Shown piece by piece: positions 1 to 64,000 of a stretch of 64,000 nt of DNA. The stretch covers positions 55,496,560 to 55,560,559 of the forward strand of contig OY987301.1 of assembly GCA_963920635.1 (NCBI GenBank). Direction: 5' to 3'. A model generated the notes under the pieces. That model searched no databases. It was given only the letters and a program-made list of their open reading frames with translations, and was not told where the DNA came from. Position 1 is the first letter of the stretch; each line of letters begins with the position of its first letter. This stretch comes from Pseudeuparius sepicola. Taxonomy: Eukaryota; Arthropoda; Insecta; Coleoptera; Anthribidae. Both the position numbers and the translations under genes were made by a program.

Positions 1-174
1 GTAAAAGACTAATTGCGAGACACTTAGCACAATTTATTTTTTTATTTTTGAGTTTGTACTTAAATTTGGAACTGCTTAAATTTGCAAACTTTTTGATTTT
101 AAAATTGTGGTTGGGATATTTTTTGAATTTATCTGCGGATATATTTTTTTGACTGTGGTTTCTGAACTTTTGAC
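1..174 (+). other. Gyp-1 untranslated leader
   Basis: AT-rich sequence before the gag start at 175. It matches, with scattered mismatches, the reverse complement of 25,815-25,980, which marks both as the same leader type. No LTR end or primer site is inside the window. Confidence 0.6.
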
Positions 175-570
175 ATGGAGCCAAAACATTTAAAAGAGGG
201 TGAATTAACGTATGAATTAAAAGTTAGGGGAATTGATGCTACTGGAACAGTAGAAGTTAAACGTAAGCGTTTACGGTGTTTTTTACAACAAGAGGCTGCG
301 AATAGGAGTTTTGGGGGTATTGCTAATCCAATTTCTTTTGAGGATGATTTTAAGAAATATTCTGACTCTGCTAAAGATATTACCAAAGTAATCTCTGAAT
401 TTTCGGGTACTAAGGGGGACCAAGCGTGCAGACGCATTGAATCTCGCTTAACTCATTTATCCGGTAGGATCTCACGAATGAATCCTGAGACTCCCGAAGA
501 GCAGGATAAATTGACTAACAAAGGAGTGCGGGGCTGTGTGCACGTATATATAGATGAAAAGGGAAAATAA
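175..570 (+). pseudogene. Gyp-1 gag, N-terminal part
   Basis: An open frame of 131 codons begins at the first ATG after the leader. It is rich in Lys, Arg and Glu. It starts with a short leucine- and charge-patterned segment (about residues 5-40) of the sort found at the N-terminus of gag in many insect gypsy elements. The frame ends at a stop created by the inserted Penelope-like element, whose arm begins at 569. The rest of gag resumes at 1786. What is seen is the open frame and its abrupt end at the repeat edge. The gag identity follows from position and from the gag-pro frame beyond the insertion. Confidence 0.65.
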
Positions 571-829
571 GTGTATTTCCGTGCAAATAATTTAATTAAA
601 AATCATGGTAAAGCGCTTTCGGCTGTTAAGCCATCCTCAGTACCACCTAAAAAAGAAAGTATGACATAAAATAGGGGGTTGGAAAAAGTTAACTGTGGAA
701 AAACTAAATTGTTTTAACGTCATGTCATACTCACTTGTCAAGTGTGTACAGGAAAATTGGAGCATAAAGCATTATACAACAGTAAAAACCATAAATAGAA
801 GGTCACACCAAGTCACATTTTAAAAACTT
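569..829 (-). repeat. Left inverted arm (pLTR-like) of the Penelope-like element
   Basis: Reverse complement of 1525-1785 with very few mismatches, mainly around 642-655 where the left arm reads taccacctaa. It contains the minus-strand hammerhead at 606-645. Its outer edge coincides with the break in Gyp-1 gag. Confidence 0.85.
606..645 (-). ncRNA. Hammerhead ribozyme motif (left arm)
   Basis: Read on the minus strand the parts are: stem I 5' strand TGGTA, core CTGAGGA, one extra U, stem II GGCT-TAAC-AGCC, core GAA, stem III AGC/GCT (self-complementary, no loop), then U17 as the cleavage-site base and stem I 3' strand TACCA. All invariant core positions (CUGANGA, GAAA, UH) are present. The extra base between A9 and stem II is a deviation, though single-base insertions near there occur in some natural hammerheads. 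A loopless stem III is typical of the minimal Penelope/retrozyme hammerheads, which are thought to cleave best as dimers. Activity is not shown. Confidence 0.72.
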
Positions 830-835
830 AAAAGT

Positions 836-896
836 ATGATTAAAAGTATGCAAGTGTTCTCCAACCTTTGGAGAACACTTGCATACTTTTAATCAT
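836..896. repeat. Perfect 27-bp hairpin with 7-nt loop
   Basis: Positions 836-862 are the exact reverse complement of 870-896, around the loop aaccttt. It lies just inside the left arm and has no counterpart by the right arm. It overlaps the start of the short frame at 879. It could be a replication or template-switch scar, or an RNA hairpin. Confidence 0.9.
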
Positions 897-1079
897 AACT
901 TCAGTCCTCACTCCAATTCAAAAATTTTACGCAATGTCACATCAAAGAATTATAACAGACTTGATTTCCTTGAAGATATTCAAATAAACAGAGAATTATC
1001 TAATAATCCAGATTGTTTAAATGTTAAAGTTAATCTTAACAGATCTTTCATTCCTTTACATAGGAGACTCACTCAATGA
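879..1079 (+). pseudogene. Possible Penelope-like protein C-terminal tail
   Basis: Sixty-six codons between the arms. The stretch around residues 18-50 (Lys-Asn-Tyr, then RLDFLEDIQIN, then an Asn-rich turn before a final Ser/Leu/His/Arg tail) resembles the end of GIY-YIG endonuclease domains of Penelope-like proteins. The match is by pattern memory only. The ATG lies inside the 836-896 hairpin, so the start is an accident of truncation. RT and most of the endonuclease are absent. It could also be non-coding. Confidence 0.3.
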
Positions 1080-1524
1080 TGATAAAAACTTTTCTTGGCC
1101 TTCATCTTACAGGGTTGTCATGTTATCTCCTCTTTTCGTGTCGCGTTTTTGGGACTTTGGGGGTCTTTTTGGGCTTATCATGTATACAAACAATTTTTCG
1201 AATTTCTATTTCTATCTAATTTTCATTACCATTAATTAAACATTCATTAATATAAATTCTTAACTTATGAATTAAATCTCTTCAAATCCTTCACATTCAC
1301 TCCTCATAAAATATATTTTTACCCGCCTATGACATTTTGTTTTCAAGTTTAAATCTCGCGCGCTTTTTCGACTGACACCCAGTTCCTTCAACGGGATGTC
1401 GAACAGGTTATGTCTCAAATTTCACTTCCACCTTCCACGATGCATTTGTTACTTCGGCTGGTCTTTTATTTAAATAATTTGGGTAGCTTGGCTGCCCACA
1501 GTTGTACAATTTGTTAGTATTTTA

Positions 1525-1785
1525 AAGTTTTTAAAATGTGACTTGGTGTGACCTTCTATTTATGGTTTTTACTGTTGTATAATGCTTTATGCTCCAATTT
1601 TCCTGTACACACTTGACAAGTGAGTATGACATGACGTTAAAACAATTTAGTTTTTCCACAGTTAACTTTTTCCAACCCCCTATTTTATGTCATACTTTCT
1701 TTTTTAATTGGTACTGAGGATGGCTTAACAGCCGAAAGCGCTTTACCATGATTTTTAATTAAATTATTTGCACGGAAATACACTT
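1525..1785 (+). repeat. Right inverted arm (pLTR-like) of the Penelope-like element
   Basis: Inverted partner of 569-829. It carries the plus-strand hammerhead at 1709-1748. Immediately beyond its outer edge the Gyp-1 gag reading resumes. Confidence 0.85.
1709..1748 (+). ncRNA. Hammerhead ribozyme motif (right arm)
   Basis: The same motif as the left arm, on the plus strand: TGGTA (1709-1713), CTGAGGA (1714-1720), extra T at 1721, GGCT/AGCC stem II (1722-1725 with 1730-1733), GAA (1734-1736), AGC/GCT stem III (1737-1742), T17 at 1743, TACCA (1744-1748). Predicted cleavage falls between 1743 and 1744. Stem I is 5 bp and may continue past a two-base bulge. The core is fully conserved. Confidence 0.72.
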
Positions 1786-3366
1786 CTTTTCTAAATTGAC
1801 TAAGGCAAAAACTGAATTACTAGAAAAAAAATTACCAGTATAGAATTTCAACCCCCAACTCACGTTTCTACCCCAGTAAGAGAACACCATTCCAGTATTG
1901 TCTCGAAACCTTTTGTTAACTTAGCTAAGTGGAATGTAAATTTTTCTGGTACCGATAAAGAGTCGTTAGTAGCTTTTTTAGAGAAGGTTGAGCTTTTGCG
2001 TCATGCTCGAGGTGCTTCGGAAGAAGATTTGTTCGCTTCGGCTTGTGACCTATTCCAGGGGCATGCATGGACGTGGTACCTCAATAATAAAGATAGGGTT
2101 CATTCGTGGGCAGAATTGAGGAAGAAACTCAAAGAAGATTTCTTACCATACCACTATGATAAGGATCTTTTACATGAAATCAGAAATCGAACTCAAGGTT
2201 CTAAAGAACGAGTTACTATTTTTATTTCTTCTGTAGAAGCTTTATTTAAACGTTTAACGAATCCTCCTTCAGAACAAGAGATCATAGACCAAATTAAAAG
2301 AAATTTATTACCTCAGTATCATACCCAATTGGCCTTAGTGGATATCAAAAGCATAGATGAGCTTACCACGTTCTGCAAGCGCTTGGAAGAGTCTTTTTCA
2401 TGGTCAGAACGCTATAGTGCACCTCCCACGAGAGCTTCAGGTTTGTTAGAGCCAGATTTGAGTTGTCTGTCACTTCAGGAGTCGTCTCGTAAAGTTAGTG
2501 TCAATGCAATATCTTCGGTTTTTTGTTGGAACTGTCAAAAATCAGGTCATATTCATAGGGATTGTAGGGCACCGAAAACTAGGTTTTGTTTTGGATGTGG
2601 TAGGCAAGGTACCACCATACCACAATGTTCTAGGTGTAGGCCAAAAAACGGACCAGGCACCAGTGGCAGCCAGTCTACAGCTGTTACTGGTCAAAACGGT
2701 CAAAATGGTCAAAATCCTCCACGTGGCCCAAAACAAAAAAACACCCAATCCCAATCCAACTTCCAACTAAACTCACCTGAGTGGAAGAAATGGCTTAACG
2801 TTCTTAAGAATTTTAATAAGCAAACTTATGTAAGTATAAAAGCCATTTTTATCCAAAAAGACAATGACAACCGTTGCTATCTACCTATCAATATTTTTAA
2901 CGATACTCTTGTAGCACTCAAACATGGTGGCTCAAATTTTTCGATCTTAGGATCCTCAGCTCTTCCGTTACTTAAGAAAAATAACATTAAAGTACATTCA
3001 GACCCCTCAGTTATAGTTGTGTACCCAGATGGTAGTAGGTCTGGTATAAAAGGTTATTGCTATCTCCCATTATCTTTACAAGGCCGTACGAACCGACATA
3101 AAGTTTTAGTAGTTCCACAGGTACAGCATGATTTAATTTTGGGTATGGACTTTTTGAAATCATTTGGATTAAGAGTAGACTACGCTAACTTTTCATACTC
3201 CGTTCCTTCGAATTTTACTAAGTTACCTAACAATTTTTGTAAATTACCATTACAGTTAAAGAGTAGTAAGTGTCAGTATAGTTGTAGTTGTTTGACCAAA
3301 GGTAATCAGAAGTTGAAAATATCCATTCAGTTAATTATTTTTCTTGTACAGAACAAGCATCTTTGA
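1786..3366 (+). pseudogene. Gyp-1 gag (main part) plus aspartic protease
   Basis: After the insertion the gag frame resumes. It needs one base of shift in an A8 run near 1824-1831, then stays open to 3363. Visible parts: the gag capsid-like core (Trp-rich, 1900-2400), two zinc knuckles (CWNCQKSGHIHRDC near 2525 and a C-x2-C...C form near 2588), a Gln/Asn-rich linker, then a retropepsin-like domain ending in DLILGMDFL near 3130. The catalytic D-T/S-G triad is gone: where it should lie (about 2910-2935) the sequence reads LKHGGS. Gag packages the RNA and protease matures the polyprotein, but this copy could not cut. A further frameshift near 3325 is needed to join pol. Confidence 0.85.
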
Positions 3367-3401
3367 ATAGAGTAGTTAATTTATTTAAAAATATTGCCTA
3401 A

Positions 3402-4574
3402 AAAAATAAACTAGGCCTAACCGATTTAATTTCACATAGTATCGATACCGGTAATGCCAAGCCCTTCAAAATAAGACAGTATGCATTATCTCCGGCAATG
3501 CAACAACATCTAAATAAAGAAATCGACGAAATGTCGAAGCTTGGTATTATTGAACCGTCCCAGTCTGCTTGGTCTAGTTCATTATGGCTGGTCACCAAAA
3601 GTTCAGGTGAATATCGAGTTTGTTTTGATGGTAGGAAATTAAATCAAGTTACTGTCAAAGATAGTTATCCATTGCCGTTAATTGATAGTATTTTAAATAA
3701 ATTAAGAGATGCCAAGTTTTTGACTTCGATTGACTTAAGGAAAGCTTTTTACCAAATCCCGTTAGATCCAGCCTCTAGAGCTAAGACTGCTTTCGCTGTA
3801 CATGGTAAAGGAAGTTTTCAATTTAAAGTTATGCCTTTTGGTTTATCCAACTCTCCGCAAACCATGCAAAGATTAATGGATAGGATAATAGGTCCAAGTT
3901 TAGAGCCTTACGCCTTTGTTTACCTTGACGATATCATTGTTGCAACTCCTAATTTTGAGAAGCATATTGAGATTTTGTCCAAAATTTATGACCGATTAAA
4001 AGAAGCTAAATTAACGATTAATGTTCGTAAAAAAGGACAACCGATCAAGTGGACTTTAGCTGCAGAAGCTTTTGCCGAAATTAAAAGACGATTAACAACG
4101 AGTCCTGTCTTAGCTGCACCGTGTTTTGATTTGCCTTTTATAATACAAACAGACGCGAGTAATACCGGTTTAGGAGCTGTTTTGTATCAGAGAATAGACG
4201 GAGCTGAGCGCCCTATAGCTTTTGCTAGTAAAACTTTGAACAAATGTCAACGACAGTATTCCGTTACCGAGAGGGAATGCCTAGCCGTGATATTCGGTAT
4301 AGAACGGTATCGTAGCTACATAGAAGGCACTCATTTTACCATCGAAACAGATCACGCGTCACTTATTTGGCTTAAAAATCTGTCTAATCCAGCTGGCAGA
4401 CTTGCTCGTTGGGCAGTAAAGCTATCACAATTTGATTTTGATATTCAGCATCGTAAAGGTTCCACTATGATAGTAGCAGATGGTCTTTCTCAAAAATTAA
4501 GTTTTGCAATTGGTATCTGTCACTTATCGAAAAGGTTAAAACAAATCCGGACGCCTATTCTACATTTATGGTAA
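3402..4574 (+). pseudogene. Gyp-1 pol: reverse transcriptase and RNase H
   Basis: The frame opens after a stop at 3399. RT motifs appear in order: LGIIEPSQSAWSS, RVCFDGRKLN, SIDLRKAFYQIPL, MPFGLSNSPQTMQRLMD and YLDDIIV (catalytic Asp pair near 3925). About residue 175 the text jumps from the end of the palm (LTINVRKK) straight to the segment before RNase H (GQPIKWT). Roughly 60-70 residues of thumb/connection normally found in gypsy RT are missing, in frame. RNase H follows (QTDASNTGLGAVL, the Glu in TERECLAV, TDHASL). The frame ends at 4574 after a shift near 4510, since integrase continues in another frame. The internal deletion should make RT non-functional. Confidence 0.9.
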
Positions 4575-5796
4575 AAGACAATTTGCTATATAAACATATT
4601 TTTAGTAAAGTACCCTTAGTTAGTAATATCTCAGAATGGAAGTTAGTCGTACCTACTCCGAATCGAAAGGAAATTCTTTCCATGTATCATGATGACTCTA
4701 CCGCAGGACATTTTGGCGTGTCTAAAACTTTAGCACGTATTTTGGAGCTTTATTATTGGCCTAATATCCGCAAGGATGTTTTTAAGTATGTGAGAAAATG
4801 TTCTGTGTGTGGAGCTACTAAAAGTCCTAATGTAGCACAACCAGGCTTAATGGGTGCATATCGTAATATCAACTTTCCTATTCAAATGTTATCTGCAGAT
4901 TTATTGGGACCATATCCAAGATCTAAGTTGGGTAATCAGTACCTTCTCGTGGTTGTAGATTGGTTTACAAAATATGTTTTAATACAACCACTGTTTAAGT
5001 CTACTGTCAGTTCAATTATTAAGTTTATCGAAAACCAGGTATTTTTGATATATGGAGTTCCACAGGTCTTTTGCTGCGATAATGGTAGCCAATTTATAAG
5101 CAAGGAATTTAAAGCTTTAATGGAGAAATATAGAGTACAGAAAATATTTTTTTCAACGCCCGATACCACGCGCAAATAAATCATACGGAGCGTGTAAACA
5201 GAGTTATCGTGACTGCATTAAAAGCGTATATACATGAAAATCATAAAACATGGGATGCAAATATCCATCAAATTGCTCAAGCTATACTCTTATCAAAACA
5301 CGAAATTGCTGATTACGCCCCTGCATTTTTGGTATTTGGCAGAAATATTCCTCTTACCGGTGATTACTACAGCAAAATTTCAGAAAATTCTACTAACATT
5401 CCTGTTATAGAATCCAAAAATCAATTAGTTAACGATGTACAAGAAATGCCAAAGTTATTCGAGGAAGTACGAGCTAAATTAAAGCGAGCTAATGACAGGA
5501 ATGCCAAATATTATAATTTGCGAAAACGTTCTGCTCAATTTCATGTCAGAGACTACGTCTGGAAGAAAAACTTTACTTTGTCTAACGCAGCTAACGACTA
5601 CTCTGCCAAACTGGCACCGAAATATATTCCATGTGTGGTAAATAAGGTATTATCTCCATTAGTTTATAATTTAAAAGATCATTCTGGTAAAGACCTTGGG
5701 AAGTTCCATATTAAAGATTTGAAACCTGATTATAGTGCTGATTATCCAACTGATGGAAGTTCTGATGACTCTGTGTATGAGTCAGCTAATGAATGA
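4512..5796 (+). pseudogene. Gyp-1 integrase
   Basis: The HHCC zinc domain is seen as a His in YHDDSTAGHFG and the CSVCGATK pair (about 4688-4815). The rve core follows with Asp in SADLLGPY (near 4898) and Asp in CCDNGSQF (near 5077). A frameshift near 5160 moves the catalytic Glu (NHTERVNR, about 5185) to another frame, which then stays open to the C-terminal domain (VRDYVWKKNF; K-F-H-I-K-D-L-K-P near 5710) and an acidic Ser-rich tail. Integrase inserts the cDNA copy into the genome; the frameshift kills this one. Length and order are normal for gypsy. No env-like frame follows. Confidence 0.9.
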
Positions 5797-5878
5797 GACC
5801 AGGACTAACCGACTAATGGTTATATTTTTTTGGTGGTGACTAATTTGGACTTAACATCAATTCAAATTAGATCACAAT

Positions 5879-5892
5879 GGGAGAGAGGTGGG
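5879..5892 (+). promoter_or_regulatory. Polypurine tract, Gyp-1
   Basis: The purine run gggagagaggtggg lies 83 bases past the pol stop, where plus-strand priming sites of gypsy elements sit. The base after it should begin the 3' LTR, but no LTR end could be confirmed by a second copy. Confidence 0.5.
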
Positions 5893-7649
5893 CACTTGTT
5901 ATTTTAAAAGCCATAGCATTAGTGAAAGCACTATATCTAATGTCTTATGAGCTAGGTTGCAGAACATCGTGCACCTACATTTGAAGTTTTCTTGTTACAA
6001 CTTCAAGTGTAACCTTAGTCAAAGTTGGTTTGCGCAGTGTGTTTTTTGGTAATATTTTGAGTTTAGTCGAGCTTACCTGGTATAGCTAATTTAGCTTAGT
6101 AAATCATAGGTTAGCTTGTTGTGTTGGATCTTTTATTTTGGCTGACCTTATGATGTATAGCTGACATGGCTTATGACTGGTAGTTTTTTTTAATCTCCTT
6201 TGTTGTTTGATACAACGTTGTTACCTAGGTGACAGCGTCGTGCAATACTTGTCACTTTGGCGTGTGCATTGGGTGAAAGTGTTGTGCAGGAGATTGGAAT
6301 GTACGACCACCATATATACGTTTTTTTGAATGTTTTGGAGATTTGCTCGCTGCGCAATCGAACGGTCTTTGGTCTAAATTTTTTTGAGGTATCTGTAAAT
6401 TTTTGAATTGGTCTTTTTGAGGTTCTCTTTTTTAGATTATTTTTTGCTACTCTTCGAGTAGATATTTTTTCTTCCTGTGAAATTCATGGTATTAGATATT
6501 CCCTTGAATCCTTCTCTTTTTTAGTTTTTATTTTTTAGTTCGAAGCTTTTCTGGACGGGTTTCCTGGTTGATGCTTTTGTATCCCTGAGGGATGATAACA
6601 GTGCACACATGTCTTCGGGCGAATGGCCGTAACTCAGGCAGGAAATTCAGTCAGATTAGTGGGGTTATACCTTCCCACCTTCCTTACCCCTCCTCAAATC
6701 TATACCTAACTTCAATGGACGGATCAGTTTAATTGTCATAGTTCTATCTAAAATTCCTTCTGGATTTCCACTTCTTCTTGGGTCCAGACCCACTCTTTTC
6801 ACAACTGGCATGTGTAACAGACTGGTACCCTCTTGCACATTTTTGGATTTACCTTCTTACCTTCTCTTCTTCACACTATCACTATTCTGTCTCGTTTCTC
6901 TTTCTTTCTCTTATAACGTCTCTGAATTTTTTCTTTTCTATCCCATCATTACTTTACCCTTCCTTCCTCTAATACAGGAGATTTTCCGTGCGGATATCCG
7001 TTGTGCTTGCCTGCATAGGTGGCGGTATTGTTTGGTCTAGTCAAGCCAACAGTATTTGTTTTCTGTCGGCCCGTGGCTGAACTTCGTTTTGTGGTGTGAA
7101 TGTGGGTGTTTGGTCGTTGTACCCTCGGGTTTTGGGGTTGGCGCTTTTGGTGCTCCGCGATAGGTCCCAAAATGTGCCCATTTCTGTGTGGACTTGCACA
7201 CATTTGTGTCACAATTCGTGGGGATGTCACGTTTCTTCGAGGAGTTTTCTTTCTTTCTTTTCTCTTCTCCTCACGTAGTTTAGGTTCTCTTCTAGTTTTA
7301 AGTTTTTGGGGTCACGATTCAAGTTTTTATTGTCAGATTTTTCACACCTCATTAGGTAAATTAAATTATTATGGGTTAACGGGGATATATTTTTTGTTGT
7401 GGATTTCAAAGCATACAGCTTTTTTCAATTTTATCAAGTTTAGCTCAAGTTAGCTTATCAAGAATTTCAGTGATTGACAGTCAAACAAATATTTTACCTG
7501 ACTGAACCACGCCATGTGCTTGCAGTGTACCTTAAGAATTAATTTAAATTTTTTTAGTAAGTTTATCATATAACGTTTCACTATGTAGCAATCTTTCTGT
7601 TTAAATTTTCAAAATTATGTTCGAATTTGCGATGATCTTAATGGAAGTA
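5893..7649. other. Non-coding stretch after Gyp-1, possibly its 3' LTR
   Basis: No convincing gene. The stretch is T-rich on the plus strand, with pyrimidine tracts (6890-6970, 7245-7275). If the tract at 5879-5892 is the Gyp-1 primer, the start of this stretch is 3' LTR, but there is no second copy here to compare. Short frames at 6778-7453 look accidental. Confidence 0.4.
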
Positions 7650-7849
7650 TACAGGGTGTTTTATAATTCAGTTTGACTAGCACATAATGTGTCTTAAGAT
7701 GAATAACATATCTTTCTTCAGTTCTTATTTAAGGTTTAGATAGCACTTGTGTCCGAGAATAAGTAACTTACCCTGAGAAAAATTTCGCGTAGGCTTTGGA
7801 GTGCGGCTAATTCATTAACCGACCTACGGTTATTTTACACCATCCTGTA
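7650..7849. mobile_element. Small MITE with TA target duplication
   Basis: The 200-bp segment opens TACAGGGTGTTTTATAATTC and closes with the imperfect reverse complement (ttattttacaccatcctgta). It is bounded on both sides by TA. That is the layout of Tc1/mariner-type MITEs, which are very common in insects. No coding capacity. Confidence 0.6.
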
Positions 7850-7938
7850 TAATTTTCATTGTTAGATTTCTTTGAATTTACTTAGAAACAATACTCAACT
7901 TGGAGTTTTCGTATTTTTTTGATCGGGTTGGAGAAATG

Positions 7939-8017
7939 TGTAACGGAATTTTTTTGTTATACTCCGTTACTACGTTTTTAAATAATTATTAACAACCTTG
8001 CACACAGGTTTGAGTAC
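7939..8017 (+). repeat. Truncated LTR start (79 bp)
   Basis: Starts TGTAACGGAATTTTTTTGTT and matches the first 79 bases of the solo LTR at 8244 with few differences, then changes abruptly into satellite sequence. It is a second insertion of the same LTR family, cut at its right side. Shared bases at the joint (tac/ac) suggest a microhomology join. Confidence 0.75.
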
Positions 8018-8243
8018 AAACGTGCCTAGACGATGAATTTACTAAAGGATCAGTTAATTACCGAAGCAATTAATTGATCATGGAGTATTATAACGATAGC
8101 ACACCCGAAGGTGCAGGACAAAGCCACTGGTCTTGATCGACAAAGGCTCACGCCACAACTACCGAGACCCGCCATCTACCGTCTCCACGTCGTCGGTTAA
8201 CCAACAGAAAACATTGATAGAAGAAGAAGAGCGATAGTCGACC
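8018..8243 (+). repeat. Partial 296-bp satellite monomer
   Basis: 226 bases matching the satellite at 10,383-12,290, from its acaaacgtgcc segment to the end of the monomer (gcgatagtcgacc). It is in phase with the array on the far side of the solo LTR, so the two pieces were once one array. The ribozyme part of this monomer is missing. Confidence 0.9.
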
Positions 8244-10382
8244 TGTAACGGAATTTTTTTGTTAAAACTCCCTTACTACGTTTTTAAATAATTATTAACA
8301 ACCTTGCACACAGGTTTGAGTACTTTGTTGTGAAATCGCAGGTTCGAATTTGATTCGGTCGAATATCAGTTCACTAAACTTGTTTTGTGATATCGATTTT
8401 TGGTGTGACGTAGTGAATACGAAAACATCCGTTCAGATCCAAGGTACGTTGAACCTTAGAGTACACTGCAGCACATGTGGTAGTTCGTTCGGCTTGGTTC
8501 GCCTAGATCCAGGTTAGCGCTTAGATTCTGGTGGTCTGTTCGGATACTCTGGGTTTGTTCCACTAATCAGTGTCCATCCGTGTACGCAGAATTTTAATTC
8601 AAAGATCCTAACCGTATTATTCAGTGAGACGCTATAAAACCAAGTGTCGGCTGCCACTAGCTCTCTCTATCTTTCCGATCTCCAAGGGACAAGTGTCTGT
8701 CAGGTATAAAAATAACCTCAGGTTTTTCAAGATTCTTTATCTAACTTTATCGCCTGCCTGAGGCTATTTTTTCGATTCTATTATGTGCATTTGTTGTGTA
8801 GATTATTTTTCTGTACCCGACTAACGGTGTATTTTTTCATTTTCATGTGAACGGCCGTCCCGTATTTTGGAATTTTCGAGGTTATAGTTGCCGACCCTTG
8901 GATAGGTCGAGATTGCAGCGTGGCGTGGGAATTTGGCATTTCCACTTTCTTGGAACGAGGCACAGGACAGGAGTGAAGCACACGTTGCAGGTGAGTTTTT
9001 GAAATTATCTTGATATTTTTTTGGTCAAATCCATATTTAAAACTCACCTGCAGCTCACTCCGTTGCACGTGTATTTCTTGGCTAGAGTTAATCTCTACGC
9101 TTTCATAGCACCTTTACCCCAAGAAGTAGACGTAGCTTTCTTTGTCTTTTGCGGTTTTCATTTGAGTTTGTCTTATAGCAGTGCGGCGGTACCATTCACA
9201 TTCAATGCACATAGTGGGCCGATACCTGACGGAGGACCTCTGTTCTTGTAATATCTTTAACGTTTTGAAATAATTCTGGTCAAGTTTGATAACGTATACT
9301 TTTTTTATTAAGTTCACTGAGAGCAGCTTATTTTCATAGCTGATTCTGGCCAATAATTTTCGTGTAATTTCATGCAAATTTAAGTCGTTTTTTTAGAACC
9401 GTGACCTCATATTTTTTATTTCGAACATCTCATTTATCGTTCATTAACTTTGTTTTTGGCTCGCAACTAGTAAATTTGAAGTTGTGATTAGTTGAATATA
9501 AAAAGGGGGGGAAGCGTATTCATGAATAGGCTTTGTTAGTATATATGGAATTTAATTTAGCTATAGTTTCGGACTTGTATAATTTTTTTAAATTTTAAGT
9601 CGTAATTGTTGTTATCTATATTGCTTCTGTAAATAAGTAGTTACAGTGACCCTGCCTATACAGACTATACATATAAAGCTTCTAGCACTGTCTAATTCAC
9701 GTGAAATCTTTTCATGATAACTGCACATGGATCACGGAACATCTAAACGATTGACAAGTCGTTAGGCCCTTCGACATTTGGCAGACCACAAGCTGACGCA
9801 GTAACAGTGGAACTTGGCAAGAAACTGAGCTAGTAAGATCTACGCCACCATCACCATTGTCAGGCTGTTAGGCTTGGTCGCCGTCAAAACTAGGACTTTG
9901 TCGGAGGCCACCACCGAGGCTTGGTCGAAGACGGGTCGTCATTTCCAAGTGCTTAAAATCTCCATGTAAGGTGTTTCTTCGTTTCAAGCGTTCCAAACTT
10001 TAAGTTACACGTGCAGAACTTTATTCACTCAAGAGTTTTTTTTGGACTTTACTACTCGGGTCAGTGTTTACTAAAATTATAACTTTACTTCCTTCTTAAG
10101 CATTTAGTATTTTTGAATTCGAAGTCTGTAATTAATCTAATAAAAAAAAACTGTAAATTCTATATTAATCTTTTCAAATTCAAATTTTCTTTGTAAATCA
10201 TCTAATTTTAGAACTGAAATCAGTTTGCCACTCAAATTTTCAATATCTATTTTTTTATTGTTCAACTACATACTCCAATAAACAACCATTGTAATTGTTT
10301 GCAAAAGTTTGTTTTATTTCAAGTGTTTTAAGTCGAGTCAGTTATAACCGGTTTCGATAGCCGGGCCGAAACTGCCGTTATA
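8244..10382 (+). mobile_element. Solo gypsy-family LTR (2.1 kb) inside the satellite
   Basis: Begins TGTAACGG and ends CGTTATA. It is flanked on both sides by GACC (8240-8243 and 10,383-10,386), the 4-bp duplication typical of gypsy integration, and the satellite continues in phase beyond. The LTR identity is proven by the related copy 41,528-43,345 (minus), which is followed by a primer-binding site. Visible LTR parts: a TATA box (8633-8638), a splice-donor-like CAGGTGAGT near 8989, and AATAAA at 10,277. No internal retrotransposon sequence remains, so it arose by LTR-LTR recombination or inserted as such. Small frames within it (8781-9377) are accidental. Confidence 0.88.
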
Positions 10383-10384
10383 GA

Positions 10385-10429
10385 CCATATACAGTACTGT
10401 TTCGGGACGGTGATCCCTCATCAGTATGG
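10385..10429 (-). ncRNA. Hammerhead ribozyme motif, satellite monomer 1
   Basis: Minus strand: stem I CCATA with TATGG; core CTGATGA; stem II GGGA-TCACCG-TCCC; core GAA; stem III ACAG/CTGT around TA; A17 as cleavage-site base. Every core base fits the hammerhead consensus with no insertions. Predicted cleavage lies between minus-strand bases 10,390 and 10,389. Self-cleavage of a multimeric transcript would yield unit-length 296-nt RNA. Confidence 0.85.
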
Positions 10430-10680
10430 CTCACCCGACTATCAAGTCGTATAGACAAACGTGCCTAGATGATGAATTTACTAAAGAATCAATTAATTAC
10501 CTAAGCAATTAATTGATCATGGAGTATTACAACGATAGCACACCCAAAGTTGCCGGACAAAGCCACTGGACTTGATCGGCAAAGGCTCACGCCACAACTA
10601 CCGAGACCCGCCATCTACCGTCTCCACGTCGTCGGTTAACCAACAGAAAACATTGATAGAAGAAGAAGAGCGATAGTCGA

Positions 10681-10725
10681 CCATATACAGTACTGTTTCG
10701 GGACGGTGATCCCTCATCAGTATGT
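10681..10725 (-). ncRNA. Hammerhead ribozyme motif, satellite monomer 2
   Basis: Same core and stems II/III as monomer 1, but the 5' side of stem I is changed (plus strand reads tatgttcc after the core), leaving about 3 bp in stem I. Cleavage may be impaired. Confidence 0.7.
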
Positions 10726-10976
10726 TCCACCCGACTATCAAGTGGTATAGACAAACTTGCCTAGACGATGAATTTACTAAGGAATCAGTTAATTACCGAA
10801 GCAATCAATGGATCATGGAGTATTATAACGATAGCACACCCGAAGGTGCGGGACAAAGCCACTGGTCTTGATCGGCAAAGGCTCACGCCACAACTACCGT
10901 GACCCGCCATCTACTGTCTCCACGTCGTCGGTTAACCAACCGAAAACATTGATAGAAGAAAAAGAGCGCAAGTTGA

Positions 10977-11021
10977 CCATATACAGTACTGTTTCGGGAC
11001 GGTGATCCCTCATCAGTATGG
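10977..11021 (-). ncRNA. Hammerhead ribozyme motif, satellite monomer 3
   Basis: Matches monomer 1 at all core and stem positions. Confidence 0.85.
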
Positions 11022-11272
11022 CTCACCCGACTATCAAGTGTTATAGACAATCGTGCCTAGACGATGAATTTACGAAGGAATCAATTAATTAGCGAAGCAA
11101 TCAATTGATCATGGAGTATTATAACGATAGCACACCCGAATGTGCGGGACAAAGCCACTGGTCTTGATCGGCAAAGGCTCACGCCACAACTACCGAGACC
11201 CGCCATCTACCGTCTCCACGTCGTCGGTTAACCAACCGAAAACATTGATAGAAGAAAAAGAGCGCTAGTCGA

Positions 11273-11317
11273 CCATATACAGTACTGTTTCGGGACGGTG
11301 ATTCCTCATCAGTATGG
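11273..11317 (-). ncRNA. Hammerhead ribozyme motif, satellite monomer 4
   Basis: Core intact. Stem II has one change (plus strand gtgattcctc instead of gtgatccctc), giving one mismatch in its four pairs. Confidence 0.75.
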
Positions 11318-11568
11318 CTCACCCGACTATCAAGCGGTATAGGCAATCGTGCCTAGACGATGAATTTACTAAGGAATCAATTAATTAGCGAAGCAATCAA
11401 TTGATCATGGAGTATTATAACGATAGCACACCCGAAGGTGCAGGACAAAGCCACTGGTCTTGATCGGCAAAGGCTCACGCCACAACTACCGAGACCCGCC
11501 ATCTACCGTCTCCACATCGTCGGTTAACCAACAGAAAACATTGATAGAAGAAGAAGAGCAATAGTCGA

Positions 11569-11613
11569 CCATATACAGTACTGTTTCGGGACGGTGATCC
11601 CTCATCAGTATGG
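11569..11613 (-). ncRNA. Hammerhead ribozyme motif, satellite monomer 5
   Basis: Core and stems as in monomer 1; just outside the motif the text reads ggcccaccc. Confidence 0.85.
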
Positions 11614-11864
11614 CCCACCCGACTATCAAGTCGTATAGACAAACGTGCCTAGATGATGAATTTACTAAAGAATCAATTAATTACCTAAGCAATTAATTGA
11701 TCATGGAGTATTATAACGATAGCACACCCAAAGTTGCCGGACAAAGCCACTGGTCTTGATCGGCAAAGGCTCACGCTACAACTACCGAGACCCGCCATCT
11801 ACCTTCTCCACGTCGTCGGTTAACCAACCGAAAACATTGATAGAAGAAAAAGAGCGATAGTCGA

Positions 11865-11909
11865 CCATATACAGTACTGTTTCGGGACGGTGATCCCTCA
11901 TCAGCATGG
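11865..11909 (-). ncRNA. Hammerhead ribozyme motif, satellite monomer 6
   Basis: Core intact. In stem I one A-U pair next to the core becomes a G-U wobble (plus strand cagcatgg), so pairing is kept. Confidence 0.82.
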
Positions 11910-12160
11910 CTCACCCGACTATCAAGTGGTATAGACAAACGTGCCTAGACGATGAATTTACTAAGGAATCAGTTAATTACCGAAGCAATCAATTGATCAT
12001 GGAGTATTATAACGATAGCACACCCGAAGGTGCGGGACAAAGCCACTGGTCTTGATCGGCAAAGGCTCACGCCACAACTACCGAGACCCGCCATCTACCG
12101 TCTCCACGTCGTCGGTTAACCAACAGAAAACATTGATAGAAGAAGAAGAGCGGTAGTCGA

Positions 12161-12205
12161 CCATATACAGTACTGTTTCGGGACGGTGATCCCTCATCAG
12201 TATGG
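12161..12205 (-). ncRNA. Hammerhead ribozyme motif, satellite monomer 7 (truncated monomer)
   Basis: Identical to monomer 1 over the motif. The monomer itself breaks off at 12,290. Confidence 0.85.
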
Positions 12206-12290
12206 CTCACCCGACTATCAAGTGGTATAGACAAACGTGCCTAGACGATGAATTTACCAAGGAATCAATTAATTACCGAAGCAATCAATT

Positions 12291-12984
12291 ATACATATTT
12301 TTTCTAACATTATTAAATATATTTTACTTGTAATGAAAGAAATTAGGTTTTAGTTTCTGAAACCTTATTTTAATTTTTGATTTTTCTAATAGTTTACGAT
12401 AGTATAATGTATTCCTCACGCGTAACTTGTCTTTAATTATCGATTTATGAACACCTTTTGGACGTTTCTGGCACTACCATTTTTAATTATATTCTAAATT
12501 ATTCTCAACCCGTATATTGGAAATTTTAACTCTATCGTTCTTTATCTTTGTTCTTAACACTTTAGTAGAAACCTCGGTAGAAACTGACGATTTCTTAACA
12601 CTTTATAAAATGTAAGGTTTATTTTTGATTTCAACCTATATCATTTTTCATCTTTTGTTCTTAAAACTTTAGTAGAAATTGACGATTTCTTAACGCCTCT
12701 TGCTTTTTGTAATACTTCATTTTTTTTAGAAAACGCTTTGATGTTTATTTAACATTATTTTGCTTGCAATATAAAAAAGTCTGTTCTTGTCTGCTGACCT
12801 TATTTTAATTTCGACACATAGTTTTTTCTTTAAGGTTTTTTCTAGCCTAGACAGTATAATGTTGCCTTAATAAGTGGTCACAGAGACTGTTTTTTTTTAG
12901 GTATTCGTATCCAATAGAAAGTCTTATTAATATCATAAAATATTCGTTGATGTCAACAAAAAGCTAATGTCACGTGTCTATATA
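12291..12984. other. AT-rich spacer with degenerate internal duplications
   Basis: No gene. Two levels of decayed repetition are visible. A ~110-bp repeat (gttcttaacactttagtagaaa followed by gacgatttcttaac) occurs at about 12,545 and 12,655. A longer, ~445-bp-spaced similarity pairs 12,303-12,415 (ctaacattattaaat ... agtataatg) with 12,748-12,865. Confidence 0.5.
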
Positions 12985-13159
12985 TGTCGAAAATTGTAAA
13001 TTTATTTATTTTATGTTACTATATGTAATAACCACAAAAAAATATAGCCGACAATGTATGTCAAAAAAATAAAAATAAAAAATCAATTTGTTAAAAATTA
13101 AAAAGAAATTTCATTAAGTGCACCTCTAGAGAATAATAGTACAGATTAGCGTCTAAACC
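12985..13159 (+). repeat. BEL-1 5' LTR
   Basis: Begins TGTCGAAAATTGTAAATTTA and ends near gcgtctaaacc. Differs from the 3' copy by roughly a dozen substitutions and small indels, so the insertion is old. It is followed by agaacatggtc; BEL-2 has the related aacatggtc at the same place, a possible primer-site region whose tRNA I could not assign. Confidence 0.85.
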
Positions 13160-13524
13160 AGAACATGGTCCTACGACCCGCATAAAAGAATACCAGTGAA
13201 AAGGAAAACAACAAAAAAAGTGTACTTACAAATTGCTTCGCAATAATTTTGACATAACACTAAAAGAGTTCAGGCGGAATTTATGGCGCAGCATTTGACG
13301 AATCATTGTTCCACCAGGTAGGCGGACAACACCCCAAGTTATCAGTTGTCAATTCGACGTCACCAAGGCAGGGAGCACAAGAAGAAGTCGAACAGAAGTA
13401 GACAAAGCGCCGCTCGCCTCATCCACATAATCAGAGAACTACAGGGGCGGCTCAAAATTTCATCTAAAGTGAGCCCATTCCAAAAAAACTGTAAGAGAGT
13501 TCCAAGTTGTTTCTTCTTTTTAAA

Positions 13525-14715
13525 ATGTCCGAAAACGAAATAGAAACTAATCTCAAAACCTTTCAGCTCAAACGTGGCACTTTAAAAGCTAAATTATCTT
13601 TATTCAAAAAATTTCTAGATTCCACAAAACCTAAACTTGAATTTGGTAACGTCGACGATATTGCATTAATTTTTGCGGAAACAGCAACTCGACTTTCAGT
13701 GGCGGAAACTTTATTGCAGGAATTTGAAACTGTCCAGTTACAAATTGAATACATTTCTTCAGATGCAGATGAAGAACTTTCACAAAGAGAAGAATTCGAA
13801 AACAAATATTACGAATTAATTTCAGACGCCAAAACAATTATACACAAATTACAAAAGTCATCTGCATTTGTAGAACGAAGTAGTATACAATCTTCATCGC
13901 AAAATGTTTCTAATTTAAATTCGCGCGAACATATTTCATTGCCTATCATTCAACTTCCCACGTTTGCTGGTAACTTCGAGAGATGCCTCGAATATCATGA
14001 CACATTTGAATCTCTGATTCACAAAAATTCTGGAATCACAGAAACAGAAAAATTCCACTATTTGAGAGCATCTTTAAGCGGAGAAGCAACCATTCTCAAT
14101 TCACTTGAATTATCAGCATCAAATTATGAGATAGCGTGGCAGCTAATTTGCGAACGATTTTCTAATAAAAAATTGCTAATTCACAACTATGTTAAAGTAC
14201 TGTACAATTTGCAGCCTATCACGAAAGAGTCAGCAAAACAAATTCGCAATTTGGTTGATACGGTATCTAGTCACCTAAGATCTCTTAAATGTCTAAATCA
14301 GCCCGTCGAGCATTGGGATACACTTTTAAATTTTCTGATCTGTAACAAGCTCGACAACAAAACTTCACGGGAGTGGTAAACAAAGAAAACTAAATCCGAA
14401 TTACCAACGCTCCAAGAACTTCTCGAATTTCTCAAAGAATAGGCTACTATTTTGGAAAAAATAGAAGTTCACGAATACACAAAAATTGATTCAAAAAATC
14501 TTACGAATAATACCAATCGAAAAGATACATTTTCTAAACAAAAATATTCTTACCAGACAAATAAAACTGAGAATAAAACGTTTCTCGCTTCGAACAAACC
14601 CGTATGTGTGTTTTGCAAAGGATTTCACAAAGTTTTCAATTGCCAAGAATTTCAAAAATTGTCAATTTCGGAACGAAATGAAACAGCTATAAGGCTAAAA
14701 TTATTATGCATAAAT
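13525..14715 (+). pseudogene. BEL-1 gag (N-terminal and first zinc knuckle)
   Basis: The ATG at 13,525 (MSENEIETNLK) fits BEL gag starts better than the in-frame ATG 18 bases upstream. The helical N-terminal coiled region (residues 1-110), the conserved LPIIQLPTFAGNFERCLEYHDTF block near 13,945-14,005 and the core typical of the BEL/Pao gag family (DUF1759) are clear. Stops interrupt at 14,377 and 14,440. The knuckle CVFCKGFHKVFNC follows near 14,604-14,645. The text then stops at RLKLLCIN (14,715), where the 3.2-kb insert begins. BEL-2 has the matching gag at 44,521. Confidence 0.88.
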
Positions 14716-17700
14716 GGACAAGTATACTTAGGAATGAAAAATAATTTTTTGCCTTGGAATTTGTAAAACATGTCTAGATAATCACGGAACCCCATCAACA
14801 GATTTTTTTCCCCATTAGTTTGCTCAAAAATTGAAAAAAAAAATGGTCGCAAAAGTAGGGAATGTGACGTCACGATCTCTAATTTCAATAAGTACCTGCT
14901 ATTTTCTTAGTACTTATTTCGTCTTTTGTTATATAACCAAGCACTCCCAGGCAAATTATTAGATTCAGTTTGTATGCTCCTGATGAGAAATAATCAAATT
15001 TCGTAGCATTTCAATGAAATATTTGGATTTTACTGATCCCATTCTGAACTTATTAGATGCCCCCTATAAAATATGACAGATGACATATTACTCAATTCTT
15101 TAAGGAGAATCGTCGGCAACGCCGCACTTTGCAAAGATTGTGCGTTTATAACCTCACTTTCGCCCGCGGAACGCGGAAACCAAGGATAACCTTAGCGAAA
15201 ACGAAATAAATTCTATTCTCAGTTTTAAAAGAATCTCGCTGTGAATACTTTATTTTTTCGGTTTATAATGAAGACAAGATTTGTTAAAGCTTGTCCTGAT
15301 AACTTACCTTGCATAGATTTTGATATGGTGTGTCAATTTTATCAATAAAAACGGGGAGCAAAACAAGGATAAATGAAGCAGTATGTTTGTTATTTGATTT
15401 GTATATTGTTTTAATACTTAAATTCTGGTTTTAGGTAGACTAGAGAATAAATTATGGTAACAATGTTATTGGAGACACGCAGAGGAAAGAACATAACAAT
15501 GAATGCATAATGCACGGTTAAGGCAAAAATTACCCGAGCAAAAAATTAATAAAAAAAAGTTAATGATACTTTGGTTAAAAATGAAGAAATTCAACTGAAT
15601 AGTTGTGGAAGTAGGTATATTATGTTGCAATTACCCAACATAAGCAACATAAGTCCTAAATTATGCACATACCACGATGTACGAGGATCATACATCGTGG
15701 CACATACATAGATACAGCTCTTTGTGCTTCTATTTTAGTGGCTAGTAAAGAAATACTTATTGTGTATATACCTATAGTTAAGATATGGGGGAGGTGTCGC
15801 ACACCCCAATGTTGAAATCGATTACCAAAACAAGAAATCATGCGTTTGTAAAAACAATCGTTGACACCTACATGTGAAAACCATGATTCAGAACTAATTT
15901 AAATAATCCAAAGACAATGCAAATTCGACAGCAGAGTTTCATTCGATATCTTGTATCATCTAATGAAGTATTTAAGTAATTAAGTCCGTAGTAGTACACT
16001 TTGTCGCATCCATTTTGATGCGGAAAGTTGTACTTTTCCGCACTAGTGACATTAACTTTGTCAACTAATAATAGAACTACGCTTGTAAAATTTTTGCAGG
16101 TACATATTAATGGAAAACTTATTTTAGATGAATATAAGCAAAGGTATTGCATTTCTTTGCTGACTTCCTGGAAAAAGCGAAAAATCATGGACAACATCAG
16201 TAGATTGTTATATTGGAAAAAGTCAACACAAGTGCAATAAAAAATATGAGAGTATACCTTACAGGATTTAGTTGACAAAGACATACCTCAATAATTATTA
16301 TAGATTGGAGTATTATGAAGGAAGATTTTTGGCAAAAATCAAAACGTATTACAAGGAGGGACTGTCTGACATGTTAAAAACGAAAAATGCCCTGTATCTC
16401 CCAAACGAATCGAGATTTTGACATTCAACTGCCCTCCAAAGTCGAGCACAGTACACCTACCTTTTTAATGGATAATATTGGAAATATTTGCTGATATAAA
16501 AATAGGTAGGTAGGTATATACCTACTGTAGCTTACCTAAACAAAAATATTTTGTTATAAGTTTTGTCAGTAACAATTGAAAAAGTAATACAATAAGTAAC
16601 TATTTTATCATTATGTACTCTGTCATTATTTATAACGGTATGGTAAATATATTATTTGTATTTTCCTTTAGCAAGACATATAAGGTGAATTTAAATTCTC
16701 CAAAAATCCATTTGGAATATCTCAGTAATGAAGGGTGTTCCATCTGTTAAAACCAAAAAATCTAAAGATATTATTTTCCAGAAAAAATATATATGTATAG
16801 TGAAAAAATTCTAAAGAATTATGTCATTTTTTATGAGGATGCTTCGGTAATCACAATATATGTAATTTACCTAAATGGGTCTAAAATAGTTCAAGCTATG
16901 ACCTACTATAAAAGTTTTTCGACTGCTTTATTGCGTTTTACTAAGTTATATTTCTAACATCACCAAGAACTGGCACCTTCTCCAATATTCTAGCATTACA
17001 TTTTTGAACCGATGCAGGTCTAACTACTAACTTACATTCTGTAAGTAAGGGCTCGTGAAATTAAAGTAATATTTTTTTATATTCGGACCAGGTAAGTGCC
17101 TGACGTCTATAGGATTGACTTTTCTCAGTTTAGTTTATAACCAATCAATGCTGTTGATTAACACTAAGTATTGAGGCTAAAATATCATCAGTTTCTTCAA
17201 ACAACTAACAATCGGTGGAATATACTTGATAACAAGTAAAAAATCGTTTGGCAGAGCCACTAATCTAAAATCGTCAGCTAACATGTTACACCTGGTTGGT
17301 TCTTTATTGTCTTTAATATATCAGCAAGTCTAGATATCTAATTTGTGCAACTTCAGTTAGGTACTTACGAATTGTGTCGTTTGTGCCTCTTATAGATAAA
17401 ATCGACTTGTTTCCAATAAAAAAGTTTTGTAAACCAACCAGCATAACGTCCGAATCATCAATACCAATACCTAGTGTTCTCAGCATTTTACTCAGCAAAA
17501 TAGAATGGTTCATTTCCGTCATGGATTATTAGAATGAATGATGAAAATAGTTCAAATCATAAAAACTAAAAGCTTGTAAAACACGGGGGGCCGCGGGATC
17601 CGATAATCCGTTTTGTGACGCCACAAAATAAAATAGGTTATGTTTATGTTCTCACAGGCTGACAGGCTTGGCATTGAGGTGCGGCGTTGCCAAACATGGT

Positions 17701-17870
17701 GCCATGGCGGTAAATTTAGGGAAAATAAAATCCAACAGGTAGTTACGTATATTGAACTTTAAAAATTAATTGCGGCAAAAGGGGGCGAAAAAAAAATTAA
17801 AAAAAAATACAGCACGTCTATCTCACCCAATACTATCCGATGAGCAAATAAAAAAAGTGGTGTATTAGTC
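14716..17870. mobile_element. Unclassified 3.2-kb insertion inside BEL-1 gag
   Basis: BEL gag text breaks at LCIN (14,713) and resumes with CLNFGHQVENCKFGPCKKC at 17,874, so everything between is an insert. No long frame, no LTRs and no terminal inverted repeats were seen. A 13-bp inverted pair (ggcaacgccgcac at about 15,114; gtgcggcgttgcc at about 17,679) lies about 400 and 190 bp inside the two ends. A 10-bp-stem hairpin (ccacgatgta/tacatcgtgg) is at about 15,668-15,700. The short frames (e.g. 16,028-16,240 and 15,868-16,284 minus) do not resemble known proteins. It may be a non-autonomous element or several merged insertions. Confidence 0.55.
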
Positions 17871-18806
17871 CATTGCCTAAATTTTGGACACCAAGTGGAA
17901 AATTGCAAATTTGGTCCATGCAAAAAATGATCAATTATACATAACACTTTATTACATCGCGATAACACAAATTCACAAAATAGTGCACAAAATTCTGCTC
18001 AAAATATTGCAAGACAACCAAATAACCTGTCAAATACTAACACTGTTGCTCTAGAAACTTATACACGAAAAAATGTGGATGATTCTGGTTTGATATCGAC
18101 TGTGTTGTTGCAAGTCACAGACAAAGATGGTCGATTACGCACCTGCAGAGCATTAGTCGACAATGCATCTCAAACAAATTATATTTCTAAATACTTACAA
18201 CAACAATTAGGGGTACCTAAAGAACAAATCAACACTTTAGTTCGAGGTTTAGCAGAAATGACAACAACTCTCAACGAAAGATGTCATATCATCATTCAAT
18301 CTTGTTATTCCACATACATAACTTCATTTTCATGTTTGATCATTCCCAGTGACAGTGTGTGTGAATTTCTTCCAAATTACCAAATCGATGTTAATGCACT
18401 AAATATACCCCCTAACATACGTCTTGCAGATCCTACTTTTTCAACGCCGTCGAGAGTTAACATAATCTTGGGTACCAAGGTTTATTGGCCACTTACGTGT
18501 GTAGGACAAATCAAGTTAGGTCCTGGCAAGCCTGTACTTCAAAAAACAAAGCTAGGTTGGATACTAGGTGGTGATTTATATTTTCAAAATTTTTCTCAAA
18601 ATATTTCAAGGTGTCATTTCACCACGAACTTCATCCACAATGAGTCAGACCAATTAACTAAATTTTGGGAAGTCGAAGAGTGTCCAAATGATACTACTGT
18701 TCTTTCAAAAGAAGAAGAGGAGTGTGAATTGCATTTTCAAAACACATTCAAAAGGGCTGACGATAGGCACTTTATTGTTTCGATCCCAATGAAACAAACC
18801 CCATAA
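17871..18806 (+). pseudogene. BEL-1 gag end and aspartic protease
   Basis: The first part carries the second knuckle (CLNFGHQVENC, CKKC). An in-frame stop lies near 18,060 before the long frame opening at 18,075. The protease shows RALVDNASQTNYIS, where the usual D-G/S-A/G signature has become D-N-A: Asp is kept but the following residue is changed. Further on, INIILGTKVYWP and LGWILGG match the conserved BEL segment that follows the protease and leads into RT. It ends at a stop at 18,804 just as the RT N-terminus begins. Confidence 0.82.
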
Positions 18807-19560
18807 TCTCTCGGAGAATGAAAACAAATAGCAATTAAACGTTTTTTCAGCCTCGAACGAAAAATACAAAAAAATACATTGTTAAATGAAATGTATATTG
18901 CTTTCATGAAAGAGTATCTGTCAATGGGACATATGACAAAAATTGAGAATGACGTTTTCGAGAATGTTTATTCAGACTTGAAACAAGACGTTGAGCGAAA
19001 ACAATATAACAACAAAATTACGTGTAGTACTCAACGCGTCATCCAATACCAGTTCAGGTATATCATTTTTAATGATTGTCAAATGACAGGGCCCACGATC
19101 TAGTCAGATTTATTCGCAATTCTTTTAAGATTCCGTCAATATACGTTTGTAGTTTCAAATTGTTTGAGAAAACCCTTCAGACCCTCTTGCAGTTAAATAC
19201 GGTGACCTACGGAACTACTTCTGCGCCATTTCTAGCCATCCGTTAATTATACCAACTTTCACTCGAAAATTCCGAAAAATATCCAGAAGCATCTTCCATA
19301 ATCGCGAATTCATTTTATGTAGATGACTTGCTAATAGGAGACGATAACTTATCTTGTCTTTCATTACATTGCAAACAAATTTCACAATTCCAGTGTCCAG
19401 ATTCACAAAATAATCTTTTAGAATTAGGTCCAAATGAAAATTCTAAAACTTTAGGAATTTTGTGGTCAGCAAAATCAGATTCACTTGTCATTGATTCTCA
19501 ATTTCACCAAGTTCAAAAAGTAGCACAAAGCGATCCATTCTCTCAAACATAAGTCAAATC
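18807..19560 (+). pseudogene. BEL-1 reverse transcriptase (shattered)
   Basis: Recognisable pieces in different frames: LSMGHMTKIEND near 18,912; a rest of the LRVVFNASS motif with deletion near 19,020; LNTVTYGTTSAPFLAIR near 19,194; and FYVDDLLIGDD, the catalytic Asp pair, near 19,315-19,350. Then ENSKTLGILW near 19,436. Several deletions and stops separate them. BEL-2 46,200-47,225 provides the less damaged counterpart. Confidence 0.85.
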
Positions 19561-19639
19561 TGGGATCCATTGGGAATTTTAAGTCCATGTATAATAATTG
19601 TTGTCAAAATACTAATCCAAAAATTATGGCTTGACCACC

Positions 19640-20465
19640 CACACAACCTGGATTAAATTCAAAGATGAACTAGGAAAACTTAACAATTTTAAGATTCCTC
19701 GTCATGTACGATGTCATATGCCTATTCACGTACAACTGCATATATGTTTTCCGATGCAAGCCAAGATGCATACGGGGCTTGTGTTTTCATAGCATTGACA
19801 ATAAGGGTCGGATTTTCACGAATCTTCTTTGCGCCAAATCCAAGGTAGCACCAATTAAATCACTTAGCATTCCACGATTGGAACTATGCGGTGCCTTAAT
19901 TGCTACTAGGTTGTCACTCAAACTTATTAATTCACTAAACGACAAATTTGACGAAGTTTTTTATTGGACTGATTCTACTATAGTCCTCGGTTGGGTAAAT
20001 ACCGAGGCCCACTTAGTAAAAACCTTTGTTGCAAACCAAATATCTGAAATTAGGAATAAAACCAATCCAAGTTGCTGGAGACATGTCAACACTTCCCAAA
20101 ATCCAGCAGTCCTCTTATCTCCAGTTGAAAATTTCTACCCTCTGGTGGCACGGTCCTGATTGGTTGTCTCAACCATTTTGCAGCTGGCCATCATCAGCCG
20201 TAGATTCAGGCTTTGAGCTTCCTGAACTTAAATTAAAACCAAAGACTGTCATGACAACTCAACAGATTGAATCATTACCTTTATACAAATTTTCAAATTA
20301 CAAGAAATTTAGTCAGAAGAACCGCCACTTGTCTTCGTTTCAAAGATAATTGTTGCAAACAAAAGTCAGATCGAATCATTCGCAACTTAACAATTAACGA
20401 AATACAGTCCGCTATTTTTTGCATAATAAGACAAGTTCAATCAGTCATTTCCTTCAGACCTCTCT
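19640..20465 (+). pseudogene. BEL-1 RNase H and connection
   Basis: FSDASQDAYGACVF near 19,748 is the RNase H first-Asp motif. LLCAKSKVAPIKSLSIPRLELCGAL (about 19,825-19,900) and WTDSTIVLGWV near 19,966 follow the BEL order. HVNTSQNPA near 20,085 and WWHGPDWL near 20,145 mark the end of the domain. Frames change at least three times. Confidence 0.85.
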
Positions 20466-20499
20466 AAATTGTCACAGAACAAAACTATAAGCAACAAAA

Positions 20500-21730
20500 G
20501 GAAAATTTTGTCACTACTTCCTTTTATTGACAAAAATCGAATTTTACGTGTAGGTGGAAGAATTTCCCAATCAGATTTCACATTGAAAAACAACACCCAA
20601 TCATTTTACCGTCACGACATCATGTCACAAAATTAATATTTGAACAAGAACATAAAAACGCATTACATGCGGGTCCTCAGCAATTGTTAGCAATTGTCCG
20701 AGAAAAATATTGGCCAATTCATGGTAGAAATCTTGCAAAGCAAACTTATCGGAGTTGTATAAAATGTTTCCGTTCACATCCAACTCAAAAAATCCATATT
20801 ATGGGTGATCTCCCTAAAGATCGAAATACACCATCATTTCCTTTCAATGTTACAGGCATTGATTACTGTGGTCCATTCTTTGTGAAAGATCGAAGGGGGC
20901 GTGGTTGCAAAGTAACAAAAGCTTATGTAAGCGTTTTTGTTTGTTTTTCGACGAGAGCGATCCACATAGAGCTTGTTTCAGATATGACTTCAGAAGCATT
21001 TTTAGCTGCTCTGAAAATATTTATTTGTCGTCGTTGTAAACCAGCTAAAATGTATTCAGATAACGATACAAATTTAGTTGGTGCCAACAACGAAATAAAA
21101 TAATTAGTTAACTTTTTGCAGATGCAAAATGACACAGTTTCAATAGAATGGCAATTCATTCCATCGCATTCTCTTCGTTTCGGGGGCTTATGGGAGGCAG
21201 GAGTTAAAAGTATTAAAGCACACCTTAAACGAGTTGTAGGAAATAACTATTTGACGTTTGAGCAATTCAATAATCTCCTTGTACAAGTTGAGGCAATTTT
21301 GAACTCTCGTCCCCTCGCTCCAATTTCTTCTGAACCTTCTGATTTGGAACCCATTACTCCATCTCATTTTCTAATTGGGCGGTCGCTTACATCTCTTCCG
21401 GAAATTAATTTTGAGCAAGCCAAGGAAAATACCTTAAGTAACTTTATTCAACGAATGAGACAACATATCTAGCAACGATGGTCGTTAGAATATATATCTG
21501 AGCTGCAAACTCGTTGCAAATGGAAGAAGAATCAAGAACATTTGCAACCCGACACATTGGTTCTTGTCAAGGACCAGCGCCAGCCTCCGTTAAATTGGGT
21601 GCTCGGACTAGTAACCGCTTTGCATCCGGGCCAAGACCAAGTTCCTCGAGTAGCATCAATATAGACTTCAACAGGTGTTCAACACGTGCAGTGACAATAC
21701 TTTGTCCATTGCCATCATATTCAACATAAT
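20500..21730 (+). pseudogene. BEL-1 integrase
   Basis: The zinc-binding and core regions read YWPIHGRNLAKQTYRSCIKCF, then Asp in TGIDYCGPF (near 20,857), Asp in YSDNDTNLVGANNEIK (near 21,058) and Glu in FGGLWEAGVKS (near 21,187). A stop at 21,101 and another at 21,470 break the frame. The C-terminal part (degenerate KWPLGRI-like segment near 21,590) is frameshifted. Order and residues match BEL-2 integrase. Confidence 0.88.
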
Positions 21731-21832
21731 TTAGTGATCATGATGGTGCACGTTGAACACTACAAATAATGTTTAAGGTTGCATTAATTTAAATTCTTTC
21801 AATGTTTTCATTTTGAAAGTTACTTCTTTCAA

Positions 21833-21843
21833 GATGGGGGGCA
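21833..21843 (+). promoter_or_regulatory. BEL-1 polypurine tract
   Basis: The run gatggggggca ends at the first base of the 3' LTR, the expected place for the plus-strand primer. Confidence 0.6.
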
Positions 21844-22019
21844 TGTCGAGAATTGTAAATTTATTTATTTTATGTTACTATATGGAATAACCACAAAAAA
21901 ATATAGCTGACAATGTATGTCAAAAATTCAAAATAAAAAATCAATTTGTTAAAAATTAAAAAAAGAAATTTCATTAAGTACACCCCTAAAGAAGAAAAGT
22001 TCAAATTAGCGTCTAAACC
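21844..22019 (+). repeat. BEL-1 3' LTR
   Basis: Direct repeat of 12,985-13,159. It begins TGTCGAGAATTG and its shared end is gcgtctaaacc. Confidence 0.85.
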
Positions 22020-22271
22020 GCCGTTAAAAAATATCTTTCAGTTAATAAATCGTTTTTTCTTGATTTGAAAGTTATATATTTTTAAAAAATTTAATCCGAC
22101 GTATACACAACCTCTATATTTAGCTGTTTTCAAAGTCGTATACACGAAAATCTATTCACGTACCTCGTAAGTAAAAGCAATAGTCTCTTTGCATTTTAGT
22201 CAGAAAAACCCCAATGCGAAATAATTATTCAAGGAAACTATTGTATAAATGTCAACTTGAATTTGTTTAAA

Positions 22272-22636
22272 AAATTTGCTCGTATGCACACTCCACTAAA
22301 AATTAAAAAAAAATAACAAAAAATAACACAGACTTCACAAATTTGCCCATATGCACATTTCAACTAAAATTTTAGAAATATTTCTTTCTTTCTAAATTGA
22401 GTTATCTTTGGATTTGGTGACAGTCAAGGCAAGGAATTTAAATCTATTTAGATGAATACATCTCCTACCTACATCATAACTTACTGTCACCGACTCCCAA
22501 GATATCTCAATTTAGAAAGAGAAAAATATTTCTAAAATTTTAGTTGAAATGTGCTTACGGGCAAATTTTTGAAGTCGGTGTTATTTTTTGTTAATTTTTT
22601 TTAATTTTTAGTGGAGTGTGCAGACGGGCAAATTTT
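22272..22636. repeat. Foldback repeat (two ~155-bp inverted arms)
   Basis: 22,272-22,427 is an imperfect reverse complement of 22,484-22,636 with a 56-bp spacer. The pairs include cacactccac/gtggagtgtg and aattttagaaatattt on one side with its complement on the other. The bases between BEL-1 and the foldback (22,020-22,271) hold nothing recognisable. Confidence 0.8.
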
Positions 22637-23275
22637 TGAAGTCGGTTTCAATTTTTTTGTTATTTTTTTTATAGGTACTTTCTGGACGCATGTACAATTT
22701 TAACAAATTCCCCTATTTATCTACCCTTAGGGGTGGAATTTTTTCTTTAAATTTAAATGGGACCACACCTAAAGTACCCCCTTTCCAATAAAGAAAGAAT
22801 CATCGAAATCGGTTTAATATGAAATCTCATCCCCTATTTTCCACCCTTACGGGTGGAATTTTTTCTTCAAATTTAAATGGGGCCACTCCTAAAGTAGTCT
22901 CTTTCTTATAAAAAGAGAATCATCGAAATAGGTCCAATATGAAATTTCATCCCCTATTTTCTACCCTTAGGGGTGAAATTTTTTCTTCAAATTTAAATGG
23001 GGCCACCTCTAAGGTACTCCCTTTCTAATAAAAAAAATCATCGAAATCGGTTCAATATGAAATTTCATCCCCTATTTGTCCACCCTTAGGGGTGGAATTT
23101 TTTCTTCAAATTTAAATGGGACCATTCTGTAGGTATACCCTTTCAAATAAAAAAAGAATTGTCCAAATCGGTTTATAAATGACGGAGTTCTGAGGTAACA
23201 AACATACAAAAAACAAAAATACATCCGAATTGATAACCTCCTCCTTTTTTGAAGTCGGTTAAAAATAGTTCCTAG
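22637..23275 (+). repeat. RTE/SINE-like 3' tail with ~120-bp tandem repeats
   Basis: Four tandem copies start with cccctatt at about 22,710, 22,831, 22,951 and 23,069 (steps 121, 120, 118). Each holds the acccttagggg block, a T-run and aaatttaaatgg. The unit is followed by tacatccgaattgataacct and gaagtcggtta (23,220-23,262), which I know as the 3' end of RTE-type LINEs and their SINEs in insects. No RT is present, so this is a 5'-truncated copy or a derived SINE. The remainder to 23,720 has no recognisable content. Confidence 0.55.
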
Positions 23276-23720
23276 TCGAATTAACTCATACATATAACAT
23301 AAACTGTACTGAAAATGATTTATAATTCTACCTTATTTTTATAGAAGTTGCTGTCTTTTATTGCTTGTTACATTTGCACCATAAATATCAATCAATATTG
23401 ACATATTATTCTATAAAGCAAATGTCTTAACCTAAAGCATATATGATTTCCAGTTACGTTGATTTTCTAGCGGCGAAGAACTGTAACTAAAATAGAAACA
23501 AGTTTAAAAATCGTTGAAGTTACGATTTAGGATATGAGAAATTTTTTTTAGGACTTTTCCAGATATTTGTTAGCTTTAAGTGAAAAAATATATGTCCCCT
23601 CTATCTCATCCCCTAGAATGCATATGATTGCTCTCCGATACACTACAATTTTTGTTTGAAAAAATCGAAAAACTTTTCTTTTCCAAATTATTAAGTTATT
23701 ATAAAATATTAGTTGGTAAA

Positions 23721-24096
23721 CTATACTAAAATCGGGCAACTCTTACGCCTGGCGTAAACAAGAGCACGTGCGTTGAGATATTCGCCAGGGCCGCACTGAG
23801 GCACTTTATTTAATTTTAGTTTTACAATAATTGTTTACATCAAAATACTTCGGAAAAAAATTATTGGCTTAATTAAAATGGTCCAAAACCTCGATAAAAT
23901 TATTTGTGGCAGAGTCTAAATAGCTAAAACAACAAGATAAAACCGCGTAACTACACTTTTGCGATCGAGTACGTCCCTGTTGCCGAGTCGGGTGAAATTT
24001 TATAGCCTACCGACCAATCGCGGAACGTCATTGAACAGGTGGTTTTATTTATTATTTATTTACGCCAGGCGTAAGGATTGCTCGATTTTAGTATAG
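23721..24096. mobile_element. MITE with ~40-bp inverted ends each holding a palindrome
   Basis: Left end ctatactaaaatcgggcaac and right end gctcgattttagtatag are inverted copies of one another. Each continues into the self-complementary block TTACGCCTGGCGTAA (left) or TTACGCCAGGCGTAA (right). The TA at both edges fits a Tc1/mariner-type insertion. Internal 300 bp are non-coding. Confidence 0.8.
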
Positions 24097-24209
24097 ACGT
24101 GTTTTAATCACATTTACTTAAAAAATTCAATCATTTTTTATCCTAAAACTTTTGACGTAATATGGTATCGCATCTCTGTAGATATTTTTTATTTTTTTTA
24201 ATACGAGTC

Positions 24210-24665
24210 TCATTGTTTACAACACCAACTCAGCTTGTTTCCCCGTCTTATGGACAACCCTACATGCTTCAGTACTATATGTATATACGTCTGCAGCGCA
24301 GCAATAAGATGTCGAAAGTGTGAGTTTTATTTTATGGAAATGGTGGTATAGTACATCGGAACTAATGTTGTATATCGATACTCGTAGTTTAATGAGAATT
24401 GAAATTTCGGTGCGGTTTTAGGGAAAATACTATAGCAGTAGGTACCTACCTGGAATTTAAACGGTTATTGGTTGTTTTTCAATGAAAATGGCCTGTGCTT
24501 TGGAAAAATGATGGTTGGTTATATCTGACGCTCAGGGTTTTTTTATTTTACTGTGTCATTAGATGTTCCCCCGATTTCTTTTTTCAAGAAGTTTGCTGTG
24601 TATGTTTTGATATTTCCAGCGTATTTTTTATTTATGTGTTTGCGTCCATCGCTTTCTAGTAACTA
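24210..24665 (+). repeat. Diverged single copy of a segment of the giant palindrome's arms
   Basis: Related along its length to 36,480-36,930 in the right arm (and its inverted partner in the left arm). Shared pieces include attgtttacaacaccaactc versus the arm's tgtttaataaaaccaactc, acggttattggttgtttttc versus acggttactggttgtttttc, and the ggttatatct block. Divergence is clearly greater than between the two arms. It lies 1.3 kb outside the palindrome, so the arm segment is part of a dispersed family. Confidence 0.72.
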
Positions 24666-25355
24666 GAAATTATTTGCTTCAAATTGCTACTGGGCGAAAT
24701 TTGAAATATTTATTTTCATTTTGACACTTTCTTAACAGGAAACCTACGGGTACTTTACCTGCAGGCTCAAAATGCTTGCGGTTATTCTTTGTAGTTTTTA
24801 ATTGCAGCCGGTATCTCTCTAGTGGTGTTAATAATTATCTATCCTTTCAGGTGTTTTCCAACTTGTTGATGTGCATGATAACTGTGATGTCAGCGTATTA
24901 TTTTTTTAACATTTATGTGTTAAAAGAGATTTCCTCGTTCCTCTTTGTGACTGAGTTTTTCATTGGACTTCTCTCGTTTGTCGGACTGTACTTGTAAGAA
25001 CAAATAAAAAAATTGTGTTTGCTTTTTGGGCTTAAACAGAAAATGGGTAGTGTTTTTTTACTTGAATTAAAACCATAAGAGCTTTTGATCCTCTTAAACT
25101 GGGTTAATGGACTTGAAAATATTGTTTTCTCCTACAGATTTTTTTGTTTTGGGTGCTATTTATTAGTTGGAAGTCACAAATACGTCTGAAAAAAAAAATC
25201 AAAATGTAAGTTCAAACCTCACACTATTTTGAAAGGTTTTACAGATTAGGTAAAATGTTCAGTAATTTTAATATATTCGTATGCGGATCATTTGAATTTG
25301 TTATTTAAAAAATATATTGTAGTTTTGCAAACTATTTATTATTTATTCAGACAAT
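24666..25355. other. No recognised gene; one hydrophobic short frame
   Basis: A 73-codon frame (24,776-24,997, plus) is strongly hydrophobic after residue 25 and is followed at once by AATAAA near 25,001. It has no similarity I recognise and is probably chance in T-rich sequence. Confidence 0.3.
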
Positions 25356-25544
25356 AGTTACGTACATAGAAGTTCCTGATACATCAAAAGAAGAAGTGCA
25401 AGAACAGCTGCCACATCAGCAAAAACAATTTAATAAAAACTGTGTATAACATTCGCAACGCCAGATTAAAGCCGTACTCCTTGTAACGCGTTTAATCAAA
25501 TAAACGATTTTTAAAAAGCCTACTGCTGCGTTGATACATGTAAT
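25356..25544 (+). repeat. Short gypsy LTR (17.6/297 type)
   Basis: 189 bp beginning AGTTACGTAC and ending acatgtaat directly before a tRNA-Ser primer site. It contains AATAAA at 25,499. Short LTRs beginning AGT and tRNA-Ser priming go together in the 17.6/297 lineage of insect gypsy elements. Only one copy is here, so the left edge is an inference. Confidence 0.6.
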
Positions 25545-25561
25545 TGGCGCAGTCGGTAGGA
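25545..25561 (+). promoter_or_regulatory. Primer-binding site, tRNA-Ser type
   Basis: TGGCGCAGTCGGTAGGA is complementary over 17 bases to the 3' end (with CCA) of the insect serine tRNA acceptor/T-arm, as in the 17.6/297 group. Reverse transcription of this element would start here. Confidence 0.88.
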
Positions 25562-25814
25562 CGGGCCTCGGAAATCGCTGACGTTTGTGATACGAAAAAG
25601 ACTTTCTGTCGCTGAAACTCGCGTTTTCCTTCAGAAAATTCCGTTAAGCGATCGGTCCGAAACAAGTCGTTTCCGTTAAAGACGAACGGTCACCGTAGCA
25701 GCCAGGCAACACCGACAAAGAAGCAGGGCCGAGTTCCAAGAGCTGAAGGGCTAGCGACCAACGCCGAAGAGCAGGAGGGTAAGAGCCATTCCTTTTGTTC
25801 GAACTGTCCTGAAA
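25562..25814 (+). other. Leader of the tRNA-Ser gypsy element
   Basis: About 250 bases of GC-richer leader after the primer site. The element breaks off near 25,815, where the sequence becomes a reversed copy of the Gyp-1 leader type. An ATG at 25,815 opens only 43 codons and is probably not its gag. Confidence 0.5.
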
Positions 25815-26001
25815 ATGTCAGCAACCACAGTCCAGAAAATATCCACAGATAAATTCAAAAACATCAACAAACAAATTAAAAATCAAAAATTTTTTGCAAA
25901 TTTAAGCAGTTTTAAATTTAAGTTCAAACTCAGGAATAAAAAATAAATTGTGCTAAGTGTCTCGCAATTAGTCTTCTACAAACTTAAATTCAAAAAAAAA
26001 C
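25815..26001 (-). repeat. Gypsy leader fragment (Gyp-1 family), minus strand
   Basis: The reverse complement of 25,815-25,980 aligns with window positions 1-180. It is the downstream half of the leader whose upstream half, primer site and LTR are at 41,453-43,345. The giant palindrome was inserted between the halves. The gag that should follow to the left is missing. Confidence 0.8.
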
Positions 26002-26007
26002 GGTGCT
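26002..26007. repeat. Target-site duplication GGTGCT (left)
   Basis: Exact 6-bp match to 41,447-41,452 on the other side of the palindrome. On rejoining, a gypsy leader becomes continuous. Confidence 0.85.
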
Positions 26008-26093
26008 AGTAGTATAGCTATGTGCGTACGAGCACAATTTCCCCATGTATTTCTTATGGGAGCAAAATCCTGCACTTTTTTGACCAAACTTAC

Positions 26094-26510
26094 CCCCTCC
26101 ACTCCCAAACCACGCCCCCCAGCCAATCGCACCGACTCTGAACCCTGCCGAAGATGTCCGAGTTCGCTGACCTTCGCCCCTGCCGCGACCTTAGACCGCT
26201 CGACAGCGAGGGGTGCCGAAGGTGCCCGGCTTTCACCGACCGTTGACCTTCGCTTCAGATACCAACCCTACCGAAGGTGTCCGAGTCCCGCTTTCGCCGA
26301 TCGTTGACCCAGCCGCGACGCCGCGGACATGTCACGACTCGCAACTAATAAAAACCCTAAATCGTAATTAAGCCATGACGTCCCCCTGTCGACCTTTAGC
26401 CGCGGCCATGCATGGATTTTTGCTACCACCTCTGCCTGCGTATTTTTGCGTCCGCGACGCCGAGACATGTCGAGACTCGCAACTAATAAAAACCTAACAC
26501 CTATAGAAAA
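26094..26510 (+). repeat. GC-rich subterminal block with internal repeats
   Basis: Unlike the AT-rich rest of the arm. The unit gacatgtc.cgactcgcaac followed by taataaaaac occurs at about 26,325 and 26,465. Variants of ccgaaggtg(t/c)ccg(a/g) and ttcgccgatcg/ttcaccgaccg recur at 26,145-26,310. The mirrored block at 40,950-41,360 lies in a 233-codon plus frame (40,785-41,486) that runs out of the element into the gypsy leader, so it is not a conserved gene. Confidence 0.6.
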
Positions 26511-27260
26511 AATACCAGCTTGCAATATGTACGTGATATAATTCCGCTGAAAAAAAGTACTTTCTCTTTGTCGGAATAAGCGCCTATGAAACGAGCACGC
26601 TGATCTCATCGGTACTGGCGATAAAAAATTTGTAGTAAAAGTGTAATGAAGAATAGATATGAGATACATATGAGTGTATACATTTTCTTGACTACATTAC
26701 CTAAGGATGTATCAAAAATCCTCATATCTTCCTATATTTAGAGACTGCTCAAAAGGAAAGTGGACATTAAATTTGGGGCATAAATTAACCATTTTTAGTT
26801 GAGTTTATAACCATCTAATTTAGGTAAGTAAATTTCTTCAATTCCGAGAAAGCCAGGCCCTGTTTTAAATTACTTGACTAAAATATAAGAGGTGCAAAAT
26901 TCACCAGTTTTTAAAAATACTGACGTCACACGATTATCAAGTTGAAAGACCACTAGCTGGAAAACCCCATTTTGTGCAACGCGTTTCCTGTTTAAAATTT
27001 CACCCAGAAACAAAAAAAAAGGTACTAATTCTCACTTATGCCATGTTCACCGTATGATTTTTATACTATTCCGACTTCGAAAACCCAAAGGTATAAGTGT
27101 AGCGTGTGGAAAAAGGTGGAATTAAGGGTTTAAAACCCTTAAACGGTCTATATATGGAATAAAATGAGGGCATGCAACATGTTCTTCAATAATGAAAATT
27201 AAAACAATGTTCATTTTTGACTGTCCATTATCCTACCAAGAAAAAGCTTATAGCGTCTAA

Positions 27261-27540
27261 GCGACTATAAAAACGACTCTAAAAACGTCTAAACGACTCT
27301 AAAAAACGACTAGACGACTCGTAAAAACGACTAGACGATTCGAAAAACGACTAGACGATTCGGAAAAAATGACTAAACGACTCTGAAAACGACTAAACGA
27401 TTCTGGAAAACGACTAAACGACTCTGAAAAACGACTAGACGACTTGAAAAGCGACATACCATTGAATACCATCGAATACCATGAAATACCATTAAAGACC
27501 ATGGAATACTATCGAAAACCACGGAATACCATAAATGGTC
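27261..27540 (+). repeat. Two adjacent minisatellites (about 21 bp and 10 bp units)
   Basis: About 27,261-27,453 repeats cgactaaacgactctgaaaa-like units. About 27,455-27,540 repeats ataccatyga units. The right arm copy (39,913-40,192) has two more 10-bp units (20 bp). Confidence 0.85.
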
Positions 27541-27601
27541 TTGGATATCCCTGTGAAAAATTTGCCTCGGGGAGAGCATAAAAGGAAATTATCCGGGATC
27601 G

Positions 27602-27893
27602 ATGCTCTGTGATCGAAAGATATATAAGCCTTTGATAATACAATCACTCTCAGTTAAAGGCATGTTTTTGTCACTTGAGATTGAACCTAGGAGTTATGGT
27701 ATCCAACACACCAATGGCGGATTAGTCATGGGACAAATACCAGTAACTGTTGAAGATAACGTATTATGTATTGGAGATCAAAATTACCCTTACACCAGGT
27801 CTGTCTCAACTGCTTTTGAAGAACAAACCACAAGGTATTAATGAGAGTGACCTAAAAATATACAAACAATTGTTGATTATTACTAATTTTCGA
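27602..27893 (+). pseudogene. Degenerate short frame, possibly Polinton-associated (left arm)
   Basis: A 79-codon frame (27,602-27,838) is followed after a frameshift by NESDLKIYKQLLIITNFR in another frame (27,840-27,893). The order SYGIQ..., LVMGQIPV, NVLCIGDQNYPYT, a Leu/Phe-rich piece and then DL-x-x-YKQLL recalls the C-terminal domain of small uncharacterised proteins abundant in insect mobile DNA, which I associate with Maverick/Polinton elements. In those, a Gly-Leu-x-x-Leu-Leu stretch follows; here it is decayed (SVSTAFEE). This is pattern memory, not a search. The right arm has the same frame at 39,540-39,831. Confidence 0.35.
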
Positions 27894-30800
27894 TAGGTTC
27901 AACAAATCAGGTTTTAAAAGTATTTGTGTTTAGGTGCCTATGGTTTCATCTGGTATATGTTCCATACAGGATTCGAACCTTAGCCCACATTCCAAAGCCA
28001 AACACTCGGCATTTAAGTAAAATTCTAGGAAATGCTTGGCAGTGTGGTAATAATCTCGACGCGCTGTTGTAGCAGGGCTCCGCTGGCTCCCGCAGGCCTC
28101 GCCGGTCTCTGTAGACTCAGCAGGTCCCTTTAACGATGTGTACCGCAGGCTCCGATTAAATTAAAAAATTACTATTAACACTAAAATACCCGGACAATAA
28201 CCATCATTCCAACGCCAAAACACACCGACAGTAGTATTTCTGCGAATGCATCGCAGCCGGGCGCAAGGTGGATGACTCACATCCGCTAGCCGGAACTTGT
28301 CAGGACAGGTTGACAACCTAAAAACAATTCTCTCTACTTAGATAAAAATAGAATGTCCAATAAGATTTTTTCACACACTTTTTTATATAAGCCAGATAAC
28401 GTAACCATATAAGTATATATTAGAATATTATAAAATATTTAAGCCCCATATAGTTCGAATTTGAATGGGATATTATGTTACATGGGTAATATATCTCAAC
28501 ACTTCGTACACAAACAAAACTCGCTCGTTCTTTACAGTTTTATTACTGTGAATTCGGTACCTACTAAAGCGGCAGACTTGGGATGCCGCAGTAGCAAATA
28601 CAATATGAAGCGCAGCTCTGATGTATACTAAAAATGTTATTATCAAACTTGAGACGCACACATATTTAAAAATATAAATACCGCCGGATGAATGCAAGGC
28701 CAATTTACGGAATATAGCAAAACAATTAGATTATGGACATGGATATTAATTTCTTTAGGTAAAGGTAATAAACATTTGATACTATCGACAGGAGTCTACG
28801 CAAAATAATTGTATCAGTATTCAGCAAATAAAAAAGTTATGGGTACCCGTCACCGATGAAAAAGTATACAAAACTGATAAAATGTTCGTGGCATCTTGTA
28901 TATTAAAATATTTAATCGCGTATCTAAGTTGTTATTTTATTCATTGCCTATCCCACAAATTTGGATTTTTAGCTCTTGTAATCGCTCGATCACGATTGAA
29001 ACTACACTCATAAAATGTTTAAAAAATGCCCACCCCACGTGATCGCTCGACAAAAGCAAAACGTGCAAAGTGGCTACTGCTCGAGGTTTGACCTTTGTCC
29101 TTAGGGACACGTGTGACCCAGTTGATGTAGAATCTAAAAAAACCCTGTAAATCATACTTCCATAGCATAGAATCTAAAATCCCCCGGTACAGTACGGATG
29201 AAAATTTCAAACCAGGCATAATCAACATGTACGTTCAAAGTAAAAAAAACTTGTCGGTCAACTGTTTAACCCCGAAATTTTGTTGATTTCTAGGAATAAA
29301 AAGAAATACTGCGATTGTGAGTCCAAAGCTATTTACGCTATCAAATTCGTTTAAAATGCGAATGATAATTTGCCGCATTAAAACCAGGCGTGAAAAATTC
29401 AACATACGTCCCTAAGAAGTTCAACCAATTTTACCCTGGAAATACAACATTTTTAATGAATAAAATATCGAACATACAACAACACCCTTCTAAATATAGT
29501 ATAAATCATGGGTTTTTTTTGATAATGTGGAAAGCTAAACTGAAAATTGTTGCTAGAGGTTCTAAAAACCGGGGTGCCAAAAATCAACTATTATTAGAAA
29601 ATACGCTGATGTCATAATATAGCCGTCGATGTCACCGTTAGCGTGTCCTATGAAAATTGCGTTCTGCTTAATAAGGTGTAAAAAAAATCCATGACGGGGC
29701 TTAGATGAATAAATAAAGTTTGATGTATGTGAAAGTATAGACTAAATTTTCGTATAGCCCGCGTGATCGCTCGAGGTGGCGGTATCCTCTGGACTAGAAA
29801 ATATCATATCGGCTCAATCTCCAAACATTTTCATTTTGAATTATACGTTTTCATTGATGATAGATATAGCAAGAAAATTGGACTGGACTCGATATGAGAG
29901 ACATTAATCTAACTTTCACTAAACTGCACGTACTACTTAGAGGGTTGTAAGCCGTATTAATAAAAGCACCAGACTTGCTTAAAATTCATGGCTAAACGTT
30001 AACATAATGTCATACAAACATGCGGCACGCAAAATATTAAGAATAGATATATGAGCTCAAACATGTTGATCAAAAAATATATTAATTTCTGGCGATTTAG
30101 TTTACCAGTTATCATTTAAAAAACAAAACCTGGTCCCAATATTCAGTGAAAATAATAATTGAAAACTTTGAACCTTATAAACCACCACTAAATAGCGAGT
30201 CGGAAATAAGTAAAAAAAATATATATAAATATATTATTTTGATATTATAGTCGAAACTGAATTTATTGGGGTGAAGATGTAAGGAAATATTTTTAGCTAG
30301 GAAAAAGTAATGCAATTATCATAGGTACTGGTTGCAGAACCCATTGTCAGTTTTGCAAGGATTTTTGATACAAATATAATTGCTAACGTTTAATTTGTTT
30401 ATCCCATTTACGAAAATGATAACAAAATTGGATCAGACAAGATGTTTTTTCGAAGTATAGTTTTTAAACACAGGGTGCCACCACCGGTTTTACGATATAG
30501 GTTTAAAAATGCGACGCAAATACATAAAAAAAATACCCTAGAGATAAGAAAACAAAATACAACTCACCGAAAGGTTCTTGGTGATGTATAAAAAGAAATC
30601 AGGTTACATCTAATGCCCCAGACAGTAGAATAAACATCCCCGAGCGATGAGATATAACCAAACATCATCTTTCCAACGGCACAGTCATTTTCACGGGAAA
30701 AACAACCAGTAACCGTTCAAATTCCATAGATAGATACTGCCGTAATCCAAAATTTCACTGAACTACGCGTATCTATTATACTGAAGTAGGTACTGATACA

Positions 30801-31248
30801 CTTCCATCTTTCCAAAGAAAAACAAACACGAAACTCAGACTTTTCATATATTACAACGCCTCGATAGAGTCTTTGTGGCCACGACCGAGAATCTACTGAA
30901 ACAAGTGCGACGCATAGGACGTGAAAAGTGCCGAGTTGGTTTTATTAAACAATGAAACTTATACCTACGTATATATATAAAATAAATGAGAAATATGCCA
31001 GAGATTTGAAACCTAATTGTGTTGCAAGTTTGAGGTCCAAAAAAATATTGGTTTTAATTTTTTAAGGTGAGAAACACATCTAACAGCCAATTTGGAAATA
31101 TACAAGGCAAAAAAAAGTAGTGATGTGGCTGCCCCATTTTATGTTTTATACAGGTTGGATTATTTTAGAATAGTTGTTCAATAGACCGAGACAACATCAT
31201 AAACGCTTCCCGTTAGAACAGAATCTGATGAAAAGAAAAATTCCATCT

Positions 31249-31495
31249 GGGTCAAGCTACTAGATAACCAAAATAAAAAATACTGAACGTTATAAAATTT
31301 AAAAAAATCATATTTTCAACGGATTTTTATCCTCTGAAAATGGCGTAAAATTCAGTTTCACTGGGTCAAGCTAGGTGGTAACTATATAACCAAAATAAAA
31401 AAATACTGAACGTTATAAAATTAAAAAAAAAAAAATATTTTCATGGGATTTTTGTCCTCTGAAAATGACGTAAAATTCAGTTTCAATAAGTTACT
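31249..31495 (+). repeat. Tandem duplication, ~124-bp unit (left arm)
   Basis: The unit beginning gggtcaagct (31,249 and 31,371) and ending taaaattcagtttca occurs twice, with the shared middle aaaatactgaacgttataaa. Mirrored in the right arm at about 35,940-36,185. Confidence 0.85.
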
Positions 31496-32499
31496 AATTG
31501 GGGTAATAGGGGAAAAATCTTAAATAGGAATTCTGAGACAACGAGGCTGAGAGTAAATAACATACAAAAATCTTGTGCGTTGACTTTCAACTCAATTTAA
31601 TAATTAGGTTTAATAACGACAATTTTCTCGATTATCTAGAATCAAAAATATTGCAAGTGACAATTCACTATTTTCTCGACATTATGTAAAGCCTTATTAT
31701 TGCGTCGTAAATTAAAAGATCCAAAAATATTGGCATCAATTGTTTAGTAAATGTGATTAAAATATGTCTACTTTATCAACAGTTATTTGTAACAGCTTAT
31801 TATCTTGGAAGCGTAAACTCTTTGAATTTTTTAGACAAAAAGTTGTATTTTAATAATGGTCAGTTGGATTCCTTTTTGAATCATGTTTGCGTATTACCTA
31901 CAAGGATTTACAACCTCCAAACATAGAAATCGCTCATTTTAACCCGATTTAATAAAAATTTCACCAAAAACAATACTTTCACTCATATAATACACTTCTG
32001 ATTAATAAAAAGGCACTATTATAGTAATAATGAGATTTTCAATGGAATTTTTATAGACTGTTTGCCCATTTTGAGAGTCTGTTTGCTAGCTTTTGGGGGT
32101 ATTCCTTGATATTTTAGACGGATAAAAATGAATAACATTGTGTTTCCTAACTAAAAATACAAAACGCACTGTTGACTTTACTTCCGTGGATAGTAAGCCT
32201 ATAATACGTATAGAAAACAGATAAATATTCAGGTCAAGAAAAAAGTAGCCTAATTTACAAGTTTGGGAATCAAAAACTACCTTTTGTCTTTTAATTTTGA
32301 TGATAAAATACGTCTAATTCGTAAGTCAAATAAATGGGGCATCATGAAAGATATACTAATAATTGAACAAATGCTATCTCAGTTCTATAGGCACAAAGGT
32401 ACTATGGGTAGTAATAGTTTTGGGGTCAAAAGACAAGCTTTTAAATTTGTTAAGAAAATACGTCTAATGAAATTGAAAGTAGTAACTAGATTTTGGTTA

Positions 32500-33480
32500 A
32501 CATTTCGTTAACGCGTTGATGAATGTTTGATGCAAGTGAAAAGTAGATCGAATTTTCCAAAAAACGGTGACTGACCAAACAAGTTATTATAAAAAGTTGC
32601 TCGGGAGACCGAGGTAAAGAAAACGCCTCTCGTCCGAATATAATCTGAAATAAAATTCCATGATGGGGACTTAGGCGAATGTTTGATGCAAGTGAATAGT
32701 ATAGACCGAATTCCCGAAAAACGCCATTCGTTTGAATATAATAAAAAATCGAATAAGGAACGGGACTTATTAGACGAATATTTGATGCAAGTGGAAAAAT
32801 ATAGATAGATTTTTTCGAGTGACTGATAAAAATAGTTAGTCGGAAGGCCCCCAGATAACATTGATATTTTGTTTGAACAAAATCTGTAAAAAAAAATGTC
32901 AAGACCTGACTTAGACGAATGTTTGCAAGTGAAAAAAAAACAAAAAAAATATTAGACGAATGTTTGCAAGTGAAAAAAAAAAACAAAAAAATTATTAGAA
33001 AAGTTGATCGGAAGGTTTAACCTAGGAAACGCCTTTCATTCGAATAGAATATGACAAAAAAAAATCCGAGACGTGACTTAGACGAATGTTTGCAAGTGAA
33101 AAAAAAAACAAAACAAATTATTAGAAAAGTTGATCGGAAGGTTTAACCTAGGAAACGCCTTTCATTCGAATAGAATATGACAAAAACAATCCGAGACGTG
33201 ACTTAGACGAATGTTTGCAAGTGAAAAAGAAACAAAAAATTATCAGAAAAGTTGATTGGGAGGCCGAGGTAACCTAGGAAACACCTTTCATTCGAATAGA
33301 ATGTAACAAAAAAAAATTCCAAGACGTGGCTTAGACGAATGTTTGCAAGTGAAAAGCATACAGATTTTTTTTTTCGAAAAACGGCGGCTGATCAAAAATT
33401 ATTAGAAAAGTTGTTCGGGGCCGTGGTACCTAGGAAACGCCTTTCATTCAAACAAAATGCGACAAAAAAAATTTAGACAT
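32500..33480 (+). repeat. ~130-bp degenerate tandem repeat crossing the arm/spacer edge
   Basis: About seven units with the core gacttagacgaatgtttg, caagtgaaaa, a variable A-rich stretch, then aacgcctttcattcgaat and agaatatgacaaaa. The first units belong to the left arm, the rest to the spacer. Single degenerate units also occur elsewhere in the arm (near 29,690-29,760 and 31,190-31,250), so much of the arm may have grown from this unit. Confidence 0.85.
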
Positions 33481-34199
33481 AGATGAATAAGAATGCAAGG
33501 ACGATTGGAGTGATCTATAACCCTAAACAGAAGGGAGAAAATGCTCCTCAATAAGTCGAAATTTGTGTGTTTTCCGTATGATTCAATGAGATTTTTACAA
33601 ATTATTGGAAACTTAATGACGTGAGAAAAATAAAACGTCCATTGTCTGCTCACATTTTAGGAAATTTATCACAATTTATTCTAATTAATAATACCCTTTG
33701 TTTATGGAATCCCTAGTTAGCCAATGTGTCATGAGTAAGTATATGACAGGTCAAATACGTATATAATGTAAAGTAAAAATATAGTTAACAAGGCGTTAAC
33801 GAGCATTGACAACATGTTAACGAACGAGGTGCTAACAACGCGATAACTTAACTTTGACAACGCGTTAACGAAGCGTTGACGAGTGTGGACCCTCCAAATC
33901 TTAGGAGATACATTCGCAACCTTACACCGGATCACGCGTCACAAAGATGCTACCTTAAATTAATGCGTTGACAACTCGTTAATCCCAGGAGATACAATCG
34001 CAACTTACACCAGATCAAACTCAACTGTGGAATCTTGTGACGTCACAGAGATGCTACCTTACATTTCTTTTAGGTAGATAACCTAACCTAACATTATTGT
34101 CGCGGTGTCCAAGAGGTTAGCGACTGGTGAACCGATTGCCATTGGATTTGGGAGAGGTGTATCAGAGGCGGATTAAGTCAGTTTTGACCAATGGCAATG
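32923..34199. other. Spacer of the giant palindrome
   Basis: 1277 bp present once. The left 560 bp are ~130-bp tandem repeats; the rest is unique. At 33,780-33,880 the motif gttaacga and ttgacaa-like blocks repeat in close order (gcgttaacgagcattgacaa, catgttaacgaacg, gcgttaacgaagcgttgac). Below it, aggagatac...gatgctacctta occurs twice (about 33,903-33,955 and 33,988-34,060). No protein frame is convincing. The short run taacctaacctaaca near 34,079 is too short to call telomeric. Confidence 0.75.
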
Positions 34200-37100
34200 G
34201 CGTCTAAGTCACGTCTTGACATTTTTTTTTTACAGATTTTGTTCAAACAAAATATCAATGTTATCTGGGGGCCTTCCGACTAACTGTTTTTATCAGTCAC
34301 TCGAAAAAATCTATCTATACTTTTCCACTTGCATCAAATATTCGTCTAATAAGTCCCGTTCCTTATTCGATTTTTTATTATATTCAAACGAATGGCGTTT
34401 TTCGGGAATTCGGTCTATACTATTCACTTGCATCAAACATTCGCCTAAGTCCCCATCATGGAATTTTATTTCAGATTATATTCGGACGAGAGGCGTTTTC
34501 TAGGTTACCTCGGTCTCCCGAGCAAAATTTTCTAATAAGTATATTTTTTTTGTCAGTCGCCGGTTTTCGAAAAAAATCTGTATTCTTTTCACTTGCAAAC
34601 AGTCGTCTAAAATTTTCTTGGATTTTTTTTGTCACATTCTATTCGAATGAAAGGCGTTTCATAGGTTATCTCAACCTCCCGATCAACTTAATAATTTTTG
34701 GTCCGTCCCGATTTTCGAAAATTCTGCCTACTTTTCACTTGCATCGAATATCCGTCTAAGTCCCATTTTGTAACTATTTATGTCACTTTCTATTCGAAGG
34801 AAAGGCGTTTTCTAGGTTACATCGGTCTCCTGAGCAACTTTTTATAATAACTTGTTTGGTCAGTCACCGTTTTTTGGAAAATTCGATCTACTTTTCACTT
34901 GCATCAAACATTCATCAACGCGTTAACGAAATGTTAACCAAAATCTAGTTACTACTTTCAATTTCATTAGACGTATTTTCCTAACAAATTTAAAAGCTTG
35001 TCTTTTGACCCCAAAACTATTACTACTCATAGTACCTTTGTGCCTATAGAACTGAGATAGCATTTGTTCAATTATTAGTATATCTTTCATGATGCCCCAT
35101 TTATTTGACTTACGAATTAGACGTATTTTCTCATCAAAATTAAAAGACAAAAGGTAGTTTTTGATTCCCAAACTTGTAAATTAGGCTACTTTTTTCTTGA
35201 CCTGAATATTTCTCTGTTTTCTATACGTATTATAGGCTTACTATCCACGGAAAGTAAAGTCAACAGTGCGTTTTGTATTTTTAGTTAGGAAACACAATGT
35301 TATTCATTTTTATCCGTCTAAAATATCAAGGAATACCCCCAAAAGCTAGCAAACAGACTCTCAAAATGGGCAAACAGTCTATAAAAATTCCATTGAAAAT
35401 CTCATTATTACTATAGTGCCTTTTTATTAATCAGAAGTGTATTATATGAGTGAAAGTATTGTTTTTGGTGAAATTTTTATTAAATCGGGTTAAAATGAGC
35501 GATTTCTATGTTTGGAGGTTGTAAATCCTTGTAGGTAATACGCAAACATGATTCAAAAAGGAATCCAACTGACCATTATTAAAATACAACTTTTTGTCTA
35601 AAAAATTCAAAGAGTTTACGCTTCCAAGATAATAAGCTGTTACAAATAACTGTTGATAAAGTAGACATATTTTAATCACATTTACTAAACAATTGATGCC
35701 AATATTTTTGGATCTTTTAATTTACGACGCAATAATAAGGCTTTACATAATGTCGAGAAAATAGTGAATTGTCACTTGCAATATTTTTGATTCTAGACAA
35801 TCGAGAAAATTGTCGTTATTAAACCTAATTATTAAATTGAGTTGAAAGTCAACGCACAAGATTTTTGTATGTTATTTACTCTCAGCCTCGTTGTCTCAGA
35901 ATTCCTATTTAAGATTTTTCCCCTATTACCCCAATTAGTAACTTATTGAAACTGAATTTTACGTCATTTTCAGAGGACAAAAATCCCATGAAAATATTAT
36001 TTTTTTTTTAATTTTATAACGTTCAGTATTTTTTTATTTTGGTTATATAGTTACCACCTAGCTTGACCCAGTGAAACTGAATTTTACGCCATTTTCAGAG
36101 GATAAAAATCCGTTGAAAATATGATTTTTTTAAATTTTATAACGTTCAGTATTTTTTATTTTGGTTATCTAGTAGCTTGACCCAGATGGAATTTTTCTTT
36201 TCATCAGATTCTGTTCTAACGGGAAGCGTTTATGATGTTGTCTCGGTCTATTGAACAACTATTCTAAAATAATCCAACCTGTATAAAACATAAAATGGGG
36301 CAGCCACATCACTACTTTTTTTTGCCTTGTATATTTCCAAATTGGCTGTTAGATGTGTTTCTCACCTTAAAAAATTAAAACCAATATTTTTTTGGACCTC
36401 AAACTTGCAACACAATTAGGTTTCAAATCTCTGGCATATTTCTCATTTATTTTATATATATACGTAGGTATAAGTTTCATTGTTTAATAAAACCAACTCG
36501 GCACTTTTCACGTCCTATGCGTCGCACTTGTTTCAGTAGATTCTCGGTCGTGGCCACAAAGACTCTATCGAGGCGTTGTAATATATGAAAAGTCTGAGTT
36601 TCGTGTTTGTTTTTCTTTGGAAAGATGGAAGTGTATCAGTACCTACTTCAGTATAATAGATACGCGTAGTTCAGTGAAATTTTGGATTACGGCAGTATCT
36701 ATCTATGGAATTTGAACGGTTACTGGTTGTTTTTCCCGTGAAAATGACTGTGCCGTTGGAAAGATGATGTTTGGTTATATCTCATCGCTCGGGGATGTTT
36801 ATTCTACTGTCTGGGGCATTAGATGTAACCTGATTTCTTTTTATACATCACCAAGAACCTTTCGGTGAGTTGTATTTTGTTTTCTTATCTCTAGGGTATT
36901 TTTTTTATGTATTTGCGTCGCATTTTTAAACCTATATCGTAAAACCGGTGGTGGCACCCTGTGTTTAAAAACTATACTTCGAAAAAACATCTTGTCTGAT
37001 CCAATTTTGTTATCATTTTCGTAAATGGGATAAACAAATTAAACGTTAGCAATTATATTTGTATCAAAAATCCTTGCAAAACTGACAATGGGTTCTGCAA

Positions 37101-40100
37101 CCAGTACCTATGATAATTGCATTACTTTTTCCTAGCTAAAAATATTTCCTTACATCTTCACCCCAATAAATTCAGTTTCGACTATAATATCAAAATAATA
37201 TATTTATATATATTTTTTTTACTTATTTCCGACTCGCTATTTAGTGGTGGTTTATAAGGTTCAAAGTTTTCAATTATTATTTTCACTGAATATTGGGACC
37301 AGGTTTTGTTTTTTAAATGATAACTGGTAAACTAAATCGCCAGAAATTAATATATTTTTTGATCAACATGTTTGAGCTCATATATCTATTCTTAATATTT
37401 TGCGTGCCGCATGTTTGTATGACATTATGTTAACGTTTAGCCATGAATTTTAAGCAAGTCTGGTGCTTTTATTAATACGGCTTACAACCCTCTAAGTAGT
37501 ACGTGCAGTTTAGTGAAAGTTAGATTAATGTCTCTCATATCGAGTCCAGTCCAATTTTCTTGCTATATCTATCATCAATGAAAACGTATAATTCAAAATG
37601 AAAATGTTTGGAGATTGAGCCGATATGATATTTTCTAGTCCAGAGGATACCGCCACCTCGAGCGATCACGCGGGCTATACGAAAATTTAGTCTATACTTT
37701 CACATACATCAAACTTTATTTATTCATCTAAGCCCCGTCATGGATTTTTTTTACACCTTATTAAGCAGAACGCAATTTTCATAGGACACGCTAACGGTGA
37801 CATCGACGGCTATATTATGACATCAGCGTATTTTCTAATAATAGTTGATTTTTGGCACCCCGGTTTTTAGAACCTCTAGCAACAATTTTCAGTTTAGCTT
37901 TCCACATTATCAAAAAAAAAACCATGATTTATACTATATTTAGAAGGGTGTTGTTGTATGTTCGATATTTTATTCATTAAAAATGTTGTATTTCCAGGGT
38001 AAAATTGGTTGAACTTCTTAGGGACGTATGTTGAATTTTTCACGCCTGGTTTTAATGCGGCAAATTATCATTCGCATTTTAAACGAATTTGATAGCGTAA
38101 ATAGCTTTGGACTCACAATCGCAGTATTTCTTTTTATTCCTAGAAATCAACAAAATTTCGGGGTTAAACAGTTGACCGACAAGTTTTTTTTACTTTGAAC
38201 GTACATGTTGATTATGCCTGGTTTGAAATTTTCATCCGTACTGTACCGGGGGATTTTAGATTCTATGCTATGGAAGTATGATTTACAGGGTTTTTTTAGA
38301 TTCTACATCAACTGGGTCACACGTGTCCCTAAGGACAAAGGTCAAACCTCGAGCAGTAGCCACTTTGCACGTTTTGCTTTTGTCGAGCGATCACGTGGGG
38401 TGGGCATTTTTTAAACATTTTATGAGTGTAGTTTCAATCGTGATCGAGCGATTACAAGAGCTAAAAATCCAAATTTGTGGGATAGGCAATGAATAAAATA
38501 ACAACTTAGATACGCGATTAAATATTTTAATATACAAGATGCCACGAACGTTTTATCAGTTTTGTATACTTTTTCATCGGTGACGGGTACCCATAACTTT
38601 TTTATTTGCTGAATACTGATACAATTATTTTGCGTAGACTCCTGTCGATAGTATCAAATGTTTATTACCTTTACCTAAAGAAATTAATATCCATGTCCAT
38701 AATCTAATTGTTTTGCTATATTCCGTAAATTGGCCTTGCATTCATCCGGCGGTATTTATATTTTTAAATATGTGTGCGTCTCAAGTTTGATAATAACATT
38801 TTTAGTATACATCAGAGCTGCGCTTCATATTGTATTTGCTACTGCGGCATCCCAAGTCTGCCGCTTTAGTAGGTACCGAATTCACAGTAATAAAACTGTA
38901 AAGAACGAGCGAGTTTTGTTTGTGTACGAAGTGTTGAGATATATTACCCATGTAACATAATATCCCATTCAAATTCGAACTATATGGGGCTTAAATATTT
39001 TATAATATTCTAATATATACTTATATGGTTACGTTATCTGGCTTATATAAAAAAGTGTGTGAAAAAATCTTATTGGACATTCTATTTTTATCTAAGTAGA
39101 GAGAATTGTTTTTAGGTTGTCAACCTGTCCTGACAAGTTCCGGCTAGCGGATGTGAGTCATCCACCTTGCGCCCGGCTGCGATGCATTCGCAGAAATACT
39201 ACTGTCGGTGTGTTTTGGCGTTGGAATGATGGTTATTGTCCGGGTATTTTAGTGTTAATAGTAATTTTTTAATTTAATCGGAGCCTGCGGTACACATCGT
39301 TAAAGGGACCTGCTGAGTCTACAGAGACCGGCGAGGCCTGCGGGAGCCAGCGGAGCCCTGCTACAACAGCGCGTCGAGATTATTACCACACTGCCAAGCA
39401 TTTCCTAGAATTTTACTTAAATGCCGAGTGTTTGGCTTTGGAATGTGGGCTAAGGTTCGAATCCTGTATGGAACATATACCAGATGAAACCATAGGCACC
39501 TAAACACAAATACTTTTAAAACCTGATTTGTTGAACCTATCGAAAATTAGTAATAATCAACAATTGTTTGTATATTTTTAGGTCACTCTCATTAATACCT
39601 TGTGGTTTGTTCTTCAAAAGCAGTTGAGACAGACCTGGTGTAAGGGTAATTTTGATCTCCAATACATAATACGTTATCTTCAACAGTTACTGGTATTTGT
39701 CCCATGGCTAATCCGCCATTGGTGTGTTGGATACCATAACTCCTAGGTTCAATCTCAAGTGACAAAAACATGCCTTTAACTGAGAGTGATTGTATTATCA
39801 AAGGCTTATATATCTTTCGATCACAGAGCATCGATCCCGGATAATTTCCTTTTATGCTCTCCCCGAGGCAAATTTTTCACAGGGATATCCAAGACCATTT
39901 ATGGTATTCCGTGGTTTTCGATAGTATTCCATGGTCTTTAATGGTATTTCATGGTATTCGATGGTATTCCATGGTACTCGATGGTATTCAATGGTATGTC
40001 GCTTTTCAAGTCGTCTAGTCGTTTTTCAGAGTCGTTTAGTCGTTTTCCAGAATCGTTTAGTCGTTTTCAGAGTCGTTTAGTAATTTTTTCCGAATCGTCT

Positions 40101-41446
40101 AGTCGTTTTTCGAATCGTCTAGTCGTTTTTACGAGTCGTCTAGTCGTTTTTTAGAGTCGTTTAGACGTTTTTAGAGTCGTTTTTATAGTCGCTTAGACGC
40201 TATAAGCTTTTTCTTGGTAGGATAATGGACAGTCAAAAATGAACATTGTTTTAATTTTCATTATTGAAGAACATGTTGCATGCCCTCATTTTATTCCATA
40301 TATAGACCGTTTAAGGGTTTTAAACCCTTAATTCCACCTTTTTCCACACGCTACACTTATACCTTTGGGTTTTCGAAGTCGGAATAGTATAAAAATCATG
40401 CGGTGAACATGGCATAAGTGAGAATTAGTACCTTTTTTTTTTGTTTCTGGGTGAAATTTTAAACAGGAAACGCGTTGCACAAAATGGGGTTTTCCAGCTA
40501 GTGGTCTTTCAACTTGATAATCGTGTGACGTCAGTATTTTTAAAAACTGGTGAATTTTGCACCTCTTATATTTTAGTCAAGTAATTTAAAACAGGGCCTG
40601 GCTTTCTCGGAATTGAAGAAATTTACTTACCTAAATTAGATGGTTATAAACTCAACTAAAAATGGTTAATTTATGCCCCAAATTTAATGTCCACTTTCCT
40701 TTTGAGCAGTCTCTAAATATAGGAAGATATGAGGATTTTTGATACATCCTTAGGTAATGTAGTCAAGAAAATGTATACACTCATATGTATCTCATATCTA
40801 TTCTTCATTACACTTTTCCTACAAATTTTTTATCGCCAGTACCGATGAGATCAGCGTGCTCGTTTCATAGGCGCTTATTCCGACAAAGAGAAAGTACTTT
40901 TTTTCAGCGGAATTACATCACGTACATATTGCAAGCTGGTATTTTTTCTATAGGTGTTAGGTTTTTATTAGTTGCGAGTCTCGACATGTCTCGGCGTCGC
41001 GGACGCAAAAATACGCAGGCAGAGGTGGTAGCAAAAATCCATGCATGGCCGCGGCTAAAGGTCGACAGGGGGACGTCATGGCTTAATTACGATTTAGGGT
41101 TTTTATTAGTTGCGAGTCGTGACATGTCCGCGGCGTCGCGGCTGGGTCAACGATCGGCGAAAGCGGGACTCGGACACCTTCGGCAGGGTTGGTATCTGAA
41201 GCGAAGGTCAACGGTCGGTGAAAGCCGGGCACCTTCGGCACCCCTCGCTGTCGAGCGGTCTAAGGTCGCGGCAGGGGCGAAGGTCAGCGAACTCGGACAT
41301 CTTCGGCAGGGTTCAGAGTCGGTGCGATTGGCTGGGGGGCGTGGTTTGGGAGTGGAGGGGGTAAGTTTGGTCAAAAAAGTGCAGGATTTTGCTCCCATAA
41401 GAAATACATGGGGAAATTGTGCTCGTACGCACATAGCTATACTACT
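34200..41446 (-). repeat. Right arm of the giant palindrome
   Basis: Inverted copy of the left arm, 332 bp longer. The extra is mainly two or more additional ~130-bp units at about 34,505-34,820. Scattered single-base differences separate the arms, far fewer than separate the 24,210 copy from either arm. Confidence 0.93.
39540..39831 (-). pseudogene. Degenerate short frame, possibly Polinton-associated (right arm)
   Basis: Mirror of 27,602-27,893 with one visible residue change (Val to Ala in the GGL-MG segment) and the same frameshift before the DLKIYKQLL piece. The shared frameshift shows the frame was already dead before, or was homogenised after, the palindrome formed. Confidence 0.35.
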
Positions 41447-41452
41447 GGTGCT
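41447..41452. repeat. Target-site duplication GGTGCT (right)
   Basis: Exact match to 26,002-26,007. Confidence 0.85.
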
Positions 41453-41508
41453 TAATAATTCCAAGTATCAAAATCGAGCAAATTAAACAACAAAATTTAA
41501 CCCGGGCT
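41453..41508 (-). other. Upstream part of the interrupted gypsy leader
   Basis: Lies between the tRNA-Lys primer site and the palindrome. On the minus strand it continues, across the palindrome, into the leader piece at 26,001-25,815. Confidence 0.7.
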
Positions 41509-41523
41509 CCACGTTGGGCGCCA
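41509..41523 (-). promoter_or_regulatory. Primer-binding site, tRNA-Lys type
   Basis: On the minus strand TGGCGCCCAACGTGG is complementary to the 3' end of insect tRNA-Lys, the primer used by the gypsy lineage. It follows the LTR end by a few bases. Confidence 0.9.
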
Positions 41524-41527
41524 ATTT

Positions 41528-43345
41528 TATAACGACAGTTTCGGCTCGGCTATCGAAACCGGTTATATCTGGCTCAATTATGATACTTGAAATAAAACAC
41601 AGATTTAAAACACTTACAAGGGTTGTTTATTTTGGAACAACTTTAGAATAATTGTTTATAAAGAAAGATCTGAAATTTGTTAACAATAAACAAATGTGAA
41701 ATGTTTTACAATAACAGTGTCCGTCAGAATTACAATTAAAGGGAACACTGTAAGTGGTAAAATGAAATCAGAATGATTTGCAGCGAGATACTTAGGAAAG
41801 TTCGAAAACAACTTAGCACTGCTCGAGAGGAGTAATGTCACAAAACCAAGGTCTAGTCCTTTGTATGCACGATCTTAAAACTGGAACGCTTTAACTAAAG
41901 AAACACCTTACATGAATACGAATGTTCGTCTTCTTTGGATGTGACGTGCAGTTGTTAGAAGTTGTCTATGAAGTTTCACGTTGCAACTATGACTGCGACG
42001 AAGCGTAACTGTCTGACGGCGGTGATACTGGCCTTGATGTTGCTAGCTCAGAGTCTCAGGATCTCGCCAAGTCAGCTGCCCCAGTATCAGCCAGTGGTCT
42101 GCAGATCGTAGGAACGTGTTCACCGTGTCAGTCTACTGGTGTTGGCTCGTGACGATGTGCATGAAATAAATTCAAGTAAATTAGGCAGTGCTAAGGCCTG
42201 GTCAGTATTTAGTATATGGCGTATTACAAAAGAGATTTAGTGAAATACAATTATGACTTAAAATTTATAAAAAATATATAAAATCAAAAATACAAGTTAA
42301 ATCCCATCTATATTAATAACCCTCAACGATATTCATGAATATTCCCCCCCCCCCGTTATATTAAATATATAGGTACCCCAAACTCAATAGAGCAGCACAG
42401 AGCAGGACACGGCAGCAACGATTATTTCCTGATTGCGATCAGGAAACAAGAGTGCAAAAAGAACAGGCACAGGTGAGTCATACAAATATGGATGGACAAA
42501 AAAAATATAAAAATATAATTTTATAATAACTCACCTGTCCTTTTGATCCGGTCCTGTCCGGTGCCTTGCTCCCGAAGCACCCAACACCACGCCGTTCAAC
42601 GCAGTCGGTCGCAAATGCTACACGCGTTCCTTGACCCCAAAATGGCCGTCCTGTTTGACGTCCTCGAAAATTCCAACACCTCAATAGCCGGCGATCCACA
42701 TGAAAATACAAAAATAAACTTAAAATGGTTTGCACTCAGGCAAAATATCACAAATAAGCACACAAGATTACAAAAAGATAAGATCGGGGCGGCGATAAAG
42801 ATGGATTCGAATCCGGAAAACCAACGCACCCGATATTACCTTACTACCTCGATCTCTCGCTTCGAAGACCAAAATCAGACAGGGCCCAGGACGACGTCTT
42901 TCCGCTCCTGTTTGACAATCTTCACAAAATACTCAAATTAGGCTCTTGATCTACTGAAGTCAGCGCTCAGACAGAAAATCGATTTTTGAACCATAAAAAT
43001 GTTATCAGGTCGCAGAACCAGACCCAGTCAGTTGTTAACCGAACAGATTACTCGAATCCCAGCACTGACCGCAATAGATCCATGGCTGAACCAAGCCGAA
43101 CCACCTACCACCTGTGTTACAGTGTACTCTAAGGTTCAACGTTCCTTGGATCTTAACAGATGTTTTCGTATTCACTACGTCACACTAGAAATCGATATCA
43201 CAAAACAAGTTTAGTGAACTGATATTCGACTGAATCAAATTCGAACTTGCGATTTCAGAACAGAATACTCAAAACTGTGTGCAAGGGTAGTTAATAATTA
43301 TTTAAAAACGTAGTAACGGAGTTTTTACAAAAAAAATTCGTTACA
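41528..43345 (-). repeat. 5' LTR (1.8 kb) of the minus-strand gypsy element
   Basis: On the minus strand it begins TGTAACGAATTTTTTTTGT and ends CGTTATA. It is related along its whole length to the solo LTR 8244-10,382, including the splice-donor-like ACAGGTGAGT (near 42,475 here, 8989 there) and the tail ATAACCGGTTTCGATAGCC. It is inserted in the RNase H region of Gyp-3 at 43,346. Frames of up to 132 codons inside (42,478-42,941) are on both strands, unconserved with the other LTR, and not credible genes. Confidence 0.9.
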
Positions 43346-43945
43346 AACTATAGAAAAAGAACTATTAGGAATCGTATGGACATGTAAGTACTTTAGACCA
43401 ACCAGATCCAAATGAAATTGACGAAGTTTTAAAGGAAATTGAAACTCCAATACCAATATTCCCCAAAATAAAGATTTTACAAAATATCCAATTGCGACCA
43501 CCTTTCGAAAAATCTAATACTTCTACCTTACAGACAATACATAGTAATAACCAACCTGACACTTATGCAGAAATCCCAATTATTGATGATATAATTAATA
43601 ATAAACCAACCCAATTTATTGTAAAAAAATCACCTTATTCTCCTTACGCGAAATACGATTCTCAAAAGTTTGAAGGCCATAGAATTATTAATGCAACCTT
43701 ACCAGTAGACGAAAATTTAATAACAAACTTTTTACGAGAATACTTAAACGATAGATTAACTTATATTTATTTTATGTCGAAAGAATTAACACCCCTTTTT
43801 CAAAAATCACTTGCAAAACATTTTCAAAATTTTAAACTAGTAGAATATACAAAACTAATAAATAATGAAAATCCAGAAGAACGCGAATTACTAATGAAAT
43901 ATAAACATGAAAGTAAAACAAACCACCGTGGCATAGAAGAAACTT
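43346..43945 (+). pseudogene. Gyp-3 pol fragment: RNase H end and tether before integrase
   Basis: Starts TIEKELLGIVWTCKYFRP, the late RNase H motif, then, with part of the domain deleted, a long Asn-rich spacer and NHRGIEET, the His of the integrase zinc domain. The frame is open from 43,492 to the insertion point of BEL-2. The text continues on the far side of BEL-2 with YKFLKSNYYWKSMKSDI. RT, protease and gag of this copy are not in the window, being cut off by the minus-strand LTR at 43,345. Confidence 0.85.
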
Positions 43946-43947
43946 CT

Positions 43948-44130
43948 TGCTTACGCGTTTTGCGTTATTTTTACTGTATTTCACACTGTATTATCATGCC
44001 AAGATTTAACAATACAGATACCAACAACTTTGATATTGTTAAGTAGAAGCTGTGGAATAAATTTAAAATTGTTAATGAGATTTTCATTGAATCAACCAAA
44101 TAATCACTGAGAGTATGCAGAGCCGCGTCA
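43948..44130 (+). repeat. BEL-2 5' LTR
   Basis: Begins TGCTTACGCG, ends agccgcgtca. The following acatggtcaacgttcatcgc is the likely primer-site area, tRNA not assigned. Confidence 0.9.
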
Positions 44131-44520
44131 ACATGGTCAACGTTCATCGCCGGATTGCCAGCAGAAGAAGCAAATAGTAGTGAGTAAAGTGAGTTCGTTC
44201 CATTTCCTTAATTTTCCTCCTTATCCTTGATTTGTATGCATATCTCAGTGATTGACTCAATTTAACTCGTATTTACAAGTAATGGTCTCGGTACATTATT
44301 CGTTTTGACTCAATTTTTGACAATATTTAAAAAACGTTTCTCACCACACGTTTTTTAAGTCATTTTGTACGTTTGTACTATCACTATACATTTCTCGTTT
44401 ATGTAAAGTGATTTTCTCGCTCAAGTAGGTACGTCACGTTAGTACGTTTTACAGTATTCTCATTTGATTATCTCTATTACCTTTACACGTTTTCTCGATT
44501 TTGGCACGAAACAGTGTACA

Positions 44521-45560
44521 ATGGTAAATGAAAACATGGAAAACGATGAAGTACAACTAAAACCATTTATTAAAAGACGTGGCCAAATAAAGGGCCAATT
44601 AACAAGATTTGTTTCATTTGTGGACAAATTTGATAGCAGTAAAACAATCTCTGAACTTCAATGTCGCCTCGATAAAATTGAATCATTATGGAGAGATTTT
44701 GATGATGTTCAAACCCAAATTGAATTAATCGATGATTCCGATGAACAAATTGCCAATCGCGAATCATTTGAAAATACATTTCTTCAAATAACATCACGTG
44801 TAAAAGATATATTGTCCAAAAATATATCCGTGCAGTATAGCCCTCCTAATATTCAAGCCATTAATCCCTCGCCAAATGGTTATAATAATTCTTTCGCTAA
44901 TTTGCCAACAAGTGTACATTTATCTGCCATTAATTTACCAAAATTCGATGGACAATATGGAAAATATATGGCTTTAAGGATTCATTTAATGCATTAATAA
45001 ATAACAATAAAAGTATCGCAGACGTTCAAAACTTCTTTTATTTAAAACTTTCATTAATTGGTACTGCAGCAGATGTCATTTCAGATTTAGAAGCTACAGA
45101 AAGTAATTATCAAGTCGCGTGGAAGTTACTTGAATCTCGTTTCGAAAATATAAAGGTAATTTCCCATTATCACGTAAAAGCACTTTTTGAGCTGCAAAAT
45201 CTTGGTAGAAAATCTCTTAAAGATTTACAAAAGTTGGTAGACGATTTTAATAAACACATTAGAGCTTTAAATAATTTAGGAGAGCCCACTGAACAATGGA
45301 GTACATTATTAATTTATCTTGTTTACTCAAAATTAGATATCAACTCTCAAAAGGAATGGAATAAAGAATCATCTAAATTACAGTCCGCTACAATTGAAAA
45401 TCTCATGAAGTTGTTATCAGATCGTTGTCATTTTCTAGAAACTCTGGAAACAAGTAAAAAACCCTCATTTAAAAGTTCAAACTCGTCACAAGAAAAAACT
45501 ATGACACACGGTTCGTTACGGAGAAATAAACAAAATAGGTTTATGTACCAATTGTTTTAG
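44521..45560 (+). pseudogene. BEL-2 gag
   Basis: The ATG at 44,521 (MVNENMENDEVQ) is preferred over an upstream in-frame ATG at 44,464, because gag of BEL-1 starts at the same point of the alignment. N-terminal coiled segment, then VHLSAINLPKFDGQYG, the block conserved with BEL-1. A frameshift near 44,965 ends the first frame, and the text goes on as GFKDSFNALINNN and further to 45,560. The zinc knuckle LCTNCFRKG with its partner CKKCHKKHNTLL (45,540-45,640) is frameshifted again. Otherwise well preserved. Confidence 0.9.
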
Positions 45561-46080
45561 AAAAGGTCGGCAACTGTTTGTCAATCTTCTGGTTGCAAAA
45601 AGTGCCACAAGAAACATAACACGCTTCTTTACAATGATAACAAAGCAGATAGCCAGTTCGCTAGAGACAACGCTCCCGTAGCTATAAATAATAGACTCGA
45701 TTCAAATTCGCAAGGCCACGAAAATAATGCGAGTAGTTCTTCAACAAATTTAAACCTTATGTCGCCGCTTTCAACATCTCCAAGTGTGAGGCAGTCAGGG
45801 CTGGACTCAAAGAATTCAACAATTTCAATGCACAATAAAATAAATACTCGTACAGATCAAGAATCCCATGTGGTTTTATCGACTGCAATCGTCTACGTTT
45901 TAGATTGCCAAGCTCATCCAGTACAAGTTCGCGCGGTTTTAGATGGAGGTTCGCAAAGTCATTTTATGTCTCGAAAACTTTGTGAAAATTTAGGTTTGCC
46001 TATTAGAAACATTGACATGACTGTTTTTGGTTTAAATAACAAGTGCTCATATTAAAACTAGAGCCACAATTCAGTCAAAT
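45561..46080 (+). pseudogene. BEL-2 linker and aspartic protease
   Basis: A Ser/Asn-rich linker leads to VRAVLDGGSQSHFMSRKL (about 45,925-45,980), where the protease Asp-Gly is kept. The frame breaks at 46,053. The rest of the protease and the conserved region before RT are largely deleted (a shortened piece is at 46,060-46,200). Confidence 0.85.
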
Positions 46081-47225
46081 ATTAGCAATTTCTCGATTGA
46101 TTTAACTTTTTTAGTCGTAGATAAGGTAACCGAACCAGTTCCGTTTTTTTCGTTCGAAATAAACTGGAAGATTTTTGGCGCATAGAAGAAATAGAATTTT
46201 TGTCACGGCCAATAAACAAACAAGATCTCGAATGTGAACGCATTTTTAGGGAGACAGTTACAACTACTGAATCAGGACGTTTTGTAGTGTCATTGCCTAT
46301 GATTAATCCTATTCTTTCATTAGGAAACTCTCGAAATGCTGCAATAAACAAATTTTTATCGTTGGAAAAAATATTAAACAAAAATCCCGATTTAAAGCGA
46401 CAGTATCACGATTTTATGCTCGAATATGAATCGCTCGGACACATGACAAAAATTAGTGAACCTGATATATTTCTCAAAAACGAAGAAACAGTATATTACA
46501 TGCCTCATCATTGTGTTGTTCGCGAAAATAGTCTTACTACAAAACTTAGAGTTGTTTTCAACGGTTCTTTTGAAAGCAGCAACGGCACATCGCTCAATCA
46601 TATTTTACTAGTCGGCCCTCAGTTGCAACAAGATTTATTTAGTATAATTACTCGATTTAGAAAACACAATTACGTCATGATAGCCGATGTTGAAAAAATG
46701 TATAGAATGGCAGAAGTTACCGAATCTCAACGTGATCTTCAACGAATCATCTGGCGCTATGACTCGAATCAGTCATTAAATCATTACCGTCTCAACACTT
46801 TAACTTATGGTACAGGCCCAGCAAGCTTTTTAGCAATTAGATGCTTGCAGCAGTGTGCTCATGAAAATGAAGACAAATTTCCAATGGCAGCAAATACTAT
46901 TTTATCAGATTTTTACGTTGACGATTTAATAACAGGTTTAAACACTATAGAAAATGCCATTGAACTGAAACGAAATATTTCTAATATTTTAAGTTCTCAC
47001 TGTTTTAATTTACGCAAATGGGCATCAAATGAAAAGACAATATTGTCTAACAACTCAAATCAAGATAGCACTTCTCAGTATTTGTTAACTGATGACAAAA
47101 GTCACAAAACTTTAGGTTCGCAATGGTACTCAGGTGCAGATATTTTTAAATTTACAATAAATTTGCTTGATGACAATCGCGGTTACAAAAAGAAATATTC
47201 TTTCAGTCATCTCTCAAATATTTGA
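46081..47225 (+). pseudogene. BEL-2 reverse transcriptase
   Basis: The open frame from 46,200 carries ESGRFVVSLPM, YESLGHMTKI, YMPHHCVVREN, TTKLRVVFNGSFES, MIADVEKMYRM, LNTLTYGTGPASFLAIR and FYVDDLITG (catalytic Asp pair near 46,915-46,925), then KTLGSQW. The motifs are all those of BEL/Pao RT. The frame fails at 47,165-47,225 where a shift passes to RNase H. The RT core itself shows no break. Confidence 0.92.
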
Positions 47226-47760
47226 TCCTATGGGTTTAGTAGGTCCAGTCACGATAAAAGCCAAAATTATCTTACAACATTTATGGCAGTTAAAGTTGAA
47301 TTGGGATGATCCCGTTCCTCCACATTTAGAAACTGAATTTATACATTTCAGAAATCAGTTACAGTCATTAGCAAACATTTCTATACCAAGACACGCCACA
47401 TTACCTAACTCGATTTTAATGGAAATTCACGGCTTTTGTGACGCGTCTCAGTGCGCATATGGCGCATGCGTATATCTTCTTTCACAAGACTCATTCGGAA
47501 ATCGTTCGGTAAAATTGCTTTGTGCAAAGTCACGAGTAGCCCCTTTGAAGGCTTTGTCATTACCTCGATTGGAACTTTGCGGAGCACTTTTGCTTGCCCA
47601 ACTCGTTAATAAGGCTGAAAAGTCACTACAAGTTGATTTTCACGAAAAATAATATTGGTCTGATTCAGCATCGTACTTCACTGGTTAAATTCAGAGTTAA
47701 TAAATTGGCAAGTTTTCGTCGCAAATCGCATTTCTGAAATCCAAAGACTTTAACTGAAAG
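47167..47760 (+). pseudogene. BEL-2 connection and RNase H
   Basis: ISQIFDPMGLVGPVTIKAK is the connection motif. FCDASQCAYGACVYLLS near 47,434 gives the first RNase H Asp, then LCAKSRVAPLKALSLPRLELCGALL. A stop at 47,650, followed by WSDSASYFTG-like text with indels, ends the domain. Confidence 0.9.
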
Positions 47761-49480
47761 ATGGAAACACGTCAGTAGTGAAAATAACCCCGCTGACATT
47801 ATATCCAGAGGTTTAGACCCTGGCAAATTAGCACAATGTACATTGTGGTGGGCAGGTCCTTCTGGGCTCTTAAAAGACAAAACACAATGGCCAGAATCAA
47901 ACATTAAAATTAATGTCAACGACGTTCCCGAAAAGAGAAAAAATACATTTTCATTACTAGCTACTAAAATTGACACAAATAAATTCGATTTACTTATCCG
48001 ATATTCATCCCTTATGAAATTACAACGTATAGTCGCATATTGTCTTAGACTTATGCACAATTGTTCTCATAAAAATGAAAAGATCGTAGAAACCTTGTCT
48101 ATAAACGAATTAGATCGTTCTTTGAATGCAATAGTTAAACATATTCAATCTCTTGAATTTAGTCAAGAATTAATATTTTTAAAATCTGGTAAATCTGTAT
48201 CTCCGAGTAGTAGACTAATTTCATTAAACCCTTTTCTCGATGAAAACAATTTAATTCGTGTTGGAGGTAGAATTTCTAGGGCTATGGTTAGTTACGACAC
48301 TAAATTTCCTATAGTTTTACCATCTAATCATCATTTTACTGAACTCGTCATAAATAATGAACACAAAATTCTTTTACATGCAGGAGCACAAGCTACATTA
48401 GCTTCTATAAGGCACAAGTGTTGGCCTTTAAAAGGAAAATCAGTTGTGAAAAGAGTCTTAAGACAATGTATGACTTGCTTTCACGTTAAACCCACCAGCA
48501 TTTCACAAAAAATGTCTGATTTACCAGAGTGTAGAGTTACACCGTCTCGACCATTTTTAGTCTGTGGCACAGACTACGCCGGTCCATTCTTTATAAAAGA
48601 TGGCAAAACTCCAAATCGTAAAATAGTAAAAGCATATCTTTGCATTTTTGTTTGTTTTTCCTCGAAAGCAGTTCATTTTGAACTAGTTGGTGATCTGACA
48701 AGCGAAGGTTTTCTCAATGCGTTTAAGCGATTTGTCGCTAGGCGTGGTTTATGCTCAGATATATTTTCAGACAATGGTACGAATTACATTGGAGCAAATA
48801 ATGATTTAAAACAAGTATATTCGCTTTTGGCAGACTCGTCAAAGGATTCCAAATTTATTAATTATTTTCACAAAAATAATATTAAATGGCATTTTGCACC
48901 AGCAAGATCTCCCCATTTTGGTGGTTTATACGAGGCTGCAATCAAGTCAGCAAAATTCCACTTAAAACGTATTGTGGGTGATTCAAATCTAACATACCAA
49001 GAGTTAAACACTGTTGTTGTGCAAACAGAATCGGTCCTTAACTCTCGTCCCATAATCCCACTTTCCCATGAACCAAATGATTTCCTCGCTCTTACCCCCG
49101 GTCATCTACTCATTGGCGACTCACTCACTGCTGTGCCCCAAGTTGATGTCGTGCAAGTTCCCGCCAATCGTCTAACCCAATATAAAAGGCTTCAACAAAT
49201 GCTACAGCACTTTTGGAATCGTTGGAAGCATGAATATTTGAATACGTTGCAGCAGCGAATCAAATGGAAATCAGCGTGTTCGAACGACAAGCTTCAGCCA
49301 GGCACCTTGGTACTCGTCAAGGACGAAAACACGCCACCGTTGAAGTGGCCCCTTGGCCGCATTTTAAATGTATTTCCAGGAAAAGACGGACTCATAAGAG
49401 TGGTGAATGTGAAAACCGCGAGTGGTACATTTAAACGCGCAATCACCAAAATTTGCCCGTTGCCTTTGAAAGACAATTAA
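47761..49480 (+). CDS. BEL-2 integrase (long open frame)
   Basis: From 47,843 the frame is open for 545 codons. In order: the RNase H-to-integrase linker (MWWAGPSGLL), the zinc domain (HAGAQATLASIRHKCWP ... CMTCF), the rve core with Asp in GTDYAGPFF (near 48,565), Asp in FSDNGTNYIGANN (near 48,765), Glu in FGGLYEAAIKSAK (near 48,930), the conserved SVLNSRPI...LTPGHLLIG block, and the C-terminal domain (LVLVKDENTPPLKWPLGRI). It catalyses cDNA insertion. All three catalytic residues stand in normal spacing. It would be translated only as part of a polyprotein, and frameshifts upstream block that. Confidence 0.9.
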
Positions 49481-49530
49481 CATTTTCAAATGTTACTTAT
49501 TGAAATCTGGAGTTTTCAAGGCCCGCGGGA

Positions 49531-49713
49531 TGTTTACGCGTTTTGCGTTATTTTTACTGTATTTCACACTGTATTGTCATGCCAAGATTTAACAATACAG
49601 ATACCAACAACTTTGACATTGTTAAGTAGAAGCTGTGGAATAAATTTAAAATTGTAAATGAGATTTTCATTGAATCAACCAAAGAATCACTGAGAGTATG
49701 CAGAGCCGCGTCA
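49531..49713 (+). repeat. BEL-2 3' LTR
   Basis: Direct repeat of 43,948-44,130, five substitutions. The preceding ggcccgcggga is a weak polypurine tract. Confidence 0.9.
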
Positions 49714-50275
49714 ATACTTATAAATTCTTAAAATCAAATTATTATTGGAAATCAATGAAATCAGACATAACTAAATTGCCTAAAAAATTGCGAGATATGC
49801 CAACTCGCGAAATACCACAGAAAACCCTCGGACCAACCTTTGGTCTTTACAGAAACACCCTCACGACCTTTTGAGATTTTACACATAGATACTTTCAATA
49901 CGGGAAATCAAAAATTCATGACTATTATTGATAAATTCTCAAAATACGGACAAGCTTTACGGCTGTCCCATGTAAAAACACAGTAACTGACATTTTCGTA
50001 AAATTCATGTTTTTCCCATTTTTGTAGTTACTGGGTATCGACCTATCTTATCGCAGTGCAATATTGACGAAATCAGCTTTAGTTTAAAAGATTTTGTTAG
50101 GTCCAAACACAGTAACTACCTACACCGCTTACCCTATGATGAAACTCAATTTCAGCATGCGAAAAATTAATTCACTATTTTAGCTTTTGTGGCGTTCCAA
50201 AACAAATAGTAGTAGATAATGAAACAGAATTTAAAAATGAAATGTTTATACCCTTATTAAGATTACATAAGATAA
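49714..50275 (+). pseudogene. Gyp-3 integrase fragment (right of BEL-2)
   Basis: Continues the zinc domain (TYKFLKSNYYWKSMKSDITKLP), then, after a frameshift, the core PFEILHIDTFNTGNQKFMTIIDKFSKYGQ with the first Asp (near 49,890) and FCGVPKQIVVDNETEF with the second Asp (near 50,215). An 80-200-bp stretch between them (about 49,985-50,170) is scrambled. The Glu region is absent. The text fades into AT-rich sequence at 50,275. Confidence 0.85.
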
Positions 50276-51149
50276 TAATAATATAAATATATAAATAATT
50301 ACATTAATAATTACATTAATTGTACAAAATATCTTATTTATTAACATAGCAATGGAATGACAAACATTTAATAAAGTGTAGCCTATTGATTTCCTTATTT
50401 TGGTATTTAATAATCATAATTCAATAAATTTCTGTCTTTTTTTAACTTTCATGTCATGGATTTGTAGGTTTTTGAAAGCTTTGAATTTTAATATATGTGT
50501 CGGTTTGAAACTCTTTCAGTTTTTCAACAAAAACGAATAGGTTAGGATGTTCAGCTTATATGGAGTTGTTAAAATTACTGTGAAAAGACTCACAAGCATT
50601 TGTTGTACGAGTGATGGTAGAATGTACGAATGTAGAATGTTATGCCCAGATAATAGGTGGAAAAAGTGACTCTTCAGAAATATAAGTATCTACTAAATAG
50701 TCGGCATATTTCACAACTAGGGGGACTTGGGGCATATTTTCAGACAATTCTGTATAGTGAAAAATTGGCTGAAGAATTTTGTACAGAGCAAGCTGAGAGA
50801 GCGACAGTTGACTCGGGCACAAAACCCTGAGGTTCGCTAGCCAACAAGGCGTTGGATGGTCATCTAAGGTGTTCCTTTATAAAAGCGTTCCAAATTTAAG
50901 GTCACAAGTGCAGAACTAGTGAAGCGCAATGCTGATAGTCCGCACCGCTGGATAGGACTTTCCCATGGAAACTGCAAGCACTGAGGACTTCCGACATCTC
51001 CTAGAAGAACTGAAGGTATTCCACCGGAACCTCGGCAAAGAAGCGACGTCGAAAAGGGTCCCAGAGGCAACAGAACGTCGACAGAAAAAGGTGAAAGTCT
51101 AAAAAATTATTTTGGTAGAGAAGAAATAACTTTAATTTAGGTAATTTTG
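50276..51149. other. Spacer with an LTR-like fragment
   Basis: No gene. 50,868-50,920 (taaggtgttcctttataaaa, gcgttccaaatttaaggtca, then gtgcagaact) matches the middle of the 2-kb LTR family (solo LTR at about 9,965-10,020), so a short LTR fragment lies here, probably from the element that follows. Confidence 0.5.
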
Positions 51150-52190
51150 ATCCTAAGGTTAAGGCAGAAGTCAAAGAATTCTGTGTATCAATAGACAAAT
51201 ATTTTGAAGCTATTTGTAAGATTTTAGAGGAAAGACGTCAAAGACAATTAAGCAATTCTGATTCCAATTTCGATTCTTATAATAATGGAGTTCTATCTCA
51301 AAATAGCTACTCAACTAATACCAGAGTTTCATGGTGAAGCAGACAAAGTTATCGATTTTGTAAACACCGTTGGATATTATAATGATTCTCTAAAGGATAA
51401 CGCTCAAAAAACGTAACTACTTTGTTTTATTTTGAAAACAAAATTAAAAGGAAAAACTAAAAACTCGATAATTTCTGCACCAAAATCTATTGGAGATTTC
51501 AAAACAATTTTATTAGATCGTTTCAAACAAAGACGAACACTAGCATCAATACAAAACGCACTTGGAAACTGCAGACAAGCGGAAAAACAGTTTCAAATTT
51601 TGCTTCAGAAATCGAATCTCTAGAGAACGACCTAAACGCGATCTGCATAACTTCTGAAGATGAAAATGCGCGAAAAACTATTCTTCACTTGAATGACCAA
51701 CAGGCTCTCAATTCCTTTAAATCTGGTCTTAATAAAGATATAAAATCATAGCTGCCAGAATTGACAATTTCGCGAAGGCTGTAGAAATTGCGTTAGATGC
51801 GGAAATTTCTTTAAAAACTAGCCATCCTGCATTGCAAAATAATGTTTTACACATCAAAAGAAATCCTAGAGGCGGACACAATTTCAGAGGATACTCATTC
51901 AGAGGACATTATCGAGGTAGCAACAATAGTAGAGGGAGATTCTATGCAAACAGTAGTAATACAAATAATAATAGTTATAGTAGCAATAGTTCCAATTTCA
52001 ACATGAACCGTGGCTCCCGTAGTCGTTTTAGTCAAAACACTCAAAGCTACAGAGGTCCTTCACATTTTGTTCGTGGACAACGTAATTTTGGATATCGTGG
52101 TTACCGAGGAAATTTTCAAAACCTCGGGAAACGGAACGAACCAACTCTCACACAACTAGTCGTCCACTGTGGGGAGTTGGCCCTAAATTA
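51150..52190 (+). pseudogene. Gyp-2 gag
   Basis: Broken frames give an N-terminal part (FDPKVKAEVKEFCVSID near 51,150), a core LIPEFHGEADKVIDFVNTVGYYND (about 51,320-51,390, the aligned gag start of 17.6-like elements), KTKLKGKTKNSIISAPKSIGDFKTILLDRF (51,435-51,525), and a C-terminal Arg/Gly/Asn-rich tail (51,880-52,140) with repeated RGxxR and SNNNS runs instead of zinc knuckles. At least four stops or frameshifts interrupt it. The basic tail should bind RNA. Confidence 0.8.
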
Positions 52191-52800
52191 ATTTTTATCG
52201 CTGAAGACAACACCGATTTTGTCGAAATATTTTGTGACATGACTGGAAAAATCACAACCTTTTTAATAGATACAGGCGCTGATATTAGTTTGTGTAAGTT
52301 GGGAGTAATATTTAAATCACAAACTTGCTTTCCTAACGAAAAATGTTAGATTGGTGGAATAACACGCAACAAAATCAATACTACAACAAATTTAAAAATT
52401 GAGAACAAAAATTTTTCACAAAAATTTCACATAGTTGGAAATGATTTCCCATTCTAGCTGACGGTATGCTAGGAAAAGATTTTATTAAAAATTATGCTTG
52501 TTTTATAGATTATCTCACATGGGCTCTAAGCATAAATACTAGTAAAGATCCAATTACAATTTCTATAAAAACAAAATTACCCCAAATAAATACAATTACG
52601 ATCCCAGCACGAACTCAAGTAATACACCTATAAACAAACAGTTTGCCGACCACAGTATAATTTTTAAAAAACAATTGGCAGAGAACATATTTTTAGGTAG
52701 AGTGATAGTTCCAAAAAACGGCATACCACACAATAAAATAATAAATACGACGTGCGAAGATGCAAAAATTTATTGGACAAACTTACACTTACAAGTAGAA
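52191..52800 (+). pseudogene. Gyp-2 aspartic protease and spacer before RT
   Basis: TTFLIDTGADISLCKLG near 52,255-52,305 is an intact retropepsin active-site motif. GMLGKDFIKNYACFIDY near 52,465 is the second conserved protease block. Then IPARTQVI near 52,605 and a spacer to 52,800. Small indels break the frame. RT should follow but is replaced by the piggyBac region. Confidence 0.85.
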
Positions 52801-55193
52801 TCTATTTGAGACAAAAATGGGAAAACATTACTTCTTGTGGTTTTTAGAACTCATAAAAAATTTTAGTTTTTTAATTATATTTTTGGTTTTTCTCTGAGAC
52901 TATGGTTCCAATACGTGACCACTAGGAAGAAACAATGTAAATTATCACATCAAAGTTTTATTGTATTTTAGACAAATGAACATTATTATTTTTTATTTCT
53001 CATGATACAACTTAAAGCAGTTTTTTTTTCGGAAAGGCACAACCCGACTTGACATGTAGCGCACATCCATCTTGTTCTATGAGGCTCCTTACTTGTGCTA
53101 CAAAGAGCACATCTTCTAGATGTACCGTGTTTTGGCATGTGCAGGCACTGTTCAAATCGCAATTCATAAGGCACGACTTGCTTGAAATGATTTATTACTG
53201 TGGGAGAAGAACTTTTGTGCTTCACTTCCGACTTCATACCAGTACCTATCAAACCCGAAGCCACCGAGATCCTAACCAATTTTAGGTTTGGTACTGCAGA
53301 TTGTGCTTTTTGTTTGAATATAATAAAAGAGTTTAGAACACACAAATCTATAAAGTACCATAATATTCGGTGCCACCATTTTTTCGATTTTCGGTCAATT
53401 TCATAGATGGATTTTAACATGTCCGTTTTGTCCACATAACCCATATGCTGGTTATAATCTTTAACCATTACTGGGCATGCCACAGTTTGCGAACTTCCAT
53501 CTTTTTGCTTACGGGTAACAGTTGTCTCAGTTGAGGGATTGTGATGGTTTCCAAGAAAAAGAACCACTTTGCGATCTTTCCATTTTATGAATGCAAGTCC
53601 ATCCTTGCTGACTCTCCAGTCAGATTGGCCTCTTGTTTGCAATTCTTTGTCAGTTTTTATATTGACTGGAAGGTCTTTTCTGTTGGCCCTTACAGTGCCA
53701 CAAGCATAAATGAAATCTGCCTGGAGGGATTTTTGTAACTGCGCAGAGTTGAAGAAATTGTCGAAATATATGTGGCAGCCCTTCCCCACCAAATCTAGTG
53801 TCAAGTCAAAAACTACTCTACTACCCAAACTTTTCTCAGGTTGATCTTTCGTTTTTCCAACATATATTTGGAATTGGCAAACATATCCATGTTCATCAGC
53901 TCGTATCCACGCCTTGTACCCTCGTTTGATAGGTTTTAGGGGCATATATTGCTTCAAGAAACTACGTCCTTTGAAGCGGATCATAGACTCGTCAATTGCT
54001 TGGTATTTTGAGGGATTATATGAGGTGCTAAAAGTTTCAGACAACGTGTCCAACAGCAGTCGAACTTTGTACAGCTTGTCATACTCTGGAGAACCGCGAT
54101 TAGGTAACAGTGAATTGTCAGCAAGGTGTATATTTCCCAACAGCCAAGCAAATCTATCTATTGACATTGCTGAGTGATCTCTTAGTTCTGGATTTGCCGA
54201 CCAATAATCACAATAACTGGGAAGTTTCTTTATACCCATCAAAATGTTTATACCAATGAAGGTCTCAATTTCTTTGGCGTTAGTTGGTGTATATGAAGAG
54301 TCACCTCCACGCTTCTGAAGAGCATACAAATTGGATTGGAATACAATTTTATCGATCAGTGTTTTGGGAAATAAATGCAAAAATACGTCCACTGGCTTCT
54401 CCAAATCGTCCGGGATCCGTGGACCAGCCTTTCCTCTAAATTCTTTAGTATTTGTAACCCAGTAATCTACTGACTGGGTCCATGTTGTTTTTTTTGCCAA
54501 TTCTCTGACCCTAAGCACAGACAGAGGAATATTGTCTTCTTCCTCCCACAAGCCATCATGAGCGATAAAATTTTCGTCACCAATTTCCCCATTGATGTCT
54601 CCGGTATGCTGGTTATTTTCAAAAATTATAGGTAAGTTAGCAATGTCAAACAAATCTTGAGTAATATTATTTTCGTCTAGATCACAATCTTCCTCCGATT
54701 CGCAATCCGATAGAATTTCATCTAGAAATGTGAATAGATCCTGGGAAGCCATTTCCTCTAACTCTTCAAATTTGAATGCTTTTTTCCCTGGAAGTGAAAA
54801 AAACATCCAGTTTCCTAGTGGCATCAGGTTGTAACCGCCAACTTTTTTTGGAAAAATAGACATTTTAAAATAAAAGAATAATATTAGAATCTCTATAGAA
54901 TTACACCTCTAACATATTTTTAACATTATAGTAACGAAAAACTTACCCGACATTACGAAAAAACAAAAAAATATCAAATTTTACTCATAACCTCGAAACG
55001 GGTAGGCACACACTTCTAACACGTTTACCACTGACCTAACTGTAAATCAGAATCAAAATATCAGCACATGATTAAGTGGGGAAGGTGTATAGGCAACTAC
55101 TACAATGGTTGGTTTCATGCCGATACCACTGGTAATGTGGGGAAAAATTCTTAAATTTGTGGTTTCACGGTAAAACCACTAGGGAACAAAGGG
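52801..55193 (-). mobile_element. piggyBac-family transposon in Gyp-2
   Basis: A transposase on the minus strand with a clear right end: minus strand ccctttgttccctagtggtt begins at 55,193, next to TTAA (55,194-55,197), the piggyBac target. The end sequence contains an inverted pair (tggtttcacggtaaaacca, 55,159-55,177). A matching left end with ttaaccctttg was not found. The left edge lies somewhere in 52,801-52,985, so that end may be lost. Gyp-2 lacks RT and RNase H at this place, meaning a deletion accompanied or preceded the insertion. Confidence 0.8.
52986..54863 (-). CDS. piggyBac-like transposase, intact frame
   Basis: 625 codons with no stop. Acidic N-terminus (residues 38-110), DDE_Tnp_1_7 core: Asp291 in YQAIDESMIRF, Asp368 in HIYFDNFF, Asp478 in MGYVDKTD, the three catalytic positions of piggyBac. 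A C-terminal Cys/His-rich domain (CALC...CATC...CLSEKKTALSC, about residues 583-620) is the DNA-end-binding cross-brace zinc finger of this family. Met38 (MASQDLFTFLDE) may be the real start, since the first 37 residues lack family features. Length is normal. It excises and inserts DNA at TTAA. It looks functional by sequence, though at least one transposon end seems to be missing. Confidence 0.93.
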   Translation of the reverse strand: MSIFPKKVGGYNLMPLGNWMFFSLPGKKAFKFEELEEMASQDLFTFLDEILSDCESEEDCDLDENNITQDLFDIANLPIIFENNQHTGDINGEIGDENFIAHDGLWEEEDNIPLSVLRVRELAKKTTWTQSVDYWVTNTKEFRGKAGPRIPDDLEKPVDVFLHLFPKTLIDKIVFQSNLYALQKRGGDSSYTPTNAKEIETFIGINILMGIKKLPSYCDYWSANPELRDHSAMSIDRFAWLLGNIHLADNSLLPNRGSPEYDKLYKVRLLLDTLSETFSTSYNPSKYQAIDESMIRFKGRSFLKQYMPLKPIKRGYKAWIRADEHGYVCQFQIYVGKTKDQPEKSLGSRVVFDLTLDLVGKGCHIYFDNFFNSAQLQKSLQADFIYACGTVRANRKDLPVNIKTDKELQTRGQSDWRVSKDGLAFIKWKDRKVVLFLGNHHNPSTETTVTRKQKDGSSQTVACPVMVKDYNQHMGYVDKTDMLKSIYEIDRKSKKWWHRILWYFIDLCVLNSFIIFKQKAQSAVPNLKLVRISVASGLIGTGMKSEVKHKSSSPTVINHFKQVVPYELRFEQCLHMPKHGTSRRCALCSTSKEPHRTRWMCATCQVGLCLSEKKTALSCIMRNKK

Positions 55194-55197
55194 TTAA
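55150..55197. repeat. piggyBac right terminus and TTAA
   Basis: The terminal ggg next to TTAA, and a nested hairpin (tggtttcacggtaaaacca) in the last 35 bp. Gyp-2 reading resumes immediately after it. Confidence 0.75.
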
Positions 55198-56563
55198 AGG
55201 CAATTATTCCAAAAGTTGCAGTAACAACATGCTCTATGACAAAAAATGCAAAAAAGCAAAATGACAGTTCGATTCACGAACCAAGTCAACAGCCTGATCA
55301 ACTGGGGACTGGGGAAGTGATATCGATAAGTGAAATTTCCAAAGAACCAAAACTTATTTTTCTTATAAAAGACATTGACGACATTGAGGACAACGAAAAT
55401 AAAATTGAGATTTTAAAAAACAATATTGTATGTAGGTTATTAGGCGACAATCTAATTCATAACTTAGGTTTTGTCTTGGAGAAACTTATAACACAGCACA
55501 ATAAGCTAGCTCTTTCAATGAAAGATAAATTATTTTTCTATTTAACTATTGAAGAATTTAAAAAAATATATAACAATATTTATAAAAACGAAAAATCCAA
55601 TCTAAAATTGAAAATTTTACTATATGAACCCCCAGTAAGTATAGAATCACAACAAATGCAAAATGAGCTCATAAAAACCTATCATGATTCCCTACTAGGA
55701 GGACACACCGGTGGACACACAACAGTTAATAAACTAAAACAAAAATATGTCTGGAAAAACATGTCAAAAATGATAAAGAAATATATCTCAAATTGTGAAA
55801 CGAATCAGAAAAGTAAAATTATTAGGCACATAAAAGAACCACTTGTAATAACACAGACAAACTCGACAAACTTTGAAGCAATTTAGATACAGTAGGACCT
55901 TTGAAAATCACAGAAAATTGTAACGGCTATGCTTTAACTATTCAGAGCGACTTAACAAAATTTATACAGGCCATAGCGTTAGAAACTAAAGATTCGAAAT
56001 CTGTAGCTAAAGCCCTATTTGAAAATTTCATGCTAACATTTGGAATACCGAAAAATCTGAAAACCGACCTAGGTACAGAATTTATAAACGAACTTCAAAA
56101 CTCCATTAATATATCATTATCATTACATATAAATCATTCAAGATCGACAGCATTCCATCATGAAACTTTAGGTTCTATCGAAAGAAACCATAGAGTTCTT
56201 AACGAATAATTAACCTCACACTCGCAAATTGGGACGAATATTTACCATACTATATCTTATGACGTAGAAAATTACGCCAAGGAATTAAAAATTAAATTAA
56301 GAGAAGCTCACCTCCGAGTTCAAGAATTGCTTAATTCGTCAAAAAGTGCACGAAAAATTAATTGGGATAAAAACACAAATCCATCAAAATTTCGTATAAA
56401 TGATTTAGTCATCTTAAAAAGAGGATTTCAACAAAACTTGACAGCCCTTATATTGGCACATTTAAAGTCATTGACCAAAAAGGAGTAAATTCAACCATAT
56501 AAATCGATAATAAAATGCAAACCGTTCATAACAATAGAGTGACACTATTTAAAAAATGTCAAT
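55198..56563 (+). pseudogene. Gyp-2 tether and integrase
   Basis: AIIPKVAVTTCSMTKNAKK is the post-RNase H segment. The frame is open 55,236-55,884, with the zinc domain YHDSLLGGHTGGHTTVNKLKQKY and a single C (NCETNQK: the second Cys is missing). After a short shift, the core (55,890-56,207) has Asp in the LDTVGPL segment, Asp in KTDLGTEF (near 56,067) and Glu in GSIERNHRVL (near 56,175). Further frames give the C-terminal chromatin-side domain (FRINDLVILKR near 56,390 and IDNKMQTVHNNRVTLFKKCQ to 56,563). Broken by stops at 55,885 and 56,207. Confidence 0.88.
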
Positions 56564-56793
56564 AATTTTTTACCCCCTCTTCATTTTTTTAGATAAACAT
56601 TAATCTTAAAAAGACTAAGTAAGTACGTAATTTCACTCCATGTAATATTATAACATAACTATGTATTATTTAAGTATTTTTATTCACCATATTTATCTAG
56701 TTACCTAAAATAATGTAAAGTTGTATCTATCATTAATATTTAGTTATCGTAAATCAATACCATAAGAAAAATTAATGCTAGATAAAACTCGTT

Positions 56794-57000
56794 CAGGGGG
56801 AAAGTGTAGTGCATAAGAATAATATAATAAGGAGGTCAATAAATCAATGGACATTGCTTCCACAATTGTCACACCTCGTACAATAAGCAAACTACTTTAG
56901 GATAGCACATTTTGTAATCGAGGCATTCAATAAACGATATTCGTCAAGAGAACATCGAACTTAATTTCACGTCCACCACGTCACATTGACGTGACATTGT
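56794..57000 (+). repeat. Gyp-2 polypurine tract and probable 3' LTR
   Basis: The run caggggga followed by aag precedes TGTAGTGCATAAG at 56,805, the expected LTR start. AATAAA is at about 56,928, and an inverted pair cacgtca/tgacgtg is near 56,980. The right edge is uncertain because no second copy is present. Confidence 0.55.
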
Positions 57001-58321
57001 CATTGAGAAACGAGAAAGGTACATTATCCGAAATCTCAGAACACAAATTTTAGTTATTTTTTTGAGTTAATGTTCAAAGTTTCCTTCTTTTAATGTTAGG
57101 CACTTATGAGTTTTGCAGTAAACTTTAAAAAGTTGTCTTTTAACCAGTTTGGTTTAGCAAAAACCCAATAAAAAATGAAATGGACCTATGGTACTTTTTA
57201 TTCTTTTTTAGATAATGTCTTAAAATGACTAAATTAGTATGATCAATAATTAATTTTACCACTGTATCAATTCACGACTACATCATAATAATTTGCGTTT
57301 TCCTGTTAAATAATTTTATGAATGCGAGATCAAATTTTTTCGGTTGACAAATGTTATTATAATGCTAATAACGTGTTATTGCTTTTTTGGATTGTCACTC
57401 TATTGTAGACAAAATTATAACCTGCGACTTCTCAGCATATTTCTGTGACGATGCTTATCTTTTATATTAATCTTTCAATATTTCCTTCGTATGACAAGAA
57501 AATTGTAGGTTCAAATTATATTTAATTTGTTCTTATAGATATGATATTAACAGTAGGTAATTTATGCGTTGCTGTTATATGGGTGGTAATTTATAGGTTC
57601 CTTATACTACTCAGACATTCGCTAAGAAAATATACTCTAAAATTCAACCCCTAAAGGAGTGAAATGAAGGAGAGGAACTAATCGAATCATTTATTTGCAT
57701 TTAGCTTTTATAAAACAGATACGTCAACACATACATATTAAAAGTTTACCTTAAAATTAATGAACTTCACTACCCTAGAAAAGGCGTTATTACTATTACA
57801 AAGCAGTTTTTTAACTGATCGTATAAATTGTTTTGATGGCAACTCCTTTATTTCAAATGGAAATTTATTGTATATTTTTTACCGAGGTATACCGAACGCT
57901 TTTCATAAAGTGTCAAGCGGTGTTGATCCGTTACCAATAAGTCACTATTTCTTCGAGTGATATATTGTCGGAAATTTCTTTGTGGCTAAAATAACAGATC
58001 CATTTAATTCCATTGAATATTCAGGAACATAATTGTCCGCATTTCCAAGATAATCCGGTCGCCAAATGAGAAAATAGGCTTAAACTTTGAAGTAAGGTAC
58101 ATCTATTGTTTTATGATTTTTCCTAGTGCTATTTGACACACTGAACCATAATATTTGTTGTGCCAGAGTGGCACCCTTGGACAACATTAAATATTTAATA
58201 AAATGTTTATTGTGTGGATACTATGTAATATATCAGTATACTATACTTTTGCAACACTATAAGATAGCGATTCAACATAAGATATATTTTGAAACGGGTG
58301 AAATAAGTAATAAATAATAGG
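57001..58321. other. No recognised feature
   Basis: AT-rich sequence. Frames of 60-66 codons (57,760-57,960; 58,126-58,317) show no recognisable motifs. Confidence 0.4.
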
Positions 58322-58384
58322 AAGTGTGTCGTTTTCTTTAATTTTACTTAAAAATTACAGAATATTTTACAAATATACAGACTG

Positions 58385-58700
58385 CAGAATGCATATCAGA
58401 TTACAGGATATTCAGAATCAGAAGTGGACATTTCACTGTCACTGTCATCAAATTGAGATTCATGAGTCAAAAAATTGCCACACAATTGACCGCGTTCGCA
58501 CGTGCAAAATTATTTGCAAGACAGATCTAAATGTGCACAACTGCACCTTGCTGTTGAACATGGCTTCTCACTTGAACAGCTACATCTTAAACTTTTCAGC
58601 AATTCTGGTGGTGCCAACCCTTTGTTACTGGGAAGTTGAATGGGTACCAAAGAGGGTGTTGCTTCATTCTTTGCCCATCCATAATCAGTTTGATTCAAAG
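58385..58700 (-). pseudogene. CXC/TSO1-like Cys-rich protein end, minus copy
   Basis: NQTDYGW, then LVPIQLPSNKGLAPPELLKSLRC (typed in parts: LVPIQLPSNKG / LAPPELLKSLRC), then CSCSSEKPCSTARCSCAH and further Cys. This is the C-terminal CXC arrangement of a large family of uncharacterised insect repeat-borne proteins. The end is followed by a Ser/Asp-rich tail (QFDDSDSEMSTSDSE in the sister copy). It is truncated and frameshifted. The biochemical role is not known; CXC domains bind DNA in other proteins. Confidence 0.65.
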
Positions 58701-58999
58701 ATAATTGTACAGCAGACTACTTGTCTGTGAAGGTGTGCGAGGAATAATATCAAGATTTTATATGATGACACTTTTACAGAAAGCTAAATCTTAAATGCGC
58801 TATGTGGATGGAGTCTCTTGTCAAGGTCAAGCTCTCATATATAGCAGCAACAATTGTTAGCAGTACATTGTCTCACTGGCTGTGATACCACTTCACAATT
58901 TTTTGGAATTGGAAAGTCTAAAGCTGTACGAGTTCCGAGATCTGGTATTGAAGTTAAGCATTTAGGCTGACTACAGTGCACAAGCTTTATTCCACATTA

Positions 59000-59463
59000 C
59001 TACGGCTACAAGAAGGAAGTTCACAACACGTCAGATGTTCGATACAAAGTGTGGTTATCTAAGAAAATTTCTCCTAAAACAGAGACATTTGAACTCCATA
59101 TAAAACGATGCCATTTGCAAGCTTGCACTTGGAACGCAGCAGCATATTTGTTCCCTCTACCTTTGAATCCAACTGATTATGGATGAATGAAGCAACACAC
59201 TCTTTGGTACCCATACAACTTCCAAGTAACAAAGGCTTGTCACCACCAGAATTGCTGAAAAGTTTAAGATGTAGCTGTTCAAGTGAGAAGCCATGTTCAA
59301 CAGCAAGGTGCAGTTGTGCACATGTAGGTGTGTCTTGTAAAGAATTTTGCGCGTGCGAACGCGGCCAATTGTGTGGCAATTTCTAGACTCGTGAAACTCA
59401 ATTTGATGACAGTGACAGTGAAATGTCCACTTCCGATTCTGAATATCCTGTAATCTGATATGC
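59000..59463 (+). pseudogene. CXC/TSO1-like Cys-rich protein end, plus copy
   Basis: Longer than the minus copy. It includes the upstream piece ELHIKRCHLQACTWNAAAYLFPLPLNPTDYG (about 59,090-59,185, seen in frame), which fits the segment preceding the Cys-rich end in this family. A 7-base loss near 59,185 relative to the other copy shifts the frame, then NEATHSLVPIQLP, CSCSSEKPCSTARCSCAH, and CKEFCACERGQLCGNF. A stop at 59,384 precedes a still readable acidic tail ending at 59,460. Confidence 0.68.
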
Positions 59464-59532
59464 ATTCTGTAGTCTGTATTCTTCTAAAATATTCTGTAAT
59501 TTTTAATTAAAGTTAAAGAAAACTACACACTT

Positions 59533-60450
59533 AGAGCCTTTATTTTTCGAGTTATTAAAAAAATTGTAAATACTCCAACCTAATTAATTATTATACCCTG
59601 TGCTAACGAATTCAAAACGGTAAGCTTTTTCACCGCAAAAGTTAATATTAAACAACAATAAAAACGGGTCTGATAAGACGATCGGTGGATAGCTAGTGGC
59701 CCCAAAAGCACAGCGAACCTGGGTGGTGAGGTGTTTTTGACAAAGACGGCCAATATTCAAAAATGAAAATTTGAAAAATACTGACTACAAATTGCTGTAT
59801 TGCCGAAGCCAGAACCAAAAGCCACCAACCCTCGCTGCTCAGCCTCCAAGGGTGTCTCAAGATTGCTTGGTCCTTCGAAAACCTCACACGACCGAGATCC
59901 TCCGTCGTGGTCACATGACAAAAATTAAATAAACACCAAATATCAGCACAGCACGGTAAACTTAATTATAACAATCTTTTTTACACTAAATTACGCTAGG
60001 AAAAGCTGGATATTACGCACGATGATTAAAGATTCGAAAGAAAATTCACTTGGAATATCAGATGTGCATATAACCACAAAATACCGAACCTGCTGTATTG
60101 ACGAGTAGAGAAAAAGCCGGAAGAAAATTGCCTGTCACTCCTATTTATAACCTCAGCTGCCGAGACCACCCGAACATAAAAATTAGGCTTCTTCTTCTTC
60201 TTCAAACAATCAACATATTATTTAAGGCCGTTGTTTTGATACATACCTCACTTGTTCTGAATTGTTTAATGATAATTCGGAAAGGCAAATAAACAACGTA
60301 CCTGTATATGAATAAACTACTGCAAAAGTCGTAAATTCCAAGTAGCACGTAATTCACTCCCCGTGTGTGACTGGTTGCATAATAGTGATGTTAATTTGTT
60401 GGCAGTTTAAAATCAGCGGTATATCAGGAGAGTCAAAAGGTTATTACCGT
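59533..60450. other. No recognised gene
   Basis: Contains a 73-codon minus frame (59,693-59,914) and a 64-codon plus frame (60,098-60,292), both without recognised motifs. Confidence 0.4.
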
Positions 60451-61730
60451 TGTAACGGTTTGTAAAGTTTGCATAAATTTCGTTACACACCACCAAAACC
60501 GGGTAGGAAAAATACGAAAACTCAAGTTTGAGTATTTTTCCTCGAGCAAACCACACACAGCTAGAGCCAATCAGTGAGCTACTCTAATAGGATTAGTAAT
60601 AATGATAAAACTTGGTAAAGTATGATTGTCTGAAGAATTTGTCTTTATAGAATAGGGTTGTTTTGTATATGTCCGTTTTTTCCCTTTTGAAATTTGAATT
60701 CTTTATTTTGGAAAGAGACAATCGGACCTCCGGCGGAGTGGTTGCTTAGGCGCCAGTTTTTTAGAGCGGTATGCTCCGCTGTGCTCGTATAGATTTCAGT
60801 CAGAGAAAGTAATTTCTCAGAGGTGTGTGGTGCGTCGAGGGTAGGGTACAAGTAAAAGCAGTTTGACAAATTTCACACATTTTATTAAGTACAAAGTTTC
60901 AACTATAAATAATTATTAATTTCCGCGGCCGGCCCAGAGAGATCCACGTATCTGAAAATAAGTAACGTGCAGGGCAAGCTTCTATCTCTGAATTCTATTT
61001 CTAATTAACGCCGTTATATTTTCATGCGGCAAGCAAGCTCAAAACTTTTCGCGGTAACAACTTGCAGGCTCGGAAAACTTATTAAAGAGAACTTACAGGC
61101 CTAGCTCAAGTTATACAGTCCTCTATACTTGTGGCAAAACTTAATTGTAGGGTTAAATGAGACGTATGTTGGTTCGGGAATACTGGCACCACTAGCAGGT
61201 CTCAGAACAGTCTAAACCTAATAATACTCACCAGGACTGTATCGGCAGAAGGAGAGCCTCCTCGGCGACCGCAGCCTTTTTATTTCGTAGGGTGGCGCCA
61301 CCTATCGTCGAAAGCGCCGGCCACCCATTGGTTGGGGCCGCGGCGAAGGCTCAGGTGATCGTCCCCACTCTTCTTGCATCCAAAACGGCCGCCGGAGGCT
61401 ATGCTGGCAGTTAGGGGTTGTTGCACACCGTATAGGTCTCGGACGGTGGTCTCTCTGAGTCGGGCATGTCCAATATACCCGGATTCCCAAAAAGAACGGC
61501 GGCTCTAGCTGCAAGTTGAATTAGTAATTCGGTTCTACGCCTTACCGGGGTCCCTAATCCCTCTTGGTAAAACAAGAATTTATTATTATGCGGCGGAAAT
61601 CCGGAAAGTAATAAAAACCAAAGTTTAATTAAATGCAATTAAAATATCGAATGTAGGCCTCCTATGTAGAAAAAGAATCATCGGTGTGTGAAAACTTGAA
61701 ATTGGTAACTTCGTTACATAGTATTACACA
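60451..61730 (-). repeat. Probable 3' LTR (1.3 kb) of a minus-strand retrotransposon
   Basis: On the minus strand the segment starts TGTGTAATAC right after a purine tract and ends CCGTTACA. It has ATAAAAAG at 61,275-61,282, a splice-donor-like CTGGTGAGT at about 61,227-61,235, and AATAAA at 60,881-60,886, i.e. U3-R-U5 order. It is GC-rich at 61,250-61,520. There is a stem (aggaaaaatac / gtatttttcct) at 60,505-60,543. The LTR call rests on the purine tract, ends and signals, as no second copy is in the window. Confidence 0.55.
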
Positions 61731-61743
61731 CCCCTCCTTCCTC
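61731..61743 (-). promoter_or_regulatory. Polypurine tract
   Basis: Minus strand GAGGAAGGAGGGG immediately before TGTGTAATAC. Confidence 0.65.
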
Positions 61744-63030
61744 AAAAAAATTAAAATTCCATTTTGATTTTTTTTTGGGACGCCCTGTACCAGGAAGTAA
61801 TCGTGAATATCGGGCTTTTCGGCTAGCGGGCGCAAACAGAAGATCACGGGGTTTTTGAAACCGGCGGCGGCGGCTCTTGGCAAAGTTTTTTTTGCCGGCG
61901 GGCGGCCGGCGGCCGCCAGATTAAAAATTATAGCTTTCAATGCGGTGGACAGAAGAAATTTCGTGTACCGGAATTCTGACAAAAGCGGTCTACGTAATAT
62001 CGAAAAGCCAACAGAAAATTTCGTTGTGGAGTACGGTAGTTCTAATCGGGGTGTTATGGTCGAGAATTGCAAATGGCCCCTACGTCGTTACGCCTAGTTG
62101 CGTAACGCAGAAGATTGGTGGGGAACTGTCGAGCGAATATTTAAGGTCACAAGAATCTTTGGTCGGTGGCTACTCGGTATAGTGCTGGACCTTGGTTCGG
62201 AATACGAATATCCCGAGTGACGTTTTTTTATGATATTCGGCCAACTTGGTTTAATTTCTCGAAAGAGCTAACTTTCTGCTCCTACGGTTTTTTATCGGTT
62301 ACAGGCAAACTCTTAATTCGAGGAGAACTATTCTGGTTCCACGACCAAGTCTATTTGGTTGTCGGACTTATGTAGGCATGTTATTAGCGGTGTAGTGACG
62401 TTTAAGAAGTTGGGAACGAACCGGCGGTACCAGCAAATAATTCCTAGAAAGTGACGTAAATCGCGTACGATTGTCGGGGCCGGGAGGTCCGTATTTCTCC
62501 TAACGTTACCAGGTGTCCTACATTTTCATTGGTTGACACCCAAAATGACATTTATGGGGTTTAATTTTTAAATTGCGGGCAGTAAGAATGAACTCCACGA
62601 ATGGCGGGAAAAGAGTAGACGCGGAAATTAAGCTGATAGGCATGAGGCCAAAATTGTACGGAAATAAACTGTAGTCGGTTTCCTTTTTTTTTGTTTGGTG
62701 TCAACGGTAGGTACGTGTCAAACCTAGATTTTACAGTGATCTGTGAAATAGACTTGACACGTAATTTATCTAGATACATCGGTGTATGATAACGTACGAT
62801 AAGGAAACAATGAGCTTTGTAAATTATTTGGGTTGGTTGACAGCTCAATAGTACTAATTTTTTTAGATACAGATTACGTGGGCGGTAAACTTGTTTTATC
62901 GGTTTGAAATTTAATGAACGGATTTGGTGTGAAGCCAGAGGTGTTGTGACTTTCACATGTTCAAATAGCAGAGATTCGGTACCCAAATATTTTCTAAATC
63001 GATTGGTATTTCGGTCAGATAATACTAAGA
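61744..63030 (-). other. Internal non-coding part of the minus-strand element
   Basis: Between the purine tract and the repeats behind gag. No pol motif of any kind is visible. 61,850-61,920 is extremely GC-rich (ccggcggcggcggctc, gcgggcggccggcggccgcc). The 243-codon minus frame at 62,561-63,292 has no recognised domain beyond the repeats at its start. Confidence 0.5.
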
Positions 63031-63620
63031 GCGGTAAGTGATCAGTACGGTCAGATATGTCGGTCACGGTGTTCACGGCGGTTTCCGCGAGTTTTGGTAT
63101 TTTCGTACGTTCCCCAAAACTCAGTGTTTCAGTTTTGGGACCAGAAAATTCTGCGAGCCTGGCTATGTCACCTGTGGCGGTTTCCACAGGTTCCGGCGAC
63201 ATATCAGTTCTCCTAGAAATTTCTCGGCCGGTTTCGCGGTCGCAGTCAGAAATTTGTGCGAGGTCGAATCTACTATTCGCAGCGGAGTCCACGGCTCGTT
63301 ACAGCTCTTCGACCCTCGCAAATATTTCTCGGTATTGTTTTGTACCGCGGTCAGGACATTCCGCGAGGTCGATTACTAAATCCACGGCGGTGCCCGCAGA
63401 CACCTTGAATCCCTCGTCCCTCGCAGAAATTTCCCGACAACGGTCGGTTTCGCGGTGGAGAACCTCTACGAGGTCGAGTTGGTTACCCGCAGCGGTGCCT
63501 ACGGGTCTCTGCAACCTTTCGCCCCTCGCAGAAATTTTCAGATAACGGTCTCCCGGAATACCACAAGGGCATTTCCGAGACATGATTCCCGGGTTACCAC
63601 ACCGCGGTATAACCACGCAA
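63031..63620 (-). repeat. GC-rich ~106-bp tandem repeat behind gag
   Basis: The block cctcgcagaaattt recurs at about 63,311, 63,418 and 63,524, with decayed copies near 63,207 and 63,100. On the minus strand it is readable as ~35-residue repeats, REISAR-x-EG, then V-GTAAG / SAGTAV / DSAAN, then DLAE/DLVE-x-x-DRET. The copies run in one frame for 105 codons (63,299-63,616), then after a stop for a further 100. The first unit follows a Cys-rich piece (CGNPGIMSRKCPCG). Confidence 0.75.
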
Positions 63621-63629
63621 GCTGTTTAT

Positions 63630-64000
63630 TCAGCGGAATCCCCCATGATGGCGCATTAGAGTTTGCAAGGCGGTGATATATTTTGACACTAGCTCCCCGG
63701 TGCGGTGGCGTCTCCTACCTATCTCTCCTTCTAAATGCAATTTATAATTAACGGGAAAATAAAAGATCTCAACATCGCATATAAATTCCGGCCAAGTAGT
63801 CCAAGCTCTCCGGTTATTACGAAACCAAAGCTTCGCGTCTCCCTCCAGAAGTTTCGACATGTGAGGCAACATCCTGTCCGTATGAATGTTTCTTGCCGTA
63901 CAAATCTCTTCTAACGGTTCAATACAATCCACGGGATCGGTCCTACCATTAAAAGAAACTCGCCACTTGTAAGCTTCGAGTGCTTCTTCGACAAGTTGCG
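63630..64000 (-). CDS. LTR-retrotransposon gag, partial (continues beyond window)
   Basis: Read from the window edge on the minus strand: EALEAYKWRVSFNGRTDPVD, CIEPLEEICTARNI, HMSKLLEGDAKLWFRNNRR, TWPEFICDVEIFYFPVNY, LEGEIGRRRHRTGE, YITALQTLMRHHGG. This is the retrotransposon gag capsid core (GDAKLWFRNN...W..F...F-FP pattern). The frame is open from the right window edge to the stop at 63,630, where the C-terminal part should continue but shifts frame. N-terminus lies outside. The element has its 3' LTR at 60,451-61,730 but no pol, suggesting a deleted or gag-only non-autonomous form. Confidence 0.85.
   Translation of the reverse strand, partial: QLVEEALEAYKWRVSFNGRTDPVDCIEPLEEICTARNIHTDRMLPHMSKLLEGDAKLWFRNNRRAWTTWPEFICDVEIFYFPVNYKLHLEGEIGRRRHRTGELVSKYITALQTLMRHHGGFR

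What the first reader, a model, noticed from the sequence alone, without database searches (positions are those of the whole stretch)
26008..41446. A 15.4-kb element that is one giant palindrome, with Maverick/Polinton-style ends and 6-bp target duplication
Seen: two near-identical inverted arms of 6.9 and 7.2 kb, spacer 1.3 kb, termini AGTAGTATAGC/GCTATACTACT, exact flanking GGTGCT on both sides, and a gypsy leader that becomes continuous when the element is removed. Known: Mavericks/Polintons have AG/CT termini, 6-bp duplications and 15-20 kb length, but carry polymerase B, integrase, ATPase and capsid genes and much shorter inverted repeats. Inference: a non-autonomous derivative made almost wholly of terminal inverted repeat, perhaps from fold-back synthesis in protein-primed replication. 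I know of no described class that looks like this.
Basis: partly seen in the sequence, partly recalled or inferred. Interest (0 to 1): 0.92.

Follow-up and report, generated by a model that had tools for sequence, protein, structure and literature searches.

The report
Mirror-image satellites of Polinton transposons
The genome holding this window (possibly a beetle's) carries a dispersed family of apparently gene-less DNA elements, often about 15 kb long, whose two halves are near-perfect mirror images; they are likely satellites of virus-like Polinton transposons and would keep their halves identical by copying one from the other each time they multiply.

Summary
Window 26008-41446 is a 15,439-bp inverted-repeat element with ends AGTAGTATAGC/GCTATACTACT and a perfect 6-bp duplication GGTGCT. 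It belongs to a family: 14 of 15 independent insertions whose two ends I read have different, perfect 6-bp duplications. The exact 15-bp tip occurs 296 times in the genome; of the first 100 listed, 78 lie in facing pairs.

One correction: the 1.3-kb 'spacer' is the inner end of the left arm, whose partner is missing from the right arm. The family's axis is a 43-bp spacer (34145-34187), found whole, doubled or in part in 8 of 10 copies.

Arms of one copy are mostly far more alike than arms of different copies, and 17 copy-private indels occur in both arms. The same genome holds PolB genes in six mirrored pairs; the one read through has 7,482-bp arms at 99.96%. (AGT)2//(ACT)2 ends and 6-bp duplications are those of Mavericks (PMC8097293).

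Best reading: a non-autonomous palindromic Polinton derivative replicating through a snap-back hairpin. Hairpin and helper are inferred; no PolB gene with this tip was found.

The parts
26002..26007 (.). left target-site duplication GGTGCT
   Evidence: sequence
26008..34144 (+). left arm, from the tip to the axis
26008..26183 (+). terminal module (176 bp) shared at 99.4% with a second palindrome type whose arms are otherwise largely different; begins AGTAGT
   Evidence: C11:22639202 copy; a further ~330 bp match at 83%, then only short matches; exact 15-mer tip 296 times in the genome
   Evidence: both-sided in other copies (E1, E6, E9)
34145..34187 (.). 43-bp axis spacer, predicted hairpin loop; 100% identical in E1, E3 and E9, in either orientation
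   Evidence: fold of the E9 axis (z = -36)
34188..41446 (-). right arm, shortened at its inner end
41447..41452 (.). right target-site duplication GGTGCT

Best explanation
The element is one copy of a dispersed family of apparently gene-less, near-perfect palindromes with 6-bp target duplications, most likely a non-autonomous Polinton/Maverick derivative that would be copied and integrated by Polinton proteins acting in trans. Shown: ends, duplications, dispersal, the 43-bp axis, concerted arms, and PolB-coding palindromes in the same genome. Inferred: initiation at the AGTAGT tip is protein-primed with jumping-back; the displaced strand snaps back on itself around the 43-nt loop into a hairpin of about 8 kb; repair or copying in that hairpin makes one arm the template of the other; a Polinton integrase then inserts the product. 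After insertion the palindrome decays, often near its axis, by one-sided deletions, as in the window copy.
For: Perfect, all-different 6-bp TSDs in 14 of 15 independent insertions with both ends read (list in 132); (AGT)2//(ACT)2 ends plus 6-bp TSDs are Maverick hallmarks (PMC8097293). Seven of 14 sized copies are 14.8-16.2 kb. Arms reach a 43-bp spacer in E1 and E9. Within-copy arm divergence is 0-0.40% in 9 of 10 copies in the outer block against a between-copy median of 2.47% (n=198). Own arms are sisters in 8 of 8 copies on concatenated blocks. 17 of 48 indel sites of 6 bp or more are private to one copy yet in both its arms (7 of the 17 in E6, several inside a tandem array). 86 PolB genes include 6 neighbouring pairs within 25 kb, all convergent and mirrored; C5:31295471-31310982 has 7,482-bp arms with 3 mismatches and a 1272-aa frame in each, PF03175; its tip AGTAGTAAGTAAGCC recurs at two other loci. 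A second arm type with the same 176-bp tip is on both strands at 12 of 15 loci with long matches (my count).
Against: No PolB gene of the 86 lies within 34 kb of the 72 tips compared, or within 46 kb of the 100 tips. The one tip known beside a PolB gene (C7:27.33 Mb, not in those lists) looks like a nested insertion. PolB palindromes share only the AGTAGT motif and the architecture with the window element, no DNA. No 6-bp duplication could be shown for a PolB palindrome; in each of the three examined one end is truncated or interrupted. The C11 copy lacks a clean duplication. The spacer was not found in E2 and E8. Arm mismatches are over-dispersed in E1 and E3 (2 of 5 copies). In the innermost block within- and between-copy divergence overlap. 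E11's arms differ by 4.7% and do not pair in either single-block tree; E2's fail in one of two; in places E1 and E2 arms are nearest to each other, down to 0.07%. Most copies were chosen by similarity at both ends, which favours palindromes.
Confidence: 0.57

Rival explanations
1. The palindromes insert as they are, and the arms are kept alike afterwards by ordinary gene conversion between the two arms in the chromosome, as in sex-chromosome palindromes.
For: Mismatches are clustered in E1 (inner end) and E3 (mostly the tip); high arm identity alone fits conversion.
Against: One-arm-only changes persist uncorrected: 25 of 48 indel sites (10 of them in E11), e.g. +605 bp in E2, -359 bp in E9, -1085 bp in E11, and the missing partner segment of the window copy. 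Mismatch spread is Poisson-like in E0, E9 and E10 (the test leaves out the last incomplete 500-bp bin, where most of the 27 and 18 innermost mismatches of E0 and E10 lie).
Confidence: 0.2
2. A cut-and-paste DNA transposon of another superfamily with 6-bp duplications, or a foldback-type element, made these long inverted repeats; the likeness to Polintons is convergent.
For: No Polinton gene found inside the element and no PolB gene found with the same tip; other superfamilies with 6-bp duplications exist (recalled).
Against: The end motif, duplication length and size together fit Mavericks (PMC8097293), and palindromic PolB elements with AGTAGT ends sit in the same genome.
Confidence: 0.17
3. 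Assembly artefact or chromosomal inverted duplication without transposition.
For: Long palindromes are a known failure mode of assemblers (recalled); C12 holds three copies with one shared flank, a segmental duplication.
Against: Exact 6-bp duplications, different at each of 14 sites; reversed-order control of the tip pattern 0 against 296; one-sided private deletions; a family tip inside the left arm of the C7 PolB palindrome.
Confidence: 0.03

Closest known systems
Polintons/Mavericks (Kapitonov & Jurka 2006; Pritham et al. 2007, recalled; vertebrate set in PMC8097293, passages and section 7 read)
   Same: (AGT)2//(ACT)2 ends, perfect 6-bp TSD, about 15 kb, dispersed copies
   Different: No polymerase, integrase, ATPase or capsid gene found; the inverted repeat is nearly the whole element instead of 46-1447 bp
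Adenovirus-type protein-primed linear genomes (PMC9863843, passages read; jumping-back in PMC8097293)
   Same: Direct terminal repeat usable for jumping-back; inverted ends that let a displaced strand anneal to itself
   Different: Adenovirus pan-handles pair only the short inverted terminal repeats (recalled); here the whole strand would pair. No terminal protein shown
Foldback elements of Drosophila (recalled)
   Same: Very long inverted repeats, mostly non-coding
   Different: FB arms are built of short tandem repeats and have longer duplications (recalled); here tandem arrays are a small part of the arms and the TSDs are 6 bp
Symmetric defective adenovirus genomes (recalled; a search for them found no paper)
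   Same: Near-complete palindromes that keep viral ends
   Different: Those are products of virus stocks; these are dispersed chromosomal copies

Membership tests
Polinton/Maverick | (AGT)2//(ACT)2 or (AG)3//(CT)3 end motif | tested here: met
   AGTAGT at both window ends and at most tips read; exceptions AGTAGATAGG in E11, C5:20396, C1:140428 and C1:9538, AGTAAT at one end of E3, TGTAGT at one end of C1:73 and C11:22.6
Polinton/Maverick | 6-bp target-site duplication | tested here: met
   14 of 15 independent insertions with both ends read
Polinton/Maverick | size 12.7-24.6 kb | tested here: met
   15,439 bp here; 14 sized copies run from 14.8 to 52 kb, 11 of them under 24.6 kb
Polinton/Maverick | PolB, integrase, ATPase, capsid genes | tested here: not met
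   36 frames of 55 aa or more in the left arm and centre, about 28 expected; the 10 longest scanned, none reaches a Pfam cut-off
Polinton/Maverick | short TIR (46-1447 bp in intact vertebrate copies) | tested here: not met
   arms of about 6.7 kb
Non-autonomous Polinton (shares tips with a coding partner) | coding partner with the same tip in the genome | tested here: inconclusive
   86 PolB genes against 72 and 100 tips: nearest 34.5 kb and 47 kb. Searches list only part of the tips and PolB genes
Protein-primed replicon | covalent terminal protein, linear extrachromosomal form | not testable with these tools
   needs DNA from the animal
Foldback (FB) | longer TSD and tandem-repeat arms (recalled) | tested here: not met
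   6-bp TSDs; tandem arrays are only a small part of the arms

The most novel reading that the evidence does not exclude
'Self-mirroring' Polintons: a class of mobile DNA, coding (two convergent PolB genes) and gene-less, whose replication passes through a genome-length snap-back hairpin, so that one half is the template of the other in every cycle and the two arms always reset to identity. The gene-less forms hold genome-sized length and may travel as packaged satellites of Polinton capsids.
Probability: 0.38. Interest if true: 0.92.

Novelty: new variant of a known kind. Interest (0 to 1): 0.8.

Why it matters
Polintons are thought to replicate by protein priming, but little tests this directly (recalled). 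A genome with 296 exact copies of one tip, two gene-less arm types and PolB-coding palindromes offers many natural records of the process. If arms are reset at each transposition, arm-to-arm divergence is a built-in clock for each insertion, as LTRs are for retrotransposons. The case also shows near-perfect palindromes of about 15 kb, usually unstable in chromosomes (recalled), standing at many places in an animal genome and losing DNA near their axis.

Tried and rejected
Coding function of the arms: no frame beyond shuffled expectation except a 176-aa one in a tandem-repeat stretch (95% point of shuffles 152); three Pfam hits, all below cut-off (Myb-like 8e-5, Med12 0.02, MPC 0.098), judged chance (the remaining 26 of 36 frames were not scanned). 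tRNA or structured RNA at the axis: none. Tip in IMG/VR viral contigs: none for one exact 20-mer. DNA likeness between PolB loci L052-L061 and the window arm: none. Tip of the 1254-aa PF03175 family: not found in the ~1250 bp fetched upstream of two copies, so whether it is the helper stays open. Papers on palindromic Polintons: the listings (10, 8 and 10 papers) show none by title or start of abstract; searches listed none either, one search found no paper. Opened: PMC6431247, PMC7805220, PMC9863843 (passages) and PMC8097293 (passages and one section). Species: only an inference; of 13 named relatives of the window's piggyBac protein among 120 listed, 8 are from beetles, the rest from ticks, a spider, an ant and a wasp.
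Full report
OBSERVATION. The window is C4:55496560-55560559 of a 769-Mb, 16-contig genome. Element 26008-41446 has inverted arms at about 99% identity, ends AGTAGTATAGC/GCTATACTACT, and GGTGCT on both sides. In the arm alignment 10 mismatches occur in the outer 6 kb and 27 in the last 0.7 kb.

A FAMILY. A search with the first 693 bp returned 67 matches from the 40 scored of 840 candidates, many in facing pairs. I read pieces of nine further copies (E1, E2, E3, E6-E11), both ends of four more places (C1:73, C1:55, C7:42, C1:144), the middle of two of those (C7:42.28 Mb and C1:144.44 Mb) and the outer 2.7 kb of both ends of C11:22.64 Mb. The nine copies, the two middles and the C11 copy show inverted arms: long in E1, E2, E3, E6, E9, E10 and E11, rearranged in E7, only about 1.9 kb in E8, which also holds a gypsy element. 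Of 15 independent insertions with both ends read, 14 have perfect, all different 6-bp duplications (listed); the C11 copy does not (TTAATA against AATAAT). Three C12 copies share one duplication and count once. Seven of 14 sized copies are 14.8-16.2 kb, the others 17.7-52 kb. The exact tip AGTAGTATAGCTATG occurs 143 times forward and 153 reverse, the reversed-order control 0 and 0. Of the first 100 places listed (C1 and C2 only), 78 form 39 facing pairs under 60 kb (0.7-52 kb, median 17.3 kb), against 5 neighbours in other orientations.

THE AXIS. In E1 and E9 the two sides come up to a 43-bp spacer (in E1 with a poorly matching repeat-rich stretch between about 7.2 and 7.7 kb); E3 and E7 keep it whole, E6 and E11 doubled, E10 in part, in either orientation; it was not found in E2 and E8. 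The E9 axis folds as an almost unbroken hairpin (z = -36). In the window the spacer is 34145-34187, and the DNA left of it (about 32918-34133) has lost its partner on the right. The 1.3-kb 'spacer' is thus the scar of a one-sided deletion (interpretation).

CONCERTED ARMS. In the block 200-1700 bp from the tip, arms of the same copy differ by 0-0.40% in 9 of 10 copies (E11: 4.7%), while arms of different copies differ by a median of 2.47% (198 comparisons). In the next two blocks the medians are 0.94% (143) and 1.01% (112) against 0-0.5% within copies other than E11. In the innermost block the contrast is weak: within 0.08-2.23% (five copies), between 1.35% (85). The closest arms of different copies, of E1 and E2, reach 0.27% and 0.07%. 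On concatenated blocks own arms are sisters in 8 of 8 copies, with support from 62 to 100 for the seven that carry a value; single-block trees break this for E11 (both) and E2 (one of two). Of 48 indel sites of 6 bp or more, 17 are private to one copy but in both its arms (7 of them in E6, several in the tandem array), 25 are in one arm position of one copy only (10 of them in E11), and 6 are shared by several copies, including a 447-bp segment missing from all six arms of E1-E3; some arms were covered only in part (my tally). So arms were equalised after the copies diverged, yet one-sided changes persist, which fits equalisation at copying better than continuous conversion. Mismatch spread is Poisson-like in E0, E9 and E10, leaving out the last incomplete bin, but clustered in E1 (inner end) and E3 (tip).

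A SECOND ARM TYPE. The C11 copy shares 176 bp of tip at 99.4% with the window copy, then about 330 bp at 83%, then only short matches; its arms too are inverted over the 2.7 kb read. A 1,200-bp piece of its arm (40 of 813 candidates scored) has long matches at 15 loci, on both strands at 12, though at C2:64.24 and C2:81.96 one strand has only 256 and 616 bp; ten further loci with only 250-400 bp at 81-90% were left out (my count). Four of six such loci whose tips I paired are mirrored to within one base, C11 to about 50 bases, and C2:84.17 has an extra 3.7 kb on one side.

PolB PALINDROMES. The genome has 152 PF03175 matches (87 of 1839 candidates scored). I carried over 126 rows, leaving out the 24 weakest listed, which are further parts of the same genes; 86 genes result. 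Six neighbouring pairs lie within 25 kb, all convergent, none tandem or divergent. Their matches are mirrored: exactly at C5, C7 and C3:44, exactly in three of four boundaries at C11 (the fourth, 6 bp off, is and was not put into), within 3 bp at C2 and 33 bp at C3:42. At C5 the arms are 7,482 bp at 99.96% with a 1272-aa PolB frame in each. At C7 and C3:42 only the outer ends were read; they match as inverted repeats at 98.7-99.6%. The tip AGTAGTAAGTAAGCC stands at C5 left, C3 left and C7 right with three different flanks. The right end of C5 is truncated, C3 right is truncated or interrupted, and C7 left carries a tip of the window's family at a GGTATT site, so no duplication of a PolB palindrome could be shown.

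HELPER. None of the 86 PolB genes lies within 34 kb of 72 tips or within 46 kb of the 100 tips. Both sets are partial.

COMPARISON. PMC8097293 gives, for intact vertebrate Mavericks, (AGT)2//(ACT)2 as the commonest ends, 6-bp duplications, 12.7-24.6 kb, TIRs of 46-1447 bp, and explains the end repeats by jumping-back in protein-primed replication. PMC9863843 describes displacement of one adenovirus strand, which can form a pan-handle. A palindromic genome would snap back over its whole length. That step is my inference. The element would work like a Polinton satellite; it is not filed as a Polinton, because none of the genes was found and its TIR is far longer.

LIMITS. No helper with the same tip was found; listings of tips and PolB genes were partial; most copies were selected at both ends; no reads, expression or population data; the empty site is untested; the host identification is a weak inference.

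Noticed in passing
G000:C7:27329801-27329870 (L062): A tip of the window's family lies at a GGTATT site inside the left arm of a PolB palindrome; the right arm has the uninterrupted site. Probably a nested insertion that dates one against the other; its far end was not read.
   Followed up: partly
tips of the copies read, bases about 15-29: Mosaic variation (TGCG/AGAG/CCGG/TCGG, then TACG/CACG/TTCT/TTCA): tips look shuffled between copies, and E3's two ends differ mostly here. Tip swapping between replicating copies would explain it.
   Followed up: partly
G000:C6:34302886-34326145: A second right arm ends at 34319982 with the same 14-base flank as the outer right end, so the right arm seems duplicated together with its flank.
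   Followed up: no
G000:C5:37029018 and C1:144458112: The left flank of one copy equals the right flank of the other over the 12 bases printed; repeat target or duplication.
   Followed up: no
G000:C12 (1.05 Mb contig): Three copies with the same flank and duplication about 231 kb apart and two PolB matches 235 kb apart: looks like tandem large-scale duplication of the contig.
   Followed up: no
G000 C1, C2 and others: A PF03175 family with many 1254-aa frames of near-equal score, apparently recently spread; its ends were not found.
   Followed up: partly
window 10383-12290: 6.4 copies of a 296-bp tandem repeat at 94%, with a related piece at 8016-8243.
   Followed up: no
window 52986-54908 (-): Long piggyBac-type frame; 8 of 13 named relatives listed are from beetles.
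   Followed up: partly
L023-L024 (copy E8): A gypsy-like element with a 589-aa frame after pol, env-like in position only, sits inside one palindrome.
   Followed up: no
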